Origin: Halobacterium jilantaiense
Lineage (GTDB): Archaea > Halobacteriota > Halobacteria > Halobacteriales > Halobacteriaceae
Assembly: GCF_900110535.1 (NCBI RefSeq)
Contig: NZ_FOJA01000001.1
Location: 1,178,001 to 1,242,000 of the forward strand
Direction: 5' to 3'
DNA: 64,000 nt
Positions within the stretch are counted from its first letter, which is position 1; the number at the start of each line of letters is the position of its first letter. Below the pieces are notes generated by a model. The model worked only from the letters and a program-made list of their open reading frames with translations, was not told the DNA's origin and ran no database searches. The position numbers and the translations under genes are program-made. Below are positions 1-64,000 of the stretch, in pieces.

Positions 1-446
1 CCGGGGCCGCGGGCGTACGCCATCGCGAGCACGGGGATGCCGAGGCGTTCGGCGTCGGCGGCGACGTCCGCGAGTTCGGTTATCTGGTCGGGCTCGTGGT
101 CGCTGCCGACGTTGATGTGGAAGGAGACGGCGTCGGCACCCGCGCGGACGGCTTCCTCGACGGTGCCCGTGCGGCGCTTGTCGTTCGTGTCCGGCCCCAT
201 CGTCGTGGAGGCGTTGAGGTGGACGATGTAGCCGGCGTCGTTCTTGTTCGGGTGGACGCGGGGCGCGATGCCTTTCTGCGTGAGAACCGCGTCCGCGCCG
301 TTGCTCGTGACGGCGTCGATGGTGGCTTCGATGTCGACGAGGCCGTCGACGGCACCGAGCGTGATGCCGTGGTCCATCGGAATCGTTACGAGTCGGTCGT
401 CTGTGCTGATGCGGTCGAGTCGTGCGGCCTTCCCGGCGTCAGTCAT
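1..446 (-). CDS. 2-amino-3,7-dideoxy-D-threo-hept-6-ulosonate (ADH) synthase, C-terminus cut by window edge
   Basis: The visible ~148 residues begin MTDAGKAARLDRI and carry a class I aldolase-like start with the IPMDHGI motif. They match the archaeal ADH synthase/FBA-I family. This enzyme makes the first C7 intermediate of the archaeal shikimate route, which replaces DAHP synthase. The gene lies 24 bp downstream of trpA on the same strand, so it probably belongs to the trp/aro transcription unit. The catalytic Lys region lies outside the window. Family assignment is from motif and context; a fructose-bisphosphate aldolase paralogue is the main alternative. Confidence 0.85.
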   Translation of the reverse strand, partial: MTDAGKAARLDRISTDDRLVTIPMDHGITLGAVDGLVDIEATIDAVTSNGADAVLTQKGIAPRVHPNKNDAGYIVHLNASTTMGPDTNDKRRTGTVEEAVRAGADAVSFHINVGSDHEPDQITELADVAADAERLGIPVLAMAYARGP

Positions 447-470
447 TGTCAGAGAGTAGCAAGGGTTCGG

Positions 471-1364
471 CTATTTGTGTTCCGGTTCCGGCACACCGTC
501 GGCCGCGCCGGCCTTCAGTTCCGCGGCGAGGTCCCCGATTCGGTCGGCCACCTCGCTGGTCGGGTCGTCGTTCTCGACCCCATCTGCAATCAGGTCGACG
601 TACGCGCTGCCGACGATGACGCCGTCGGCCCCGCTCGCGACGACCTCCCGGGCCTGCTCGCCCGAGGAGATGCCGAAACCGACCGCCTTCGGCACGTCGG
701 CGTCCTGGAGGCGGGCGAGCGCGTCCGGGGTGTCGTCGCTGACCTCGTCGCGAGCGCCAGTCGTCCCGAGCCGACCCTGCACGTAGACGAAGCCCGTCGT
801 CCGGTCGAGCATGCGTTCGAGGCGGTCCTCGGTCGTGGTGGGGGCGACGATGAACACGAGGTCGAGGCCGTGCTCGCGGCAGGCGTCGTACAGCGGTCCG
901 GACTCGTCGACCGGGAGGTCCGGGACCACGAACCCCGAGATGCCGGCCTCTGCGGCGGCAGCCACGAACTCCTCGGGGCCCTTCGCTCGCGGCTCCTCGC
1001 CGCTCGCGTTCTCCGAGGCGCTACGCGCCTCGCCGTCCCCGTACTGGTAGATGAGGTTGTAGTACGTCATGCAGACGATGGGCACGTCCACGTCGAGGCT
1101 GTCGACGAGGTCGAGATAGGCGTCGGGAGTCATCCCGGCGTCCAGCGCGCGCTTGATGGCGTTCTGGATGGTGGTGCCCTCCGCGACCGGTTCGCTGAAC
1201 GGCAGTCCCAGTTCGACGACGTCGGTCCCGCCCTCGACGAGTGCTTCGACGTAGCGCTCCGTGGCGGCCGGTGTGGGGTCGCCAGCGGCGACGTAGGACA
1301 CGAGCGCCGACTCGTCGGCAAACGCCGCTGCGAGGTCGCTGCGGCTCGTGGTGGCGTCGCTCAC
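471..1364 (-). CDS. trpA: Tryptophan synthase alpha subunit
   Basis: Cleaves indole-3-glycerol phosphate and passes indole to TrpB. The product is 297 aa, about 20 longer than usual. The catalytic Glu is E51 in [10 protein letters not shown]. The position of the second bacterial acid (Asp60 in E. coli) holds Glu (E62, AEGTTIQ). [11 protein letters not shown] near residues 141-151 is intact. Residues ~111-129 (around [14 protein letters not shown]) are a low-complexity insertion after YQYG; its DNA includes a palindrome repeated at 4788-4806. The start is GTG, overlapping the trpB stop (GTGA), which suggests translational coupling. Confidence 0.95.
1014..1032. repeat. 19-bp palindrome inside trpA, identical to intergenic copy at 4788-4806
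   Basis: The minus strand reads CGAGGCGCGTAGCGCCTCG, a near-perfect inverted repeat with 7-bp inner arms. It encodes residues ~112-117 of TrpA, within the stretch that lengthens this protein relative to its family. The same 19 bases occur in the hairpin-rich gap at 4788-4806. Confidence 0.8.
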
Positions 1365-2647
1365 TCCTCGAACACCTCCATCGATGGCGCGCCGTCGATG
1401 TCTTTCGCCGCGGACTCCTCGACGACCGTATCGAGGTCCTTGTCGCCGCGCCCGGAGACGTTCACCACCACCGGACCGTCGCCGTCGTAGTGTTCGAGGT
1501 ACGCGACGGCGTGGCTCGTCTCCAGCGCGGGGATGATTCCCTCCTCGCGGGAGAGCCGGTGGAAGGCTTCGAGCGCCGCGTCGTCGTCGACGTTCACGGG
1601 CTCGACGCGCCCCTCGTCGACGAGGTGTGCGAGCTCCGGGCCGACGCCGGCGTAGTCCAGGCCGGCGGAGACGGAGTGCGACTCGACGATCTGGCCCTCG
1701 TCAGTCTGGAGGAGTTTCGTGCGCGCGCCGTGCAGCACGCCCTCGGTCCCCGTCGAGAGGCTCGCGGAGTTCGGCGCGTACCCCTCGTCGGCGTCCACGC
1801 CGAGACTCGACCCGCCCGCCTCGACGGCGAGCAGGTCCACGTCGGGTGCCGGCTCGTGACTGCCCTCGGGGTGGCCGGGGAGGCTCGCGCTCCCGACGAA
1901 CGCGCCGAACGCGCCCATCGTGTTCGACCCGCCGCCCGCGCAGGCGACGACTGCCTCGGGGAGCCGACCAATCTGGTCGCGGGCCTGTTCGCGCATCTCC
2001 TCGCTGATGATGGCTTGGAAGTCCCGAACCATCGAGGGGAACGGGTGCGGGCCGACGATGGACCCGATGACGTAGTGCGTGTCCTCGACGTTCGTCGCCC
2101 AGTCCCGCATCGTCTCGTTGATGGCCTCCTTCAGCGTGCCCGACCCCACCGTCACGGGGTTCACCTCGGCGTCGTGGAGGCGCATCCGGAAGACGTTCGG
2201 GCGCTGGCGGTTCACGTCGGTGCGCCCCATGTAAATCTCGCAGGGCATGTCGAGGTACGCGCACGCCATCGCCGTCGCCGTGCCATGCTGGCCGGCACCG
2301 GTCTCCGCGACGATGCGGTCTTTGCCCATGTACTTCGCCAGCAGCACCTGGCCAAGGGCGTTGTTCAGCTTGTGCGCGCCGCCGTGCAGGAGGTCCTCGC
2401 GCTTGAGGTACACCTCGGTGCCGTAGCGCTCGCTGAGGTTCGCCGCGTAGCTCAGCGGCGTCGGCCGGCCGCCGAACTCCCTGATTCGGTCCCGGAAGTC
2501 GTCGACGAAGCCCGCCTCGTTGTCGAGGACGTAGCGCTCGTAGGCGTCAGTCAACTCCTCGACGGCGGGCATCAGTACCTCGGGGACGTACTGGCCGCCG
2601 TAGTCCCCGAACGTTCCGGTTCGGTCGTCTGTGTCGTGTGTGCTCAT
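1361..2647 (-). CDS. trpB: Tryptophan synthase beta subunit
   Basis: PLP enzyme that condenses indole with serine to give tryptophan. It has 428 aa. The PLP lysine is K93 in [13 protein letters not shown], and the phosphate-binding glycine loop GGGSN is at 238-242. It is a TrpB1-type protein (partner of TrpA), with the short N-terminus [12 protein letters not shown] hydrophilic stretch at ~252-270 (around [11 protein letters not shown]) may be a haloarchaeal surface loop. ATG overlaps the trpC stop (ATGA) and the stop overlaps the trpA start. Confidence 0.97.
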
Positions 2648-3411
2648 GCAGTTACCAGCCTCCGGGTGTTCTCTCGCACGTCGCCGTCGCCCCGCATTAT
2701 CGCGCTCCCGACCAGCAGCCCGTCCGCGCCCGCCGCGCGCATCCGCCGGGCGTCGGCGGGCGAGCCGATGCCGGACTCGGCGAGCAGCGTCACGTCGTCG
2801 GGGACGTGGGGCGCAACGGACTCGAAGGTGTCGAGGTCGACCTCCAGCGCCGCGAGGTCGCGGTTGTTCACGCCGACGATGTCAGCGCCGGCGTCGAGCG
2901 CCCGCCGGAGTTCCGCGCGGTCGTGGACCTCGACGAGCGCCTGGAAGCCCCGCTCGCGGGCCGCCGCCAGCATCGCCTCGAGTTCGCCGTCGCCGTCGAG
3001 AAAGCGCGCGATGAGCAACACCACGTCGGCCTCGACGGCGTCCAGTTGGGCTTCCTCCAGGAGGAAGTCTTTCCGGAGGACCGGCACGTCCACGGCGTCC
3101 CTGACGGTGCGCAGCGCGTCCGTGCTGCCGTCGAAGTGCTCGGGCTCGGTGAGCACGGAGATTGCGGCCGCGCCGCCAGCGACCATCTCGCGCGCGAGTT
3201 CGGCGGGGTCGTCGTCGCGCTGGCCGTCGGTCGTCGGGCTCGTCGGCTTCACTTCGGCGACGACGGGCGCGTGACCGCCAGCAGCGGCGCTGTCGAGGGC
3301 GTCCGGCAGCGGTTCCGGGTCGACAGAGAGCTGTCGGTCGGGCGTCTCGCGCTCGCGCGCCGCGTCGAGAATCGAGCGGACGGCGGGAGCCAGCGACGAA
3401 CTATCGTCCAT
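2644..3411 (-). CDS. trpC: Indole-3-glycerol phosphate synthase
   Basis: Converts CdRP to indole-3-glycerol phosphate; first gene of the visible trp operon. The product is 255 aa with TIM-barrel motifs typical of Trp[10 protein letters not shown] (catalytic Lys), [18 protein letters not shown] and GLLVGSAIM. The start at 3411 (MDDSSSLAP) is chosen over the upstream in-frame codon at 3510. It lies ~30 bp after the TATA-like TTATGT, matching a leaderless transcript, and the longer frame would overlap the divergent gene. Confidence 0.95.
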
Positions 3412-3414
3412 CGT

Positions 3415-3445
3415 TGTACATTGATGGACTAGTCTGTACATAAGG
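3415..3445 (-). promoter_or_regulatory. trpC promoter with two TGTACA boxes (TrpY-like operator)
   Basis: TGTACA occurs at 3415-3420 and 3435-3440, 20 bp centre to centre (two helical turns). The distal box overlaps the TATA-like TTATGT; the proximal box covers the expected start of transcription, 4 bp before trpC. TGTACA is the TRP-box hexamer bound by the TrpY repressor of Methanothermobacter. A TrpY-like autorepression circuit here is inference; no trpY gene lies in the window. Confidence 0.75.
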
Positions 3446-3493
3446 CTTGCGTCGGTCGGGAGGCTCAAGGCCGGGGCCCGCGACCCACAGACC

Positions 3494-3949
3494 ATGAGCG
3501 CCGCCGGCATCTACGCACGCGAATTCGACAGACTGGACTGCTTCGTACAGCTCGGCGTCGCGGGCGACCGCGTCATCAGCGTCTCCTTCTCCCGCGAACG
3601 CCCGATGGACGCCGGCACTGACCACAAGCTCCTCGACCGCGTCGGCGCGTACCTCGACGGCACCGAGGACGACTTCGACGACGTGACCGTCGGACTCACG
3701 CTGCCGACCGACCAGCGCCGCGTCCTCGAAGCCATCCGGAACGTGCCCTTCGGCGAGACGGTCGACGTCGAGCTCGCGGCCCGGATGACGCCGGACCTCG
3801 ACCACGACAGCGACGAGGGCCGCCGGACAGTCCGGGACGCCCTCGCCGCGAACCCCGTGCCGCTGTTCGTCCCCGACCACCGCGTCCGCGGTGCCCCGAG
3901 CGGCGCGCCGGACCGCGTCGTCCGCGTCCTCCGCGACCTCGAAGCCTGA
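3494..3949 (+). CDS. MGMT/ATL-fold DNA-binding protein lacking the alkyl-acceptor cysteine
   Basis: The product is 151 aa. The C-terminal half resembles the O6-alkylguanine-DNA alkyltransferase domain ([16 protein letters not shown], then LFVPDHRV at ~125-131). The family active site is PCHRV; here Asp128 stands where the alkyl-acceptor Cys should be, so direct repair by alkyl transfer is not expected. ATL proteins, which also lack the Cys, flag lesions for other repair pathways, so a similar role is possible. It is divergent from trpC with an 82-bp gap. Family membership is fairly secure; function is unknown. Confidence 0.7.
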
Positions 3950-3952
3950 TGG

Positions 3953-4611
3953 TCAGCGCGCGTGGACACCGAACTCCACCGCGTTCACGACGTAGTGCGC
4001 GACGGCCGCGGCGAGCAGGCTGTCCGTGAGGACGAAGACGGCGGCGAGCGCGAGGCCGAGCAGCGCCGTCACGGCGACGCCGACACTCCCCTGGGCGGTG
4101 TGGGCGGCACCGAACAGCACGCTCGCGCCGACGGTGAGCAGCCACGGCGACACGCCGAACCCGGTCGCGAGCGCGCCGACCAGCACCCCCCGGAAGAGCA
4201 GTTCCTCGAAGCCGGCGACCACCGGCAGCGCGACCAGAAAGAGGAACGCCCACTCCCGGAGCGTCCGGGGCGTCAGCGCCTCGCGTAACGACTCTCGTAG
4301 CCGACGCCCGCCCAATCGAACACCCGGACGAGCCCGGCGTTCCCGAGCGAGATGGCGAGGCCGGCCCCTGCGCCGACTGCTGCCGCCTCCGTAGACAATC
4401 CCGGGCGGACCGCCGACAGCGGCACGGAGGCGAGCCACGCCGCCCCGGCGACCACGACGCCCAGCACGACCTGCGTGCCCGCGGTGTTCGCCAGCAGCGC
4501 CACCGGTGGGAGGTCGATGCGGTCGAGCAGCCGGGCGGACCGGCGAGTCATCGCCACCACGGCGACGGACAGCGCGACCGCGAACGACCCGAAGGCGACC
4601 CACTCGGTCAT
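3953..4611 (-). pseudogene. CPBP-family intramembrane metalloprotease, frameshifted
   Basis: Two frames together make one CPBP (Abi/CAAX-protease-like) protein. 4273-4611 encodes MTEWVAFG...FDWAGVGYES and then runs to a stop. The adjoining frame, from about 4300 down to 3953, carries the conserved motifs EELLFRG, FGAAHT and HYVVN. A single-base loss near 4291-4300 (minus-strand GGCTACGAGAGTCGTTAC) would explain the switch: one extra base after GA restores GYDESLREAL. It could be a real pseudogene or a sequencing error. Multiple hydrophobic helices are visible. The stop lies 4 bases from the stop of the convergent MGMT-like gene. Confidence 0.75.
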
Positions 4612-4837
4612 CGACTGGACCGACGGACGACGCCCTCAGAAAGCTGCCGGTCGCTGTGTTCGGTCGAAAGTAGGACAGCAGCGGCTACAGTCGAGAGCCT
4701 ACAGCAGGAAGAGACCCGGTAGCGGTCCGCGTAGCATCCGCGAGCGCCAGCGGCTCACGGGTCGCTTCGCTCCCCGTTCGCACAAACCGAGGCGCGTAGC
4801 GCCTCGCGCCGCGAGCGGTTCACCGCGCGAACGAAGT

Positions 4838-4923
4838 GAGCGCGGGACGTTTTTAGCGTCCTGGCGAGCGCAGCGAGCCAGGGCTCGGGAGAGCCGTGCT
4901 CTCCCGGCGTAGCTTTTTGCGAG
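4838..4923 (-). repeat. Shared two-block element, copy 1 (downstream of lonB)
   Basis: Read on the minus strand, CTCGCAAAAAGCTACG (4908-4923) is followed by TAAAAACGTCCCGCGCTC (4838-4855). Both are identical to blocks at 41232-41247 and 41249-41266 downstream of cetZ, in the same order and orientation relative to the upstream gene. Here a hairpin-bearing segment separates them by 52 bp; in copy 2 they are 1 bp apart. Confidence 0.8.
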
Positions 4924-5030
4924 CCGAGCGGGACCGGAGGTCCCGCTGGCCGTGCGAACGGACGCTGCGCGCCCGTGAGCAGACGGGGGTACCCGCAACG
5001 AGCGCAGCGAGCGAGGAAATCCCCCGCAGC

Positions 5031-5039
5031 AAAAAGGTC
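5031..5039 (-). terminator. Oligo-T terminator after lonB
   Basis: The minus strand reads stop codon, then GACCTTTTTGC. A T5 run just past the stop is a typical archaeal intrinsic terminator. The cetZ 3' flank has the same ACCTTTTT string. Confidence 0.55.
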
Positions 5040-7124
5040 CTACTGCGGACTCGGGCTGCCGCCGGTCGCGGTGCCGGAGTCGGTGCTGCCTTCGAGGGCT
5101 TTCCCGGTGATGGACTTCAGCCGGTCGACGAGCGAGTCCTTCTCGGGTTCGCCGACGAGCGCGACGTCGAGCACTTCCGAGATGTGCGAGACCGGAATAA
5201 TCTCGATCTGCTCCTCGTACTCGTCCTCGATCATCACGTCGTTCTCGTTGGCCTTCGGGATGATGACGCGCTTGCAGCCGGCCTTGGCGGCGGCCTCGAT
5301 CTTGTGGGTGACGCCGCCGACCGGGAGCACGTCGCCCCGGACGGAGAGGCTGCCGGTCATCGCGAGGTCCTGCGCGACGGGAATGTCCTCCAGTGCGCTG
5401 ATGACGGCCGTGGCGACCGTGATGGAGGCGGAGTCACCGTCGACGCCGCCCTCGCCGGCCTGCACGAACTGGATGTGCGTGTCCTTCTCGGACATGTTCT
5501 CGTCGCTGAACTTCTTGATGATGGCGGAGACGTTCTCGACCGCCTCCTCGGCCATCTCCTGGAGCTGGCCGGTCGCGTAGATACGGCCCTCCTCCTGGCT
5601 CTGCGCGGGCGTGATTTCGGCCATCACGGGCAGCATGATGCCGGAGTCGCCGCCCATGACGGCGAGGCCGTTGACGCGGCCGACGGCCTCCTCGTTGGAG
5701 GTGCCGAGCTCGTAGTCCTTGCGGCGCTCGATGTAGTTGTCCACGAACTGCTGTTCGATGGACCGCGAGCGCTTCTTGGCTTCGAGGACGTCCTCGCGCT
5801 GCGTGAGGTCGTGGCCCTCGGAGCGCGCGATGTCGCCGGCGACCCGGACGAGGCCACCGAGGTCACGCAGCTTCAGCGTGAGGTGGTCCTTGCGGCCGGC
5901 GCGGCGCTTCGCCTCCAGGATGAGCTCCCGGACGGCTTCGGGGTGGAAGTGCGGGAGGTTCCCGTCCTTCTCGACCTCTTGGGCGACGAAGCGCGCGTAC
6001 TTCCGGCGCATCTCCGGGGTGTCCTCGATGGTGTCGTCCATGTACACCTCGTAGCCGTACCCCTTGATGCGGGAGCGCAGCGCCGGGTGCATGTTCTCCA
6101 TCGCGTCCATGTTCCCGGCGGCGACCATGATGAAGTCACACGGCACGGGCTCGGTCTGCACCATCGCACCAGAGGAGCGTTCGCTCTGGCCGGTGATGGA
6201 GAACTCGCCCTCCTGAATGGCGGTCATCAGCTTCTGCTGGGACCGCACGTCGAGCGTGTTGATCTCGTCGATGAACAACACGCCCTTGTTGGCTTTCTGA
6301 ATCGAGCCGGCTTCGACGCGGTCGTGACTCGGCGTCTCCATCCCACCACTCTGGAACGGGTCGTGGCGGACGTCGCCGAGCATCGCACCGGCGTGAGCGC
6401 CCGTGGCGTCCTCGAACGGCGCGACCTGACGGTCGGCGTTGTTGATGAGGAGCTTCGGCACCATCGCGTCGCTGCCCCGGTTCGAGTACCGGAACACGAG
6501 GTAGATGGCACCGGCCGCGATGATGCCCAGCAGGGGCTGGCGGGCCATCAGCAGCGCGTAGCCGACGACCAGCAGGATGATGATCCACATGAGGAACGAC
6601 CGCATCTGGTTGCGTTTGCGGGCTTCCTCCTGGTGTGCTTCGACGATCTGTTCGCCTTTCCCGGCCGGCACCGTGCGGACCTTCGGTTCGTTGGAGTCGT
6701 CCGGGTTGTGGTAGACGAGGACGTCCTGCAGGCTCTCCTTCGGGAGGAGGTGGCTCATCGCCTTCGCCAGCAGGGACTTCCCCGTGCCGGGCGACCCGAT
6801 CATCATCACGTGGCGGTGCTGTTTCGCCGCACGCATGACGATCTCGCGGGCCGCCTCCTGCCCGATGACCTGGTCGACGAGGCGGTCGGGGACCTTGATG
6901 TCCGACGTGTCGCCGATTTTCAGGCCGCCGAGCAGGTCGTCCTCGGCGTCTTCTTCGTTGATGGACACGTCGCCTTCGACGCCGACGTCGCTCCCGAGGT
7001 CTTCCAGGTCTTCGACGTCGTCTCGAACGTCGGGGTCGGGGCCCTCTCGGGGGCCGTGACCCTGGTCCTCGGGGTCGTCGGGGTCGTCGGGACGGGGCGC
7101 GTCCTTCGTCGATTCGTTGCTCAT
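5040..7124 (-). CDS. lonB: Membrane-anchored ATP-dependent protease LonB
   Basis: Archaeal Lon-type AAA+ serine protease, 694 aa. It degrades regulatory and damaged proteins at the membrane. After an acidic N-terminus (~60 residues rich in Asp, Glu and Pro) comes Walker [15 protein letters not shown]. Two hydrophobic segments ([14 protein letters not shown] and [14 protein letters not shown]) sit between Walker A and Walker [10 protein letters not shown], as in LonB. The C-terminal protease domain has the Ser of GDSASITVA and the Lys of [11 protein letters not shown] (Ser-Lys dyad). ATG at 7124 follows a TATA box by ~45 bp; an upstream in-frame codon at 7151 is less likely. Confidence 0.96.
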
Positions 7125-7163
7125 AGAAGTTGGTTCGACACCGGAAACCACGGGCGGGCGACT

Positions 7164-7173
7164 GATATACTTT
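7164..7173 (-). promoter_or_regulatory. TATA box of lonB
   Basis: The minus strand reads AAGTATATCAG. With the usual 25-28 bp to the transcription start, a short leader of ~15 bases is predicted before the ATG at 7124. Confidence 0.5.
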
Positions 7174-7303
7174 CTCCCTCGGTACGCCCGCTAATCGGTC
7201 GTTTTCGCCGCTTTCACGGCCCATACTCGCCGTTCGTGATTTCGGGTTTCGGGCCGCAACTCGCCATTCTTATGGTCGCCGGCCGGGTTGGTTCAGGAGA
7301 GGA

Positions 7304-7837
7304 ATGACCCGCGGGTTCTACATCGGCCGGTTCCAGCCGTACCACAACGGCCACCACCGCGTCATCGAACAGATTTCGACCGAGGTCGACGAACTGGTGG
7401 TGGGCATCGGGAGCGCCGGCGACTCCCACTCGACCCGGAACCCGTTCACGGCGGGCGAACGCATCATGATGATCACGAAGGCGCTCGTGGACTTCGACCT
7501 CGTGACGTACGCCGTCCCCATCGAGGACTTAGACCGGAACGCGGTCTGGGTGAGCCACGTGCAGTCGATGAGCCCGAACTTCGACGTGGCGTACTCGAAC
7601 AATCCGCTCGTCATCCGGCTGTTCGACGAGGCGGGCATCGAGGTCCGGCAGTCGCCGATGTACGACCGCGACGTTCTGGAGGGCACCGAGATTCGCCGCC
7701 GGATGGTCGAGGGCGGCGACTGGGAGAGCCTCGTTCCGGACGCCGTCAGGGAGGTCGTGACCGAAATCGACGGCACCGACCGCATCCAGCACGTCAGCGA
7801 CTCGGACTCGAACGGCGACGACCCGAACCCCGAGTAG
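7304..7837 (+). CDS. nadM: Nicotinamide-nucleotide adenylyltransferase, archaeal type
   Basis: Forms NAD+ from NMN and ATP. The product is 177 aa with the nucleotidylyltransferase signature GRFQPYHNGHH (HxGH) at the N-terminus and the second ATP-binding motif EGTEIRRRM (~128-136; ISSTxIR type). The acidic tail (DSDSNGDDPNPE) is a halophilic addition. It is divergent from lonB. GGAGAGG lies just before the ATG, and a weak TATA-like TTCTTATG is ~33 bp upstream. The next gene starts 43 bp downstream and is probably co-transcribed. Confidence 0.95.
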   Translation: MTRGFYIGRFQPYHNGHHRVIEQISTEVDELVVGIGSAGDSHSTRNPFTAGERIMMITKALVDFDLVTYAVPIEDLDRNAVWVSHVQSMSPNFDVAYSNNPLVIRLFDEAGIEVRQSPMYDRDVLEGTEIRRRMVEGGDWESLVPDAVREVVTEIDGTDRIQHVSDSDSNGDDPNPE

Positions 7838-7880
7838 AGGGAGCGCGGGCTTTTCGGTGGCGGCAGCCCAAGGCGAGCGC

Positions 7881-8636
7881 ATGATAACGCTGAGTTCCGA
7901 CTTCGGGTCGCCGTATCCGGCGGCGATGAAGGGCGTCGTCCTGCAGTCGACGGACGCACGCCTCGTGGACGTCGCGCACGACTTCCCCCGACAGAACGTG
8001 CCTGCGGCGGCGTTCTGGCTTCGAGAAGTGCTGCCGTACTTCCCGCCCGCGGTCCACCTGGCTGTCGTCGACCCCGGCGTCGGCACCGACCGGGCGGCTG
8101 TCGTCGTGCGAGCCGGCAAGCACGCCATCGTCGCGCCGGACAACGGCGTAGCGGTTCCGGCCGCCCGCCGCATCGACGACGACGTCGAGGTGTTCGAGAT
8201 TTCGGTCGACGACCCGCCGAGTTCGACGTTCCACGGCCGGGACGTGTTCGCGCCGGCGGCCGCCGACGTCCACGAGCGCGGCGTCGACACCTTCCACCAG
8301 TACCCCGAGTACGAGCAGACGACGGACTACGAGACCGTCTCGTTCCCCGACCCGGACCTCGCGGGCGGCGACGTGCTCGGCGAGGTGCTCGTCGTCGACG
8401 GCTTCGGGAACGCCGTCACGAACGTCCCCGATCGCGTGCTCGACCGCCGGTTCGGCGGCGAGATTCGAGTCGACGGCGAGGTCGCGCCCGTGGCGCGGTC
8501 GTACGCACACGTGGACGCCGGCGAGCGCCTCGTCACGGTTGGCAGCCACGGGAACGTCGAGCTAGCGGCGAACCGAGGCCGTGGTGACGAGGCGTTCGGC
8601 GTCGAGCCGGGCGACGAGGTGGCGCTGTCGTGGTGA
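7881..8636 (+). CDS. SAM hydrolase (SAM-hydroxide adenosyltransferase, former DUF62)
   Basis: The family splits S-adenosylmethionine to adenosine and methionine, using hydroxide where the homologous fluorinase and chlorinase use halide. The product is 251 aa. Motifs: LSSDFGSPYPAAMKGV (Asp binding ribose), VVDPGVGTDRA, VAPDNGVAVP and FHGRDVFAPAAA. ATG 7881 (MITLSSDFG) matches the family N-terminus and is preferred to the upstream in-frame codon at 7857. Its physiological role in archaea is not settled; SAM or adenosine recycling is a guess. Confidence 0.88.
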   Translation: MITLSSDFGSPYPAAMKGVVLQSTDARLVDVAHDFPRQNVPAAAFWLREVLPYFPPAVHLAVVDPGVGTDRAAVVVRAGKHAIVAPDNGVAVPAARRIDDDVEVFEISVDDPPSSTFHGRDVFAPAAADVHERGVDTFHQYPEYEQTTDYETVSFPDPDLAGGDVLGEVLVVDGFGNAVTNVPDRVLDRRFGGEIRVDGEVAPVARSYAHVDAGERLVTVGSHGNVELAANRGRGDEAFGVEPGDEVALSW

Positions 8637-9259
8637 CGGCGTTCGACGTGATGAACGCCGTCGGGCTGGTCGCGTTCGGGACGGTCGGGTCGCTCAAGGC
8701 GGCCGACGCCGAGTTCGACGTGCTCGGCGTCGCCGTGCTCGGCGTGCTGACGGCGCTCGGCGGCGGCGCGACCCGGGACGTCCTCGTCGGCCGGGTGCCC
8801 GCGATACTGCAGTCCACGACCGACGTCGGGTTCGCGCTCGCGGGCGTCCTGCTCGCGGTCGTCCTCACGCGCCGGATGGGGGACGGTCTCCTCGACCACC
8901 CCGCAGTCGTCCTGCCGGACGCCATCGGCCTCGCCGCGTTCGCCGCCTCGGGCGCGCTGGTCGGCGTGGAGGCCGGCGTCTCCCCGTTCGGCGTGGTCGT
9001 GCTCGGAACCGTCACGGGCGTCGGCGGCGGCCTCGTGTCGGACGTCTTGCTGCAGCGCGTGCCGTTCGTGCTCGCCGAAGACTTCTACGCGACGTGCGCC
9101 GTGGCCGGGAGCGCGGCGCTCTGGCTGGTGGTCGAACTCGCCGGCGTCGGTCCCGGCCTCGGTGCGGCGGCGGGTGCCGGGTCGACGCTCGCGCTCCGCC
9201 TGCTCGCCATCCGGTTCGACTGGCGACTGCCGACGGTGCGACTGGACACCGCAACGTGA
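8630..9259 (+). CDS. TRIC/UPF0126-like membrane channel protein
   Basis: The product is 209 aa and almost wholly hydrophobic. It has two related halves, each with a glycine-rich motif (ALGGGATRDVLVGRVP and GVGGGLVSDVLLQRVP), the hallmark of the trimeric intracellular cation (TRIC) channel/YadS family. About seven membrane helices are expected. The first codon is GTG at 8630 or 8633, overlapping the SAM hydrolase stop; ATG 8651 is a third option. Ion selectivity cannot be read from sequence. Confidence 0.8.
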   Translation: MVTAFDVMNAVGLVAFGTVGSLKAADAEFDVLGVAVLGVLTALGGGATRDVLVGRVPAILQSTTDVGFALAGVLLAVVLTRRMGDGLLDHPAVVLPDAIGLAAFAASGALVGVEAGVSPFGVVVLGTVTGVGGGLVSDVLLQRVPFVLAEDFYATCAVAGSAALWLVVELAGVGPGLGAAAGAGSTLALRLLAIRFDWRLPTVRLDTAT

Positions 9260-9310
9260 CCGCCGTCCGGCACCGACAGCCTCACGTACTCGGCCGGCGA
9301 GCACTCCCGC

Positions 9311-10129
9311 ATGCTGGAACTGGAGCACGGGTTCCGGGTCGTGGACTGCCACGCGCGGCTCCACGCCGGTCCCGGACGGCCCGTGCGCGGCCGGACCATC
9401 GACGGCGAGGACCTCGAACGCGAGATGCACCAGGCCGGCGTGGTGCGCGCCGTCGTCTTCCCCGGACCGCAGAAGGGCGAGCAGGGCTACCTGCGAGCGA
9501 ACAACGCCGTCGCCCGGCAGGCCATCGAGCGGCCGTTCATCGCGTTCGCGCGCATCGACGGCCCCCGGGACCCCGGCGACGGCGCGACGTCCGCGCTCCG
9601 GAACTTCACGTCCTCGCGGGCCGAGTGGCAGACCAGCCCGGAGGACATCGAGCAGTACGCCTACGACGACCGCTTCCACGGCTTCAAGCTCGACCCGACA
9701 CAGGACGGTCTGCCCGACGGCGACGTGCTCGACGTGCTCGACGACGTGGGGCTGCCGGTGCTCGTCCACGGCGGCCGCGGCTTCACGCCGACCGAACTGG
9801 CGGCCTCACTGCTCGACCGCGAGTTCCCCGTGGTGCTCGCGCACTTCGGCGGCCACCCCCTCGACCGCGAGCTGATGGGTGACGCCATCGACCTGCTCGA
9901 CAGTTACGACGACCTCTACCTCGACACCGCCGCCGTCCGGTACCGCGAACTTCTGGAACGCGCCATCCGCGAGCACCCGGACCGGGTGCTGTTCGGCTCC
10001 GGTGCGCCCGCGACCCACCCGAACGTCGCCGTGATGGAGATGCTCACGCTGGACGTGACCGAGGACGCGATGACGAAGGTGTTCGGCCGGAACCCGAGCC
10101 GCGTGATTCCGGGCCTCGACAGCGAGTAA
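9311..10129 (+). CDS. TatD/amidohydrolase-type metal-dependent hydrolase
   Basis: The product is 272 aa with a TIM-barrel amidohydrolase layout. It has VVDCHARLHAG near residue 10 (an HxH-like metal site reading DCHARLH), HGFKLDPTQDGLPDG, PVLVHGGRGF and VLFGSGAPATHPNVAVMEML at the end. The first metal motif is weaker than the usual DxHxH, and CHARLH keeps both His. It starts 51 bp after the TRIC gene. Substrate unknown; a decarboxylase-like amidohydrolase_2 member is also possible. Confidence 0.65.
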   Translation: MLELEHGFRVVDCHARLHAGPGRPVRGRTIDGEDLEREMHQAGVVRAVVFPGPQKGEQGYLRANNAVARQAIERPFIAFARIDGPRDPGDGATSALRNFTSSRAEWQTSPEDIEQYAYDDRFHGFKLDPTQDGLPDGDVLDVLDDVGLPVLVHGGRGFTPTELAASLLDREFPVVLAHFGGHPLDRELMGDAIDLLDSYDDLYLDTAAVRYRELLERAIREHPDRVLFGSGAPATHPNVAVMEMLTLDVTEDAMTKVFGRNPSRVIPGLDSE

Positions 10130-10164
10130 CGCCACCTGCCCGGTCGGCGACCGAGACCGACCGG

Positions 10165-11085
10165 TCAGGTGTCGTGGCGGGCGTGGACGCGGTCCATCCG
10201 CGACGAAACCCCGTTCGGGTTCCGGCGGGGCGTCCGGTCGGCGACCCGCGCGGCGACCCCGTCCTGCCCGCCCCGCCAGAGGTTCGGGACGACTGCGGCT
10301 CCGGCGGCCGCCCACTCGGAGAGTTCCGCCTCGCCGCGCACGACGTCCGCGCCCACCGAACCCGCGTCTCCGAGCGCGTGCCGGACGATGCGCGCGACGA
10401 CCCGGGGCGTCACGCCGTAGTTCTTCGTGAGCCGGTAGGCGAGCGCCCGGTACTTCAGCCCCCACGGCGACTCGTCGGTGTCCTCCGGGAGCCGGTGCTG
10501 GATGTCGTCTTTCTCCTGGCGGAGCACGCAGGCGTCGGTCGCCCACGCCACGTCGCGGTCCATCCCCGCGAGCCGGTGGGCGGCGTCGCGGGCGGCACCG
10601 GTCTGGAGGTACTCGTCGAAGCCGTCCAGTTCGTCGAGCGCGTCCCGGGTGAGCGCGACGTTCCCGCCGTCGAAGAACGTCACCTCGCGGCCCCCGACGG
10701 TGTCCTCCTCGACGGCTTCGGTCGTCACACCGCCCTCCACATTCCGGTGGATGGGGCCGGTAACGGCGTCCGCACCGTCCGCGACGGCGTCGGCGACGGC
10801 GGCCGGCCACGCCGCCTCGATTTGCGTGTCCTGGCCGACGAACGCCACGACGTCGCCGGCGGCCGCGTCGATGCCGGCGTTCCGGGCGGCGTTGAGATTC
10901 CGCTCGGAGAGTTCGAGCAGCACGTCGACCGCGTCGTGTTCGCGAGTCATCCCCGACGTGCCGTCGACAGAGGGGCCGTTCGCGACCACGACCTCGGCGG
11001 CGGGCGCGTAGGCCGCGAGCGCGTCGAGCGCCTCGACGAGCGCGTCGCGGCCGTTGAGCGTCGGCACCACCACCGAGAGGTCCAT
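10165..11085 (-). CDS. Family 2 glycosyltransferase
   Basis: The product is 306 aa, starting MDLSVVVPTLNGRDAL, the classic GT-A nucleotide-sugar domain start. It continues with ERNLNAARNAGIDAAAGDVVAFVGQDTQIE, where GQDTQ replaces the usual DxD-type DDDT, and FFDGGNVALTRDALDELDGFDE, the acceptor-side motif. The C-terminus is a helical, basic region without clear membrane spans. ATG 11085 is supported by the family start. It probably modifies lipids or surface glycans; sugar and acceptor are unknown. The methyltransferase gene 74 bp upstream on the same strand may be co-transcribed. Confidence 0.8.
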   Translation of the reverse strand: MDLSVVVPTLNGRDALVEALDALAAYAPAAEVVVANGPSVDGTSGMTREHDAVDVLLELSERNLNAARNAGIDAAAGDVVAFVGQDTQIEAAWPAAVADAVADGADAVTGPIHRNVEGGVTTEAVEEDTVGGREVTFFDGGNVALTRDALDELDGFDEYLQTGAARDAAHRLAGMDRDVAWATDACVLRQEKDDIQHRLPEDTDESPWGLKYRALAYRLTKNYGVTPRVVARIVRHALGDAGSVGADVVRGEAELSEWAAAGAAVVPNLWRGGQDGVAARVADRTPRRNPNGVSSRMDRVHARHDT

Positions 11086-11159
11086 ACCCCGTCCGTTCGG
11101 AGCCGCCGGTAAAAACGTCCCGGCTCTGTCCTCGCCGTCAGACGCGTGGCCAGCGGCGT

Positions 11160-11864
11160 CTACACGCGGGTGTCCCAGTAGGACACCGACGCGAGCGCGT
11201 CGCCGAACGGCGTCGCGCCGACGGCCGTGTCGGCGCGGCGGAACGGCCCCGCGACCCAGTCCGGGACCTCGCGGTAGAAGCCGTAGGGCACGACGAAGTC
11301 GTGGTCGCTGTCGACGAGCTGGAGGCTGGCTCCGTCGACGAGGTCTTCGACCTCTCGGGAGCCGTACAGCCGCGACCCCATCGGGAGCAGCCAGTTGTAC
11401 AGCGACCGCGTGCTGAAGCGCTTGAACGTGTCGAAGAACACCTGATTCTTCGAGACGCGAGCCATCTCCGCGAGGAACTTCGCGGGCGTGTCCGCGAGGT
11501 GGAAAAAGCGCATCGCGAACACGGTGTCGAAGTGGTCGTCCGGGAACGGCAGGCGGGCGGCGTCGCCGCGCATGAACTCGATGGTGTCCTCGACCCCGGC
11601 CTGCTTGGCCTTCCGGCGGCCCTCCTGCAGCATCGGCCCCGAGATGTCTAGACCCGTGATGTCTGCGCCGCGCTCGGCGAGCATCACGGTGAACCGGCCG
11701 GTGCCGCAGGCGATTTCGAGGACGCGGTCGCCCTCCACGCGTCCGAGCGCGTCGAGGACTGCCTGCTTCTCCCGGCGGTCGATGAGCCGGCCACCTCGTG
11801 AGAACCGCTTCTCGTCGTACTCCTCCGCGACCTCGGTGGCCTGGTACCACTCCTGTCCCTTCAC
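11160..11864 (-). CDS. Class I SAM-dependent methyltransferase
   Basis: The product is 234 aa. Motif I is VLEIACGTGRFTVMLAERGAD (residues ~48-68), followed by LDISGPMLQEGRRKA, the motif II region FMRGDAARLPFPDDHFDTVFAM and post-motif RFFHLADTPAKFLAEM. It resembles UbiE-like small-molecule methyltransferases. The C-terminal ~90 residues (SRLYGSREVEDLVDGASL onward) would form the substrate lid. It sits just upstream of the GT2 gene, so the two may act on the same lipid or glycan. Confidence 0.85.
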   Translation of the reverse strand: MKGQEWYQATEVAEEYDEKRFSRGGRLIDRREKQAVLDALGRVEGDRVLEIACGTGRFTVMLAERGADITGLDISGPMLQEGRRKAKQAGVEDTIEFMRGDAARLPFPDDHFDTVFAMRFFHLADTPAKFLAEMARVSKNQVFFDTFKRFSTRSLYNWLLPMGSRLYGSREVEDLVDGASLQLVDSDHDFVVPYGFYREVPDWVAGPFRRADTAVGATPFGDALASVSYWDTRV

Positions 11865-11930
11865 GATTCTACCGTCACGTCGTGGGCGGGTCGTTAAAAC
11901 CGTACTGGAACGCCGCGCGACGACCCGCCG

Positions 11931-12329
11931 TCAGCCGAGGACGCGCGTCGGTTCGATTCGGACGAGGACGCGCTCGCCGCCCTCCTCGCCGTGGTGTGGG
12001 TACTCGTCTTCGTCCATGTAGCGCTGCGCGAGCTCGTCGATGTGTTCGACAGCGCCGTCGGTCGTCAACTCGACGACGTCGCCCTGGAATCCGACGTACC
12101 GGTAGGGGTCTTCGGGATCGAGGATACAGCCGCCGACGCGCTCGTCGGCCCGGAGGTTTCGCTCTTTCCGGCGGCCCTCGGCCGTGTTCACGAGGATGTG
12201 GCCTGCCTCCTGGTCGTAGTCGACCCAGACGGGCGTGACGTGCGGGACGCCGTCGGGCGTGAGCGTGCCGAGGCTCAGGAACGACTGTCGCTCGAAGAGG
12301 TCGTGGTACTCCTCGGGGATGGTGACCAT
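11931..12329 (-). CDS. PPOX-class flavin/F420-binding split-barrel protein
   Basis: The product is 132 aa with the pyridoxamine-5'-phosphate-oxidase-like split barrel: FLSLGTLTPDGVPHVTPVWVDYD, ILVNTAEGRRKERNLRADERV (cofactor phosphate-binding) and YVGFQGDVVEL. The family includes F420-dependent reductases/biliverdin reductases (TIGR03618 type). ATG 12329 (MVTIPEEYHDLF) is preferred to GTG 12335. It is divergent from the winged-helix gene, sharing a 117-bp control region with a palindrome at 12375-12391. Confidence 0.8.
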   Translation of the reverse strand: MVTIPEEYHDLFERQSFLSLGTLTPDGVPHVTPVWVDYDQEAGHILVNTAEGRRKERNLRADERVGGCILDPEDPYRYVGFQGDVVELTTDGAVEHIDELAQRYMDEDEYPHHGEEGGERVLVRIEPTRVLG

Positions 12330-12374
12330 ACCCACGTCTGGACTGCCGGCCCGGTAAATCGCGGGGCTGCGGGA

Positions 12375-12391
12375 CCTAATATTGTATTAGG
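12375..12391. promoter_or_regulatory. Perfect inverted repeat, candidate operator
   Basis: CCTAATATTGTATTAGG has 7-bp perfect arms around TTG. It is AT-rich in GC-rich surroundings and lies between the divergent PPOX and winged-helix genes, ~25 bp upstream of the TATA-like CTTTA of the latter. Its dyad form suits a dimeric winged-helix regulator, possibly the adjacent product. Confidence 0.65.
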
Positions 12392-12446
12392 AATTTAGTT
12401 GCACGGGTAGACAACCTTTACCTGATTCGGTATGAGAACGGCTGGC

Positions 12447-12716
12447 ATGAGCCTGTCCGCGACGGAGGCCGAGTCGGCACCAGCAGACGACGAGGAATTC
12501 CGCGAGCGCCTGAGCGAGCTGCCGCCGAGCGCGAAGCTGGTCGCGAAAGTCCTCGAAATCGACTCGCCGCTCTCCCAGGGCGAACTCGCCGAGGAGTCCC
12601 TGCTGCCCGACCGCACCGTCCGCTACGCCCTGAACCGCCTCGGCGACGAGAACCTCGTCGAGTCCCGCTACAGCTTCGAGGACGCGCGCAAGCAGGTGTA
12701 CTTCCTCGCCGACTGA
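12447..12716 (+). CDS. Small winged-helix (MarR-like) transcription regulator
   Basis: The product is 89 aa: an acidic N-terminus, then one winged-helix domain (SAKLVAKVLEIDSPLSQGELAEESLLPDRTVRYALNRL, with a wing at ENLVESRYSFEDARKQVYFL). ATG 12447 is preferred to ATG 12432 because it sits ~28 bp after the TATA-like CAACCTTTACC (12413-12422), fitting a leaderless mRNA. A dimer binding the palindrome at 12375-12391 would control itself and the divergent PPOX gene (inference). Confidence 0.8.
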   Translation: MSLSATEAESAPADDEEFRERLSELPPSAKLVAKVLEIDSPLSQGELAEESLLPDRTVRYALNRLGDENLVESRYSFEDARKQVYFLAD

Positions 12717-12720
12717 CCGG

Positions 12721-12729
12721 GCTTTTTCT
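12721..12729 (+). terminator. Oligo-T terminator after the winged-helix gene
   Basis: GGGCTTTTTCTC follows the stop codon directly; a T5 run after GC-rich sequence fits archaeal intrinsic termination. Confidence 0.5.
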
Positions 12730-12752
12730 CCCGTCGGTCCCACGCTGTTCGT

Positions 12753-13523
12753 GTGTTCGAGCGCTACGCCGCCCCGGTCGAGACGCGAGCGCCCCACGGC
12801 GAGACGAACGCCTACGTGCTGGGTGACGGCGAGCGCGTTCTCGTCGACCCCGCCGCCCGCACCGACGCGCTCGACGACGCAGCCACCGGCGTCGACCACC
12901 TCGCGGTCACGCACGCGCACCCGGACCACGTCGGTGCCGTCTCCCACTACGCCCGCGAGACGGGTGCGACCGTCTGGGCGCACGCCGCGTTCGCCGACCA
13001 CTTCGAGCGCGAGACCGGCGTCGCGCCGGACCGGGTGTTCCGCCCCGGCGACGAACTCGGTCGCTCGGGGGTCCACGTCCTCGACACGCCCGGCCACGCC
13101 CCGGACCACGTCGCCTTCCTCGCCGGACGCGAGGCCGTCACCGGCGACCTCGTGTTCGCCGACGGCAGCGTCTTTGTCGGTGCCGTCGACGGCGACATGC
13201 GCGCCTACATGAGTTCGCTGCGCCGCCTCGCCACCCGCGACCTCGACCGGCTCCACCCGGGCCACGGACCCGCCGTCGACGCCCCGACGGCGCGCCTCCA
13301 CGAGCTGTACGCGCACCGCCGCGACCGCGAGCGCCGCGTGCTCGCCGCCGTCGACGCCGGCTGCGCTACTGTCGACGGAATCCTCGGCCACGCATACGAC
13401 AAAGACCTCTCGGGCGTCCGGGACCTCGCCGGCCAGACCGTGCGCGCGCACCTCGACAAACTGCTCGTCGACGGCCGCGTCGACTGGGACGGGGCCCACG
13501 CTGCGCCCGCGAGTGAGGACTGA
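12753..13523 (+). CDS. MBL-fold metallo-hydrolase
   Basis: The product is 256 aa. The metal-binding signature THAHPDHVGAVSHYA (HxHxDH) is at ~50-60, followed by DTPGHAPDHVAFL, VTGDLVF and LHPGHGPAV, which supply the remaining ligands of a glyoxalase II/LACTB2-like beta-lactamase fold. The C-terminal ~70 residues (RRVLAAVDAGCATVDGILGHAY to the end) form the helical LACTB2-type tail, a possible winged-helix. The start is GTG 12753. LACTB2-like archaeal members have been linked to nuclease or thioesterase roles; the substrate here is unknown. Confidence 0.85.
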   Translation: MFERYAAPVETRAPHGETNAYVLGDGERVLVDPAARTDALDDAATGVDHLAVTHAHPDHVGAVSHYARETGATVWAHAAFADHFERETGVAPDRVFRPGDELGRSGVHVLDTPGHAPDHVAFLAGREAVTGDLVFADGSVFVGAVDGDMRAYMSSLRRLATRDLDRLHPGHGPAVDAPTARLHELYAHRRDRERRVLAAVDAGCATVDGILGHAYDKDLSGVRDLAGQTVRAHLDKLLVDGRVDWDGAHAAPASED

Positions 13524-13647
13524 GGCTTCGTCGACGGCGTCCGCGAACGTGAGTCGGGGCGACGCAGTTCGGCAGCACCCACCCGTCGGGCCAGAGCTGT
13601 CGGACCGCAGCGCGTGGCTTTTGGGCGTCCGACTCCTCTCCTCTCGC

Positions 13648-14316
13648 GTGGAAGACCTCGAAGTCGAACTGGAGCGTGCCCGCGACCTCGACGTGAGCGA
13701 GCTGGCGGACGCCATCGAGACCATCGGCTTCGAGTGCACGCGCTGCGGGGCGTGCTGCAAGAGCGAAGAAGACGACCCGCACACTGCGACAGTGTTCCCG
13801 GACGAAGTACGGAATCTGCAGGCAACGGGCAGCGACGGCGAAGCCGACGAGCGAGACTGGCGGGACGTGGCTCGCCCGATGCCGTACGGCCTCGACGAGG
13901 ACGGCGCGGGCGAGACGTTCGAGTGGGCGCTCCAGACCGACTCGTGTGGGGACTGTACGTTCTACGAAGAGGACGAGGACGGCACTGGCTCGTGTTCGGT
14001 CCACGGCAGCCGGCCGCTCATCTGCCAGACGTACCCGTTCAGCGTGGCGCTCGGCGGGACGAGCCAGCCGATGGGGGAGGCGGTCGACGAAGCCGGGATG
14101 GTGCGCGCCCACGAGTGCGAGGGGCTCGGGCGGGACATCTCGCGGGAGGACGCGGAGTCGCTGGCGAGCGCGCTCAAAGAGCGCGCGGTCCGCGAACTGG
14201 AGGAGGCCATCGACGTTCGGGACAGCTACGAGCCCGCGAACCCCGGCCCCGGCGAGACGGTCGTCCACGACTCCGAGGGCGCGAAGCGACCGGACGGGTC
14301 GACGGTCGGCGAGTGA
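13648..14316 (+). CDS. YkgJ-family cysteine-cluster protein
   Basis: The product is 222 aa. CTRCGACCKSEEDDPH (residues ~31-46) is followed by CGDC and the C-x7-C spacing of the YkgJ/FliB-type putative Zn- or Fe-S-binding family, including HGSRPLICQTYPF. The family includes proteins annotated as zinc/iron chelating, with no settled activity. GTG 13648 (MEDLEVELERARD) is chosen because upstream codons lack coding character. The N-terminal ~25 residues look helical; the C-terminus is acidic and probably disordered. Confidence 0.8.
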   Translation: MEDLEVELERARDLDVSELADAIETIGFECTRCGACCKSEEDDPHTATVFPDEVRNLQATGSDGEADERDWRDVARPMPYGLDEDGAGETFEWALQTDSCGDCTFYEEDEDGTGSCSVHGSRPLICQTYPFSVALGGTSQPMGEAVDEAGMVRAHECEGLGRDISREDAESLASALKERAVRELEEAIDVRDSYEPANPGPGETVVHDSEGAKRPDGSTVGE

Positions 14317-14388
14317 ACGCCGCCGACCCCCCGGGTTCGACGGCTCCGGTGTGACAACGACTAAGTTCCGAGGGGGTGACATTCCGAC

Positions 14389-14405
14389 GGAGGTATTCGA
14401 CATTG
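14389..14405 (+). promoter_or_regulatory. Shine-Dalgarno GGAGGT defining a TTG start
   Basis: GGAGGT at 14389-14394 is complementary to the archaeal 16S 3' end and lies 8 bases before TTG 14403. It decides the start of the TRAM gene. A second purine run, GAGGGGGTGA (14370-14379), lies further upstream. Confidence 0.7.
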
Positions 14406-14831
14406 GAGATATCTGACGAACTGCTCTGTCTGTTCAACGCGGAGGTAACGGTCAAAGACGACGAGTACGTGGTCGAAGTACCGAAGAGCGAAATCGAGAC
14501 CGGCTCGGTCGACCCCGGCGACATCTACCGGGTCGCGCTCATCGAGCGCCACGCCGACAGCGGCGGCAGCGACGGGTCGACATCGACGTCCACGTCCTCG
14601 TCGTCCGCTTCGACGGGGGCGTCCTCGGAACCCCAGCCGCCGGTCGAGGAGGGCGAGATTCGCTACGTCGAAATCGAGGACATCGGCAAGCAGGGCGACG
14701 GCATCGCGCGCGTCGAGCGCGGCTACGTCATCATCGTGCCGGACGCCGAAATCGGCGAGCGCGTCAAGGTCGAAGTCACCGAGGTCAAGTCGAACTTCGC
14801 GGTCGGCGAAATCATCGACGAGGACTACTGA
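14403..14831 (+). CDS. TRAM-domain protein with an N-terminal extension
   Basis: The product is 142 aa. The C-terminal ~65 residues form a TRAM domain (IEDIGKQGDGIARVERGYVI, then IGERVKVEVTEVKSNFAVGEI), a small beta-barrel that binds RNA and is typical of archaeal TRAM proteins. The N-terminal ~45 residues (MEISDELLCLFNAEV if TTG is the start) are a separate small domain, joined by a Ser/Thr-rich linker. The TTG start is supported by GGAGGT. The role is probably as an RNA chaperone or translation-linked factor (inference). Confidence 0.85.
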   Translation: MEISDELLCLFNAEVTVKDDEYVVEVPKSEIETGSVDPGDIYRVALIERHADSGGSDGSTSTSTSSSSASTGASSEPQPPVEEGEIRYVEIEDIGKQGDGIARVERGYVIIVPDAEIGERVKVEVTEVKSNFAVGEIIDEDY

Positions 14832-14855
14832 GGGCTCGCGCGCCCCGGCCGCTTC

Positions 14856-16553
14856 TCAGGGGCGCGTGAACTTCGCGAGGTCCGCGTCGTCGACAGTCGG
14901 CGCGGAGTCGTGCGGTCGGTCGACGAGAATGTCACCCGCCGTGCTGGACCCGATGCCGGGAATCGCAGTGAGTTCGTCCATCGTGGCGTCGTTCAGGTCC
15001 AGCGGGTGCGGGACGCCCGTGACCGACCGGTAGCCGTGGTCGGTGATGGCGACGTCGATGGTCTGTCCGAGTTCGCGCTCGCCCGGAATCGCGACCAGCA
15101 GCGAGTACGTGCCGAGCTGGCGGCCGAACGTCTTGCCGTCCTTGTGGTACTCCAGCGTGACGTCTCGCAGGACCGTTCCCGGCGGGACGACGCGCTGGAG
15201 CATCGCGTTGTCGATGGTCTCCCGCACGTCGGTCTTGTACTGCTTGAACTGCTGTTTGTGGTCCTCGGCGAGCTGTGCGCCCGTCTGCTCCATGTCGGTG
15301 CCCTCGAAGGCCATCACCTGCCGGATGTTGATGCGGCGCAGCATCAGGCCCTCGTCGAGGACGGACTGGAGGAACTGCTTGTTGTGCTCGAAGGTCTCAG
15401 CGCGCTCGCCCGCGAGCCCGTGGACGAGGTTGATGCCGGGCAGGAGCTTCGGCAGCCGGTCGGGGGAGTCGTCGCCCCACGACGGCGCGTCCTCGGGGGA
15501 CTCGCCGGGCCGCCAGCCGCCGACCTCGTTCACGACGCGGACGGCTTCGAGGCACTCCTCGGCGCTCACGAGGAGGTTGTTCTCCTCCTGCACGAGCGGG
15601 TCCGCCGATTCGAGGCCGAACGCCGCGGTGTCGCCGGGCGTGTTGTGCTCGGCGATGACGCGGATGGCCTCCCGGGAGCGCTCGGGGTAGTCCACGATGG
15701 TCACCGGGTTCATGTTGTCGAGGTGCAGCGTCCCGAGGTCCGGGGCGACCTCCCGGATGCCGCCGTAGAGGTCGCGGAGCGCGTCCGGGTTCGGCGCTTC
15801 GCCGTCCCCGCCGAACGCGAGGATGTCGGCCTGCCGGCCGAGCCGGAAGTGCCGCGCGCCGTGGTCGTACAGCGCCTCGACCTCCCCGACGACCGAGTCC
15901 GCCGACCGGAACGAGGGGTCGCCGTACATCGGCTCGGTGCAGAACGAACACCGGTACGCGCAGCCCCGGGAGGTCTCCATCTCGCAGATGAGGTACTCGG
16001 GGTAGTTCGGGTGCTGCTCGACGACGAACGCGCCCTTCGCCGCCCACCGGTCGATTTCGGCGTTGTCCCGGTAGCGGTCCTCGAAGCCCTCCAGCCCGCT
16101 GTTTACGAGGTCGTACGCGGCCGCCTCCACGTCCGCCATCGCGAGGAAGTCGAAGTCGAGGTCCGACCGCTCCATCTCCTGTGCGCCGGCGTTCTCCTCG
16201 CCGACGCCGAAGCGCACCGGCCCGCCCATCACGCTCGTGCCGTCCGCGAGCCACGCCAGCTCTCGGACTTCGTCGGGTTCGGCGGGCGTGCCGCCGACGT
16301 ACTTCCCGGGGACCGTCATCCCGCCGACGTAGACGAACAGGTCGGCGTCCGCCACGTCGTTGAACTTCGACCGGTCGTCGCGGAGTTCGTCGATGGTGTG
16401 GTAGGTGACGTTCTCGGGGTCGACGCCCGCGTCCACCAGCGCGCCGGCGGTGTACCGGGGGTACGTCGAGATGTACGGCGGCACCCCGAAGTGCGCGGGC
16501 TCGTCGACGTAGCCGTCCACGAGCGTCACGTCCAGGTCCTCGGGGGCAATCAT
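14856..16553 (-). CDS. B12-binding-like radical SAM protein with C-terminal HhH domain
   Basis: The product is 565 aa. The radical SAM [4Fe-4S] motif CAYRCSFC is at 198-205 (C198, C202, C205). The N-terminal ~180 residues resemble a cobalamin-binding-like Rossmann region (LVDGYVDEPAHFGVPPYIS). The C-terminus ends in a helix-hairpin-helix, LDLNDATMDELTAIPGIGSS, suggesting nucleic-acid contact. It matches a widely conserved archaeal radical SAM family of unknown reaction; a tRNA or nucleic acid modification is possible. It is convergent with the TRAM gene. Confidence 0.85.
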   Translation of the reverse strand: MIAPEDLDVTLVDGYVDEPAHFGVPPYISTYPRYTAGALVDAGVDPENVTYHTIDELRDDRSKFNDVADADLFVYVGGMTVPGKYVGGTPAEPDEVRELAWLADGTSVMGGPVRFGVGEENAGAQEMERSDLDFDFLAMADVEAAAYDLVNSGLEGFEDRYRDNAEIDRWAAKGAFVVEQHPNYPEYLICEMETSRGCAYRCSFCTEPMYGDPSFRSADSVVGEVEALYDHGARHFRLGRQADILAFGGDGEAPNPDALRDLYGGIREVAPDLGTLHLDNMNPVTIVDYPERSREAIRVIAEHNTPGDTAAFGLESADPLVQEENNLLVSAEECLEAVRVVNEVGGWRPGESPEDAPSWGDDSPDRLPKLLPGINLVHGLAGERAETFEHNKQFLQSVLDEGLMLRRINIRQVMAFEGTDMEQTGAQLAEDHKQQFKQYKTDVRETIDNAMLQRVVPPGTVLRDVTLEYHKDGKTFGRQLGTYSLLVAIPGERELGQTIDVAITDHGYRSVTGVPHPLDLNDATMDELTAIPGIGSSTAGDILVDRPHDSAPTVDDADLAKFTRP

Positions 16554-16588
16554 ACTCCGGCGTTGGGTGCCGACGCGTAAGAACGTGA

Positions 16589-17413
16589 CTACACGTAGAT
16601 GCGCCCCGCCAGCGACTCCGGGTCGTGGCCCCAGTCCCCGCGGTTCCGGAACACCGCGACGGCCGCCAGCAGGCTGTCGAGCGCGTCGCCCTCGTGGTCG
16701 TCGAGGTACGTCTCGCGGAGCCGGTCCGGGACGGTGACGCTCGCAGCCTCGGCGAGCCCGTCGAGGTTCTGTCGTCGGCGAGTCCGGTGGTCGTCGTCGG
16801 TCCCCTTGTAGCCCTCCCGGTGGAGCCCGAGGGCGTCCAGAACTCCCGCTGGGTAGGTCTCTGCGACCACGGGGCCACCGTCACCCAGTGCGTCGAACGG
16901 GACGACGCGAGCCACGTCTGCGACGGCGGCGAGCACGCCGGTGATGCCGTGGTAGGTCTGGTGCTGGACGAAGAAGTGGGACGGGGAGAACGCGCCGTGT
17001 TCGCGGTCGGTGTCGCGTTTCAGGTACGTGTCGTCGGCGTCGCCGCCCACGCCCTCGACGCAGGCTTCGGCGAACGCGTCGGCGTCTTCGCAGTCGGCGA
17101 CGGCCGCGACGACCGCCCGCCACGAGTCGGCACCGAACGCCTCGGCTGCGACGCGCCCGGGGACCGAGAACGGGAAGTCGAAGCCGAACGCGGCGTCCGG
17201 GTGAGCGCGGACGAACGCCGCGAGCGCGGCGAGGGTCGGCCCACGGTCGGTCGACGGATCGCTGTCGTAGTAGTCGGCGAGGAAGTCGTCGGCTCGTCCG
17301 CAGTCGCGAACCGTGAGGGCTCCGTGTTCGGCGACGGCTTCGGTGACCCAGATGTTCTCGCCGGCCCGGCTCGCGCCGCTGAAGTCCACGCCGTAGACGA
17401 CTCCACTGGTCAC
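16589..17413 (-). CDS. DUF429 family protein
   Basis: The product is 274 aa. It starts VYGVDFSGA, the RNase H-like-fold start of DUF429, with FGFDFPFSVP, VAETYPAGVLDALGL and EGDALDSLLAAVAVFR. DUF429 proteins resemble RuvC/RNase H-fold nucleases, but their biochemistry is poorly known. GTG 17413 overlaps the stop of the upstream gene (GTGA), giving coupled translation. Confidence 0.75.
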   Translation of the reverse strand: MTSGVVYGVDFSGASRAGENIWVTEAVAEHGALTVRDCGRADDFLADYYDSDPSTDRGPTLAALAAFVRAHPDAAFGFDFPFSVPGRVAAEAFGADSWRAVVAAVADCEDADAFAEACVEGVGGDADDTYLKRDTDREHGAFSPSHFFVQHQTYHGITGVLAAVADVARVVPFDALGDGGPVVAETYPAGVLDALGLHREGYKGTDDDHRTRRRQNLDGLAEAASVTVPDRLRETYLDDHEGDALDSLLAAVAVFRNRGDWGHDPESLAGRIYV

Positions 17414-18681
17414 ACTGGAGGGTCGCGAGCGGCGGCCGTAGGCCTTCCCCTCGCGCGGCGGTGTTGCTGGAGCGCGCAGGCGGCGAGGGCGAGGTACGCG
17501 CCGATAGTGGGCGCACGAATATACGTGAACAGCGCCTCCGCGGCAGCAGTGAGCGCGTCGCCGGCGGCCTGGGGAACGACGGGGAGGCCGGCGACGAGCG
17601 CGATGTCCGAGAACGCAAGGGGCGCAATCGTGAGCAGGGAGCCGGCGAGGAACAGCCCGCGGGGGGTGCCGTCGAGGGCGTACAGCAGCGGGACGAGCGT
17701 GGGGTACGCGAGCACAGCGTAGAACGGCTCCAGAGGGAACGCGACGAGGACGGCGACGAGGACGGCGTGAAGGCCGACGAGGCGGTCGGTGACGGTGGTG
17801 GTGACGCGGTTCGCCGCGGCGACGACGGGGGCGAAGACAGTGAGGCTCGCGGCGAGCAGCTGGGTGCCCGAGAGCCCGGGGGCGACGGCGGCGAACTGGC
17901 GGCGAACGGTGGCGTAGGGCTCTGTCGGGTCGGGTCCGTCCGGGAAGGTCGCGACGTTCGTCTCGCCGGTGAGGACGGTGGTCGCGAACGTCTCGTAGGC
18001 GTCGACGCCGAAGACCGGGAGGCCGGCGAGCAGGACGCCGACACCGACGGCGGTTGCGGCGGCGGCGGCGCGCCAGGCGTGCTGTCGGAGCAGCCACGCG
18101 CCGACGAGCGCGGGGAAGACTTTGACGAGCGCCGCGGCGGCGAATGCAGCGCCGCTGGCCCACTCGCGGTCGGCAGCGAGCGCGAGCGCGCCCGCGCCGA
18201 CGGCGGCGGCGAGCACGGGGTTGACCTGCCCGTTCACGAGGTTCACTACCGACGGCGGGCTGGCGATGACGGCGGCGGTGACGAGCGCGCGGTCGGTCCG
18301 GCCGAGGCTGACGCCGGCTCGCGCCGCGAGACGAACGCTCAGGCCGGCGACGGCAGCGAGCGCGAGCACGCCGACGGCTATCTGGTAGGCGTACGCGAGC
18401 GTCGTGTCCCCGAGCAGCGCGTTCGGGAGGAACGCGACGGAGACCGGCGGCGGGTAGAGGAAGCCGGCGTCGTAGAGCGGCCTGCCGTCGAGGACGGCGC
18501 GACCCGCGGCGTAGTACACGTCGCTGGCGAGCGCGACCTGCTCGGGGCTGGTCTGCGGGAAGACGACGACGGCGGGGACGCCGGCGAGCGCGCCGACTGC
18601 GAGCACGAGTCTCGCGGCGTGCGCTGTGACGAACCGACGGACGCGGCGGAGGAGGGCTCGGAGGCGGCGAGTCGTCGACAC
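17410..18681 (-). CDS. GT87/DUF2029-like integral membrane glycosyltransferase
   Basis: The product is 423 aa with about ten hydrophobic helices. DVYYAAGRAVLDGRPLYDAGFLYPPPVSVAFLPNALL (two parts) is the typical first extracytoplasmic loop of GT87-type mannosyltransferases, which use polyprenyl-phosphate sugars. LVNGQVNPVLAA and ALVKVFPALVGAWLL are further family features. GTG 18681 (MSTTRRLRALLRR, basic before the first helix) is chosen. Translation is coupled to the DUF429 gene. Substrate unknown. Confidence 0.75.
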   Translation of the reverse strand: MSTTRRLRALLRRVRRFVTAHAARLVLAVGALAGVPAVVVFPQTSPEQVALASDVYYAAGRAVLDGRPLYDAGFLYPPPVSVAFLPNALLGDTTLAYAYQIAVGVLALAAVAGLSVRLAARAGVSLGRTDRALVTAAVIASPPSVVNLVNGQVNPVLAAAVGAGALALAADREWASGAAFAAAALVKVFPALVGAWLLRQHAWRAAAAATAVGVGVLLAGLPVFGVDAYETFATTVLTGETNVATFPDGPDPTEPYATVRRQFAAVAPGLSGTQLLAASLTVFAPVVAAANRVTTTVTDRLVGLHAVLVAVLVAFPLEPFYAVLAYPTLVPLLYALDGTPRGLFLAGSLLTIAPLAFSDIALVAGLPVVPQAAGDALTAAAEALFTYIRAPTIGAYLALAACALQQHRRARGRPTAAARDPPV

Positions 18682-18781
18682 GGGAGAGCGAGCTATCGCC
18701 GCGCACTTGCCTGTTCCGGTGGCCGGGGTCGTTCTCGCCCAGGCCGGCCCCTTTTTGGCCGCGGCGCTCCAACAGAAGACT

Positions 18782-18940
18782 ATGCCAGCGACGCTGGAGG
18801 TCCGCTGCGAGAACGGGGACTGCGAGATGGACATGTTCGAGATGCACTACACGTACGACATGCCCGAGGAGGTCGGTGTCACCGACTTCTCGTGTCCGTA
18901 CTGCGGGACCACCGACGACCTCGCGGAGATCGAGCTATGA
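18782..18940 (+). CDS. Small two-CxxC-like zinc-ribbon protein
   Basis: The product is 52 aa. It has four cysteines as CENGDC (9-14) and CPYC (38-41), suited to one zinc ion, and an acidic C-terminus. ATG 18782 is followed at the other end by ATGA overlap with the Hsp20 gene, so both are translated from one message. It resembles the abundant haloarchaeal one-domain zinc finger proteins; partner or target is unknown. Confidence 0.8.
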   Translation: MPATLEVRCENGDCEMDMFEMHYTYDMPEEVGVTDFSCPYCGTTDDLAEIEL

Positions 18941-19395
18941 AGGGCAAGGAGTTCGCCGAGGCCGTCGGCGGCGAGATGCTGAAGCGCGCGGGCCGCGCGG
19001 CCTCCCGGTTCCAGGAGGAGTCGCCGCTGCCAGTCGACGTGCTTGAGAGCAGCGACGAGTACCTCGTCGTGTTCGACGCGCCGGGCGCGACCGCGACCGA
19101 CGTGCAGGTGAACTACGAGGGCGACGAGGTCCACGTGCGCGTCGACCGCTTCCGGGACTTCCGCGAGGGCTTCGAGATGGTGTTCCCGGGTCGCGGCCTG
19201 ACGCTCGAAGGACACGCCCGGCTGCCCGAGGACGCCGTCGTGGACGCCGAAGCGGCGCGCGCCGAACTGAACGACAACGGCACGCTGTACGTCTTCCTCC
19301 CGAAGACGGGCGGCGACGCCACCCGCATCGAGGTCACGGACCACCACGATGAGGACGCGGCCGACGAGGACGCGGCCGACGACGACGCTGAGTAG
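18937..19395 (+). CDS. Hsp20/alpha-crystallin family small heat shock protein
   Basis: The product is 152 aa. Residues ~35-125 form the alpha-crystallin beta-sandwich (VDVLESSDEYLVVFDAPGA, YEGDEVHVRVDRF, GRGLTLEGHARLPEDAVV and NGTLYVFLPKTG, the last being the conserved A-x-x-x-n-GvL-like strand). The tail is a perfectly repeated EDAADEDAAD acidic stretch. ATG overlaps the stop of the zinc-ribbon gene. It should bind unfolded protein; here it pairs with a putative zinc-finger partner. Confidence 0.82.
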   Translation: MKGKEFAEAVGGEMLKRAGRAASRFQEESPLPVDVLESSDEYLVVFDAPGATATDVQVNYEGDEVHVRVDRFRDFREGFEMVFPGRGLTLEGHARLPEDAVVDAEAARAELNDNGTLYVFLPKTGGDATRIEVTDHHDEDAADEDAADDDAE

Positions 19396-19401
19396 TCGGC
19401 G

Positions 19402-20523
19402 CTACTCGACGGCCATCCCCTCGACGACCTCGAAGGACTCGCTGCCGTCGAAGCGCGTCGGGTCGAACGCGGGAACGCCGTCCCCGCCCAGTACCTGTTC
19501 TGCAATCGCTTCCGCCGTCGCCGGTGCGCGCATGAAGCCGTGGCCCTGCCAGCCGGCGGCGACGTACAGCCCGTCGCCGAGTTCGCCGAGCAGCGGGTCG
19601 CGGTCCGGCGTCGCCGTGCAGAGGCCGGCCCAGGCGCGCTCGACGGCCGGCTCGTAGCCGGGGAAGCGGTCGCGGAGTCTGTCCTCGGTCGCGTCGATGA
19701 ACCAGTCGTCGCCGTCGCGGTCGTAGCCGTCCGGGTCGGCCTCGAACGGTTCGGTGCCGTCCCCGGCGAGCAGCCCGTCGGGGTGCGGGCGGGCGTAGTA
19801 GCCGGCGGTCGCGTCGTACACCGTCGGTAGCCCCTCACTGGGCGCGTTCGCCGTCAGCGCCTGCACGCGGTAGGGTTTCAACGGGACCGAGACGCCCGCG
19901 CCGGCGAGCACCTGCTTGGTGTGCGCGCCGGCCGCGACCACCACGTCGTCGTACGCTTCGCCGTTCACCCGCACGGGGTCGGTCTCGACGCTCGCCGGCG
20001 TCTGCTCGCGAATCTCGACGCCCGCCTCGCGCGCGAGGTCCGCGAGCAGGTGGGCGTACGCGCTCGTGTCGACGACCGCGGCGTCCCGCGCGACCGCGGC
20101 CTCGACGACGTCCCCGGTGCGGAGCGACGGGAACTCGGCCGCGAGGTCGTCGGCGTCCACGCGTTCGACGTCGCGGCCGTGGCGCTGCATCGCGTCGACC
20201 TGCTCGCGGATGGCGTCGGCTTTCGCGCCGGGTTCGGTGACGAACCAGACGTACGGCGTCTCCTCGAACGCGAAGTCGCCCCGGCCGGAGAACGCGCGGA
20301 AGCGCTCGGCGGCGCGCGCCGCCACCCTCGCGTCGACGTCCTCGGCGAACGCGTCGTAGCAGATGCCGGCGGCGCGGCCGGTGCTCGCGGCGGCGACCGT
20401 CTCTCGCTCGTACACCGTCACGTCGACGCCCCGGTCGGCGAGGTCGCAGGCGGCCGTGAGGCCGACTGCGCCCGCGCCGACGACGGCGACTCGGCGGTCC
20501 GCTGCTGCGTCAGAGTCGTCCAT
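19402..20523 (-). CDS. FAD-dependent oxidoreductase (DAO family)
   Basis: The product is 373 aa with the Rossmann motif VAVVGAGAVGLTAACDLADRGVDVTVYE at ~12-40 and the FAD C-terminal motif GDGLYVAAGWQGHGFMRAPATAEAIAEQVL. It resembles glycine/D-amino-acid oxidases and sarcosine dehydrogenases (DadA/ThiO-like). The amine substrate cannot be told from the sequence. It is convergent with hsp20, with 6 bases between the stops. Confidence 0.85.
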   Translation of the reverse strand: MDDSDAAADRRVAVVGAGAVGLTAACDLADRGVDVTVYERETVAAASTGRAAGICYDAFAEDVDARVAARAAERFRAFSGRGDFAFEETPYVWFVTEPGAKADAIREQVDAMQRHGRDVERVDADDLAAEFPSLRTGDVVEAAVARDAAVVDTSAYAHLLADLAREAGVEIREQTPASVETDPVRVNGEAYDDVVVAAGAHTKQVLAGAGVSVPLKPYRVQALTANAPSEGLPTVYDATAGYYARPHPDGLLAGDGTEPFEADPDGYDRDGDDWFIDATEDRLRDRFPGYEPAVERAWAGLCTATPDRDPLLGELGDGLYVAAGWQGHGFMRAPATAEAIAEQVLGGDGVPAFDPTRFDGSESFEVVEGMAVE

Positions 20524-20644
20524 GCACGCCGGTGGGCGCGCGACCCCGATAACTCCCGGGGACGGCCGACCGGCCGCCGTCCGACAGTTTCACTTTCACT
20601 CCGGACGGGTGGCTTTGAAGCCCGTTCCGCGAGCACCCACGAGT

Positions 20645-20809
20645 ATGCCAGTCCAGACGCGCCGCTCGGAGCGACCGACGACAGCCGACCGCCGCCGCGT
20701 CGAGGTGTCGGAGATGACCGCCGCCGGCGTCGCCGCCTACGCGGACACCCACGACGACGCCTACATCGAGCGCCGCGGCGGCCGCACGTGGGTCGTCACG
20801 CGCGAGTGA
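20645..20809 (+). CDS. Small basic-acidic hypothetical protein
   Basis: The product is 54 aa, beginning MPVQTRRSERPT and ending RRGGRTWVVTRE. I do not recognise a family. It is divergent from the DAO gene (121-bp gap). Its last 14 bases overlap the 3' end of the convergent luciferase-like gene. Codon use is haloarchaeal. A real small protein is likely but unproven. Confidence 0.55.
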   Translation: MPVQTRRSERPTTADRRRVEVSEMTAAGVAAYADTHDDAYIERRGGRTWVVTRE

Positions 20810-21587
20810 AGGCGTCGAGGCCGCGCGCGGGGTACGCCACGATTCGGTCGACACCGGCCTCGCGCAGCGCCGCGACGCGCTCCCCGACCGTCTCCCGGTC
20901 GCCGACGAGCGCGTAGTCCCTGACGGCCTTCGAGAGCACCTCGCGAGCGCGTCCCTCGGCGGTGCTGTCCGTCGCGGCGTCATCGGGGAGCGCGCGCCGC
21001 ACGGGCCCTCGGCGGGCCGTGTAGTCGCCGACCGCGTCCAGTATTTCGTCCTCGTCGCCGCTCAGCACGGTGGGCGCGTACACCGCGATGTCGCCGTCGA
21101 ACCCGGCGGCTCGCAGCCCCCGGACGTCGGCCTCGGTCGACCGCGACAGCAGCTCGAACTGGGTCGCGCCGGTGGCGAGCGCGGCGCGCTCGACGCCCTC
21201 CGTGCCGACCCAGGCGTCGCCCGTCGCCGCGGCGGCAGCGCCGAGTCGCGGTGCGACCGCGCGGTTCGCCTCCGCCTCGCTGAGGTAGGCTCCGTGGCCC
21301 GCGACGAGCACGCGCCCGAGTTCGTCGGGGAGACCGGCCGCCAGCGAGTCGTCCCCGAGCGGGTCGAAGCCGTCCGCCCGCACGGGCGTCGTCACTCTGA
21401 CCTCCCTGCCGTCGCCGGTGAGGGCTGCGAGTCCGTCCAGGTCGGGGAGGTGCTCGCGGCCCTCGTAGTCGACGGTGACCGTGCGGACGCCGTCCGCGAG
21501 GTCGGCGATGCGTCGCCAGTCGTGTTCGGCGGGTTTGACTGCGACCGCGTCGATGCCTGCGACCGCGGTGTGGGCGTCGCTGCGCAT
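20796..21587 (-). CDS. F420/luciferase-like (LLM) family protein, divergent
   Basis: The product is 263 aa. The C-terminus, KAVRDYALVGDRETVGERVAALREAGVDRIVAYP, has the typical ending of F420-dependent luciferase-like oxidoreductases. The rest is much shorter than canonical members (~330 aa) and lacks clear cofactor motifs, so it may be a reduced TIM-barrel paralogue. ATG 21587 is chosen over GTG 21590. It overlaps the small plus-strand gene tail to tail. Confidence 0.6.
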   Translation of the reverse strand: MRSDAHTAVAGIDAVAVKPAEHDWRRIADLADGVRTVTVDYEGREHLPDLDGLAALTGDGREVRVTTPVRADGFDPLGDDSLAAGLPDELGRVLVAGHGAYLSEAEANRAVAPRLGAAAAATGDAWVGTEGVERAALATGATQFELLSRSTEADVRGLRAAGFDGDIAVYAPTVLSGDEDEILDAVGDYTARRGPVRRALPDDAATDSTAEGRAREVLSKAVRDYALVGDRETVGERVAALREAGVDRIVAYPARGLDAFTRA

Positions 21588-21724
21588 CACGACGAACCAC
21601 CCCGGGCCGCGAGACAGGTAGTACTAGAACAGTGCCGGAACTCGATCCATCGTCTCTGCGACCATACACCCGGTACCGCGTGCGCCGGGAAAAGCGTGTC
21701 GTCAGTGGCGGCGTTCGCCCGCCG

Positions 21725-23359
21725 TCACGGCCGGAGTTCGCGGGCGAACTTCCAGGCGTCGTGGCCGACCTCGCCGGGGTGCGGGAGCCCGAGCTTGAAC
21801 CGGACGCGGTCCTGACGCTTCAGCGGCTCGAACGCCCGCGGTTCGTCGAGGCCCCAGACCTCGACGCGGGGCGCGTGGTGGCCCTCGGCGTCGAGGACGG
21901 CGTTGGCGGCGCGCCGGCCGGCCTCGTTGGCGGCCTCCATCGTCGCCAGGTCCGTGTCGACGCGGGCGTAGTCGCCCGCGACGGCGAGGTTCGGCGCGTC
22001 GGTGTCCGGGTCCGGGCGGTTCCGGAGGCTGTCGACGGTGTTGATGACCAGCGGCGAGTCGTTCCGCAGTCCCTCGTCGGTCTCGACGAGTTCGGGGTCG
22101 AGGAAGTGCGCGACCCGGGCGTCGTCCGGGAGCACGGCCTCGCCGAGGTGGCCCTGGACTTGCGCCCACATCTCCTCGACGGCCTCCTCGCGGGTACACT
22201 CGCGGCCGGGCTTGTCGTAGAGGATGCCGGGGGTGTCCCAGTCCGAGGCGATGACCGAGAGCACGCCCTCGACCTCGCCGTCGGAGCGCGCTTCGACGTC
22301 GTGGTCGGCCCAGAACTGGCGCTGGCTGATGGACGTGATGGCCCACGGCGAGTCGACGTAGACGGCGTGGCCGCCGACGACCTCGACGTCGCGGTCGAGG
22401 TAGAACTGGACGCCGTTCATCCACGCCGTCTGGATGCGTTCGACGCCCGCGAGCGACGGCGCGGCCCGCCGGAGATCCGTCGACAGGAACCGCGGGAGCA
22501 CGTCGACGGGGAGCGCGGCGACGTAGTGGTCGGCCGTCACCGTCTCGCCGCCGACCTCGACGCCCGTGACGCGGCGGCCGTCGCTGTGGATGGCCGAGAC
22601 CGGCGTTTCGAGGTGGATGTCGACCCCCTGCGATTCGAGGTACTCGTGCCAGTGGTCGAGCCAGACCTCGCTCGTCGGGCCGTCGAGGACGCGCTCTGCG
22701 GGCGCGTTCGGGTCGAGCTGGCCGAACAGCAACTGAAGGTAGATGGTGCCGACGGTGCGCGCGCTCCCGACCTCGGGGCGGAGCGCGACCAGCGCCTGCG
22801 TGGACTGCGCGAGGTGCTTGCGGTACGCGGGCGACATCTCGTCGGCGTCGATGAAGTCCCACCAGGACTGGCGCTCGAACTCCTGTTCGCGGCGCTCGTC
22901 GCAGCTCGTCAGCAGGACGGCCAGCCGGCTGACGAAGTGCGCGAGTTCGCGGCGCGGCACCTCGCCGCCCGCAATCTGGGGCTGGAGGGCGTCCAGCCAC
23001 TCGCGGGGCGTCGACGGTTTCTCCGTCGACGCCACCGCGCCCTCGCCGTCGGCGGACGCGATGAGCGTCTCGGTGGTGGGGACGAGGTGGTCGGCGACCG
23101 ACCGCCCGGTCCCGTCCGGGATGCGCTCCATCGTCTCCACGACGTTCCGGTAGTACGCCGGGAAGAAGCGGAAGCCGTGCTCGCCGAGCAGGCCGTCGTC
23201 GCCGGCCGTCTCGTCGACCGGCATCGAGCGCGCCTTCCCGCCGACGCGGTCGTTGGCCTCGTAGACGGTGACGTCGAACCCGCGTTCGGCGAGCTCCTGG
23301 GCCGCCGTCAGTCCCGCGATGCCTCCCCCGAGCACCGCCACACGGCGCGAATCTGGCAT
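21725..23359 (-). CDS. Phytoene-desaturase/HpnE-like FAD-dependent amine oxidase family protein
   Basis: The product is 544 aa with the N-terminal FAD motif [29 protein letters not shown], then [10 protein letters not shown] as in carotenoid desaturases and hydroxysqualene dehydroxylases. Near the C-terminus, [35 protein letters not shown] (FAD-binding) is intact. The middle includes [20 protein letters not shown]. The product acts on isoprenoids by analogy; substrate unknown. ATG 23359 is set by the FAD motif at residue ~6. Confidence 0.8.
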
Positions 23360-23448
23360 GTCGGTGTAGTAGGACTGACCGAACTTGAGGGTATCCCCCA
23401 GCGGCGCGGCTCGCCGGCTGCGGGACTCGGTGAGTCGGAGCCGGGCGG

Positions 23449-24087
23449 CTACTCTCCGAGGTCGGGGTCCATCTCCACGACCTCGGGGTCGCGGTCCGGC
23501 GGCGTCCAGTCGAGGGCGAGGTCGAGGAACTGCACGAGGATGCGGCCGGTCGCCCCCCACACGGTGTAGCCGTCGACGTGGAAGAAGTGGACGAGCGCCT
23601 CGCCGTACGTCGGGTGGATGCGTTTCTCCAGTTCGTAGTTCTCGGGGTCCGTGAGCCCCGAAACAGGGAGCACGACGACCTCGTCGACCTCGCGCTCGTC
23701 GGGGTCGTACTCGCGGTCGGGGACGCGCCCGACGAACGGCGTCACGGCGTAGTCGGTGATGGTGGCGATGTCGTCGAGCTGGCCGACGAAGCTGACCTCG
23801 TCGCGGCGGAGGCCGATCTCCTCGTCGGCTTCGCGGGCGGCGGTCTCCCGGAGGTCGGCGTCGCTGGGCTCGCGACCGCCACCGGGAAAACTCATCTGGC
23901 CGGGGTGTTCGCCGAGGTGGTCCGCGCGCTTCGTGAACACGAGCGCCGGCTCCGCGTCCGAGTCGCCGACCGCGAAGCGACCGTCCTCGTCGCTTGCGCC
24001 GTCGACGACGGGCACGAGCACTGCGGCGTCGCGGTCTTGGTCGCGCACGCGGACCGGCGGGTGGGCGGCGACCCCGGAGAGGTCCAT
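23449..24087 (-). CDS. Nudix hydrolase, CoA pyrophosphatase-like
   Basis: The product is 212 aa. The Nudix box runs from [11 protein letters not shown] to READEEIGL (~89-109), preceded by the CoA-pyrophosphatase/NudL-type motif [13 protein letters not shown]. It probably hydrolyses CoA or related nucleotides to phosphopantetheine plus ADP, a housecleaning role. [15 protein letters not shown] near the C-terminus is typical of this subgroup. ATG 24087 sits at the family start. Confidence 0.88.
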
Positions 24088-24136
24088 GTACGCCCCGAGG
24101 TGAGCAGCGGCCTTAATTCACCGGACTCCCGCAGAT

Positions 24137-24568
24137 TCAGTCCTCGGTGAGTGCGGCCCGGACGTCCGCGAGGTCGACGGGAGCCCACGCCTCCGCGTCG
24201 TAGGTCACGTCGACGAGGTAGCGCGCGCGCTCGCTGCCGGCGTCAGCCTGGTCAACGTCCGTCGTGAGGCGGTTCCGGACCGCCTCGGCGAGCGCCTCGC
24301 GGGGCGGCTCGCGGCGCTCCACGTCGAGGATGTGCGGGAGGTCCTCGGCACCCTCGGGCGGGTCGGGGAACGCCACTGGCCCGGGCGCGAACATCTCGAT
24401 GCCGTCGATGTCGACGCCGACGAGGTAGTAGTCCCGGACCGCCTGGTCGACGTCCGCGTCGAGGTTCTCGTCCCGCCGGAAGGCGAGTTCGTCGAGCGCG
24501 TCGTCGAGTTCGTCCCGCGTGAGGCCGCCGAAGAGGTCCGCGACGCCCGCGAGGTGGTCGCCGTCCAT
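24137..24568 (-). CDS. Haloarchaeal hypothetical protein (DUF7109-like)
   Basis: The product is 143 aa and strongly acidic, starting MDGDHLAGVADLFGGLTRDEL. It resembles the uncharacterised haloarchaeal family I recall as DUF7109. No catalytic motif or membrane segment is visible; DVDQAVRDYYLVGVDIDGIE suggests a mixed alpha/beta fold. Its start is 49 bp past the Nudix gene in the opposite reading order (same strand, upstream), so the two may share a transcript. Confidence 0.65.
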   Translation of the reverse strand: MDGDHLAGVADLFGGLTRDELDDALDELAFRRDENLDADVDQAVRDYYLVGVDIDGIEMFAPGPVAFPDPPEGAEDLPHILDVERREPPREALAEAVRNRLTTDVDQADAGSERARYLVDVTYDAEAWAPVDLADVRAALTED

Positions 24569-24624
24569 GCCTCGGGGTGGCCGCCCACGGGGCTTCAATC
24601 TGCCGCGTCCTCGGCGGCAGCCAC

Positions 24625-26319
24625 TTACTCCCAGGTGGCGATCAGGGGCTCGTATCTGTCGTAGAGGCCCGTTTTCTGCTCGAACTCGACGACGAGGTCG
24701 CTCATCGTGTACTCCGCCGGCGCCTCCATGAGGTACCAGCCCGACACCGAGGAGGACGCCGTGATGTCGCCGGTCGCCTCGTACCAGTCCTCAAGGACCT
24801 CGTCACCGACGTAGGTCGATTCGCCGACGTGCGCGCCGTCGGCGACCAGATCGAAGCCGCTGTAGTCGAACTCGCTGGCATCCGCGTCCTCGTCGCGGCG
24901 AGTCAGGTGGACTTCGACGGCCGCGTACTGGTTGCCGTCGCCCGGCGAGACCTGAGACTCCTCATCTTGGAAGTCGTCGTAGACGGTCAGTTCGTCTTGG
25001 AGACGGAGGCCGCGGACCTCGATGTCAGTGTTGCCCTCGGCGAGGACGGCCTCGCCGAACTCCAGTTCGGCCGGCGTGAACTCGACCGTCCACTCGGTCC
25101 CCGCACCGGCGAGCCGGTAGCTGAACTGCTGGGTGTACACCGAGTACGACGTCAGAGTGGTCGTCGTCTTGCCGGCGGGGACTGTTGTCTCGATGGACCC
25201 GCCGATGGGGACATCCGCGTCGAGGTCGGCATCCCCGTCCGCCGAGGTCGCCTGGGTCCACTCGTCGCCCCACTGGACGACATCCCGGAACGTACCGTCG
25301 GCGTCGCCCTCGTTACGGAGCGTCACCTCGACATCGTAGCGACGCCCGACCAGCGGCTGGTCGGGCGTGTCGACGCTCTCGACGGAGACGTTCGGGAGCG
25401 AGCGCTCCGAGCCGTCGGCCGGTTCGAGCTCCCAGGCGCGCTCCGGGAGCGTGCCGGACCCCGTGAGCTGTGCCTGCACGGTGACTGTCGACCGGGCAGC
25501 GTCCCGCGGGACGGTTCCGAAGAGATAGCCGGTCACCCGGTCGCTGGGCGCGATCTCGGGCAGGCCGCCGTCGGCGAACCAGGAGCCGTCCTCACCGACG
25601 AGCGAGTCCGGGAGCCCCTGGGTGTCAGCGTACCACTCGCCGTCCGCGAGCTGGAACGTCCCGGGCGACGCCGAGGTGGTCGACGTGCCGGTGTTCTCGG
25701 CGGACACGCGGACGATGGCGAGCACGTCGCCCGTCGCGGCGCCGAACGCCGTCAGTCGCGGTTCGCTGGAGAACGTCCCAGAGTAGGTGGTCTGGCCGAA
25801 CACCGACTCGGTGAGCGTGATGTCCTCGACCGTCACCCGGAGGTCGTCGCCGAAGGACACGGGTTCGCCGACTGGGGCGGTCGCCGGACCAACGCGGGCG
25901 GTCGCAGCGGCGTCGTGGTTGGGGAGCGCGAACTCGTACTCGCCGGCAGCGTCCAAAGTCAGTGGCCCAACATCAACGGTGATCGTCTCGCCGGGGTCGA
26001 CGGCGTCGGTCTCGACGTCGACGTTCGTTTCTTGGTTCGCTCCCGACACGGCGAGCGTCCCGGTGAACGGTCCGGACTCCCCACCGACGTTGGCCACGGT
26101 GACCGATGGCGAGAACTCCGCACCGACAACCGGGTCTTCGGGGACCGCGACAGCGACGTTTCCGAAGGCCGCGGGGCCGTCCGTCGTCGTCACGTCCGGG
26201 GTTTCTGTCCCGTCCGCGCCGTCCTCGCCGTCCCCGTCACCAGATGAGAGCATCGAGCAGCCGGCAGTCGCGGCGGGGATCGAGACCGCACTGAGCTTGA
26301 GCAGTTCGCGTCTGTTCAC
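24625..26319 (-). CDS. Tat-exported lipoprotein with repeated Ig-like/CARDB-type domains
   Basis: The product is 564 aa. The N-terminus MNRRELLKLSAVSIPAATAGC has twin Arg plus lipobox (TAGC; lipidated C21), followed by an acidic linker. After it come beta-rich modules: a CARDB-like SPSVTVANVGGESGPFTGTL segment, a second one at RRYDVEVTLRNEGDADGTF, and DUF4352-like stretches (VSFGDDLRVTVEDITLTES; a TMSDLVVEF end). It is anchored outside the cell; the role may be surface binding. The GTG start at 26319 lies ~25 bp after TTTTTATGG, a likely TATA box. Confidence 0.8.
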   Translation of the reverse strand: MNRRELLKLSAVSIPAATAGCSMLSSGDGDGEDGADGTETPDVTTTDGPAAFGNVAVAVPEDPVVGAEFSPSVTVANVGGESGPFTGTLAVSGANQETNVDVETDAVDPGETITVDVGPLTLDAAGEYEFALPNHDAAATARVGPATAPVGEPVSFGDDLRVTVEDITLTESVFGQTTYSGTFSSEPRLTAFGAATGDVLAIVRVSAENTGTSTTSASPGTFQLADGEWYADTQGLPDSLVGEDGSWFADGGLPEIAPSDRVTGYLFGTVPRDAARSTVTVQAQLTGSGTLPERAWELEPADGSERSLPNVSVESVDTPDQPLVGRRYDVEVTLRNEGDADGTFRDVVQWGDEWTQATSADGDADLDADVPIGGSIETTVPAGKTTTTLTSYSVYTQQFSYRLAGAGTEWTVEFTPAELEFGEAVLAEGNTDIEVRGLRLQDELTVYDDFQDEESQVSPGDGNQYAAVEVHLTRRDEDADASEFDYSGFDLVADGAHVGESTYVGDEVLEDWYEATGDITASSSVSGWYLMEAPAEYTMSDLVVEFEQKTGLYDRYEPLIATWE

Positions 26320-26335
26320 GAATCATAACTCTAGC

Positions 26336-26346
26336 TACCATAAAAA
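26336..26346 (-). promoter_or_regulatory. TATA box of the lipoprotein gene
   Basis: The minus strand reads CTATTTTTATGG ~22-28 bp before GTG 26319, supporting a leaderless or near-leaderless transcript. Confidence 0.45.
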
Positions 26347-26436
26347 TAGTTTCGAAGGCGGGGAGATTTCGTTTGATGTGTCGATATTCCGAATGGTAAG
26401 CGATCAGGAGTGTGGCGTCCGCAGGCGCGCTCGCAG

Positions 26437-27531
26437 TCAGTCCTCTGTCGCCGTGACGTCCGCGCGGGCCGCCGCCGCGACCGCGTCCGGGTCGAGCGGG
26501 GCGTCGTCCCACGCCGGCAGCCGGTCGTCGTCGCCGGGCGGCTGGACCGCGTCGGCGTACGTCCCGGTCTGGTCGCGTTCGCCCGCGGCGTCGTACTCGA
26601 AGCCGTTGAACGCGGCGTCAGCGCCGTACGCGCGCACGAACCGGTCGGCGTGCTCGCGGTAGCGCTCGCGGACCTCGTCGTAGGCCACGTCGACGCCAGC
26701 GTCCTCGACAGCGCGGAACAGCGCCGCGCCGACGCCCTCGCTCATCTCCGAGAGCCCGGTCGGGCCCGAGACGGCGCGGTGGTCGTGCTCGTAGCGCCCC
26801 AGGTCGACCTGTGCCGCGCCGTCGAGGCCGGCGAGCCGGAAGGCCTCGCCGAGCGTACCGACTTCGAGGCCCCACTCGCGCTGAACGCGCAGGCCGCGGG
26901 CCGTCTCGCTCGTGAGCCCGCACTCGCCGGCGAGCGCGTACCGGAACGACCCGAGGAAGTCCAGCACGCCGTGGCTGTGGGTGTCCTGGAGCGCCGCCAG
27001 CAGCGGCTCGTAGAACAGGCGGAACAGCCGGCCGTACAGCCGGTCGTTCTCCACGCGAGCGTAGTACCCCTTCGAGAAGTCGAACCCGTCGGCCAGCGGG
27101 AACAAGAGTTTACGAACGTCGCGGGCCTCGTAGGTGTCGGTGTCGGCGTCGTGGAGCACGACGAAGTCCTGTCGGGCCGCGACGCCGAGCGCCAGCCAGA
27201 CGTCCCGCCCCTTCCCGCGAGCGCCGGTCAGGCCGGCGTCGGCGAGCAGCCCCTCCACTCGGGGGCCGTCACACCAGAGCAGGGTGAGGTCGAGGTCGAA
27301 GTCCGCGAGCCAGTCCCGGAAGTCGGGGACGCGTTCGGCCGGCGCGCGCAGCGGCACGACGACCTCTGCTGGGCCGACGCGCTCCAGTTCCGAGAACACG
27401 CGCTCGGTCGCGAGGCCGGCGTACTCGCGGTCGGTCATCGGGACGACGACGGCGGCGCGGCCCGCGGGCGCGGCCGGGTCGGCGTCGCCGTAGTCGTGGA
27501 GCGTCGCCACGCGCTCCTGCGTGTAGTCCAT
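26437..27531 (-). CDS. GT81-type glycosyltransferase (glucosyl-3-phosphoglycerate synthase-like)
   Basis: The product is 364 aa. FVVLHDADTDTYEARDVRKL (HDADTDTY at 127-134) carries the DxD metal motif. SKGYYARVENDRLYGRLFRLFYEPLL matches GpgS/mannosylglycerate-synthase-like enzymes (GT81/GT78), which make glucosyl- or mannosyl-3-phosphoglycerate, precursors of compatible solutes. A glycerate-type osmolyte role is plausible in a halophile but unproven; no phosphatase gene adjoins. It is divergently close to nothing, with the MFS gene 27 bp upstream on the same strand. Confidence 0.75.
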   Translation of the reverse strand: MDYTQERVATLHDYGDADPAAPAGRAAVVVPMTDREYAGLATERVFSELERVGPAEVVVPLRAPAERVPDFRDWLADFDLDLTLLWCDGPRVEGLLADAGLTGARGKGRDVWLALGVAARQDFVVLHDADTDTYEARDVRKLLFPLADGFDFSKGYYARVENDRLYGRLFRLFYEPLLAALQDTHSHGVLDFLGSFRYALAGECGLTSETARGLRVQREWGLEVGTLGEAFRLAGLDGAAQVDLGRYEHDHRAVSGPTGLSEMSEGVGAALFRAVEDAGVDVAYDEVRERYREHADRFVRAYGADAAFNGFEYDAAGERDQTGTYADAVQPPGDDDRLPAWDDAPLDPDAVAAAARADVTATED

Positions 27532-27558
27532 GTTCGTACCCGTGGACCGGGACCGGAA

Positions 27559-28758
27559 TTAGCTTGCGCCCTGCGGCAATCGCCCCGCGCGCTGGAACAC
27601 CACGAGGCCGACGACGAGTACGCCGAGACCGGCAGCGCCCGTGCGGAAGATGGTGTCGTAGGCGAAGCCAGTGCCCAGCAGGGTGCCGACGGCGACGCTC
27701 CCGAACGCCTGCACGATCATCATCGTCGCGCTGTAGCCGGCGTACGCCGACCCGCGGTCGCTGTCCGGGAGGCTGTCCAGGAGGAAGGTGTCGATGGCGG
27801 GGAAGAGGCTGTGGACGGCGTACCCCAGAAAGAGGGAGACGACGGCGACACCGAGCGTGCCCTCGACGACGGTCATCGCGAACAGCGTGACGACGAACGA
27901 CCCGAGGACGGCGAGCATCAGGGGGACGTGCCGGAAGCGGTCGGCGAGACGGCCCGTGTACCAGAACGCCGGGACGCCCGCCGCGAACACGACTGTCAGC
28001 AGGACGTTCGCGGTGCTCTCGGGGACGCCCTTGGTCTCCACGAGGTACTTCGGATAGAAGTTGAAGAAGCCGTTCCAGACGAGGCCGGTGAGGCCGACGA
28101 TGACGACGCCGAGCGCGACGACGCGGTACTGGCGGCGGATGCCGCCGATGAGGTCGCGGTCCGTGCCGCCGGCGTCCGGAAGGTCCGCGCGCTTCGCCGT
28201 GACGTACAGCACGACGGTGACGACGGCGGCGGCCGCAGACAGGAGGTAGAACGGCGCACGCCACGTGTAGTGGACGAGCAGCAGTCGGCCGACCAGGACG
28301 GGCGCGAGCGCGGCGGCGAGCTGGGAGGCCGTCCCGTGGATGCCGATGACGCGGCCGACCCGGTCCGGGAACAGCTCGCTGACGAGGGGGTTGGCGGCGA
28401 CGAAGTAGACACCGGAGGCGAGCCCGACGAGCAGCGCGCCGACCATCACCAGCTCGATGCTGGGCGCGAACGTCATCAGCGCGGACGCCACGGTGAGCAG
28501 GACGCCCGTCCCGAGGACGACGCGGTGCCGCGGGAACCGCGTGAGGAGGTAGCCGGTCGGGAGCCGCGGGAGCGCGCTACCGAGCCACGCCAGCGTCGCC
28601 ACCAGCCCGACGGCCGCGTCGCTCGCCACGAAGAACTCCTGGAGGGGTGCCACCAGGGGCGCGAACACGACCCGGCCGAAGTTCACGAGGAAGACGAGCC
28701 CGCACAGCGTCCCGAACAGTGGAAGCCGGCGGCCGTCGCCGTCGCTGGTCGGAGCCAC
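27559..28758 (-). CDS. Major facilitator superfamily transporter
   Basis: The product is 399 aa with about 12 hydrophobic helices. It has the MFS loop motif after TM2-3 (TGYLLTRFPRHRVVLGTG) and a repeat of it in the second half (WYTGRLADRFRHVPLMLA). The substrate is unknown; nitrate/nitrite or organic anion MFS relatives are similar in layout. GTG start at 28758. It may be co-transcribed with the GT81 gene 27 bp downstream. Confidence 0.8.
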   Translation of the reverse strand: MAPTSDGDGRRLPLFGTLCGLVFLVNFGRVVFAPLVAPLQEFFVASDAAVGLVATLAWLGSALPRLPTGYLLTRFPRHRVVLGTGVLLTVASALMTFAPSIELVMVGALLVGLASGVYFVAANPLVSELFPDRVGRVIGIHGTASQLAAALAPVLVGRLLLVHYTWRAPFYLLSAAAAVVTVVLYVTAKRADLPDAGGTDRDLIGGIRRQYRVVALGVVIVGLTGLVWNGFFNFYPKYLVETKGVPESTANVLLTVVFAAGVPAFWYTGRLADRFRHVPLMLAVLGSFVVTLFAMTVVEGTLGVAVVSLFLGYAVHSLFPAIDTFLLDSLPDSDRGSAYAGYSATMMIVQAFGSVAVGTLLGTGFAYDTIFRTGAAGLGVLVVGLVVFQRAGRLPQGAS

Positions 28759-28865
28759 ACGCTGGTTTCTCGACGGGCCGGCACAATCCTTCCGGTTCCG
28801 GCACGGCCGCGAACAGCGCGTTACCGAGTGACTACCGAAGGTACGGAGGTGAGTGGCGGAACGGT

Positions 28866-29033
28866 ATGAGCTCCGTCCAGCAGGCGCTGCGGTCCGGTGC
28901 AGTTCGCAAGGACACCTACGAGCGACTGGTCTGTGCGGACTGCGACACCAGGCTCGTCACCCAAGACCGCGGCGGGGTCGGGTGGCGGCGGGCGTGCCCG
29001 GACTGCGGCCGCGAGTGGAAGCAGATCCGGTAG
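28866..29033 (+). CDS. HVO_0758-type small zinc finger protein
   Basis: The product is 55 aa with CADC (23-26) and CPDC (44-47) and the ending GREWKQIR. KDTYERLVC and the C-terminus match the haloarchaeal HVO_0758 zinc finger family. One zinc ion is expected. Small zinc-ribbon proteins of this kind are widespread in haloarchaea; deletions of some affect biofilm and motility. The stop abuts the stop of the convergent aldo/keto reductase with no gap. Confidence 0.85.
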   Translation: MSSVQQALRSGAVRKDTYERLVCADCDTRLVTQDRGGVGWRRACPDCGREWKQIR

Positions 29034-30122
29034 CTACTCGAAGACGGCGTCGAACGCCTGCGCGCCCAGCGGCTCGAACTCGCCGGCGCGCGCGTTCTCG
29101 CGGACGTGCTCCGGGCTGGTGGTGCCCGCCAGCGAGCACGTGACGCCGGGCGCGCTCCGCGCGAAGTTCAGGCCGCGCTGTGCCGGCGTCTCCCCTGAAA
29201 GCTTCTCGTCGACCGCGTCCGGAACGCCCGACAGCACCTCGCCCTGCGCGAGGCTCGCCGACGTGAAGACGTTCAGGCCGGCCTCGTGGGCGTACCAGAG
29301 TACGCTCTGAAGGCCCTCCGGCCCCTCCTGGCTCTCGACCGTGAACGCGTCGGCCATGTAGACGCTGAACGGCACCTGGACGGCGCGCAGGTGCGTCGCC
29401 GTGTTCCCGACCGCCTTCGCCGCGCTCCGCGCCCGGGAGATGACCTCCCCGAGGTCGAGGAAGCGCTCGTGGTCCCGGGGCACCCGGAAGGCGTCCCAGG
29501 TCGCGACGCCGTAGTGGACGAGGTCGCCCGCAGCGACGCGCTCCTCCAGACGCTCGAAGGTCGCCTCTAGCTGGTCGTACACCTCGCTGGCGGGCCGTTC
29601 GTCCAGTTGGGTCTCGGGGTTGTGGACGTAGTAGAGGTCGATGGTGTCCAGACCGAGGTTGTCCAGTGACCGGTCGACCATCGCGTCCACGAACCCGGGC
29701 GCGACGCAGTGACTGCCGTGCGCGAGGTCCGCCGAATCGACCAGCCCCGCGTCCACGAACTCCCGCTGGACGTACTCGCCGGGGTCGGCGGGTGCCTCGC
29801 CGTCGAACGGCACGAAGCCGCCTTTCGTCGAGACGAACGCGGCGTTCCGGTCGATGTCGCTGTCCCGGACCGCGCGCCCGACAGCGCGCTCGCTGCGCTG
29901 GTGGCGGTAGTTCACCGCGGTATCCACGACGTTCACGCCCGATTCGAGACCCGCTTTGACCGTCTCGTAGATGGCGTCGTCGACCGCGTCGGTCGGGTCG
30001 CCGAGGTACGTGCCGAGGCCGACACTGGAGACGGCGCGGTCCCCCACGCGCCGGAAGTACGTGCGCGCCCGCCCCTCGCCGAATCGCTCCTTGTACTCGA
30101 AGGTCCCGTCGGCCGTGGCCAT
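29034..30122 (-). CDS. Aldo/keto reductase
   Basis: The product is 362 aa, a TIM barrel with SSVGLGTYLGDP at the start, GVNVVDTAVNYRHQRSERAVGRAV (Asp and Tyr of the catalytic tetrad) and IDLYYVHNPETQ, where His follows the Lys-bearing strand. SLAGTTSPEHVRENA is the C-terminal NADP phosphate-binding motif. The expected Lys may be shifted (AFVSTKGGF). The substrate is unknown. ATG 30122 is chosen. The SDR gene starts 21 bp upstream on the same strand. Confidence 0.82.
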   Translation of the reverse strand: MATADGTFEYKERFGEGRARTYFRRVGDRAVSSVGLGTYLGDPTDAVDDAIYETVKAGLESGVNVVDTAVNYRHQRSERAVGRAVRDSDIDRNAAFVSTKGGFVPFDGEAPADPGEYVQREFVDAGLVDSADLAHGSHCVAPGFVDAMVDRSLDNLGLDTIDLYYVHNPETQLDERPASEVYDQLEATFERLEERVAAGDLVHYGVATWDAFRVPRDHERFLDLGEVISRARSAAKAVGNTATHLRAVQVPFSVYMADAFTVESQEGPEGLQSVLWYAHEAGLNVFTSASLAQGEVLSGVPDAVDEKLSGETPAQRGLNFARSAPGVTCSLAGTTSPEHVRENARAGEFEPLGAQAFDAVFE

Positions 30123-30142
30123 ACCCGGGCTTCGGCCGGCCG

Positions 30143-31045
30143 CTACTTGTACTCGCCGCGTTCGAACGCCTCGACTGCGGCCCGGTACCCCTCCTGGAAC
30201 GTCGGGTACGCGAACTCGTAGCCCAGGTCGCGGAGCCGCTCGTTCGAGCAGCGCTTGCTCGTGCGGACGCGGCGTTCGGCGGGCGTCGACAGGTCGCCGG
30301 CCGCGATGCGTTCGTCGACGGTCTGCTTCTCGGGGTGGTCGACGCCGCACTCGTCCGCGAGCCAGTCCGCGAACGCCCACTTGTCGACGGGTTCGTCGTC
30401 GACGGCCAGCAACACCTCCTCGCCGTCGGCGGCGTCGTCGGTGAGCGCGAACCGAACGACGCCGGCTGCGTCGTCGCGGTGGACCATGTTCAGGTAGCCC
30501 TCGGTGACCGGGCCGTCCAGATAGCGTGTTAGCCGGTAGCGGTCGGGGCCGTACAGACCGGCGAACCGGACCACGGTCGGGTCCATCCCGAACTCGGGGG
30601 CCTCCTCGCGGGCGACGCGCTCCGCTTCGACCAGTACTTCGGTCTTCTCGGTGGTCGGGTCGAGTGGCGTCGACTCGTCCACCCAGCCGCCGTCGTGGTC
30701 GCCGTAGACGCCGGTACTCGACGTGTAGACGAACTTCTCGGGCGCGTCGTCGCGACCCCCAAACTGCTCGACGGCCGTCCGCAGGCCGTCGACGTACACC
30801 TCGCGAGCGGCGTCGGCACCCCGGCCGCCAGAGGACGCCGCGAACACGACGGCGTCGACGTCCGGCACCGCTTCGAGCGACCCGGCGTCGGTCACGTCGG
30901 CTTCGACGGCGTCGGCACCCGTCTCGCGGACCGCCGCGAGCCCGTCTGCGGACCGCCGGACGCCGACGGCGCTGTGCCCCGCCGACGCGAGCTGTCGGGC
31001 GAGTTCGATACCGACGTAGCCACAGCCCAGAACGGCGACGTCCAT
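30143..31045 (-). CDS. NAD(P)-dependent epimerase/extended SDR protein (YeeZ-like)
   Basis: The product is 300 aa. VAVLGCGYVGIELARQL is the dinucleotide-binding loop (GxGxxG). VYTSSTGVYGDHDGGWVDE shows the SST and YGD features of atypical SDRs; the Tyr of YxxxK is less clear. TVVRFAGLYGPDRY and YLNMVHRDDAAGVVRFAL are the epimerase C-terminal motifs. It is similar to YeeZ/TDP-sugar-related epimerases. ATG overlaps the next upstream gene by ATGA. Confidence 0.82.
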   Translation of the reverse strand: MDVAVLGCGYVGIELARQLASAGHSAVGVRRSADGLAAVRETGADAVEADVTDAGSLEAVPDVDAVVFAASSGGRGADAAREVYVDGLRTAVEQFGGRDDAPEKFVYTSSTGVYGDHDGGWVDESTPLDPTTEKTEVLVEAERVAREEAPEFGMDPTVVRFAGLYGPDRYRLTRYLDGPVTEGYLNMVHRDDAAGVVRFALTDDAADGEEVLLAVDDEPVDKWAFADWLADECGVDHPEKQTVDERIAAGDLSTPAERRVRTSKRCSNERLRDLGYEFAYPTFQEGYRAAVEAFERGEYK

Positions 31046-31476
31046 CAGTAGGGGTTCTCCGCGGCGACGTAGCGGTGGATGCGAGCGTACTCCGCGAGCG
31101 TCATCGGCTGGCGGCCCTCCAGTTTCTGCTGGAGTTCCTTCGCGTCGTAGTCGTCGTCGAGCCCGCTAGCCAGCGCCTCCACGTCCATCACGGCCGAACT
31201 CATCTGGAGCATCAGGTGGTCTTGGACCTCCAGCAGCAGGTCGTCGGCCGCCGGGTAGTCGTCGCTCGTGCCGAGGATGCCGGCCGCCTCCTCGACGGTC
31301 AGTTCCGGCGACTCGCCCGCGGCGAGCGCGTCGAGCACGTCGCTGTCGACGCCCGACTCGGCCGCGACAGCGTCGATGTCCCCGGCTTCGACGACGGCCG
31401 CGAGGGTCGCCTCGTAGTCCGCGTGAACCGCCTCGTCTGTGGTCTCCTCGGGGTCCGCAATGGCTTCGGTGAACAC
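31045..31476 (-). CDS. Haloarchaeal DUF5791-like acidic protein
   Basis: The product is 143 aa if GTG 31476 (MFTEAIADPEETT) is used; a TTG at 31503 would give 152 aa. It is acidic and alpha-helical (DALAAGESPELTVEEAAGIL). It looks like the haloarchaeal family I recall as DUF5791. No enzyme motif. It overlaps the SDR gene start, so translation is probably coupled. Confidence 0.6.
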   Translation of the reverse strand: MFTEAIADPEETTDEAVHADYEATLAAVVEAGDIDAVAAESGVDSDVLDALAAGESPELTVEEAAGILGTSDDYPAADDLLLEVQDHLMLQMSSAVMDVEALASGLDDDYDAKELQQKLEGRQPMTLAEYARIHRYVAAENPY

Positions 31477-31514
31477 GCCAGTTCGTACGCACTCGGGGGT
31501 CAAGGAGGCTGCGT

Positions 31515-34463
31515 TTACCAGCCGGGCGACCGCTCGTCCTGTCCGCCAGAGGTGTCGCCGACGCCCCGGGGGCCGGGCGGCACCACCACACCGACGGTCG
31601 CCTCGACCGCGAACGACACGCGCTCGTTCGAGCCCACTGAGTCGGGTCGTCCGTCACCGTTCACGTCGAACGCGACCGGCTCGTCGCGACGGACGTACGC
31701 CACACCCTCCGGAGCCACCGGCGTCCCGGCCTCGGCTCGAACGGTGAACTCGGCCCACGACCCGCGGAGTTCGACCGTCCACGCGTTCGCCGTCGCGTAC
31801 CACGACCCCGGCACGGGCGCGAGCGGCAGTCCGGCCGGGAGCGCGCCCATGTCCGGAACGCCGGCGCGCCGCGCCGCCTCCGCCGCGAGCGCGCTGCTCG
31901 TCGCGTCCACGGCTTCGACTGCCGCGGCCTCCACGACCGCGTGCGCGGCCCGAGTCGTCTCCCGCACCAGTCCGGACTCGACTTCGACGCGGCCCTTCGA
32001 AGCCACGTCCGCCGCGTTCGCCCGCAGCCTCGCGTCCAGCCGGTCGCGAGCCCGCGGCCCCGCGTCAGCGACCTCGGCCGCCGCCGCGGCGACCGCCTCG
32101 GCCGCCGACCCGTTCGCGATTGCGGTCGCCGCCCCCGCGAGTGTCGGCCAGCGCGCGAGCGCCGCCTCGACCGCTCGCTTGCGCTCCTCTGGGTCGAAGT
32201 CGACGGGGGAGGACGACAGCACGCCGCCGTAAGCCACTCGTGCGTCGTCGACGCCCCCGGCGACCGCGTCCCGGAGCCGGGCGCGATGTTCGGCGAGCGT
32301 GTCGTTCTCGCCGGTGTCGAGCGCGCTGTCGGCCGCCCGGAGCGCCTGACCCGCCCGACCGAGGCCGACGCGGTCTGGTGGGTCCGGGAGCGCGGCCGAC
32401 ACGACGGCCTCGGCGACAGCGCCGTGGGGCGCGGTGAACCAGTTGCGGTTCCGCGCCGTGAGCGGGTGGTAGGCGTCGTCCACGTCGGCCGTCGCCGGCG
32501 TCACCTCGCCGAGCGTGAGGTACGGCGGCGTCCCCTCGACCGCAGCCACTGGTCCGGCCTCGGCGGCGTCGGCACGACCCGCCGGCGGTCGCTGGACGCC
32601 GCGGTCGCCCAGTTCCTCGCCGACCGCAGCGACGCCGCCGCCGACTCCCTGCTCGCGGAGCGCGACGACGACGCGCGCGAGGTACGCCTCCTCCGCGGCG
32701 GCAACGGCCCGTGCCGTCGCTGTGTCGTACTCGTCGCCGACCTCGCGGAGCGCCCAGACGCGGTCGACGAGGTCCGCAGTCGCCCCGTCGCCCGACGCGA
32801 GGGCACGCGTCGACAGTTCCACTGTGACGTTCCGGGCATCGTCGCGGAGCGAAGCGACGGCGTCGGCCGCACGCTCCCGGACTGGCGCTGGAACTGCCGG
32901 TCGGACGACCGCTCGCTTCTCGACGACCTCGCCGGCGACGGCGCGGCGCGCGATTGCGTCTGCACCGCCGTCGCTCCGGAGCAACCGCCGGACGGAAGCG
33001 GCCGCGTACCGCTCTCGAAGCGCCGGCCCGACGCTTCGGACGGGGGCGTCGAGGACGGCGTCTCGCTCGGTAGACAGCCGGTCGCGGACCGGCGGGTCGG
33101 CCTCGTAGCCGACCCCGATTGTCACCCGGTGCGTGGTTCGGGTCGTCTCGGTGACGGTCCGCGTGTTCGTCCCGTTCCGGTACCGCCGGGTCGTGGCCTC
33201 CGTGGTGACGACCCGTCTCCCGGTCCGTTCGGCCCGACGCCCCGCCACGTCGACGCGCCCGGCCGGCGTCGCCGACACGCTCCGCTCGGTCGTCGTGTCT
33301 GTGCGAACCAGCCGCCAGTCGTCGGGGATGGAGCCGCGGCTGGTCGTGGTTCGGTCGACGCGCTCGACGGCGACCGAGCGGTCAGCGAACCCGACGAGCG
33401 CGTCCGCGAGCGTGCCGCCGAGTCCGCGCCCGGCTGCCCCGTCCACGAACCCGACGAACGCGCGGTCGGCGGTGGCGTTCACCGAGATGGGGACGGCCCG
33501 GTCCGCCTGTTCTGCCGCCGCCTCGACCGCTGCGAAGCCGACATCGGTAGCCGTACCGCTCTGTCCGCGCTCTTCGAGGACGGCCCCCGCCCGCGACTTC
33601 GCAGTGCGCTTGCCCGCCGCGAGTACGTCTCGGAGCCCCGTCTCGGCGAACGCCCGAGCGTAGGCGTCGCTACCGGCGTCGTCGAGGCGGCCGAACGCCG
33701 CGCGCTGCTGGTCGAGGAGCGCGCGGTTCGCGGCGAGCGCGACGTGCCGATTCGCGAGCACGTTCCCGATTGGTGCGCCGGCGTACTGGAGTGGCCCCCG
33801 GAGCCACACCACTCGGTGCAGGAGGTCGGTGAGCCGGCGGTCCAGCCCCGGACCGTCGAGCGCGCCGCGGTCGAGCAGGCGCTCGAATCGCTGCGCGCGG
33901 TCGTGGAGGGTCAGCGTCGGGCTGTGAACGCGAACCGAGGCGGTCCGCTCGCGGCGGTCGAGCGTGCGGCCGCCGCGTTCGACGGCCGTCTCGACGCCGG
34001 CGACGCGCACCTCGACGACCGAGTCGTTCACGCGCTCGACGGTCGTTCGCTCGATGGCCGCCGCAGCGTCGGCCGTCGACTGGACTCGCGGGAGCGACGC
34101 CGACGCGGTCGCGCTGCCGGCGGACGCGTCGACGGTCCGGAGGGCGCGCTCGAACCGAGCGTACACGCGGAGCGCGAGGGCGTCCCGGAACGCCGTCTCG
34201 GGGTCGAGGGCGTCGCCGTAGCGACTGTCCGCCGGCGACACCACTGGGTTCTCGGCGGCGTTCCGGAGCGCGGTTCTGGCTGTGCCCGCGAGCGCGGCGT
34301 CGACGCTCGTCTCCGCGCGGTCGATGGCGCGGTCGCCACGGGTGCGGTCGGGTGCCGGGTCGTGGCCGGCGAGGACGGCGGCGGCGCTCGCGCTCGCGAC
34401 GAGCAACACGACACCGACGAGCGCGAACGGGACGCGCGCCCGCTCGTCTTCGGCGAGCCTCAC
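31515..34463 (-). CDS. Large anchored surface protein of the pilus-like cluster (DUF7286-like)
   Basis: The product is 982 aa. One hydrophobic helix (VPFALVGVVLLVASASAAAVLAG) near residues 10-32 would anchor it with the bulk outside. The ectodomain is Ala-, Arg- and Asp-rich with little similarity to known folds. Near the C-terminus FDVNGDGRPDSVGSN (~residues 929-943) has the DxNxDGxxD pattern of calcium loops. GTG 34463 overlaps the previous stop (GTGA). It is the last of four surface genes read from the promoter at 35777. It fits the haloarchaeal family I recall as DUF7286; a pilus tip or adhesin role is inference. Confidence 0.7.
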   Translation of the reverse strand: MRLAEDERARVPFALVGVVLLVASASAAAVLAGHDPAPDRTRGDRAIDRAETSVDAALAGTARTALRNAAENPVVSPADSRYGDALDPETAFRDALALRVYARFERALRTVDASAGSATASASLPRVQSTADAAAAIERTTVERVNDSVVEVRVAGVETAVERGGRTLDRRERTASVRVHSPTLTLHDRAQRFERLLDRGALDGPGLDRRLTDLLHRVVWLRGPLQYAGAPIGNVLANRHVALAANRALLDQQRAAFGRLDDAGSDAYARAFAETGLRDVLAAGKRTAKSRAGAVLEERGQSGTATDVGFAAVEAAAEQADRAVPISVNATADRAFVGFVDGAAGRGLGGTLADALVGFADRSVAVERVDRTTTSRGSIPDDWRLVRTDTTTERSVSATPAGRVDVAGRRAERTGRRVVTTEATTRRYRNGTNTRTVTETTRTTHRVTIGVGYEADPPVRDRLSTERDAVLDAPVRSVGPALRERYAAASVRRLLRSDGGADAIARRAVAGEVVEKRAVVRPAVPAPVRERAADAVASLRDDARNVTVELSTRALASGDGATADLVDRVWALREVGDEYDTATARAVAAAEEAYLARVVVALREQGVGGGVAAVGEELGDRGVQRPPAGRADAAEAGPVAAVEGTPPYLTLGEVTPATADVDDAYHPLTARNRNWFTAPHGAVAEAVVSAALPDPPDRVGLGRAGQALRAADSALDTGENDTLAEHRARLRDAVAGGVDDARVAYGGVLSSSPVDFDPEERKRAVEAALARWPTLAGAATAIANGSAAEAVAAAAAEVADAGPRARDRLDARLRANAADVASKGRVEVESGLVRETTRAAHAVVEAAAVEAVDATSSALAAEAARRAGVPDMGALPAGLPLAPVPGSWYATANAWTVELRGSWAEFTVRAEAGTPVAPEGVAYVRRDEPVAFDVNGDGRPDSVGSNERVSFAVEATVGVVVPPGPRGVGDTSGGQDERSPGW

Positions 34464-34912
34464 GCCGACCACGTCCGGACGGTGACCGCGACAGTCGTCT
34501 CGTTCGCCGGCACCTCGTGGGTCGTCGCGGCGACCGAGGCGTCTGGCGGCGGTCGCGGGCCAACGCGCAGCGACTCCCGACCGACTGTCGCGACCAGTTC
34601 GACCCGACTGCCGGCTGTCGCGGCGACCTCGCCAGTCGCGTCGACGACGGCCGCGACGAACTCCGGCTGCTCGTCCCGGTCGGCAGCGACGGTGGCGTGC
34701 GCGAGCAGCGTCGACACTCGACCCGAGGCGGCCCGTTCGTCGGCCGGGCCGTAGTCGACCGTGACCGTGCTCGCGAGCACGGTCCGGGCGGCCGCGTCGG
34801 GATCGGGTGGGTCAGGGCCGTCTGCAGGAATCGTGACGAGGGCGACGGCGGCCGCGCTCACGAGCAGTATCGCCAGCGAAACGTCGACGACGGTGCTGAC
34901 GGCGCGGGTCAC
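34460..34912 (-). CDS. Pilin-like secreted protein (DUF7285-like)
   Basis: The product is 150 aa. The N-terminus MTRAVSTVVDVSLAILLVSA resembles an archaeal class III (prepilin) signal: basic residue, Ala, small/Val/Ser, then a long hydrophobic helix; PibD-type cleavage after the Arg-Ala region is possible. The mature part is beta-rich, with no cysteine. GTG 34912 overlaps the previous stop (GTGA). It is probably a minor pilin of the cluster. Confidence 0.65.
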   Translation of the reverse strand: MTRAVSTVVDVSLAILLVSAAAVALVTIPADGPDPPDPDAAARTVLASTVTVDYGPADERAASGRVSTLLAHATVAADRDEQPEFVAAVVDATGEVAATAGSRVELVATVGRESLRVGPRPPPDASVAATTHEVPANETTVAVTVRTWSA

Positions 34913-35304
34913 TGCCACACCGCCACGGTCAGTCGGCCGGGAGCCACCTCGCCGGGCGCGACTCGCACCGGCACGCGCCGGGACGCAGACGCAGCCTCTG
35001 GCGGCGGAGCGTCGGCACCCGTATTCCACGAGCGATTATCAGCCGTAAGCCGGACGCTGGCCTGGTAGCCGGCCGGCGCAACCGTTCCCGAGAGCGCCGA
35101 CGGCGACACGACCACGCTCCCCTCTGTCGTCGCGGCGTCGACGGCGTCGTCGAGGACCTGTCCGGCCGGGGCCGACGCTCCCGGTCCAGGTAGAACACCA
35201 GCGCTAACGCTGCCGTACGCGACGAGCGCCAGACAGAGCGCGAGCACCGCGACGACGGCCGCCACGGGCTCGACCTGCGCCCTACGCGCCGACCAGCGTG
35301 ACAT
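34909..35304 (-). CDS. Pilin-like secreted protein (DUF7284-like)
   Basis: The product is 131 aa. MSRWSARRAQVEPVAAVVAV begins with a basic RRAQVEP motif just before a hydrophobic helix (VAAVVAVLALCLALVAYGSV), the haloarchaeal prepilin-like pattern (Arg-Ala-Gln-Val-Glu-Pro). Glu at +5 of the hydrophobic core is typical of type IV pilins. A Gly/Pro/Ala linker and a beta-rich end follow. ATG 35304 lies within the end of the preceding gene (23-bp overlap). Confidence 0.65.
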   Translation of the reverse strand: MSRWSARRAQVEPVAAVVAVLALCLALVAYGSVSAGVLPGPGASAPAGQVLDDAVDAATTEGSVVVSPSALSGTVAPAGYQASVRLTADNRSWNTGADAPPPEAASASRRVPVRVAPGEVAPGRLTVAVWQ

Positions 35305-35752
35305 CCACACCCCTCCAGGTGACGCGGCGGACGGTCAGACGCGCCGGGTCGTCTCGCCAGCGGTGCTCGCGGGCAGTCGCGTCGTCGGCGGCACTCCGGA
35401 GCGCCGACGGGTCCGCGAAGCGGTCGTCGGGCGGCGTCCCGTGGAGGACGGCCCAGAGTCGGGTGTCCTCGCGGACTGGCACGACCAGACCGTAGGCGAA
35501 CTGGGCGTGTGCGGTGCCGGCGTCGCTCCGCACGGCGACCTCGTTCGGGGTGAGTCGGAGCGCCTCGGCGGCGACCTCGCGCGTCTCCACACCGGCGGTG
35601 TCGGCGGCCGCGACGGCGTCGACGGTGCCGGCGAGCGGGGCCGCCCGGGGTGGCGGTGTGGGGCTCGCGGCGAACGCGACGCCGGCGAGCGCGGTACTCA
35701 CGAGAGACAGCGCGACCAGGACCGGTGGCGTGTCGGCGGGCGTGTCGAACAC
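35282..35752 (-). CDS. Signal-peptide-bearing protein of the pilus-like cluster (DUF7283-like)
   Basis: The product is 156 aa. It has an N-terminal hydrophobic segment (VLVALSLVSTALAGVAFAA) typical of a Sec signal or anchor. The mature part has REDTRLWAVLHGTPPDDRF and a C-terminal RRVTWRGVDVTLVGA. GTG 35752 is chosen because a good TATA box (35777-35786) lies 29 bp upstream, giving a leaderless mRNA. First gene of the surface-protein unit. Confidence 0.65.
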   Translation of the reverse strand: MFDTPADTPPVLVALSLVSTALAGVAFAASPTPPPRAAPLAGTVDAVAAADTAGVETREVAAEALRLTPNEVAVRSDAGTAHAQFAYGLVVPVREDTRLWAVLHGTPPDDRFADPSALRSAADDATAREHRWRDDPARLTVRRVTWRGVDVTLVGA

Positions 35753-35776
35753 GCCGCGAGGTGGTCCCGGCCTCCG

Positions 35777-35786
35777 GTTTAAATCT
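35777..35786 (-). promoter_or_regulatory. Internal TATA box for the four surface genes
   Basis: The minus strand reads AGATTTAAAC, 29 bp before GTG 35752. It overlaps the stop codon of the TadC-like gene (35785-35787). The surface genes can thus be expressed apart from the ATPase/membrane genes. Confidence 0.65.
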
Positions 35787-37368
35787 AGAGGAGGGTGCCG
35801 GCAGCGACGGCCGTCACGGGGTAGACGACCGCGGCGCAGGCGACGGCGACGCCCGCGTGGTAGCCGACGAGCGCGCGGTCGAGGCCGCGCTCCAGGGCGA
35901 CCGCGAGCGTCGGCAGAAGGACGGCGAGCCAGAGGACGTAGCCGCCGACGGCGAGCGCGAGCGCGGACTGCGGGAGCGCGCTGGCACCGTCCAGCCCCCG
36001 GACGCGGCCCGCGAGCGCGACCGTCACGCCGGCGACCAGCGGCGCGTAGACGAGCGCCGTATGGCGGAGCGTGCGCGTCGTCGCGGCGAACTCCCGTCGG
36101 ACCTCCCGATCGAGGGCAGTGAGGTCGTCGAACAAGCCGGCGACGTCGACGAGCACGCGACCCCCGGCTGCGCCGCTCTCGGCGGCACGGACGGAGAGTG
36201 CGACGGCAGCCCGGGCGCGCTCGCTGGCCGTTCGCGCGAGCGGCCCGTGGTCCCCGAGGAAGGCCGCTTCGACGCCGACGCGGAGCTGTCGCATCCGGCG
36301 CGCCGCGTCCGCGAACGCCGCCCCGGTGGGGCCGTCGAGGGTGTCGCCGACGTCCGCGACGGCGGCTTCGACGGCCTGCCGCTCGCGGAGCCGGTGGCCG
36401 AGCAGGGAGAGCGCGTCGGCGAACCCGGCTTCGAGGTCGCGGGCGCGCTCCCGGAGTTCGCAGGCCGGCCGGAACCACGCGGCGAGCGCGAACCCCATCG
36501 GCCAGCCGGCGAGCAGCAGCGGCGTCGCCCAGCCCGGGAGCAGCAGGCTGGCGACGACGGCGGCCGCGAGCCCGCCGACCGCGGCGAGTGCGGTCGCTCG
36601 GGTGCGGCCCGCGAGTTCGGGGTGGTCGTCCGGTACGGGTGCCGGTGGAAAGGCGACCGGGCGACGCGCGAGCAGCCAGATGGCCGCACCGACCACGCCC
36701 AGCGGGAGCACGAGGTCGTAGCCGAGGACGAACGCCCCGACGGTCAGCGGGACGCCGGCGCTCGCGGCGGCCGGGACGACGCCGACGAGCGCGAGCGGCA
36801 ACACGACGCCGAACGCGTAGACGGCCGTCGTGGGCCCGCGGACGGCATCAGCGTACTCGCTGGTGCGCTCGCGGGTGCCGTCGACGACGGCCGCGAGCGC
36901 GCGGTCGAGCAGCCGCTCCCGGTCACCGTCCGGCGCGTCGACGCCGGCTGCGGCGAGCGCCGCCGCTCGCCGGAGCGACGGCAGGTGGTCGCTCCAGGTG
37001 TCGGCGAACGCCGCGAAGCCGGCCGCTGGCTCGCCGCGGGCCGCCCGGACGTGGGCGGCGAGGCTGTCCGCGAGTCGGCCGCGGCCCGCGTCGGCGGCGA
37101 ACGCGCTCGCGGACTCGACTGCCGGCGAGACGCGGAGCCCGAGGACGACGAGCGCCACGAGGTCGGGGGCGGCACCGAGGCTCCGCGAGCGCCGCGCGAC
37201 CTCGCGGAGCCGGGGACCGTAGCGGACCGCGAGCGCGCCGGCGAGGCCGGTCACGCCGAGTCCGGCGGCGACGTACGGAGCGAGCGGCGAGGCGACGGCC
37301 GTGAGGAGGAGCGCGGTGCCGCCGACTCCGGCGGCCAGCCAGTCGCCGGACTCCCTGCTGTCGGTCAT
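35785..37368 (-). CDS. TadC/GspF-like type II secretion (type IV pilus) membrane protein
   Basis: The product is 527 aa with two GspF-type halves (SLGAAPDLVALVVLGLRVSPAVE; DLEAGFADALSLLGHRLRERQAV), each followed by paired hydrophobic helices. This platform protein couples the ATPase to filament assembly. ATG overlaps the stop of the ATPase gene (ATGA), so stoichiometry is probably coupled. It is longer than single-domain PilC, as in archaeal TadC/ArlJ relatives. Confidence 0.82.
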   Translation of the reverse strand: MTDSRESGDWLAAGVGGTALLLTAVASPLAPYVAAGLGVTGLAGALAVRYGPRLREVARRSRSLGAAPDLVALVVLGLRVSPAVESASAFAADAGRGRLADSLAAHVRAARGEPAAGFAAFADTWSDHLPSLRRAAALAAAGVDAPDGDRERLLDRALAAVVDGTRERTSEYADAVRGPTTAVYAFGVVLPLALVGVVPAAASAGVPLTVGAFVLGYDLVLPLGVVGAAIWLLARRPVAFPPAPVPDDHPELAGRTRATALAAVGGLAAAVVASLLLPGWATPLLLAGWPMGFALAAWFRPACELRERARDLEAGFADALSLLGHRLRERQAVEAAVADVGDTLDGPTGAAFADAARRMRQLRVGVEAAFLGDHGPLARTASERARAAVALSVRAAESGAAGGRVLVDVAGLFDDLTALDREVRREFAATTRTLRHTALVYAPLVAGVTVALAGRVRGLDGASALPQSALALAVGGYVLWLAVLLPTLAVALERGLDRALVGYHAGVAVACAAVVYPVTAVAAGTLL

Positions 37369-39158
37369 CGGAACGCGCTCGCTCGCCCCTCGATTGCCGC
37401 CCGCACGTCGCTGTACGTCTCGCCGGGGCGAGCGAGCGCGTCGACGGCGTGGCTGTTCCCGCGGGCAATTCTGCCCGTGGGATTCGCACCGTCGCCGTCG
37501 TCGCCGAACAGGGCGGCGTCGCCGTCGTCGGTGACCTCCTCGATTCGGACGACGCGTCGCCCGGCCTCGGTCTCGGCGCAGGTGACGACGAGGTCCGTGG
37601 CGGCGAACGACGACCGGTCGACGCCGAGGTCGGCGACCACGCGCTCCCGGACCCCGGCGGCCTCCTCGCCGTGAATGGTGCCGAGAACCGTCGCGTCACT
37701 GGCTCCGACGCGCATCGCCTCGTAGAGGACGCCCGCCTCCTCGCCGCGGACCTCGCCGACCGCGACCGCGCCGTCCCCGAGCCGGAGTGCCGTGCGGAGC
37801 GCGTCCGGCATCGAGATAGCCGCGCCCGCGGTGTCGTCGCCGGCGTAGAGCGCCTGGACGTCGCGGTCGTCGGCGCGGAGCGCGCGCACCGGGAGTTCGG
37901 GCGTGTCCTCGATGGTGACGAGCCGGGTGTCCCGGGCGAGCGACCAGAGGGTCGCGCCGAGGAGCGTGGTCTTCCCCGCCCCCCTCGCGCCGGCGAACAG
38001 CACGGCTGCGCCCCGAGAGACTGCTTCTGCGAGAAATCCCGCGGCGTCGGCGTCGAGCGTGTCGTTCGCGACGAGGTCGGGGAGGCGGAACGGGTCGGCG
38101 TCGTGGGCGCGGAACGCGAACCCGGTGCCGTCGCTCACCGGGTCGGTGACGCCGGCGACGCGCACCCGGCCGGCCCGCCCGAGGTCGTCGACCGTCGCGT
38201 CCAGCGTGGGGCTGGCTCTGGAGAACGGCCGGCCAGTCGCCGCGCGCAGTCGGGACGCGAGCCGCGCAGCGCCCCGGTCGGTGAACTGGACGTTCGTCCG
38301 CACCGACTCGCCGTCGACGGACGCGCGGAGCACACCCTCGTCGACGGGTGCCGACGCGAACACGTCGCTCACCCCGGGGTCGGCGAACAGGTCTTCGAGG
38401 ACGCCGAAGCCACGCGTGTGCTTCCGGAGCGCGTCCGCCAGCCGCTCCCGGTGCTCGCCCGCGGCCTGCCTGACGGCTCGCCCCGGTGCGTCCTCGCCGT
38501 CCCGAACGGACCCGTCCGCGAGTCGCTCGCGGGCGTCGGCGAGGAGCCGCCAGTCGTCGCGGTCGAGGTCGTACTCCGGCGGGAGCACGTGGTAGACCGG
38601 GACACCGTCCGGAACTTCGTAGACGCGGACGGCCGCTCCAGTGTCGAGGTCGCGGGCCTCGCGCAGTCGGCTCTGCCGAGGCGGGGTGGGGCCGACGCGG
38701 GCGTCGGCGAGCGACGGCCCGAGGTGCGCGAGCAGGGCGTCGTACTCCGGCACGTCGGCGGCGACGGCTCCGAACCCGGTCTCGGCGGCGACGTCCGAAA
38801 CGGGGCCGGCTCGACCAGTGGCCTCGGTCGCGGCGGCGAGCGGGTCGCGGCGCGCGCGAGCCGAGAGGCGGTCGTCCCGGTCGGCGACCCTCGCGGCGAA
38901 CCGGCCCGCTGCGGTGAACAGCGCGGCCGCTCGTTCGCCGAACGCCCGCTCGAATCCCCCCGCATCGACGACGATGCGGTTCGGGGCGTGGCGTCGCGCG
39001 GCGGTGGCGACCGTCTCGCGGCACGCCGGCTGGTCGGTGAGCGCGCCGCCGCCGGGGCACGCCGTGGCGTCGAGGCGGAGCGTCCCCGCGTCGACGCCGG
39101 GCTCACAGCCGCAGTCCGGGTCGGGCGTCGCTCGGACGCGGTCCAGTAGTGCACGCAT
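37365..39158 (-). CDS. VirB11/TadA-type secretion ATPase
   Basis: The product is 597 aa. The C-terminal P-loop ATPase domain has Walker A GARGAGKTTLL (~residues 388-398), VTIEDTPELP (Asp box), GEVRGEEAG (Walker B) and GTIHGEEAAGV (His box). It powers assembly of a type IV pilus-like filament or secretion. The N-terminus has four Cys (C16, C18, C34, C46) that could bind zinc, unusual for the family. ATG 39158 overlaps the upstream gene by 56 bp. Confidence 0.85.
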   Translation of the reverse strand: MRALLDRVRATPDPDCGCEPGVDAGTLRLDATACPGGGALTDQPACRETVATAARRHAPNRIVVDAGGFERAFGERAAALFTAAGRFAARVADRDDRLSARARRDPLAAATEATGRAGPVSDVAAETGFGAVAADVPEYDALLAHLGPSLADARVGPTPPRQSRLREARDLDTGAAVRVYEVPDGVPVYHVLPPEYDLDRDDWRLLADARERLADGSVRDGEDAPGRAVRQAAGEHRERLADALRKHTRGFGVLEDLFADPGVSDVFASAPVDEGVLRASVDGESVRTNVQFTDRGAARLASRLRAATGRPFSRASPTLDATVDDLGRAGRVRVAGVTDPVSDGTGFAFRAHDADPFRLPDLVANDTLDADAAGFLAEAVSRGAAVLFAGARGAGKTTLLGATLWSLARDTRLVTIEDTPELPVRALRADDRDVQALYAGDDTAGAAISMPDALRTALRLGDGAVAVGEVRGEEAGVLYEAMRVGASDATVLGTIHGEEAAGVRERVVADLGVDRSSFAATDLVVTCAETEAGRRVVRIEEVTDDGDAALFGDDGDGANPTGRIARGNSHAVDALARPGETYSDVRAAIEGRASAFR

Positions 39159-39594
39159 AGGCCGCTCTGCTCCCGTCTCCCCGGATAAACCCTCGCAGCG
39201 CGACGACAACCGGCTCCCCGTCTGTCGCGATGTAGGCGAACGTCGTGTCGCCGCGCAGCGTCGTCCCATCCCCACAGACGCTGACCTCGACGGGGAGACG
39301 TTCGACCGTCTCGGCACCGTTCCCGGCCCGGGCGACCAGCCGCGGTGGTCCGCGTTCGGCCGCGAGCGTCGTGGCTTCCGGGAGTGAGACGTGGACCGTC
39401 CGTCTCGGCGCGGTCTCGATGCGGTCGCCGGGGTCGCTGTGCCGAGCGAGCGCGCGAACGGCGTCGGCGGTGTCCTCGACGGTCGCCTCGACGCTGGCGG
39501 CGGCTCGGCGCTCGCGGGCGTGGTCGACAGCGGGCGCTGCCACGGCGACGAGCGCGAGCGCGGACACCACCGCAGCCACGACGCGGACCGTCAC
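39103..39594 (-). CDS. One-TM protein upstream of the ATPase (DUF7311-like)
   Basis: The product is 163 aa. The N-terminal hydrophobic segment VVAAVVSALALVAVAAPAV anchors it. The rest is beta-rich (SLPEATTLAAERGPPRLVARAG; GDTTFAYIATDGEPVVVALRG) and has two Cys that could form a disulfide. GTG overlaps the DUF7310-like stop (GTGA). It fits the haloarchaeal family I recall as DUF7311, linked to pilus-type ATPases. Confidence 0.65.
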   Translation of the reverse strand: MTVRVVAAVVSALALVAVAAPAVDHARERRAAASVEATVEDTADAVRALARHSDPGDRIETAPRRTVHVSLPEATTLAAERGPPRLVARAGNGAETVERLPVEVSVCGDGTTLRGDTTFAYIATDGEPVVVALRGFIRGDGSRAAYACTTGPRPSDARPGLRL

Positions 39595-40016
39595 AGCGAC
39601 GACCGAAGGCGGTCCAGCAGCGACGCTGGCTTCTCGTCCGAGTCGGCTAGACGGGCGGCCGAGTCCGGCACGGCCGTCTCGTCGCCTGTCGACGGAGCGC
39701 GTTCGGGTGACGACCGGTCGGGCTCAGGTGCGTGGGCGCGAGCCTCGTCGTCCAGCCGTTCGACGGCCGCGCGAGCCGCGTCGGCGCGGCGCTCCACGCG
39801 GTCGTTCACGTGCTCGATTTCGCCGACGTAGCCGTGGAGGGACTGCACGGTCGCCTCCAGTGCGTCCACGCGCTCGGTGAGGGTGTCGAGGTCGTCGGCC
39901 AGGGCGTCGAGGTGGCGCTGGCGTTCGGCTGGGTCGGAGAGGTCGACCGCGGTGTCGCCGTCGGTCAGCGCGCGCTCGACTGCTGCCACTCGTGCTTCGA
40001 GTGAGTTGTCGGTCAC
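39591..40016 (-). CDS. Coiled-coil protein, first gene of the cluster (DUF7310-like)
   Basis: The product is 141 aa. Residues ~30-90 show heptads (DALADDLDTLTERVDALEATVQSL in two parts) typical of a coiled coil; the C-terminal ~50 residues are low complexity. GTG 40016 start. It is the promoter-proximal gene of the cluster, divergent from cetZ (79-bp gap). It may be a scaffold for the ATPase (inference). Confidence 0.65.
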   Translation of the reverse strand: MTDNSLEARVAAVERALTDGDTAVDLSDPAERQRHLDALADDLDTLTERVDALEATVQSLHGYVGEIEHVNDRVERRADAARAAVERLDDEARAHAPEPDRSSPERAPSTGDETAVPDSAARLADSDEKPASLLDRLRSSL

Positions 40017-40063
40017 GGCGGCCGGTGGCCTCGGCCTCTCACTTCAACTTCGGGACGGCACAA

Positions 40064-40072
40064 CGTTGATAC
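40064..40072 (+). promoter_or_regulatory. Weak TATA box of cetZ
   Basis: CGTTGATAC is centred ~28 bp before ATG 40096, fitting a leaderless transcript. The match to TATA is modest. Confidence 0.35.
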
Positions 40073-40095
40073 GGGCAGCGTGTCACTCGTCCCGT

Positions 40096-41169
40096 ATGAA
40101 AGCCGCCCTCATCGGCGTGGGTCAAGCCGGTGGCAAGGTCACCGAAGCCCTCCTCGCCGAGGACCGCCGCGCCGGCTACGACGCCGTCCGTGGGACGCTC
40201 GCGGTCAACACCGCACGAACCGACCTCGACGGACTCGACATCGACACGATGCTCGTCGGGCAGGAACGGGTGAAAGGCCACGGCGTCGGCGCGGACAACG
40301 AACTCGGCGCTGAAGTGATGAACGACGACGTGCGCGAAGTCATGGGAGCTCTCGACGGTGTCGTCGACCCCCACACCGAGGCCATCTTCGTCGTGGCCGG
40401 GCTCGGCGGCGGCACTGGCTCCGGCGGCGCTCCCGTCCTCGTGAAGGAACTCCAGCGCGTCTACGAGATGCCCGTGTACGCGCTCGGTATCCTCCCCGGC
40501 CGCGACGAGGGCGGCATCTACCAGGCGAACGCCGGCCGCTCCCTGAAAACTCTGGTACGGGAGGCGGACTCCACGCTGCTCGTCGACAACGACGCCTGGC
40601 GCTCGACGGGCGAGAGCGTCACAGAGGCCTTCGACGCAATCAACGAACGCATCGCGAAACGCGTCGGCATCCTGCTCGCCGCCGGCGAGAACATCGAGGG
40701 CGTCGGCGAGAGCGTCGTCGACTCCAGCGAAGTCATCAACACCCTCCAGTCCGGGGACATGTCCGCCATCGGGTTCGCGTCCGCGGAAGCCGCCGCGGAC
40801 GCCGGCGAGAACATCAACGTCGTCACCTCCACCACGCGGAAAGCACTCCTCTCGGGGATGAGCGTCCCCGAAACCACCGAGGCGGGCGCGGCGCTCGTCG
40901 TCGCCGCCGGCGAGAACGACCGCATCCCCCGGAAGGGCGTCGAGAAAGCCCGCTCGTGGGTCGAAGAGGAGACCCGCAGCATGCAGGTCCGCGGCGGTGA
41001 CTTCCCCCTCACGTCGGACAGCATCGCGGTCCTCGTCCTGCTCTCCGGGATCGCGCGCAGCCAGCGACTTCAGGACTTCATGGACCGCGCGAAGGAAGCC
41101 AGCAAGGAAGTCGAAGCCGAACAGGAACAACAGACCTTCCAGAACGACGAACTGGACGACCTAATCTAA
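40096..41169 (+). CDS. cetZ: CetZ family tubulin/FtsZ-like GTPase
   Basis: The product is 357 aa. The tubulin signature GGGTGSG is at 104-110. The N-terminus MKAALIGVGQAGGKVTE and C-terminal acidic DDLI are CetZ-like; unlike FtsZ it lacks the AGTTPDEAR-type FtsZ tail. CetZs control cell shape and motility in Haloferax. Its divergence from a pilus-like cluster fits a shape/motility link but is not proof. ATG 40096 is set by the family start. Confidence 0.9.
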   Translation: MKAALIGVGQAGGKVTEALLAEDRRAGYDAVRGTLAVNTARTDLDGLDIDTMLVGQERVKGHGVGADNELGAEVMNDDVREVMGALDGVVDPHTEAIFVVAGLGGGTGSGGAPVLVKELQRVYEMPVYALGILPGRDEGGIYQANAGRSLKTLVREADSTLLVDNDAWRSTGESVTEAFDAINERIAKRVGILLAAGENIEGVGESVVDSSEVINTLQSGDMSAIGFASAEAAADAGENINVVTSTTRKALLSGMSVPETTEAGAALVVAAGENDRIPRKGVEKARSWVEEETRSMQVRGGDFPLTSDSIAVLVLLSGIARSQRLQDFMDRAKEASKEVEAEQEQQTFQNDELDDLI

Positions 41170-41338
41170 CGTACCTTTTACACGTACCTTTTTACTCGTC
41201 GGGTGCGCTCGCAGCGCTCGCCCACCACTCCTCGCAAAAAGCTACGATAAAAACGTCCCGCGCTCGTTCGCTGCGCTCACTCGCGCGGGGAACAGCGCGC
41301 TCACCGCGTTCGCGCGCTGATGCTCGAAATCCCCGTAG
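41170..41338 (+). repeat. cetZ downstream region: T-run terminators and shared repeat blocks (copy 2)
   Basis: After the TAA come two oligo-T runs, TACCTTTTA (41174-41182) and TACCTTTTTA (41187-41196), good archaeal terminators. Then CTCGCAAAAAGCTACG (41232-41247) and TAAAAACGTCCCGCGCTC (41249-41266), both identical to blocks after lonB. The rest is GC-rich palindromic sequence. No gene is visible. Confidence 0.75.
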
Positions 41339-42697
41339 TCAGTCGTCGGCAGTGACGAGGCTGTCGCCGTCGAACTCGCGGTCGTCGTACTGGACGTCCA
41401 TGAGGTCCAGCAGCGTCGGCGCGATGTCGTAGAGGTTCGTCGTCGACGGCACCTCGACGCCGGGGTCGTCGACGACGAGCGTGGCGTTCTCGAAGGAGTG
41501 CATGCCGTTCCGGGGACCGTGGCGGAACACGTCGTCGGGCCCCGAGAAGCCGGCTTTCAGGTCGAAGCCGTGGTTCGGGATGGCGACAAGGTCGGGCGCA
41601 ATCTCGTCGTGGTCGCCGTCGAACACCGCGTCGCCGTCGACGACGCGGTCGACGACCTGACGGCCGTCCGGGCTCTCCAACGCGAGGAGCTTCTCGCGGA
41701 GTTCGTCAAGCACGTCGTCGGCCTCGTCTTCGGAGACGCTCCCGCGGGGCTCGCGGCCCTCGCGATTCAGGTAGAACCGGCCGGGGATGAACGAGTACGC
41801 CTGCGTGTCGTCGCTGATGTCTTCGAGGGCCTCCGGGTCGTCGGTGTCGAAGGAGAGATACCCTTCGTCCGCGAGCCAGGAGTTCAGGTGGACCTCGTAG
41901 TCCTCGCTCGTGAAGCCGTGGTCCGAGGCGACGACGAGCGTCACGTCGTCCGCAAGCGCGTCCCGAATCTCGCCGATGTAGCGGTCGACTTTCTCGTAGA
42001 ACTCGAAGAACTCCTCGCGGTACTCGCCGTCCTCCTCGTAGTCCTTGAACAGGAAGTGGTTGACGCGGTCCGTGGACATGAACACGCCGAAGAACAGGTC
42101 CCAGTCGTCTGCCTCGACGTAGTTCATGAACGCCTCCTGCCGGGCGTCGATGGTGTCGTGTGCGTTCTCCACGAAGTCGGACTTGTCGTCTTTGTGCCCG
42201 AGTTTCGCGTTCGTGTCGATGCGGTAGTCGACGGACTCCAGGAAGCTCCCGACATCGGCCGGATGCGAGGCCTTCTCGATTTCGGGCGAGAGGAACCCGG
42301 AGACCATCCGCTGGACGTTCCGCTGGGGCGGGAACGTCACCGGGACGTTCAGGACGGTGGCGTCCCGGCCGGCGTCGGTGACGCGGTCCCAGAGCCGGGT
42401 CGCCTGCACGTCCCGTCCCATCGGGACGTACGTCTCGTAGCTCCCGACCTCGCGGTCCTGGAAGCCGTAGACGCCCGTCTCGCCGGGGTTGACGCCCGTG
42501 GTGAGCGACGGCCAGCACGCACTCGACTCGGGGGGCACGATGCTCTCGATAGCGCCGCCCGTCCCCGCCTCCATCACGTCGTGGAGATTCGGGAACGTCT
42601 CGGGGTGGTCGCGGACGAGGCTGAACGGCACGCCGTCGATGCCGACGAACGCGACCCGGCCAGCGTCGCTCCCGCGAAGTCGGTCGAACAGACCCAT
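41339..42697 (-). CDS. Alkaline-phosphatase-superfamily phosphodiesterase/nucleotide pyrophosphatase
   Basis: The product is 452 aa. VAFVGIDGVPFSLV supplies the first metal Asp. SSACWPSLTTGVNPGETGVYGF is the region of the nucleophile (Thr/Ser), TDRVNHFLFKDYE and VASDHGFTS give further metal ligands (DH), and GMHSFENATLVV the last His. It is a type I phosphodiesterase-like member of unknown substrate. The stop is opposite the cetZ unit (convergent). ATG 42697. Confidence 0.82.
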   Translation of the reverse strand: MGLFDRLRGSDAGRVAFVGIDGVPFSLVRDHPETFPNLHDVMEAGTGGAIESIVPPESSACWPSLTTGVNPGETGVYGFQDREVGSYETYVPMGRDVQATRLWDRVTDAGRDATVLNVPVTFPPQRNVQRMVSGFLSPEIEKASHPADVGSFLESVDYRIDTNAKLGHKDDKSDFVENAHDTIDARQEAFMNYVEADDWDLFFGVFMSTDRVNHFLFKDYEEDGEYREEFFEFYEKVDRYIGEIRDALADDVTLVVASDHGFTSEDYEVHLNSWLADEGYLSFDTDDPEALEDISDDTQAYSFIPGRFYLNREGREPRGSVSEDEADDVLDELREKLLALESPDGRQVVDRVVDGDAVFDGDHDEIAPDLVAIPNHGFDLKAGFSGPDDVFRHGPRNGMHSFENATLVVDDPGVEVPSTTNLYDIAPTLLDLMDVQYDDREFDGDSLVTADD

Positions 42698-42781
42698 ACC
42701 AGTCCCGTCGCCGTTCCGCCACTAAAGCGTTGGTTTACGTGGTTGTGTGGCGACAGCGCCCGCCAGCCCGCTGGCGCGAGG

Positions 42782-43894
42782 TCAGGCCTGCTCGAACGCG
42801 CCGAACAGCGCCTTCCGCGTGCTCGCGTCGATGAGTTCGTCGAGCGTGGCCTTCCGCTCGGCGCTCACGCGGCTGAACAGCCCGAGCGGGACGCGAGCCG
42901 TCGCAGCATCGGCGTCGCCGCCGAGGGCCTCGGTCTGGTCGAACGCGGACGCGAGGACGTCCATCGCGCTCGTCCGCACGTCGTCCGCCCGGCAGGCGGT
43001 GACAACGGTGTCCTCGTGGACGCCGAACGCGGCCGCCGAGGAGACCCCGTCGAGCCTGAGGAGCGTGTCCGCGGCCTCTTCGAGGGCGCTGACGGCGGGG
43101 ACGCTGCCGACGTTCGTGACGGCGAAGCTCGCGCGGCGTTCCCGGTTCGCGATGGCGTGCCCGATGACGTCGAACGTCTCGGAGCTCATGCCGGGCGCGC
43201 GCAGCGCGTCGATGGTGCCCTGGTCGGCGAACTCCTGGAGGAAGCTCGCGGCCCGGAAGTCCTCCCGGGAACGCACCCGGCGGAACTCTCGGGTGCCGGC
43301 GCGGATGCCGTACTGGAGCGCGGTCGCGACGTCCTGCTCGGGCGTGTGCCCCGTGCGCTCGAAGAACCGCGCGACGATGGTGGAGGTAGCGCCCGCTTCG
43401 CTGCCGGCGACGACCAGCGGGTGGTCGACGGCGGCGGGACGGTGGCGGACGACCGCGACGACCGGCGGCCGGTTCGCGAACGACGGGACGGTGCCGCCGC
43501 CACCGACCGCGACCGCGCCGTCGTAGTCGTCGAGCGGGTCGTCGGCGACGTCGAGGCTGAGATTGAAGAGGTTACAGAACGCCTTGGCGTCGTCGCTGGT
43601 CACGTCGCCCTCGGCGAACACGCGGGCCGACACGCCCCACTCGTTGCAGAGCTCTCGGAGGCCGATGGCGGCCGCGAGCGCGTCGACGCTCGGGTTCTCC
43701 GGGACGACGAGCGCGACCGATTCGAGGCCGGCGATGGTGTCCCGGAGCTGTACGAGGTCCTCGCTCTCGTCGGGTGCACGGCGCTTCGCGAGCACGGAGC
43801 GGAGCGCGTAAGCTCCGACGCCGCCGGCGACGACTGCGGAGCCGGCGAGGACGGCGAGAAACGGGGTCGAGACCGGGCCCACCTCGGGGAGCAT
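42782..43894 (-). CDS. DHH-family phosphoesterase-like protein, catalytic residues degenerate, membrane-anchored
   Basis: The product is 370 aa. A TM helix (FLAVLAGSAVVAGGVGAYAL) precedes a DHH domain. Where active DHH proteins have HPDADALAS, this has NPSVDALAAA; the DHH triad position reads VRHRPA; the DHHA1 GGH reads LGGDADAA. Two or three metal ligands are thus missing and phosphodiesterase activity is doubtful; it may be a binding or sensor protein. The small 33-aa gene lies upstream on the same strand. Confidence 0.75.
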   Translation of the reverse strand: MLPEVGPVSTPFLAVLAGSAVVAGGVGAYALRSVLAKRRAPDESEDLVQLRDTIAGLESVALVVPENPSVDALAAAIGLRELCNEWGVSARVFAEGDVTSDDAKAFCNLFNLSLDVADDPLDDYDGAVAVGGGGTVPSFANRPPVVAVVRHRPAAVDHPLVVAGSEAGATSTIVARFFERTGHTPEQDVATALQYGIRAGTREFRRVRSREDFRAASFLQEFADQGTIDALRAPGMSSETFDVIGHAIANRERRASFAVTNVGSVPAVSALEEAADTLLRLDGVSSAAAFGVHEDTVVTACRADDVRTSAMDVLASAFDQTEALGGDADAATARVPLGLFSRVSAERKATLDELIDASTRKALFGAFEQA

Positions 43895-43937
43895 TTGGCC
43901 GAGAGTGACCGCGAACCGTTAAGTAGCTTGTCCCGAG

Positions 43938-44039
43938 TCAGTCGCGTCGGTCGCGCTGTGACTGCTCGTCCTCGGGCTGGAAGTTCGACGGGACGACCGT
44001 CGGGTGGCTGACGCCGACAGGGGGGCGGTCGGAGCTCAT
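43938..44039 (-). CDS. 33-residue leader protein upstream of the DHH gene
   Basis: MSSDRPPVGVSHPTVV begins a 33-aa product ending RDRRD. It has no cysteine or membrane helix and is hydrophilic. It has its own TATA-like GGTAATTAC ~30 bp before the ATG and a dyad upstream. It may be a small protein in its own right; its stop lies 43 bp upstream of the DHH start, so a leader-peptide role is possible. Confidence 0.6.
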   Translation of the reverse strand: MSSDRPPVGVSHPTVVPSNFQPEDEQSQRDRRD

Positions 44040-44066
44040 ACACGACACAGTAGCGCCCCCGGCAAG

Positions 44067-44096
44067 AAGTAATTACCCATGCGCATAACACATGGG
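44067..44096 (-). promoter_or_regulatory. Promoter of the 33-aa gene with adjacent inverted repeat
   Basis: The minus strand reads GGTAATTACTTC, a TATA-like box ~30 bp before ATG 44039. Immediately upstream CCCATG (44076-44081) and CATGGG (44091-44096) form a dyad with a 9-base spacer, a candidate operator. Confidence 0.55.
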
Positions 44097-44154
44097 TTCG
44101 CGTCGACCCATACGTTCGAGTTATCCGACGGAGAGAATCCGCGGTACGGCGGCG

Positions 44155-44688
44155 TTACGCGAAGTTCTCGTCGTAGAGGTCCTGGGCGTGCTCGATGGCG
44201 TCCTTCGCCGTCTCGGCGTCCTCCCAGCCCAGCACTTCCGTCTCCTTGCCCTCCTCGAGGTTCTTGTACGTCTCGAAGAACTCCGAGATTTCGGCCTTCT
44301 GCTGGTCGCTGAGGTCGTCGACGTCCTCCACGTCGTCGTAGCGCGGGTCCTCGTCCGGCACCGCGATGACCTTGTCGTCTTTCTCGCCGTCGTCGTCCAT
44401 CTCCATCAGCGCGACGGGGCGCGCCTCGACGACGCAGCCGGGGAACGTCTGGTCCTCGACGAGGACGAGCACGTCGAACGGGTCGCCGTCGTCGTAGTAC
44501 GACTGCGGGATGAACCCGTAGTCCGACGGGTAGTGAACGTTCGAGTGCAGCACGCGGTCCAGCACCACGCCGGGCACGTCCTTGTCGTACTCGTACTTGT
44601 TCCGCTCGCCCTTGAGACACTCCACGACGGCGTAGATGACGTCGGGCGCGTCCGGACCGGTCTCGAGGTCTTCCCAGAGGTTCGTCAT
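44155..44688 (-). CDS. ppa: Inorganic pyrophosphatase (family I)
   Basis: The product is 177 aa. Family I soluble PPase: EYDKDVPGVVLDRVLHSNVHYPSDYGFIPQSYYDDGDPFDVLVL contains the conserved Lys, Tyr and three metal Asp (DGDPFD). KVIAVPDEDPRYDDVED completes the site. It hydrolyses PPi made by biosynthesis. ATG 44688. The divergent PadR gene is 110 bp away. Confidence 0.95.
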   Translation of the reverse strand: MTNLWEDLETGPDAPDVIYAVVECLKGERNKYEYDKDVPGVVLDRVLHSNVHYPSDYGFIPQSYYDDGDPFDVLVLVEDQTFPGCVVEARPVALMEMDDDGEKDDKVIAVPDEDPRYDDVEDVDDLSDQQKAEISEFFETYKNLEEGKETEVLGWEDAETAKDAIEHAQDLYDENFA

Positions 44689-44768
44689 GCTGTTGAAGCT
44701 CCGACGCCTGCCGAAAAAGGGTTTTCGTATCGGGTCTACGGCCCGATGAGCCCACTCTGTTGAGAATG

Positions 44769-44777
44769 CTTAAATGT
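44769..44777 (+). promoter_or_regulatory. TATA box of padR gene
   Basis: GCTTAAATG is centred 27 bp before ATG 44799, predicting a leaderless transcript. Confidence 0.55.
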
Positions 44778-44798
44778 CCAGGGCCACTTCCGTCGGCT

Positions 44799-45149
44799 AT
44801 GTCAGAGGCACAACCCGAAAGCCGGACTGACGTCCGGGACCTGACAGCGTTCCAGAAGAACATCCTGAACGTACTCGGTGAAGAAGCGCGCTACGGCCTC
44901 GCCATCAAGCGCGAGCTCGAGGACTACTACGGCCAGGAAGTCAACCACGGTCGACTCTACCCGAACCTCGACGACCTCGTCAACAAGGGTCTCGTCGAGA
45001 AGTCGGAGCTTGACAAGCGCACCAACGAGTACGCGCTCACCGACGACGGCTTCGACGCCGTCCTCGACGACCTGGAGTGGACGCTCTCGAAGTTCGTCAC
45101 TGACGACGAACGCCGCGAGCGCGTCGAAGCGATCGTCGCCGACGAATAA
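44799..45149 (+). CDS. PadR-family transcriptional regulator
   Basis: The product is 116 aa. Winged helix with the PadR signature YGLAIKRELEDYYGQEVNHGRLYPNLDDLVNKGLVE, then ALTDDGFDAVLDDLEWTLSKF. ATG 44799 lies 27 bp after the TATA box and fits a leaderless transcript; an upstream codon at 44760 is less likely. Ligand and target are unknown. Confidence 0.88.
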   Translation: MSEAQPESRTDVRDLTAFQKNILNVLGEEARYGLAIKRELEDYYGQEVNHGRLYPNLDDLVNKGLVEKSELDKRTNEYALTDDGFDAVLDDLEWTLSKFVTDDERRERVEAIVADE

Positions 45150-45254
45150 GGACTGGGCATCCCCCTTCTCTGGACCTCGCGCCGAACAGCGACAGCGCTG
45201 GCTCTCGAAGCTGTGTCGAGGCCGAGAAGCAGCGCCAGTGAACGGCCGCCAGCG

Positions 45255-45800
45255 TCAGGTGTCGCCGTCTTCGGCAACGGCCGCGACCGCGTCCAGTGAG
45301 TCGTCGAGGAGCGCGCGCTGCTCGTCGCTCGGCCACGCGTTCCGCGGGAAGAACTCTTCGCGGAACTCCGCGCGCTCCGCGTCGGTAGCGGTGTCCATCG
45401 GCCGCGCGTAGTGGTTGTTCATGAACGCCGCGAACGCCGCTGCGTTCTCCGCGTGGACGTCGTCGTACTCGTCGGCGACCCGCTCGACTAGCTCGGCGTT
45501 GCGCTCGGCGGCGTCCGCGTAGTCGCCCTGCTCGCCGCCGCCCGCCAGCGACACCTCCTCCGCGCGGTCCGGGTCCTCGATGTCCGTCGGGTGGACGGTG
45601 CCGTCGTCGTCCGCCCAGTCCGCGGGGTAGCAGACGAGCGTCGCGTCGGCGTCCCGCACCCGCGCCACGCGGTCGTGTTCGGCGAGCAGTTCGTCCAGTC
45701 GGTCGCGGTAGGCGTCGGCTGCGGCGTCCTCGCTGGCGTCCCGTGCGAGCCGCGCGAGCCGTCGCGCCTCCGAGACAACCTCGTCTGGGAGTTCAGGCAT
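45255..45800 (-). CDS. rnhA-operon protein (DUF7108-like)
   Basis: The product is 181 aa and acidic. It resembles a conserved haloarchaeal gene always next to rnhA. A VCYPADWADDDGTVHPTDIED segment and helical flanks (EARRLARLARDASEDAAADAY) are visible; no catalytic motif. ATG 45800 overlaps the rnhA stop by 8 bp, so it is co-translated with RNase HI. Confidence 0.75.
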   Translation of the reverse strand: MPELPDEVVSEARRLARLARDASEDAAADAYRDRLDELLAEHDRVARVRDADATLVCYPADWADDDGTVHPTDIEDPDRAEEVSLAGGGEQGDYADAAERNAELVERVADEYDDVHAENAAAFAAFMNNHYARPMDTATDAERAEFREEFFPRNAWPSDEQRALLDDSLDAVAAVAEDGDT

Positions 45801-46389
45801 CGTCGAGGGCCTCGTTCGCGAGTTCGTCGGCGCGGTCGTTTACCTCCCGCGGTACGTGTGTCAGCGACCAGTCGTCGAAGCGCTCCAGCAGCTCCCGGAC
45901 CCGCACGCGCTTCTCGCGGAGTTCGGGGTCGTTAGTGTCCCACGCTCCCTTGACCTGCTTCTCGACGAGTTGGGAGTCGCCCCTAATTTCGATGTCGTCG
46001 AAGCCGAAGTCGGCGGCGGCCTCCAGGACCGCGAGCAGCGCCTCGTACTCGGCCTGATTGTTGGTGGCGCGGCCGATGGTCTCGCCGTTCTCGGCGACGA
46101 TGCCGTCGCCGGAGACGAGCACCCAGCCGACCGACGCCGGCCCGGGGTTGCCGCGGCTCGCGCCGTCGAAGTAGGCGTGGACGCGGCCGCCGCGGTCGGG
46201 CTCGACCACGGCCGTGATGTCCGTCGGGGACGCGCCCTGCACGACGAGTTTGTCCTCGTAGGCGACCGCGTGGGCGTCCCCGAGGTCGGCGTGCCACAGT
46301 TCGTACTCGGAGTTCCCGTCGCTGAACGAAGCGCCCGCCTGAGCGAGGGCCTCGCGCGCGTCGGCGACGTCGCACTCGACGACTGGCAT
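45793..46389 (-). CDS. rnhA: Ribonuclease HI with N-terminal extension
   Basis: The product is 198 aa. The C-terminal RNase H domain has the D-E-D-D catalytic residues: HAYFDGASRGNPG, NNQAEYEALL, IRGDSQLV and NDRADELANEAL. It removes RNA from RNA-DNA hybrids. The N-terminal ~68 residues (YELWHADLGDAHAVAYEDKLVVQG) form an extra domain, as known for Halobacterium RNase HI. Confidence 0.95.
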   Translation of the reverse strand: MPVVECDVADAREALAQAGASFSDGNSEYELWHADLGDAHAVAYEDKLVVQGASPTDITAVVEPDRGGRVHAYFDGASRGNPGPASVGWVLVSGDGIVAENGETIGRATNNQAEYEALLAVLEAAADFGFDDIEIRGDSQLVEKQVKGAWDTNDPELREKRVRVRELLERFDDWSLTHVPREVNDRADELANEALDDA

Positions 46390-46514
46390 TGAAGTCAGGT
46401 CACCTCGCGTCCCGTTTATGGGTTACTGTTCGACACGCAGGCGTGTCGGGCGGTATCGCCGCTCCGTCTGTCGAATTCGGCCCGAACGACGCCGGTATTG
46501 TGTCGTTTGATGTA

Positions 46515-46541
46515 GGTGTTAACACCGGCAACGGGTTTAAC
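46515..46541 (+). promoter_or_regulatory. tfb promoter with perfect palindrome
   Basis: GGTGTTAACACC (46515-46526) is a perfect 12-bp palindrome 7 bp upstream of the TATA-like GGGTTTAACC (46533-46542), itself GGTT-T-AACC. The TATA centre is ~33 bp before ATG 46571. The symmetry suggests a regulator site, possibly feedback on TFB. Confidence 0.55.
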
Positions 46542-46570
46542 CGTGTGGACGACACTAATATAAAAATGCG

Positions 46571-47536
46571 ATGACACGGTCCACTCGCCAGCGGGAGCGA
46601 GAAACGGCGGCAGAGCAGGAGGAGGACTCCGAGGAGGGAGTACGGGAGTGCCCTGAGTGCAACTCGGACAACCTCGTGAAGAGTTCGGACCGCGCGGAAC
46701 TGGTCTGTAACGACTGCGGCCTCGTCGTCGAGGAGGAGCAGATAGACCCCGGTCCGGAGTGGCGCGCCTTCAACCACCAGGAGCGACAGGAGAAGTCCCG
46801 CGTCGGTGCACCGACGACGCAGACGATGCACGACAAGGGACTAACGACCACCATCGACTGGAAGGACAAGGACGCCTACGGCCGCTCGATCTCGTCGAAG
46901 AAACGCTCACAGATGCACCGGCTCCGAAAATGGCAGGAGCGAATCCGCACGAAGGACGCCGGCGAACGCAATCTCCAGTTCGCGCTGTCCGAAATCGACC
47001 GGATGGCGTCGGCGCTGGGCGTACCGCGGTCGGTGCGCGAGGTCGCGTCGGTCATCTACCGACGCGCGCTCAAGGAGGACCTCATCCGCGGCCGCTCCAT
47101 CGAGGGCGTCGCGACGAGCGCCCTCTACGCGGCCTGCCGGAAGGAAGGCATCCCCCGAAGTCTGGAGGAGATTTCGGAGGTATCACGGGTCGAACGCAAG
47201 GAGATCGGCCGCACGTATCGGTATATCTCCCAGGAACTCGGCCTCGAGATGAAGCCCGTCGACCCGAAGAAGTACGTCCCCCGGTTCTGCTCGGAGCTCG
47301 AACTCTCCGAGGAAGTGCAGTCCAAGGCGAACGAAATCATCGAGACCACCGCCGAAGAGGGGCTGCTCTCCGGGAAGTCCCCGACCGGCTACGCGGCCGC
47401 CGCCATCTACGCCGCGAGCCTGCTCTGCAACGAGAAAAAGACCCAACGCGAGGTCGCAGATGTCGCGCAGGTGACTGAAGTCACCATCCGGAACCGCTAT
47501 CAAGAGCAGATCGAAGCGATGGGCATCCACGGATAG
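46571..47536 (+). CDS. tfb: Transcription initiation factor IIB
   Basis: The product is 321 aa. The N-terminal zinc ribbon CPEC...CNDCGLV (28-53) is followed by the B-finger/linker (EWRAFNHQE) and two cyclin repeats ([38 protein letters not shown]). TFB recruits RNA polymerase to TATA/TBP; haloarchaea carry several. A perfect palindrome sits in its promoter. Confidence 0.96.
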
Positions 47537-47719
47537 GACCGCCCAACCCCACTGCTCTGCCGTCGAAGAGTGCCGACAGACGTGGTACCGCGCGCTCGTC
47601 GCTGCCGCGATTCTCTGGTGAGGGACCGACTCCGGGGAGCCTCGGCCTCGGACAGCGGGCCAGCGCGCTGACTCGCCGCATCGAAGGGGTTTTGCGGACG
47701 CCTGCGAAATCGCCCAGGT

Positions 47720-48427
47720 ATGACTGCGCCGTGGGCGGACTGGGACCACGTCCTCAAGGTCGACCCCGACAAGTCCCTCGTGGACGGCGAGACGTTCGAC
47801 GACGTCGCGCAGACGGGCACGGACGCCATCGAAATCGGGGGGACACTGGACGTGACGACGGAGAAGATGCAGCGGGTCATCGACGCGTGCCGGAAACACG
47901 ACGTGCCGCTCTACCAGGAGCCGTCGAATCCGGCCGTCGTCGTCGACGACGACGCGCTGGACGGCTACCTCGTGCCGGTCGTGTTGAACGCCGGCGACCC
48001 GTTCTGGATTACGGGCGCGCACAAGGAGTGGGTGCGCATCGCGGACCTCGACTGGGCGCGGACGACGACCGAGGCGTACATCGTCATGAATCCGGAGGCG
48101 AGCGTCGCGGAGTACACGGACGCCGACTGCGGCCTCGACGCGGACGAGGTCGGCGCGTACGCCACGGTCGCCGAGCGCCTGCTCGGGCAGGACATCGTCT
48201 ACGTGGAGTACTCGGGGACGCTCGGCGACCCGGAAGTCGTGGCGGCGGCCGCCGACGGGGTCGACGACGCGGCGCTGTTCTACGGCGGCGGCGTCGGCGA
48301 CTACGACGCGGCCTACCAGATGGGGCAACACGCCGACACCGTCGTCGTCGGCGACCTGCTGCACGACGAGGGCGTGGACGCCGTTCGGGAGACCGTCGAG
48401 GGCGTCCAGGACGCGCACGCCGAGTAG
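47720..48427 (+). CDS. Geranylgeranylglyceryl phosphate synthase
   Basis: The product is 235 aa. It makes the first ether bond of archaeal lipids, joining GGPP and sn-glycerol-1-phosphate. Motifs: [45 protein letters not shown] and [15 protein letters not shown] barrel, short haloarchaeal group I form. ATG 47720 follows a 183-bp gap after tfb, with no obvious other gene. Confidence 0.93.
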
Positions 48428-48428
48428 G

Positions 48429-49418
48429 TCAGTCCTCGGCGATGGTCGGGTCGAGGTAGCCGTAGCAGACGTCCTGCAGGAAGTTCCCGCCGATGCCGAC
48501 CAGTACCAGCACCATCGTCGTCCCGACGACCAGTGGCGTGTCCTGATTCTCGATGGCGTAGAGGCTGATCATGCCGATGCCGGGGATGTTGAAGACGGCT
48601 TCGAGGATGTAGACGTTCAGCATCAGGACGCCGAGCACCTCGACGAACGACAGCGTGAGGATGGGGATGGCGGCGTTCCGGAGGACGTGGCGGGCGACCC
48701 GGAGCCGGCTCGACCCCTTCGCCTGGAGGAGTTTCACGAACGGCGCTCGCGCGTACTCCAGAGACTCCGCCCGCGAGTGCTGGAGGAGGCCGGCGACCAG
48801 CCCCAGCGACAGCACGAACGCGGGAATCGCGTACCGGAGCGGAAACGCGAGCGACCACACTTCGTTGACGCGTGGGGTGGCGCTCACGGCGGCGCGGGTC
48901 GGCTGGAGCCACGGCATCAGCGACGGGAACTCGGTGCTGAGGAAGTGGACGACCCAGAAGGACGGGACACCCATCGCGAGGTAGGCGGCGAGCCGCGGGA
49001 CGCCGTCGAAGACGGAGTTCCGGCGGAACGCCCCCAGAACGCCGAGTAGCGACCCGACGAGGAACGCGGCGAACATGCCGGGGACGACGTACGCGAGCGT
49101 GTACGGCAGCCTGTCGGCCACGACGTCCGTCACGGGCTCGTTCATGGCGTGGGAGTCGCCCCAGTCGAGGACGACGAACCCGGTGACGAAGTCGACGTAG
49201 CGTTCGAGGTGGTCGCTGCCGCCGCGGGCGGCCCAGAACTCCTCGCGGAGTTCCTGAATCTCGGCCGGGCTGGCACCGGCGCGCTGTGCGGCGGCGACCT
49301 GGCCGCCGAGGTTGTTCTGCTGGACGAGTGCCGACGCGACGAACGTCAGCGAGACGACGAGGTAGGCGGCGAGCACCGCGAGCGCAGCGCGCCGCGCGAC
49401 GAACGACGCGTAGCTCAC
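48429..49418 (-). CDS. Peptide/nickel-type ABC transporter permease (DppB-like)
   Basis: The product is 329 aa with six predicted helices and the DppB/OppB-type first loop. ALRYAIPAFVLSLGLVAGLLQHSRAESLEYARAPFVKLLQAKGSS contains the EAA-like permease loop. It is divergent from its partner genes (dppC-D-F type on plus). The start is GTG 49418. No substrate-binding protein gene adjoins. Confidence 0.82.
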   Translation of the reverse strand: MSYASFVARRAALAVLAAYLVVSLTFVASALVQQNNLGGQVAAAQRAGASPAEIQELREEFWAARGGSDHLERYVDFVTGFVVLDWGDSHAMNEPVTDVVADRLPYTLAYVVPGMFAAFLVGSLLGVLGAFRRNSVFDGVPRLAAYLAMGVPSFWVVHFLSTEFPSLMPWLQPTRAAVSATPRVNEVWSLAFPLRYAIPAFVLSLGLVAGLLQHSRAESLEYARAPFVKLLQAKGSSRLRVARHVLRNAAIPILTLSFVEVLGVLMLNVYILEAVFNIPGIGMISLYAIENQDTPLVVGTTMVLVLVGIGGNFLQDVCYGYLDPTIAED

Positions 49419-49471
49419 GGTGACTCACCGCCCGCGGAGGGCTGGCGGAGGGCCATCGGACTGGCGTGACA

Positions 49472-49492
49472 TGTGTCAACACAAAGTATAAG
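49472..49492 (+). promoter_or_regulatory. Promoter of the permease-ATPase operon with dyad
   Basis: TGTGTCAACACA (49472-49483), 5-bp arms around CA, abuts the TATA-like AAAGTATAAG (49483-49492). ATG 49518 is ~29 bp after the TATA centre, so leaderless transcription is expected. The dyad could bind a regulator acting on both divergent genes. Confidence 0.6.
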
Positions 49493-49517
49493 CATTTCGT
49501 GTCTTACAGCCAATCCG

Positions 49518-50702
49518 ATGCCCTCCAGCAGACTCGACGGTGCCGCCTTCACCAGTGTCGACTGGGCGGCCCAAGACGACCGGCGGCGGGTCCGGCTCCG
49601 GACCGTCGGTTTCCTCGTCGGAGTGCTCGCGCTCGCGGCGACGTTCGCGTTCGACTACTGGCTCCGCAGCGGCGCGCTGTGGGGGACGTACTACCCCCAG
49701 CGCATCGACTGGCTGTTCGGGTTCGGGCTGCTCGTGTTCGCGCGGTTCGTGGTCGTTCCGGTCGCCGTCGACCGCGAGAGCGCCCGCCGGTACTGGCGGC
49801 GCGTCCGCGGCGACCCGCTGGCGGTGCTGGCCGTCGCGTACCTCGGCGTGGTGGTCGTAGTGGCGCTGCTCGCACCCGAGTTCCGCGGCATCGGCCGGAC
49901 CGACCTCACCCGGCAGCTCCAGCCGCCCTGGCTGTTCAGCGTGCCCGCGGACGCCATCGAGCGGTGCGTCGGGTCGACGGCCGGCGGTCGGTGCCACGGC
50001 ACGCTCGCCCACCCGTTCGGGACGAGCGGGCTGGGCATCGACGTGCTCTCGTGGGTGGTCCACGGGCTGCGCGAGATTCTGATGGTGGCGCTGTCCGCGG
50101 CCGCGCTGATGGGCGTCATCGCCACCGCTGTCGGCGCGACCGCGGGCTACTACGGCGGCCGGGTCGACGACGTGCTGATGCGGTACGTCGACGTCCAGCA
50201 GACCGTCCCGACCGTCGTCATCTACGTGTTCGTCGCGACGCTCGTCCTCCGGGACAAGGGCCTAGTGGTGCTGGCGCTGTTCTTCGGGCTCCTGGACTGG
50301 GGCGGCATCGCGCGCCTCGTCCGGAGCAACGTTCTCAAGCAGCGCAGCGAGGGTTACGTCCGGGCGGCGCGGAGCGCGGGCGCGAGCGACCTCCACGTGC
50401 TCCGGACGCACCTCGTGCCGAACGCATCGCCCGCCATCGCGACGAGCCTCTCGCGGCGCGTGCCGATGGTCGTGTTGACGCAGGTCGGGCTCTCCTTCCT
50501 GGTGTTGAGCGAGTCGAACATGCGCTCCATCGGTGAGCTGCTGCGGCGCGGGCTGGCAGCCCGCTACGTCAGCGGCGGCTGGCTGGCGAAGTGGTGGGTG
50601 ACGGTGTCGGCAGTGGTCGTCGTCGCGCTCACTGTCGCCGCGCTGAACGTCGCCGGGGACGCCGCCAGAGACGCGCTCGACCCGCGGGACGGGGGTGCGT
50701 AG
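49518..50702 (+). CDS. Peptide-type ABC transporter permease (DppC-like)
   Basis: The product is 394 aa. It has an N-terminal soluble/TM portion longer than usual (about 100 residues with two hydrophobic helices: LVGVLALAATFAFDYWL; WLFGFGLLVFARFVVVPVAV) then six DppC-type helices with the EAA loop GYVRAARSAGASDLHVLRTHLVPN. ATG 49518 is set by the TATA box; the frame is open to 49473. Confidence 0.82.
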   Translation: MPSSRLDGAAFTSVDWAAQDDRRRVRLRTVGFLVGVLALAATFAFDYWLRSGALWGTYYPQRIDWLFGFGLLVFARFVVVPVAVDRESARRYWRRVRGDPLAVLAVAYLGVVVVVALLAPEFRGIGRTDLTRQLQPPWLFSVPADAIERCVGSTAGGRCHGTLAHPFGTSGLGIDVLSWVVHGLREILMVALSAAALMGVIATAVGATAGYYGGRVDDVLMRYVDVQQTVPTVVIYVFVATLVLRDKGLVVLALFFGLLDWGGIARLVRSNVLKQRSEGYVRAARSAGASDLHVLRTHLVPNASPAIATSLSRRVPMVVLTQVGLSFLVLSESNMRSIGELLRRGLAARYVSGGWLAKWWVTVSAVVVVALTVAALNVAGDAARDALDPRDGGA

Positions 50703-51699
50703 ATGCGGGACCCACTGCTCTCCGTCGACGACCTCCACACGCAGTTCGACACCGAGGAGGGGACCGTGAAGGCCGTCGACGGCGTGAGCTTCGACGTCCG
50801 CGAAGGCGAGACCGTCTGTCTCGTGGGTGAGTCCGGCTCCGGGAAGACCGTCGCCTGCGAGTCCATCACGAGGCTCGTCCCGCAGCCGCCGGGCAGAATC
50901 ACGGGCGGCGAGGTGCGCTTCGACGGCGAGGACCTCACCGAACTCTCCGGGAAGGCCCTCCGCGAGTACCGGGGCGGCCGCATCGGTCACGTCTTCCAGA
51001 ACCCACAGGAGGCGCTGGACCCCGTCTACACGGTCGGCGACCAGCTAAACGAGGCCATCCGGCTGCACCGGGACGTCCCGAAGTCTGCGGCCCGCGAGCG
51101 CGCCGTGGAGTTGCTGGACCGCGTCGGCATCGGGGACGTCTCCGAGCGCATCGACGACTACCCCCACCAGTTCTCGGGCGGGATGAAACAGCGCGTCGTC
51201 ATCGCGATGGCGCTGGCCTGCGACCCGGACCTGCTCATCGCGGACGAGCCGACGACGGCGCTCGACGTCACCATCCAGGCGCAGGTACTGCGGCTGCTGG
51301 ACGACCTCCAGAACGAGCACGGGATGGCGATGCTGTTCGTCACCCACGACCTCGGCGTCGTCGCGGAGATCGCGGACCGCGTCGTGGTGATGTACGCGGG
51401 GAAGGTGATGGAGACCGGCAGCGTCTACGAGATATTCGAGGACCCCTCGCACCCGTACACGCGGGCGCTGCTGGAGTGTCTGCCCGGGCGGGGACGCGCC
51501 CTCGACACGATTGGCGGGTCCCTCCCGGAACCGACGGACCCGCCCGACGGCTGCCGGTTCCACCCGCGGTGTCCGCACGCCGTCCCGGAGTGTGAGACCG
51601 GGAGCCAGCCCGCCTTCCGGGACGTCGGCGGCAGCCACGACGTGTCCTGCCTGCTGCACGACGACCGCCACGACCTGCCGCGCGCCATGGAGGCCGACG

Positions 51700-51707
<8 letters not shown>
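50703..51707 (+). CDS. Peptide-type ABC transporter ATPase (DppD-like)
   Basis: The product is 334 aa. Walker [15 protein letters not shown], signature [15 protein letters not shown], Walker [15 protein letters not shown], and the oligopeptide-family C-terminal tail [17 protein letters not shown] lies directly after the dppC stop. The tail cysteines may bind an Fe-S cluster, as in DppD. Confidence 0.92.
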
Positions 51708-53372
<1,665 letters not shown>

Positions 53373-53439
53373 CGAGGTGGTTGTCAGGTTGTTCCCGGCC
53401 TCTAGCGGGTTTTCAGGGCTCGACGCCGACCGGGCCGGT

Positions 53440-54027
53440 ATGGAGCTCGACGACGCGGTCATCGAGGAGGCGGGTAGCCGGGGCGGCCAGCTGCTCGTCG
53501 GGAAGCTCGTGAAGCTCGCGGAGAAACACCACGACACGGCCCCGGGCGTGCCGCAGTCCCTCGTCGAGGACTACCTCGACGCGCTCGCCGAGGACTCCGT
53601 GGACGGCGAGCAGTTGCGCGAGCAGCTCCGCGCCCACCTCGCAGACGACCGGGAGGCACCGAACAAGGGGGCCGTCTACGAGGTCGGAGACGGACGGGTG
53701 AGCGGCTACCCGGCGGCCTGGCACGAGCGCCTCGACCCCGACGACTCGCTGGCCGCGTACGTGGCGGTGATGACGGAGACGGCGGACCTGCCGAAGAGCG
53801 CGGCCTCCTCGGGCGTATCGAAGGACGACCTGCTGGAGGCCGCAGCCGTGTTGAGCGACCGGTCCCGCGAGGACGCGCGGGCGGAACTCCGCGACCTCCG
53901 GGGGGACGGCGTGCTGGTGGCGGACGCCGACCAGCACCCGCGAGCCGGCGTCACGCTCGCCGAGGACACGGAGTTCGAGAAGGAGCAGTGGGACAAGCCG
54001 GACTTCGGGGAGCGGTCGACCGAATAG
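53440..54027 (+). CDS. Haloarchaeal hypothetical protein (DUF5806-like)
   Basis: The product is 195 aa and acidic. It has no known catalytic motif; EVGDGRVSGYPAAWHERL and an alpha-rich end (DDLLEAAAVLSDRSREDA) are visible. It matches a haloarchaeal family I recall as DUF5806. ATG 53440 (MELDDAVIEEAG) fits; the upstream in-frame codon at 53377 is unlikely. It is followed by pantoate kinase 38 bp on. Confidence 0.6.
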   Translation: MELDDAVIEEAGSRGGQLLVGKLVKLAEKHHDTAPGVPQSLVEDYLDALAEDSVDGEQLREQLRAHLADDREAPNKGAVYEVGDGRVSGYPAAWHERLDPDDSLAAYVAVMTETADLPKSAASSGVSKDDLLEAAAVLSDRSREDARAELRDLRGDGVLVADADQHPRAGVTLAEDTEFEKEQWDKPDFGERSTE

Positions 54028-54065
54028 TACAACCCTCAAGTCGCCGCGCTCCAGAGGTGGAGACG

Positions 54066-54899
54066 ATGAGTGACGGCGACGGGGCAGCGGCGTTCGTGCC
54101 GGGACACGTCACGGGATTCTTCAGCGTCCACCGGGCGGACGACCCGCTGCGGGCGGGGTCGCGGGGCGCTGGCGTGACGCTCGCCGACGGCGTGACGACC
54201 GAGGTGGTACCGAGCGACGAGACGACGGTCCGGCTGAACGGCCGCGAGGTCGACGTGGAGAGCGTCACACGCGTGCTGGACGCACTCGACGCGACGGCGG
54301 CGGTGTCGGCTGAGACCGACCTCCCCATCGGGTCGGGGTTCGGCGTGTCGGGCGCGATGGCGCTCGGGGCCGCGCTCGCCGCGAACGACGTGTTCGGCCG
54401 GGAGCGCTCGGAGAACGACCTCGTGGGCGTCGCGCACGCGGCGGAGGTCGAGGCCGGCACCGGCCTCGGCGACGTGGTGGCGCAGGCCCGGGGCGGCGTC
54501 CCCATCCGGGTCGAACCCGGCGCACCGGGGGTCGGGGCGCTCGACGGCGTGCCGGCGGCGGGCCGCATCGAGTACGTTTCCTTCGGCGAGCTCTCCACGA
54601 GCGAGGTCATCGGCGGCGGCACCGAGGCCCTCGACGACGCCGGCGAACGCGCACTCGGTTCGCTCCGGGAGACGCCGACGCTCCCGGGGCTGCTGGCGGC
54701 GTCCCGTCGGTTCGCCGAGGCTGCCGACCTGCTGGACGGCGAGGTGGCCGAGGCCGTCGACGCCGTCGCGGCCGCCGGCGGGGAGGCGGCGATGGCGATG
54801 CTCGGCCGGTCGGTGTTCGCGCTCGGCACGGGGCTCTCGGACGCCGGCTACGACGCCGAGGTCACCGCGATTCACGCTGCGGGCGCGCGACTCCGGTAG
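54066..54899 (+). CDS. Pantoate kinase (archaeal CoA pathway)
   Basis: The product is 277 aa. GHMP kinase fold with PGHVTGFFSV and LPIGSGFGVSGAMALGAAL (ATP loop) and AEVEAGTGLGDVVAQARGG. In archaea pantoate is phosphorylated before beta-alanine addition, using PoK, then phosphopantothenate synthetase (the next gene). The adjacent synthetase gene strongly supports the call. Confidence 0.92.
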   Translation: MSDGDGAAAFVPGHVTGFFSVHRADDPLRAGSRGAGVTLADGVTTEVVPSDETTVRLNGREVDVESVTRVLDALDATAAVSAETDLPIGSGFGVSGAMALGAALAANDVFGRERSENDLVGVAHAAEVEAGTGLGDVVAQARGGVPIRVEPGAPGVGALDGVPAAGRIEYVSFGELSTSEVIGGGTEALDDAGERALGSLRETPTLPGLLAASRRFAEAADLLDGEVAEAVDAVAAAGGEAAMAMLGRSVFALGTGLSDAGYDAEVTAIHAAGARLR

Positions 54900-54919
54900 C
54901 GGGCGTACCGAGAGCGGGC

Positions 54920-54928
54920 GATTTTTGC
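54920..54928 (+). terminator. Oligo-T run after pantoate kinase
   Basis: GCGATTTTTGCTGG follows the stop by ~22 bp, a possible terminator or pause. The next gene starts ~25 bp on. Confidence 0.3.
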
Positions 54929-54950
54929 TGGACGGCCGCCACCCCCGAGT

Positions 54951-55700
54951 ATGACCGAGATTCCCGAGGACCACCCCCGCCACGACTCGCTGGTGACACG
55001 CCACCGCATCGAGGACGGCGTGGACCGGGGCATCACGAGCCGACAGGGCCTCGTCGCCCAGGGCCGCGGGGAGGCCTACGACTACCTGCTGGGCGAGCAG
55101 ACGCTCCCGAGCGCGGACGGGGCCGAGCGCGTCGCGGCCGCCCACCTCCTGCTCGCCGAGCACGCCGTGCTCTCCGTGAACGGCAACGTCGCCGCGCTCG
55201 TCCCCGACGAAATCGTCGAGTTGGCGGAGGCGACGGGCGCGGACCTGGAAGTGAATCTGTTCAACCGCACCGAGGAGCGCGTCGAGCGCATCGCCGACTA
55301 CCTCCGCGAGCACGGCGCAGACGAGGTGAAGGGCACGAAGGCGGACGCCCGGATTCCGGGGCTGGACCACGAGCGCGCGAAAGTCGACAGCGACGGCATC
55401 CACGACGCCGACGTGGTGCTGGTGCCGCTGGAGGACGGCGACCGCGCCGAGGCGCTCGCGGAGATGGGGAAGACCGAACTCGTAATCGACCTGAATCCGC
55501 TCTCGCGGTCGCCCCAGACGGCGTCGGTGCCGATTGTCGACAACGTCGTGCGCGCCGTGCCGAACATCACCGCCCACGCCAGCGACCTGCGGGACGCGAG
55601 CCGCGAGGAACTCGAAGCCATCGTCGAGGACTTCGACCGCGAAGCGGCGCTGGCGGCGGCCGAAGAGCGCATCCGGACGGGCGCTGCGGACGGAGAGTGA
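54951..55700 (+). CDS. 4-phosphopantoate--beta-alanine ligase (phosphopantothenate synthetase)
   Basis: The product is 249 aa. The archaeal PPS family: SRHRIEDGVDRGITSRQGLVAQGRGEAYDYLLGE-type start (TSRQGLVAQGRGEAYDYLLG), VNLFNRTEERVERIADYLREHGAD and VIDLNPLSRSPQTA. It converts phosphopantoate and beta-alanine to phosphopantothenate. It is next to its pathway partner pantoate kinase, together replacing bacterial PanC/CoaA order. Confidence 0.93.
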   Translation: MTEIPEDHPRHDSLVTRHRIEDGVDRGITSRQGLVAQGRGEAYDYLLGEQTLPSADGAERVAAAHLLLAEHAVLSVNGNVAALVPDEIVELAEATGADLEVNLFNRTEERVERIADYLREHGADEVKGTKADARIPGLDHERAKVDSDGIHDADVVLVPLEDGDRAEALAEMGKTELVIDLNPLSRSPQTASVPIVDNVVRAVPNITAHASDLRDASREELEAIVEDFDREAALAAAEERIRTGAADGE

Positions 55701-55748
55701 CGCGCTAGCCGGGCGTTCAGCACGGTAATCGCAACACTGCAGCGCGTT

Positions 55749-55800
55749 TTTAGGCGCGCTGAAAAATCGAACCACTTTTCCCTCTTTAGGCGAGCCTAAA
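55749..55800 (+). promoter_or_regulatory. Two DtxR/IdeR-like iron boxes in the promoter of the lipoprotein gene
   Basis: TTTAGGCGAGCCTAAA (55785-55800) is a perfect dyad with 7-bp arms, resembling DtxR-family operators (TTAGG..CCTAA). A second, degenerate copy TTTAGGCGCGCTGAAA lies at 55749-55764, 36 bp away. The TATA-like ACTTTTCC (55773-55780) sits between them and ATG 55805 lies ~29 bp later. Haloarchaeal Idr proteins are DtxR-type iron repressors, so iron or manganese repression is inferred. Confidence 0.7.
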
Positions 55801-55804
55801 CCGT

Positions 55805-58246
55805 ATGCACCGACGACGAGAGTTCCTGCGCGCGACTGGCGCGACGCTCGCCGCGGTCGGCCTCGCCGGCTGCAGCAGCGACCAGACGAACGACGAAGAG
55901 ACCGAAGCGGCGACGACCGCCGCGGATACGACCGAACAGACGACCACGGACGCACCGGCCGACCTCGGCCCCGAGGCCGCGACGGCCGCCCAGTGGAACG
56001 TCTACCGGGCGCGGCTCGCGGACGCCGCGACCCTCGGCACGGCCGGCGAGGGCGAGACCGGCGCTCGCCTGGTGACGGCGGTGTTCGAGGACTTCGAGGC
56101 CGCGAACGGCGAGTACGGTGCCCACGAGACGCTCGAATCGACCAGCACCGAGGCCTACGAGGGCTTCGAGGAGGGCGTCGTCGGCCTCCGCGACGCGCTC
56201 GAGTCCGGCGACGACGGTGCCGCGCGCGAGCAGTTCCGGGCCGCCGCGGACAATCTCCGGACGGCCCAGCGCAGCCTCGTCGGCGACCAGACCGCAGACG
56301 CCCTCGACGTGCTGGCGTTCGCCGACCGCGCCGCGACAGTTCGCGCGCTCGCCGCGGCCGGACAGTCGACGACGGCGGCCGTCGCGGCGAACACCGCGCT
56401 CACCGACTTCGAGTCCGCGCCCGCCCACGGCGCGCTCGAAGACGCCGCGCCCGACCACTACGAGACCTACGAGGGCGCGCTCGGCGACGCGCTCTCCGCG
56501 GGCCAGAGCGAGGACGCCGAGGCCGCAGAGACGGCCGCTGACGAGGCGCTGGCGGCGGCCATCGCCGGCTCGTACGCCGTCACCGAGGGAGCTGCCACGC
56601 AGGCCGGTCACGTCGCCAGCATGCAGTCCAGAGCGTACGACGCCGCCGCGCTCGCCGCGCTCGGCGGTCCCGCGACGGCGTTCGGCCACGCGGCCGTGCT
56701 GACGACGTACCGGGCGCGAGCACAGGACGCGGCGTGGCTCGCGGACGCGGGTGCCACAGACGAGGCGGCGACGATGGCCATCGATATCCTCGAACACTTC
56801 GAGGGCGCGAAGGCCCACGAGCCGCTGGAGGAAGCCGACCACGACGCCTACGAGGGCTTCGAGGGCGGCGTCGCCAGCCTGCAGTCCGCCATCCAGGACG
56901 GGTCGGGTGTCGACGACGCGCTCGGGCAGGTCGACGAGAACCTCGTCGCGGGCGTCTCCGCGCTCGCCACCGGCACCGAGGCCGCCGTCCTCGAAGCCGG
57001 CTTCCTGCGGGCGCGTCTCGGTGACGCCCGCGAGCACTACCGCCGGGGCGAACAGGAGCGCGCGGCGTCGGTCGCGGAAGCCGTCTTCGAGCGCTTCGAG
57101 CGCGACGAACTCGGCGTCCACGAGTCACTCGAAGACACCAGCGAGGACCTCTACCACACCTTCGAGGAGGAGCACCTCGCGGCGATGCCGGACGCGATGC
57201 GGAACGGCGAGGACGACGCCGTGACCGAGCACGTCGACGGCGCGCAGGCGGCGCTCGCCGACTTCGCCGCGCAGGCCGCGTCGACCGCCCGGGTCTCGGG
57301 CGGGGAGTCGGCGTACCTCGCCGCGCGAGGGTTCGACGCCGCCGCGCTCGCCGCCGCCGACCGCCGCGAGCGCGCGGCGACGGTGGCCGACGGCGCGATG
57401 GCGCACTTCGAGGCGGGCGCGGGCGGCTTCCACGAGGCCGTCGAGCACGCCAGCGAGGACACCTACCACGCCTTCGAGGAGGCGCTGGTCGGCGTCTCGT
57501 CGGCCGCCAGCGGGAGCGGCGACGTCTACGCCGCCGCCCAGTCGTTCGGCGGGCAGGCGTTCCAGGCGACCTACGACGTGCTCGGCGCGGCGGGCGGCGA
57601 CCTCGGCGCGTCGGCGGCCGGCGTCGTCACCGCGGCGTTCGGGGACTTCGAGGGAGCCCGCGTACACGAGCCGCTGGAGGAAGCCGACCACGACGCCTAC
57701 GAGGGCTTCGAGTCCGCGCTGGAGTCGTACGCCAGCGGGCTGGAGTCCGGTGACGGCGACGTGTCGGCGGTGGCGCGGGCGTCGCTGCGGGCGCAGTTCG
57801 CGCTCGCCGGTGACGTCGACGCGGCACCCGTCGGCGAGGGCGGGAGTGAGAGCGGCGGGGAGGAGGACGTCGAACTCTCCGGCGGCCCGAACGTCGTGGA
57901 GGGCGTCCCCGAGGACGCCGACCACGTCGTCGACATGACCGCCGTCGCGTTCGAGCCGGCCGAACTCACCGTCTCCGTCGGGGACAAAGTGGCGTGGACG
58001 CACACCGAGGGCGAAGCGCACTCCGTGACGGCGTACGAGGACGAGCTTCCCGACGGTGCCGACTACTGGGCGTCCGGGGACTTCGACAGCCAGAACGCCG
58101 CCGCCGAGGGCTGGGAGAACGGCGAGGGGGCCGTGCAGTCCGGGCAGTCCTACGTCCGCACCTTCGAGACTGCGGGCGAGCACGGCTACTACTGCATCCC
58201 CCACGAACAGCTCGACATGGTCGGCACCGTGGTGGTCGAGGACTGA
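55805..58246 (+). CDS. Tat lipoprotein with six HxxLE-type repeats and a C-terminal blue-copper domain (DUF5059-like)
   Basis: The product is 813 aa. MHRRREFLRATGATLAAVGL plus LAGC is a Tat signal with lipobox; a Thr/Glu linker follows. Six copies of a F-[ED]-x..H-x-x-[LV]-E-x..Y-x-x-[FY]-E unit (e.g. FEGAKAHEPLEEADHDAYEGFE in parts) occur about every 100-120 residues; the unit recalls metal-binding helices. The C-terminal ~105 residues form a plastocyanin-like domain with HSVTAYED, YYCIPHEQLDM (Cys, His, Met ligands). It probably handles iron with copper-dependent oxidation outside the cell. Promoter iron boxes support this. Confidence 0.75.
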   Translation: MHRRREFLRATGATLAAVGLAGCSSDQTNDEETEAATTAADTTEQTTTDAPADLGPEAATAAQWNVYRARLADAATLGTAGEGETGARLVTAVFEDFEAANGEYGAHETLESTSTEAYEGFEEGVVGLRDALESGDDGAAREQFRAAADNLRTAQRSLVGDQTADALDVLAFADRAATVRALAAAGQSTTAAVAANTALTDFESAPAHGALEDAAPDHYETYEGALGDALSAGQSEDAEAAETAADEALAAAIAGSYAVTEGAATQAGHVASMQSRAYDAAALAALGGPATAFGHAAVLTTYRARAQDAAWLADAGATDEAATMAIDILEHFEGAKAHEPLEEADHDAYEGFEGGVASLQSAIQDGSGVDDALGQVDENLVAGVSALATGTEAAVLEAGFLRARLGDAREHYRRGEQERAASVAEAVFERFERDELGVHESLEDTSEDLYHTFEEEHLAAMPDAMRNGEDDAVTEHVDGAQAALADFAAQAASTARVSGGESAYLAARGFDAAALAAADRRERAATVADGAMAHFEAGAGGFHEAVEHASEDTYHAFEEALVGVSSAASGSGDVYAAAQSFGGQAFQATYDVLGAAGGDLGASAAGVVTAAFGDFEGARVHEPLEEADHDAYEGFESALESYASGLESGDGDVSAVARASLRAQFALAGDVDAAPVGEGGSESGGEEDVELSGGPNVVEGVPEDADHVVDMTAVAFEPAELTVSVGDKVAWTHTEGEAHSVTAYEDELPDGADYWASGDFDSQNAAAEGWENGEGAVQSGQSYVRTFETAGEHGYYCIPHEQLDMVGTVVVED
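56816..56863 (+). repeat. 48-bp direct repeat within the lipoprotein gene, copy 1
   Basis: CACGAGCCGCTGGAGGAAGC begins a 48-base block repeated exactly at 57665-57712. It encodes the repeat unit HEPLEEADHDAYEGFE. DNA identity over 48 bases, greater than between other units, suggests a recent duplication or gene conversion. Confidence 0.85.
57665..57712 (+). repeat. 48-bp direct repeat within the lipoprotein gene, copy 2
   Basis: Exact copy of 56816-56863, in the last repeat unit before the blue-copper domain. Confidence 0.85.
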
Positions 58247-58247
58247 G

Positions 58248-59009
58248 ATGGTCGGCAGCGACCTGGCGACTATCCGGAGCCGGCTGGAGGCGCTCGCGAC
58301 GGACGACGGGGCGTTCGTCGTCGCGTGCGCTCGCACCGGCGAACAGCCGTTCCCGGTCGCCGGCCTCCGCTTCCCCGACCGGGAGACGGCCGCGGACGCG
58401 CTCTCGCTGGCGACCGCCTACCGGGAGACGCTTGCGCGCTACGACCCGTGGTCTCCCCAGTACGACCTCGTCGTCCACGGGACGCCGGAGCCGCCGGCCG
58501 GCGAGAGCGCCTCCCGGTCGGATGTTTGCCACGGCGTCGTCGGCGCGGTGTTCGAGGCACTGTCCGCGACCGGCCACGAGGCCGCCGAGCGCGCCGTCCT
58601 CGACGGCTACTTCGCGGCCGCCGAGACCACGACGGACGTCGACGACCTCTCGGTCGTCCTGCTGTCGTGCGCGGCGGACGCTCTCGACGCGCACCTCACT
58701 CCGGCAGAGCAAGCGGCCGTGCTGCGTGACGCCGCCGGGCGCGTCGACTTCGTCGATTCGGCCGCGACGCCCGGTGAGGCACTCGGCGCGGTCGCTGCCG
58801 CCGACCTCGCCAGCACGGTCACGCGCACGACCGACGGCTGGCGGTTCGCGGCCGCGGCGACCGGCGACCGCGGCCCCGTGACGCTGCCGGTCGCCGTGGC
58901 ACTGCTGGCGACAGACGGCGTCGACGCGCCGGCGTTCGCGCCGGTCGCGGACCGCGTCGACCTCCGGCCGACCGGTGGGCCGCGCGGGCTCGCGACCGCC
59001 TCAGAGTAG
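58248..59009 (+). CDS. Hypothetical haloarchaeal protein co-transcribed with the lipoprotein
   Basis: The product is 253 aa. Start ATG 58248 is 1 bp after the lipoprotein stop, so it is in the same unit and probably iron-regulated. No domain recognised. Visible: LALATDDGAFVVACARTGEQPFP, YRETLARYDPWSPQYDLVVHGT and ADDLSVV-type stretches; no signal peptide or membrane helix, so probably cytoplasmic. It overlaps the convergent HTH-ThiN gene tail to tail by 9 bp. Confidence 0.7.
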   Translation: MVGSDLATIRSRLEALATDDGAFVVACARTGEQPFPVAGLRFPDRETAADALSLATAYRETLARYDPWSPQYDLVVHGTPEPPAGESASRSDVCHGVVGAVFEALSATGHEAAERAVLDGYFAAAETTTDVDDLSVVLLSCAADALDAHLTPAEQAAVLRDAAGRVDFVDSAATPGEALGAVAAADLASTVTRTTDGWRFAAAATGDRGPVTLPVAVALLATDGVDAPAFAPVADRVDLRPTGGPRGLATASE

Positions 59010-59909
59010 CTCGCGAGCCATCCGCACGGCGTCCGGGGCGGAGTCCGCGAGCAGGTAGACGATGGGCTCGACGCCGTAGCCGCCCGTCTGGTAGAGCACG
59101 TCGACGGACTCGCTGTCGGCGACGGCGTCCCGCACGTGGCTGTCGTCCCCCGAGGACTCGCCCTCCGGGTCGAACTCGACCGCCTCGTAGCCCGCCGACT
59201 CGAGGGTCTCGACCGCGTCCTCGCTGTACGAGACGTTCAGCGCCGCGCGCGCGTCGCTGCCGGCCGACCGGGCGGCGAGCAGGACGGTCGCGACGTACGC
59301 GCTCACGCCGAAGTCCGGTTCGGCCGGCACCTCCGTGCGCCCCATCACGTCCAGAACGCGACCCGGCACCCCGGCCACGTCTTCTACCGTCTCGGCGTCG
59401 CCAGTGCACTCCACGAGGTTCGCGCCGACCGCGGGGATGAGCGTCGCGAACCCGCTCGTGTGTTCGAGCATCCGGACGCCCCGCCGGACCGACGACAGCA
59501 CCTGCTCGCGCATCCGGACCTCGCTGTCGGCGTCGTGGACGCGGAAGTCGCCGTCGTAGTCCGCGAGCGCGGGGTTCGCGGCCTCGTGGCGCTCGGCCAG
59601 CAGGTCGCCGCGAGCCGACAGCTGGCGGACGAGCACCTCGGCCTCCACGAGCGCCTGCACCTGAGACACGTCGCCGCTCGCCAGCCCCTCGCCGACGCGC
59701 TCGACGGTGTCCTGAACGCGCTCGTCGGCGGCGATGTCGTCGTCGGTCGCCACGTCGCCGTGGGCGTACTTCGAGACCGCGGACTGGCTCACGCCAAGCA
59801 GTTCGGCGACCTCGTGCTGGGTGAGCCCGCGCTCCCGCAGGTCGGCCGCCAGAAGTGACCGGAACGTCGGCAGGAACTCCTCGACGACGACCTCCTCGAG
59901 GAACTTCAT
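59001..59909 (-). CDS. HTH-ThiN regulator (ThiR-like, thiamine-phosphate-binding)
   Basis: The product is 302 aa. Residues ~28-50 form an HTH ([23 protein letters not shown]). The C-terminal ~170 residues form a ThiN-like domain ([41 protein letters not shown] in parts). In archaea HTH-ThiN fusions (ThiR) are known as regulators of thiamine genes sensing thiamine phosphates. Thiamine repression is inferred from family. ATG overlaps the dcd stop (ATGA). Confidence 0.82.
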
Positions 59910-60493
59910 TGGTCGCCACCGAACTCCCGGTCGCCCCGGATTCGGGACGCCTGCGGGCCGTCCTGGTCCTGATACTTCGACCCGCGCTCGCTCCCGTACG
60001 GCCGGTCCGCTTCCGAAGCCAACTCCGTGAACACGAGCTGGCTGATGCGCATCCCCGGCGTCAGCGCAACCGGGACCTTCCCGAGATTCGACAGCTCCAG
60101 CGTGACCTGCCCCCGGTAGCCGGGGTCGATGAAGCCCGCAGTGGCGTGGACGACCACGGCGAGCCGGCCGAGCGACGACCGGCCCTCGACCTGCGCGACG
60201 AGGTCCGGCGGCACCTCCACGCGCTCTTTGGTCGTGCCGAGCACGAAGTCCCCCGGGTGGAGGACGAACTCGTCGCCGTCGTCGACGACCGTCTCGGTGA
60301 CGTAGTCCTCGACTTCCTCCTCCCGGTTCGGATGGATGCAGGGGACGTTCGCGCGCTCGAACTCCAGGAACCGCCGCCCGAGTCGGACGTCGACGCTCGC
60401 CGGCTGCACCTGGAGGTCGACGTCCTCCAGGGGCTCGATGGCGAGGTCGCCGTCCGCCAGGCGCGCGAGGATGTCCCGGTCGGAGAGTATCAT
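59906..60493 (-). CDS. dcd: dCTP deaminase
   Basis: The product is 195 aa. [37 protein letters not shown], the catalytic-site [35 protein letters not shown] (Ser, Arg, Glu) and the C-terminal GKYQDQDGP-like SKYQDQDGP. It yields dUTP from dCTP for dTMP synthesis. ATG 60493 is preferred over an upstream codon at 60520. Confidence 0.95.
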
Positions 60494-60526
60494 ACGCGGA
60501 CTGTGGACCGGGGCCGTCAAAAGCGT

Positions 60527-61141
60527 TCAGAACAGCGCCAGTAGCCAGCCGCCGAACGCGACGACGCCGCCGACCAGCCACGTCGTTCCGCTGTCGTCGT
60601 CGAACGCAACGGCGAGCCCGCGGCCGTAGAGGAACGTCTGCCAGCAGGCGACCAGAAACGAGAGCGCGTGGGAGAGCGCGCTGCCGCTCTGGACGTTCGC
60701 GCGGAACTGCCGGGCGAACGCCTCTGGCGAGGACAGTGTCGTGCCGTCGAGCGCGAGCGCCAGTATCACGAACGCGACCAGCGACGTCAGCAGCGTCGGT
60801 GCGGTGCCCCAGCCGACGACGGTGAGCGTCTCCCCGAACCGGCCGTCGTGACCGACGACAGCGCGGGCGAGCAGGTGGAGGATGCCAGCGGCGAGCAGCC
60901 AGCCGACGACCATCGCGACGACGACAACGACGAGGTAGCTGACGAGAACGCTCCAGACCGCGCCGCTGGCGTCGCCGTGGCCGGCGGCAGCGAGCTTGTC
61001 GGAGAGCAGGACGCCGAAGCCGGCGAGCGCGAGGGTCAGCGAGAGCGTCGCGACGCCGACCGCGACGGCGGCCGGCCACAGGTCGAAGCCACGGGACTCG
61101 AAGTACGCGACGGGGTGGAGGATGGGAGTGCGGGGAGCCAT
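60527..61141 (-). CDS. YIP1-family-like integral membrane protein
   Basis: The product is 204 aa with about five hydrophobic helices. [29 protein letters not shown] starts it; [33 protein letters not shown] is the typical YIP1 motif region. Its function in archaea is unknown. It is in line with dcd (33-bp gap), perhaps the same unit. Confidence 0.72.
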
Positions 61142-61197
61142 ACGGTGGGCTGCGCCCGGCTCCGCCTTCGCCTTTTCGGGCGCGAGTAGCCAACGCT

Positions 61198-61563
61198 ATG
61201 CGGGAGCCGACCGTCCGCCCGGACATGAAACAGGTCATCGCCGCCCGAACTGACATCGGGATGGGGCAGGGGAAGCTCGCCGCTCAGGTCGCACACGCCT
61301 CGCTGAACGCCTACGAGTACGCCGACGACCGAGCCGTCCGGCAGTGGAAAGACGAGGGGCAGACGAAGGTCGTGGTGAAGGTCGGCAGCGAGCGCGAGCT
61401 CTACGAACTCTCCGAGGAAGCCAAGCACAAGGGACTGCCGACGGGCCTCATCTCGGACGCCGGCCGCACCCAGCTGGAGCCCGGGACGCCGACGGCGCTG
61501 GCAATCGGCCCGGCACCCGACGCCGACGTCGACCGAATCACGGGCGACCTCTCGCTGTTCTGA
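61198..61563 (+). CDS. pth2: Peptidyl-tRNA hydrolase, archaeal type
   Basis: The product is 121 aa. Pth2 family: [72 protein letters not shown]. It frees stalled peptidyl-tRNA. ATG 61198 gives a 9-residue extension before MKQ; the MKQ start at 61225 is possible. Its stop overlaps the TruD start (TGATG). Confidence 0.95.
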
Positions 61564-62867
61564 TGCGGGACGCCCACCCGATAGAGCGCGAGGTCGGGAT
61601 GGCGTACTACGCCAGCGGCAGCGACGGCACCGGCGGCACGCTCCGCGAGTCACCCGAGGACTTCCGCGTCCGGGAACTCGAAGCGTTCGACACCCAGCCC
61701 GCAGACGCGCCGACCGGCGACTACCCGTGGCTGGTCGTGCGCGCGACGCTGCGGCGCTGGGACACCAACGACTTCGCCCGCGAGTTCGCGAACAGCGTCG
61801 GGATGAGCCGCGAGCGCGTGACGTGGGCGGGGACGAAAGACCGCCACGCCGTCACCACCCAGTTGTTCGCCGTCCGCGACCTCGACGCCGACCAGGTGCC
61901 CGAGATTCGGGACGCCGACATCGAGGTCGTGGGCCGCGCGGGCCGCGGGCTGGAGTTCGGCGACCTCGCCGGCAACGCCTTCGAGATAGTGGTTCGTGAG
62001 CCAGAGAACCCGGAGCAGGCCGACGCCGTTGCCGACGACCTCGCCGGGTTCGCGGGCGGTGACGTGGGAGCCCCCAATTTCTTCGGGCAGCAGCGCTTCG
62101 GCAGCAAGCGCCCCGTCACCCACGAGGTCGGGCTCGCCATTCTCCGGAACGACTGGGAGGCCGCCGCGATGGCGTACCTCGGCGCGCCCACCGAACACGA
62201 GCCCGAGGACTCGCAGGCCGCCCGCGAGTACGTTGAGGACACCCGCGACTGGACGGGGGCTCTGGAGGAGTTCCCGCAGCGCCTGCGCTACGAGCGCACG
62301 ATGCTGCACGAGCTCGCGGACGGCGGGAGCTTCCGGGACGCCGTCGAGACGTTCCCGTCGAACCTCCAGCGCCTGTTCGTGAACGCCGCCCAGTCCTACG
62401 CCTTCAACCGGATTCTCTCCGAGCGGATGGACCGAGGGCTGCCGTTCCACGAACCGGTCGCGGGCGACGTGGTGTGGTTTGCGGATAGTGACGCCGACGC
62501 GGCGATCGCACAGCCCGACTCCTCGCGCGAGCAGCGCGTCACCGAGTCCCGCGTGGACGTGATGGCGCGGCACTGCGAGCGCGGCCGCGCGTTCGTCACC
62601 GCGCCGCTCGTCGGCACCGACACCGAGTTCGCGGACGGCGAGCCCGGCGACATCACGCGAAGTGTGCTCGACGACCTCGACCTCGCGCCCGCGGACTTCG
62701 ACCTGCCCGGCGACTGGAGCAGCGAGGGCACCCGCCGCGCGATTCTCCTCCGGCCCGACCTCACGGTCAGCCACGACCCGCTCACGTTCGAGTTCGCGCT
62801 ACCCTCGGGGAGCTACGCCACCGTGGTCCTCCGGGAGTTCCTCAAATCGAGTCCGCTCGACCTCTGA
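61563..62867 (+). CDS. truD: tRNA pseudouridine(13) synthase TruD
   Basis: The product is 434 aa. [19 protein letters not shown] holds the catalytic Asp D93 (motif KDRHA). [19 protein letters not shown] and [12 protein letters not shown] are the other TruD motifs. It isomerises U13 in tRNA(Glu) in bacteria; archaeal TruD homologues act on tRNA too. ATG 61563 overlaps the pth2 stop, so the tRNA-quality genes are coupled. Confidence 0.93.
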
Positions 62868-62923
62868 GCGCGCCCTCCCGAGAAACACCGCGCTTTTGCG
62901 CCCCGAACCGCTTTCTCCAGCGT

Positions 62924-63646
62924 ATGGAGTGCTCGCGGTGCGGCACGCCGCTGGAGAAGCCGGGCGACTACTGCCTGGTGTGCCGGACCGGGAACTGCGA
63001 CGCGGTCGTGGCGGACTGCAGCCGGGAGCGCGCGACGCTCACGTTCCTCGACGACGAGGACGTGGTCGGGCAGACCGACGTGACGACGATGCCAGAGGAC
63101 GGCGACGAGACCGGGGTCATCGAGCTCCGGAACTTCGCCGGCCGCATCGCGGACGAGATTCGCCGCAAGCGGCCGGAGGACGTGTTCGTCGCGGGAGCCC
63201 ACGAGGTCATCCGCGCCGTCCGGGCGGACCTCCACCACGACGTCTACCGCGTCGAGCCCGACGACCCCGTGGAGTCGGTGCTGGACCGCCGCGGCGACCG
63301 CGTGCTCGACGTCGTCGACAAGCCCGCCCGCGAGAAAATCGGCGGCCGACACTCGACGCTCATCGGCGACCGCGACGGCCAGCAGGCAATCCGCACCGTC
63401 GCCGCGCACCCGAACGTGAAGAAGGTCATCCCCGGACCCATCGACGCGGGCGGCTCCGGCTCTCGGACCGGCGTTCGCGCGAAGGTCACGCGGGCCGACG
63501 ACAACGGCAACCTCCGCCTGCTCGTGCGGGACGGCTCCAGCGTGCAGGAGAACCGCGTCGTCACCACGGCGATGAGCCGCGAGACCGGCGAGCGCGTCCG
63601 CGACGACCTCAACGGCGCGCTCACCGAGGAAGCGCTCCGGGAGTGA
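62924..63646 (+). CDS. DUF2103 domain protein with N-terminal zinc ribbon
   Basis: The product is 240 aa. N-terminal CSRCGTPLEKPGDYCLVCRTGNCD offers four or more Cys for zinc. Then a DUF2103 domain: ARIADEIRRKRPEDVFVAGAHEVIRAV-like helix and REKIGGRHSTLIGDRDGQQAIR. Archaea-specific; role unknown, possibly RNA-related given its neighbours truD and pth2. Confidence 0.8.
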   Translation: MECSRCGTPLEKPGDYCLVCRTGNCDAVVADCSRERATLTFLDDEDVVGQTDVTTMPEDGDETGVIELRNFAGRIADEIRRKRPEDVFVAGAHEVIRAVRADLHHDVYRVEPDDPVESVLDRRGDRVLDVVDKPAREKIGGRHSTLIGDRDGQQAIRTVAAHPNVKKVIPGPIDAGGSGSRTGVRAKVTRADDNGNLRLLVRDGSSVQENRVVTTAMSRETGERVRDDLNGALTEEALRE

Positions 63647-63729
63647 CGACGGGGTTCGGTCCTGCCGACGCGGGTGTCCGACGAGACCGGAAACAGTTTG
63701 TGCGCTCCGGCAGACCGGCTGTTGTCCCC

Positions 63730-63912
63730 ATGATCGACTCGAAGACAATCCAGCTGACGACGCTCTGGTTCGTCGTCATGACGTTCATCCAAACCGCCGA
63801 GAGCGGCGGCAATCCCCTCCTGAGCGTGCTCGCCATCTTCGCGATTCTTCTCACGTACGTCCTACCGGTCGTGATAGTCGGCCGCCTCGCAGCCGGCGTG
63901 CTTCGGGACTGA
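63730..63912 (+). CDS. Small two-helix membrane protein
   Basis: The product is 60 aa. Two hydrophobic segments (LTTLWFVVMTFIQTA; LLSVLAIFAILLTYVLPVVIVGRLAAGVL) suggest two membrane helices with the N-terminus outside or inside unclear. ATG 63730. No family recognised. Confidence 0.65.
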   Translation: MIDSKTIQLTTLWFVVMTFIQTAESGGNPLLSVLAIFAILLTYVLPVVIVGRLAAGVLRD

Positions 63913-64000
63913 CGGTCCCGGCTGGTTCGGTCGTCTCCTCACTTCGTCAGGGCCGCTCGTTCGTTCCGTCCCCTCGCTACGCTCGGGGACGCGACTCACG
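63913..64000. other. GC-rich tail without a gene
   Basis: The last 88 bases hold no credible gene start. The end has the CGCTACGCTCGGGGACGCG style of GC palindromic sequence seen in the gaps at 4.6-5.0 and 41.2 kb; the window ends within it. Confidence 0.4.

Follow-up and report, generated by a model that had tools for sequence, protein, structure and literature searches.

Among described systems, those closest to the locus considered here are the subclade 4F type IV pilus and the pilB2/C2 regulon. Subclade 4F systems have an ATPase with a Cys-rich N-terminal domain, a coiled-coil protein that is unique to the halobacterial system and an FtsZ-family gene nearby, and the proposal made for them includes an S-layer-like protein as well as major pilins of the PilA family that stand alone (Makarova, Koonin and Albers 2016, PMC4858521). 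The pilB2/C2 regulon lies beside cetZ2, together with arCOG04674 and the epimerase arCOG03095, and its patchy presence has been read as recent acquisition or as a mobile element (Brown and Duggin 2023, PMC9856176). Haloferax PilB2, however, has been grouped with 4C rather than 4F (Legerme and Pohlschroder 2019). Our literature search found no published function or deletion phenotype for the system and no paper naming any of the six DUF families of genes A, B and E to H, and when run with the presumed Haloferax locus tags near cetZ2 it found no pilus-related paper.

The window, a stretch of 64,000 nucleotides from Halobacterium jilantaiense, contains what by its sequence is an ordinary and intact copy of a known pilus-like system whose function is putative. 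The cluster probably encodes a subclade 4F (PilB2/PilC2) type IV pilus-like machine. What is new is in the detail: a giant subunit that is prepilin-like, a conserved internal promoter, deletion scars in relatives, and co-occurrence of the components in distant genomes where they are unlinked.

All eight ORFs of the cluster that the initial annotation placed at 31515-40016 are present on the minus strand, transcribed from 40016 to 31515 (Table 1). Genes A and B overlap by 4 bp, B and C by 56 bp, C and D by 4 bp, E and F by 23 bp, and F and G as well as G and H by 4 bp each, the only gap being the 35 bp between D and E; the description of the genes as overlapping except at an internal promoter thus stands. 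So does that of the proteins as mostly uncharacterized, as six of them match Pfam families of unknown function (DUF7310, DUF7311, DUF7283, DUF7285, DUF7284 and DUF7286). The boundary at 31515 had been set too early, since the operon continues through DUF5791, which begins 11 bp after gene H, and a sugar epimerase gene that overlaps DUF5791 by 1 bp. The gene G protein is about half the usual length for the DUF7284 family, its match covering positions 1-159 of the 278 in the profile.

Table 1. Features of the operon and its divergent neighbor (window coordinates)
Feature	Position	Strand	Match or conservation
Gene A, 141 aa, coiled-coil DUF7310, 0 TM	39591..40016	-	PF23991 94.6 bits, cut-off 40, 5e-27
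Gene B, 163 aa, DUF7311, one N-terminal TM helix	39103..39594	-	PF23993 79.1 bits, cut-off 27, 7e-22
Gene C, 597 aa, PilB2-type VirB11/T2SSE secretion ATPase	37365..39158	-	PF00437, 7e-20
Gene D, 527 aa, PilC2/TadC-like membrane platform, ~8 TM	35785..37368	-	T2SSF sub-threshold (0.005)
Internal promoter, TTTAAA ~30 nt before DUF7283 start codon	35750..35784	-	conserved 94/125 loci
Gene E, 155 aa, DUF7283, one N-terminal TM	35282..35749	-	PF23954 149 bits, 9e-44
Gene F, 131 aa, DUF7285, prepilin-like	34909..35304	-	PF23956 99 bits, 3e-28
Gene G, 150 aa, DUF7284, prepilin-like	34460..34912	-	PF23955 45.7 bits, 1e-11
Gene H, 982 aa, DUF7286, giant prepilin-like surface protein	31515..34463	-	PF23957 850 bits, 4e-255
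Gene I, 152 aa, DUF5791, operon neighbor	31045..31503	-	PF19104 157.5 bits; in 74/80 loci
Gene J, 300 aa, NAD-dependent sugar epimerase/dehydratase, operon neighbor	30143..31045	-	PF01370; in 73/80 loci
CetZ tubulin-like gene, divergent neighbor	40096..41169	+	CetZ_C 211 bits, Tubulin 102 bits; 47/80 loci

The divergent CetZ gene would be cetZ2, an assignment made by published synteny rather than by a tree, and from their matching positions DUF5791 probably corresponds to the published arCOG04674 and gene J to arCOG03095. With these arCOG identities taken by synteny, the window shares with the pilB2/C2 regulon cetZ2, the pilB2/C2 cluster itself, arCOG04674, the epimerase and their arrangement. 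With subclade 4F it has in common the Cys-rich N-terminal domain of the ATPase, the TadC partner, prepilin-like subunits, the FtsZ-family neighbor and a cytoplasmic coiled-coil protein; the last is DUF7310, which has no TM segment and was matched by description rather than as arCOG07564. The difference is that in the window DUF7286 itself has a prepilin-type N-terminus, where the 4F proposal has stand-alone PilA-family pilins.

Of the 242 genomes that represent the class, 187 contain DUF7286 and, in a separate count, 187 have DUF7310 above its cut-off. Gene order, whose comparison across haloarchaea had been suggested at the outset, was scored in 80 further named haloarchaeal loci, using profiles derived from the window together with 40 loci, mostly of different genera. 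The order CetZ'-A-B-C-D-E-F-G-H-I-J is exact in 40 of the 80, and 21 more keep A to J with CetZ out of range of the stretch compared; several of the remaining loci are interrupted by contig ends. As these loci were chosen by DUF7286 similarity, the counts inform on order and not on prevalence. Gene order shared across haloarchaeal loci rules out a chance arrangement. The closest relative is a Halobacterium, with 72% identity in gene H, and when the window is compared with two relatives every gene has a dN/dS of 0.16-0.50, so that the window's copy looks intact and under purifying selection. The operon is carried by most haloarchaeal species sampled, and homologous parts of it extend to methanogens.

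The ATPase has a four-Cys N-terminal domain (C16, C18, C34 and C46) and an intact core that keeps its Walker A motif, GARGAGKT, at 390. The four Cys are near-invariant among homologues (110-111 of 111), and the N-terminal domain may hold a metal site rather than the disulfides that have been proposed for that of the methanogen ATPase (PMC4858521). Among named families the window ATPase scores best with TadA, FlaI and TrbB, each far under cut-off. The scores are 98.5 bits against FlaI (cut-off 550), 133.7 against TadA (cut-off 373) and 28.5 against GspE (cut-off 630), which place it outside the archaellum, the bacterial Tad and the type II secretion families respectively, and its solved relatives are the archaeal secretion ATPase 2OAP, CpaF and FlaI. 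A gene D homologue adjoins the ATPase gene in most of the 80 loci, and also in more distant genomes.

A tree was computed for T2SSE-type ATPases drawn from several genomes, without published 4F reference sequences, and it carries a long-branch warning. In it the window ATPase groups with other cluster ATPases (support 100/99); next to join them, with support 100/100, are four Cys-rich ATPases, one apiece from four distant genomes within the phylum. The four distant ATPases have 7-9 Cys in the N-terminal domain, and the remaining ATPases of the genomes in the tree fall into other groups. All four distant genomes also encode DUF7286. In them the ATPase gene adjoins a TadC gene and DUF7286 is located elsewhere; three (L091, L092 and L093) have DUF7285 and DUF7284 homologues adjoining DUF7286. 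Motor and subunits thus co-occur without being linked. Since the named control Methanosarcina acetivorans has DUF7286, and given the distribution of 4F systems in PMC4858521, we infer that the four are methanogen-like.

Both the Haloferax PilB3/PilA adhesion pili and the PilB1 pili resemble the present system in general machinery and in the prepilin-peptidase processing predicted for it, but they differ from it in having ATPases of separate tree groups and different subunit families. The cluster is neither an archaellum nor the PilA/PilB3 set, and very likely encodes a machine for a surface filament that differs from the two. That much of the initial annotation, which had proposed a distinct surface filament and an unfamiliar pairing of ATPase and platform with four secreted proteins, is supported; the novelty it implied is not, as systems of this kind were already catalogued as 4F and as pilB2/C2.

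Three subunits, F, G and H, look like they have class III prepilin-type N-termini with putative cleavage, one more than the two noted at the outset. The gene F N-terminus is RRA/QVEPVAAVVAVLAL and that of gene G is TRA/VSTVVDVSLAILL (a slash marks the putative cleavage site), and the signals fixed among homologues are R[GA]/Q[VT]EP for F, R[GA]/[VI]ST for G and R[GA]/RVPFALVG for H. A prepilin test that looks for [RKDE][GA] and then a 16-residue hydrophobic stretch is passed by 120 of 130 F, 110 of 132 G and 132 of 137 H homologues; as it is also passed by 48 of 112 gene B homologues it is permissive by itself, and the argument for F, G and H draws on the fixed motifs as well. In gene E a prepilin-like motif is present in 96 of 126 homologues, in an unusual form that leaves it ambiguous. 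A single gene of the prepilin-peptidase family is present, elsewhere in the genome, and Pfam matches gave no PilA-type major pilin among the operon genes. The AlphaFold2 model of the gene F protein (pLDDT 85) has a TM helix and a small alpha/beta head, for which a Foldseek-type fold search returned no solved-structure match at E <= 0.001; a resemblance to ribosomal protein domains (best VIA Z ~7) was judged to be chance. A separate observation is that in loci L239 and L240 a small prepilin-like gene adjoins the ATPase pair.

The N-terminus of the giant gene H protein, DERA/RVPFALVGVVLLV, belongs to a family pattern, [DE]R[GA]/RVPFALVG, that is among the most conserved stretches of the protein and looks like a class III leader followed by an H-domain. 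Position +5 is Ala and not Glu in 54 of 56 homologues. The AlphaFold2 model is fairly confident (pLDDT 82.7, pTM 0.59) and shows an N-terminal TM helix at 13-33, several alpha/beta and helical domains and a mostly beta C-terminal domain; the C-terminal ending, VVVPPGxxGVGDxxG...GW, is conserved. Glycosylation sequons occur at several columns, each in 30-50% of homologues. Foldseek gave no match for the model at E <= 0.001, and a profile search against solved structures returned nothing significant. For residues 360-512 the top VIA-align hits were SecB chaperones (Z ~6, rmsd 2.3 over 92 residues), a match set aside since by the tool's guide a Z under 8 may be merely a common arrangement. The absence of a solved pilin match for the DUF7285 and DUF7286 models is weak evidence against the pilin reading. 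The giant protein had also been considered as a possible export substrate; as its own N-terminus is pilin-like, it is probably not separate cargo.

In the mechanism proposed, a prepilin peptidase would cut the short leaders off the subunits, and PilB2 and PilC2 would extract these from the membrane to assemble a thin filament or a pseudopilus. DUF7286 would be placed at the tip or the S-layer as a scaffold or adhesin, and DUF7310, perhaps with CetZ2, would help to place or regulate the cytoplasmic motor. It is from size, the lack of Glu5 and analogy that a tip role for DUF7286 is suggested. Tip subunits such as GspK are also without Glu5. The likeness to GspK, that of a large capping subunit without Glu at +5, is one of analogy only, and a profile search of solved structures, Foldseek and VIA-align gave no sequence or fold match between the two. 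A more ambitious proposal, tentative at best, is that DUF7286 makes up a class of giant minor pilins that is new, with a tip or S-layer-crossing subunit of ~1000-1400 residues, having a multi-domain fold unmatched among solved structures, assembled by PilB2/PilC2, positioned by CetZ2 and common to haloarchaea and methanogens.

A type II secretion-like pseudopilus, in which a short structure of DUF7284, DUF7285 and DUF7286 pushes secreted proteins through the S-layer with no external pilus, would account for the giant subunit without Glu5, which resembles a capping pseudopilin in plan, and for subunits that are few and lack a PilA-type major pilin in the operon. Against this, no conserved cargo gene accompanies the operon in the 80 loci besides the epimerase and DUF5791, and the ATPase is far from the GspE family, so that this reading is unlikely. 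Less likely still is that DUF7286 is an independent, Sec-exported and membrane-anchored protein of S-layer type that merely shares an operon with pilus genes. Its length and its sequons would suit such a protein, and an S-layer-like protein has been noted with 4F systems (Makarova 2016, PMC4858521). The conserved leader and H-domain, however, speak for a prepilin, and the distant genomes that have the Cys-rich ATPase have DUF7286 too, adjoined in three of the four by DUF7285 and DUF7284. It is very improbable that the whole is a new system with no relation to the archaeal pili already described: six small families unnamed in the literature found might suggest it, but gene content, neighbors and ATPase features match published 4F and pilB2/C2 systems, and published synteny contradicts it. 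The subclade 4F pilus-like machine remains the preferred reading, although the lack of a PilA-type major pilin among the operon genes and, in the distant genomes, the location of the subunit genes away from the ATPase count against it.

Some relatives have lost the system in place. Three loci of the window's own genus (L080, L081 and L181) and one from another family (L082) still have CetZ, DUF7310, DUF5791 and the epimerase, and of DUF7286 a 3' remnant; DUF7310 is shortened in the L080 scar. Relative to intact relatives each has one deletion (~7.7, 6.9, 7.3 and 8.4 kb) and the breakpoints differ. These scars identify the absence in the four as loss, and, as against the interpretation of Brown and Duggin 2023, they speak against recent acquisition as the sole reading of the patchy pattern, at least in these lineages. 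CetZ lies within ~250 bp of DUF5791 in eight other genomes that lack DUF7286 and within ~1.2 kb of it in two more, arrangements that fit loss or original absence alike. The relatives that lost the system in place are natural knock-outs for comparison, and together with the giant prepilin-like subunit and the promoter the losses give concrete tests in Haloferax volcanii.

The internal promoter that had been proposed, which serves the subunit half of the operon, is borne out: in 94 of 125 loci a TATA-like hexamer precedes the start of the DUF7283 alignment by 33-34 nt, at ~-30 relative to the start codon. Counting a hexamer at any position within 70 nt upstream of DUF7283 gives 101 of 125, against 4.8 expected by shuffling, and upstream of F, G and H it is almost never present. 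The spacing between hexamer and start codon suggests that the DUF7283 transcript is leaderless. After TTTAAA the window has GGGACCA at ~-15 to -9, which by base counts is GSGRCCA across loci; a genome search for it gave 3 matches, against 7 for the reversed control, and no regulon was seen. Between the TATA-like element and the start codon, inverted repeats of at least 4 bases occur in 61 of 117 loci where ~31 are expected, though their center is not fixed.

In two loci of the same genus the Cys-rich N-terminal domain of the ATPase PilB2 is fused in frame to DUF5791, with the motor domain of PilB2 missing from both, and at a further locus (L198) the same two parts occupy neighboring frames. 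The fusion may be a deletion product that has been retained for use, and it could be the reason for the VirB11-type annotation of arCOG04674, the published neighbor that matches the place of DUF5791 by synteny.

Joint and fused frames also involve the giant prepilin-like DUF7286. In two related haloarchaeal MAGs it runs into DUF5791 in a single open frame with no intervening stop, which is difficult to reconcile with DUF7286 lying outside the cell and DUF5791 in the cytoplasm. At the L080 deletion scar, where the operon middle is lost, the in-frame junction of DUF7310 with DUF7286 makes an open frame of 313 codons. Two other copies look broken: in L089 (genome G219) the final part is separated from the remainder by about 7.5 kb, and in L013 the frame is broken by one TAG.

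The short inverted repeats at the internal promoter are found in many species; those of at least 4 bases occur in 61 of 117, against about 31 by shuffling, and the position of their center varies.

In two distant, Methanocella-like genomes the ATPase pair of archaeal type IV pilus subclade 4F has three kinds of gene close by. Two of them, named by eye, are for a HerA-like ATPase and for a TadV-like prepilin peptidase of small size; the third encodes a protein resembling DUF7311 (9.6e-08 in L239).

Coordinates of the features, by locus
Locus	Positions	Feature
L196	8368-9378	PilB2 N-domain/DUF5791 fusion
L197	2957-4336	PilB2 N-domain/DUF5791 fusion
L116	8971-12462	DUF7286-DUF5791 single frame
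L166	8119-12450	DUF7286-DUF5791 single frame
L080	9839-10777	DUF7310 start joined in frame to C-terminal quarter of DUF7286
Window	35750-35775	Internal TATA box to DUF7283 start; inverted repeats flanking CCA core
L239	12956-15094	HerA-like ATPase, TadV-like peptidase and DUF7311-like protein near the 4F ATPase pair
L240	4608-6677	HerA-like ATPase, TadV-like peptidase and DUF7311-like protein near the 4F ATPase pair
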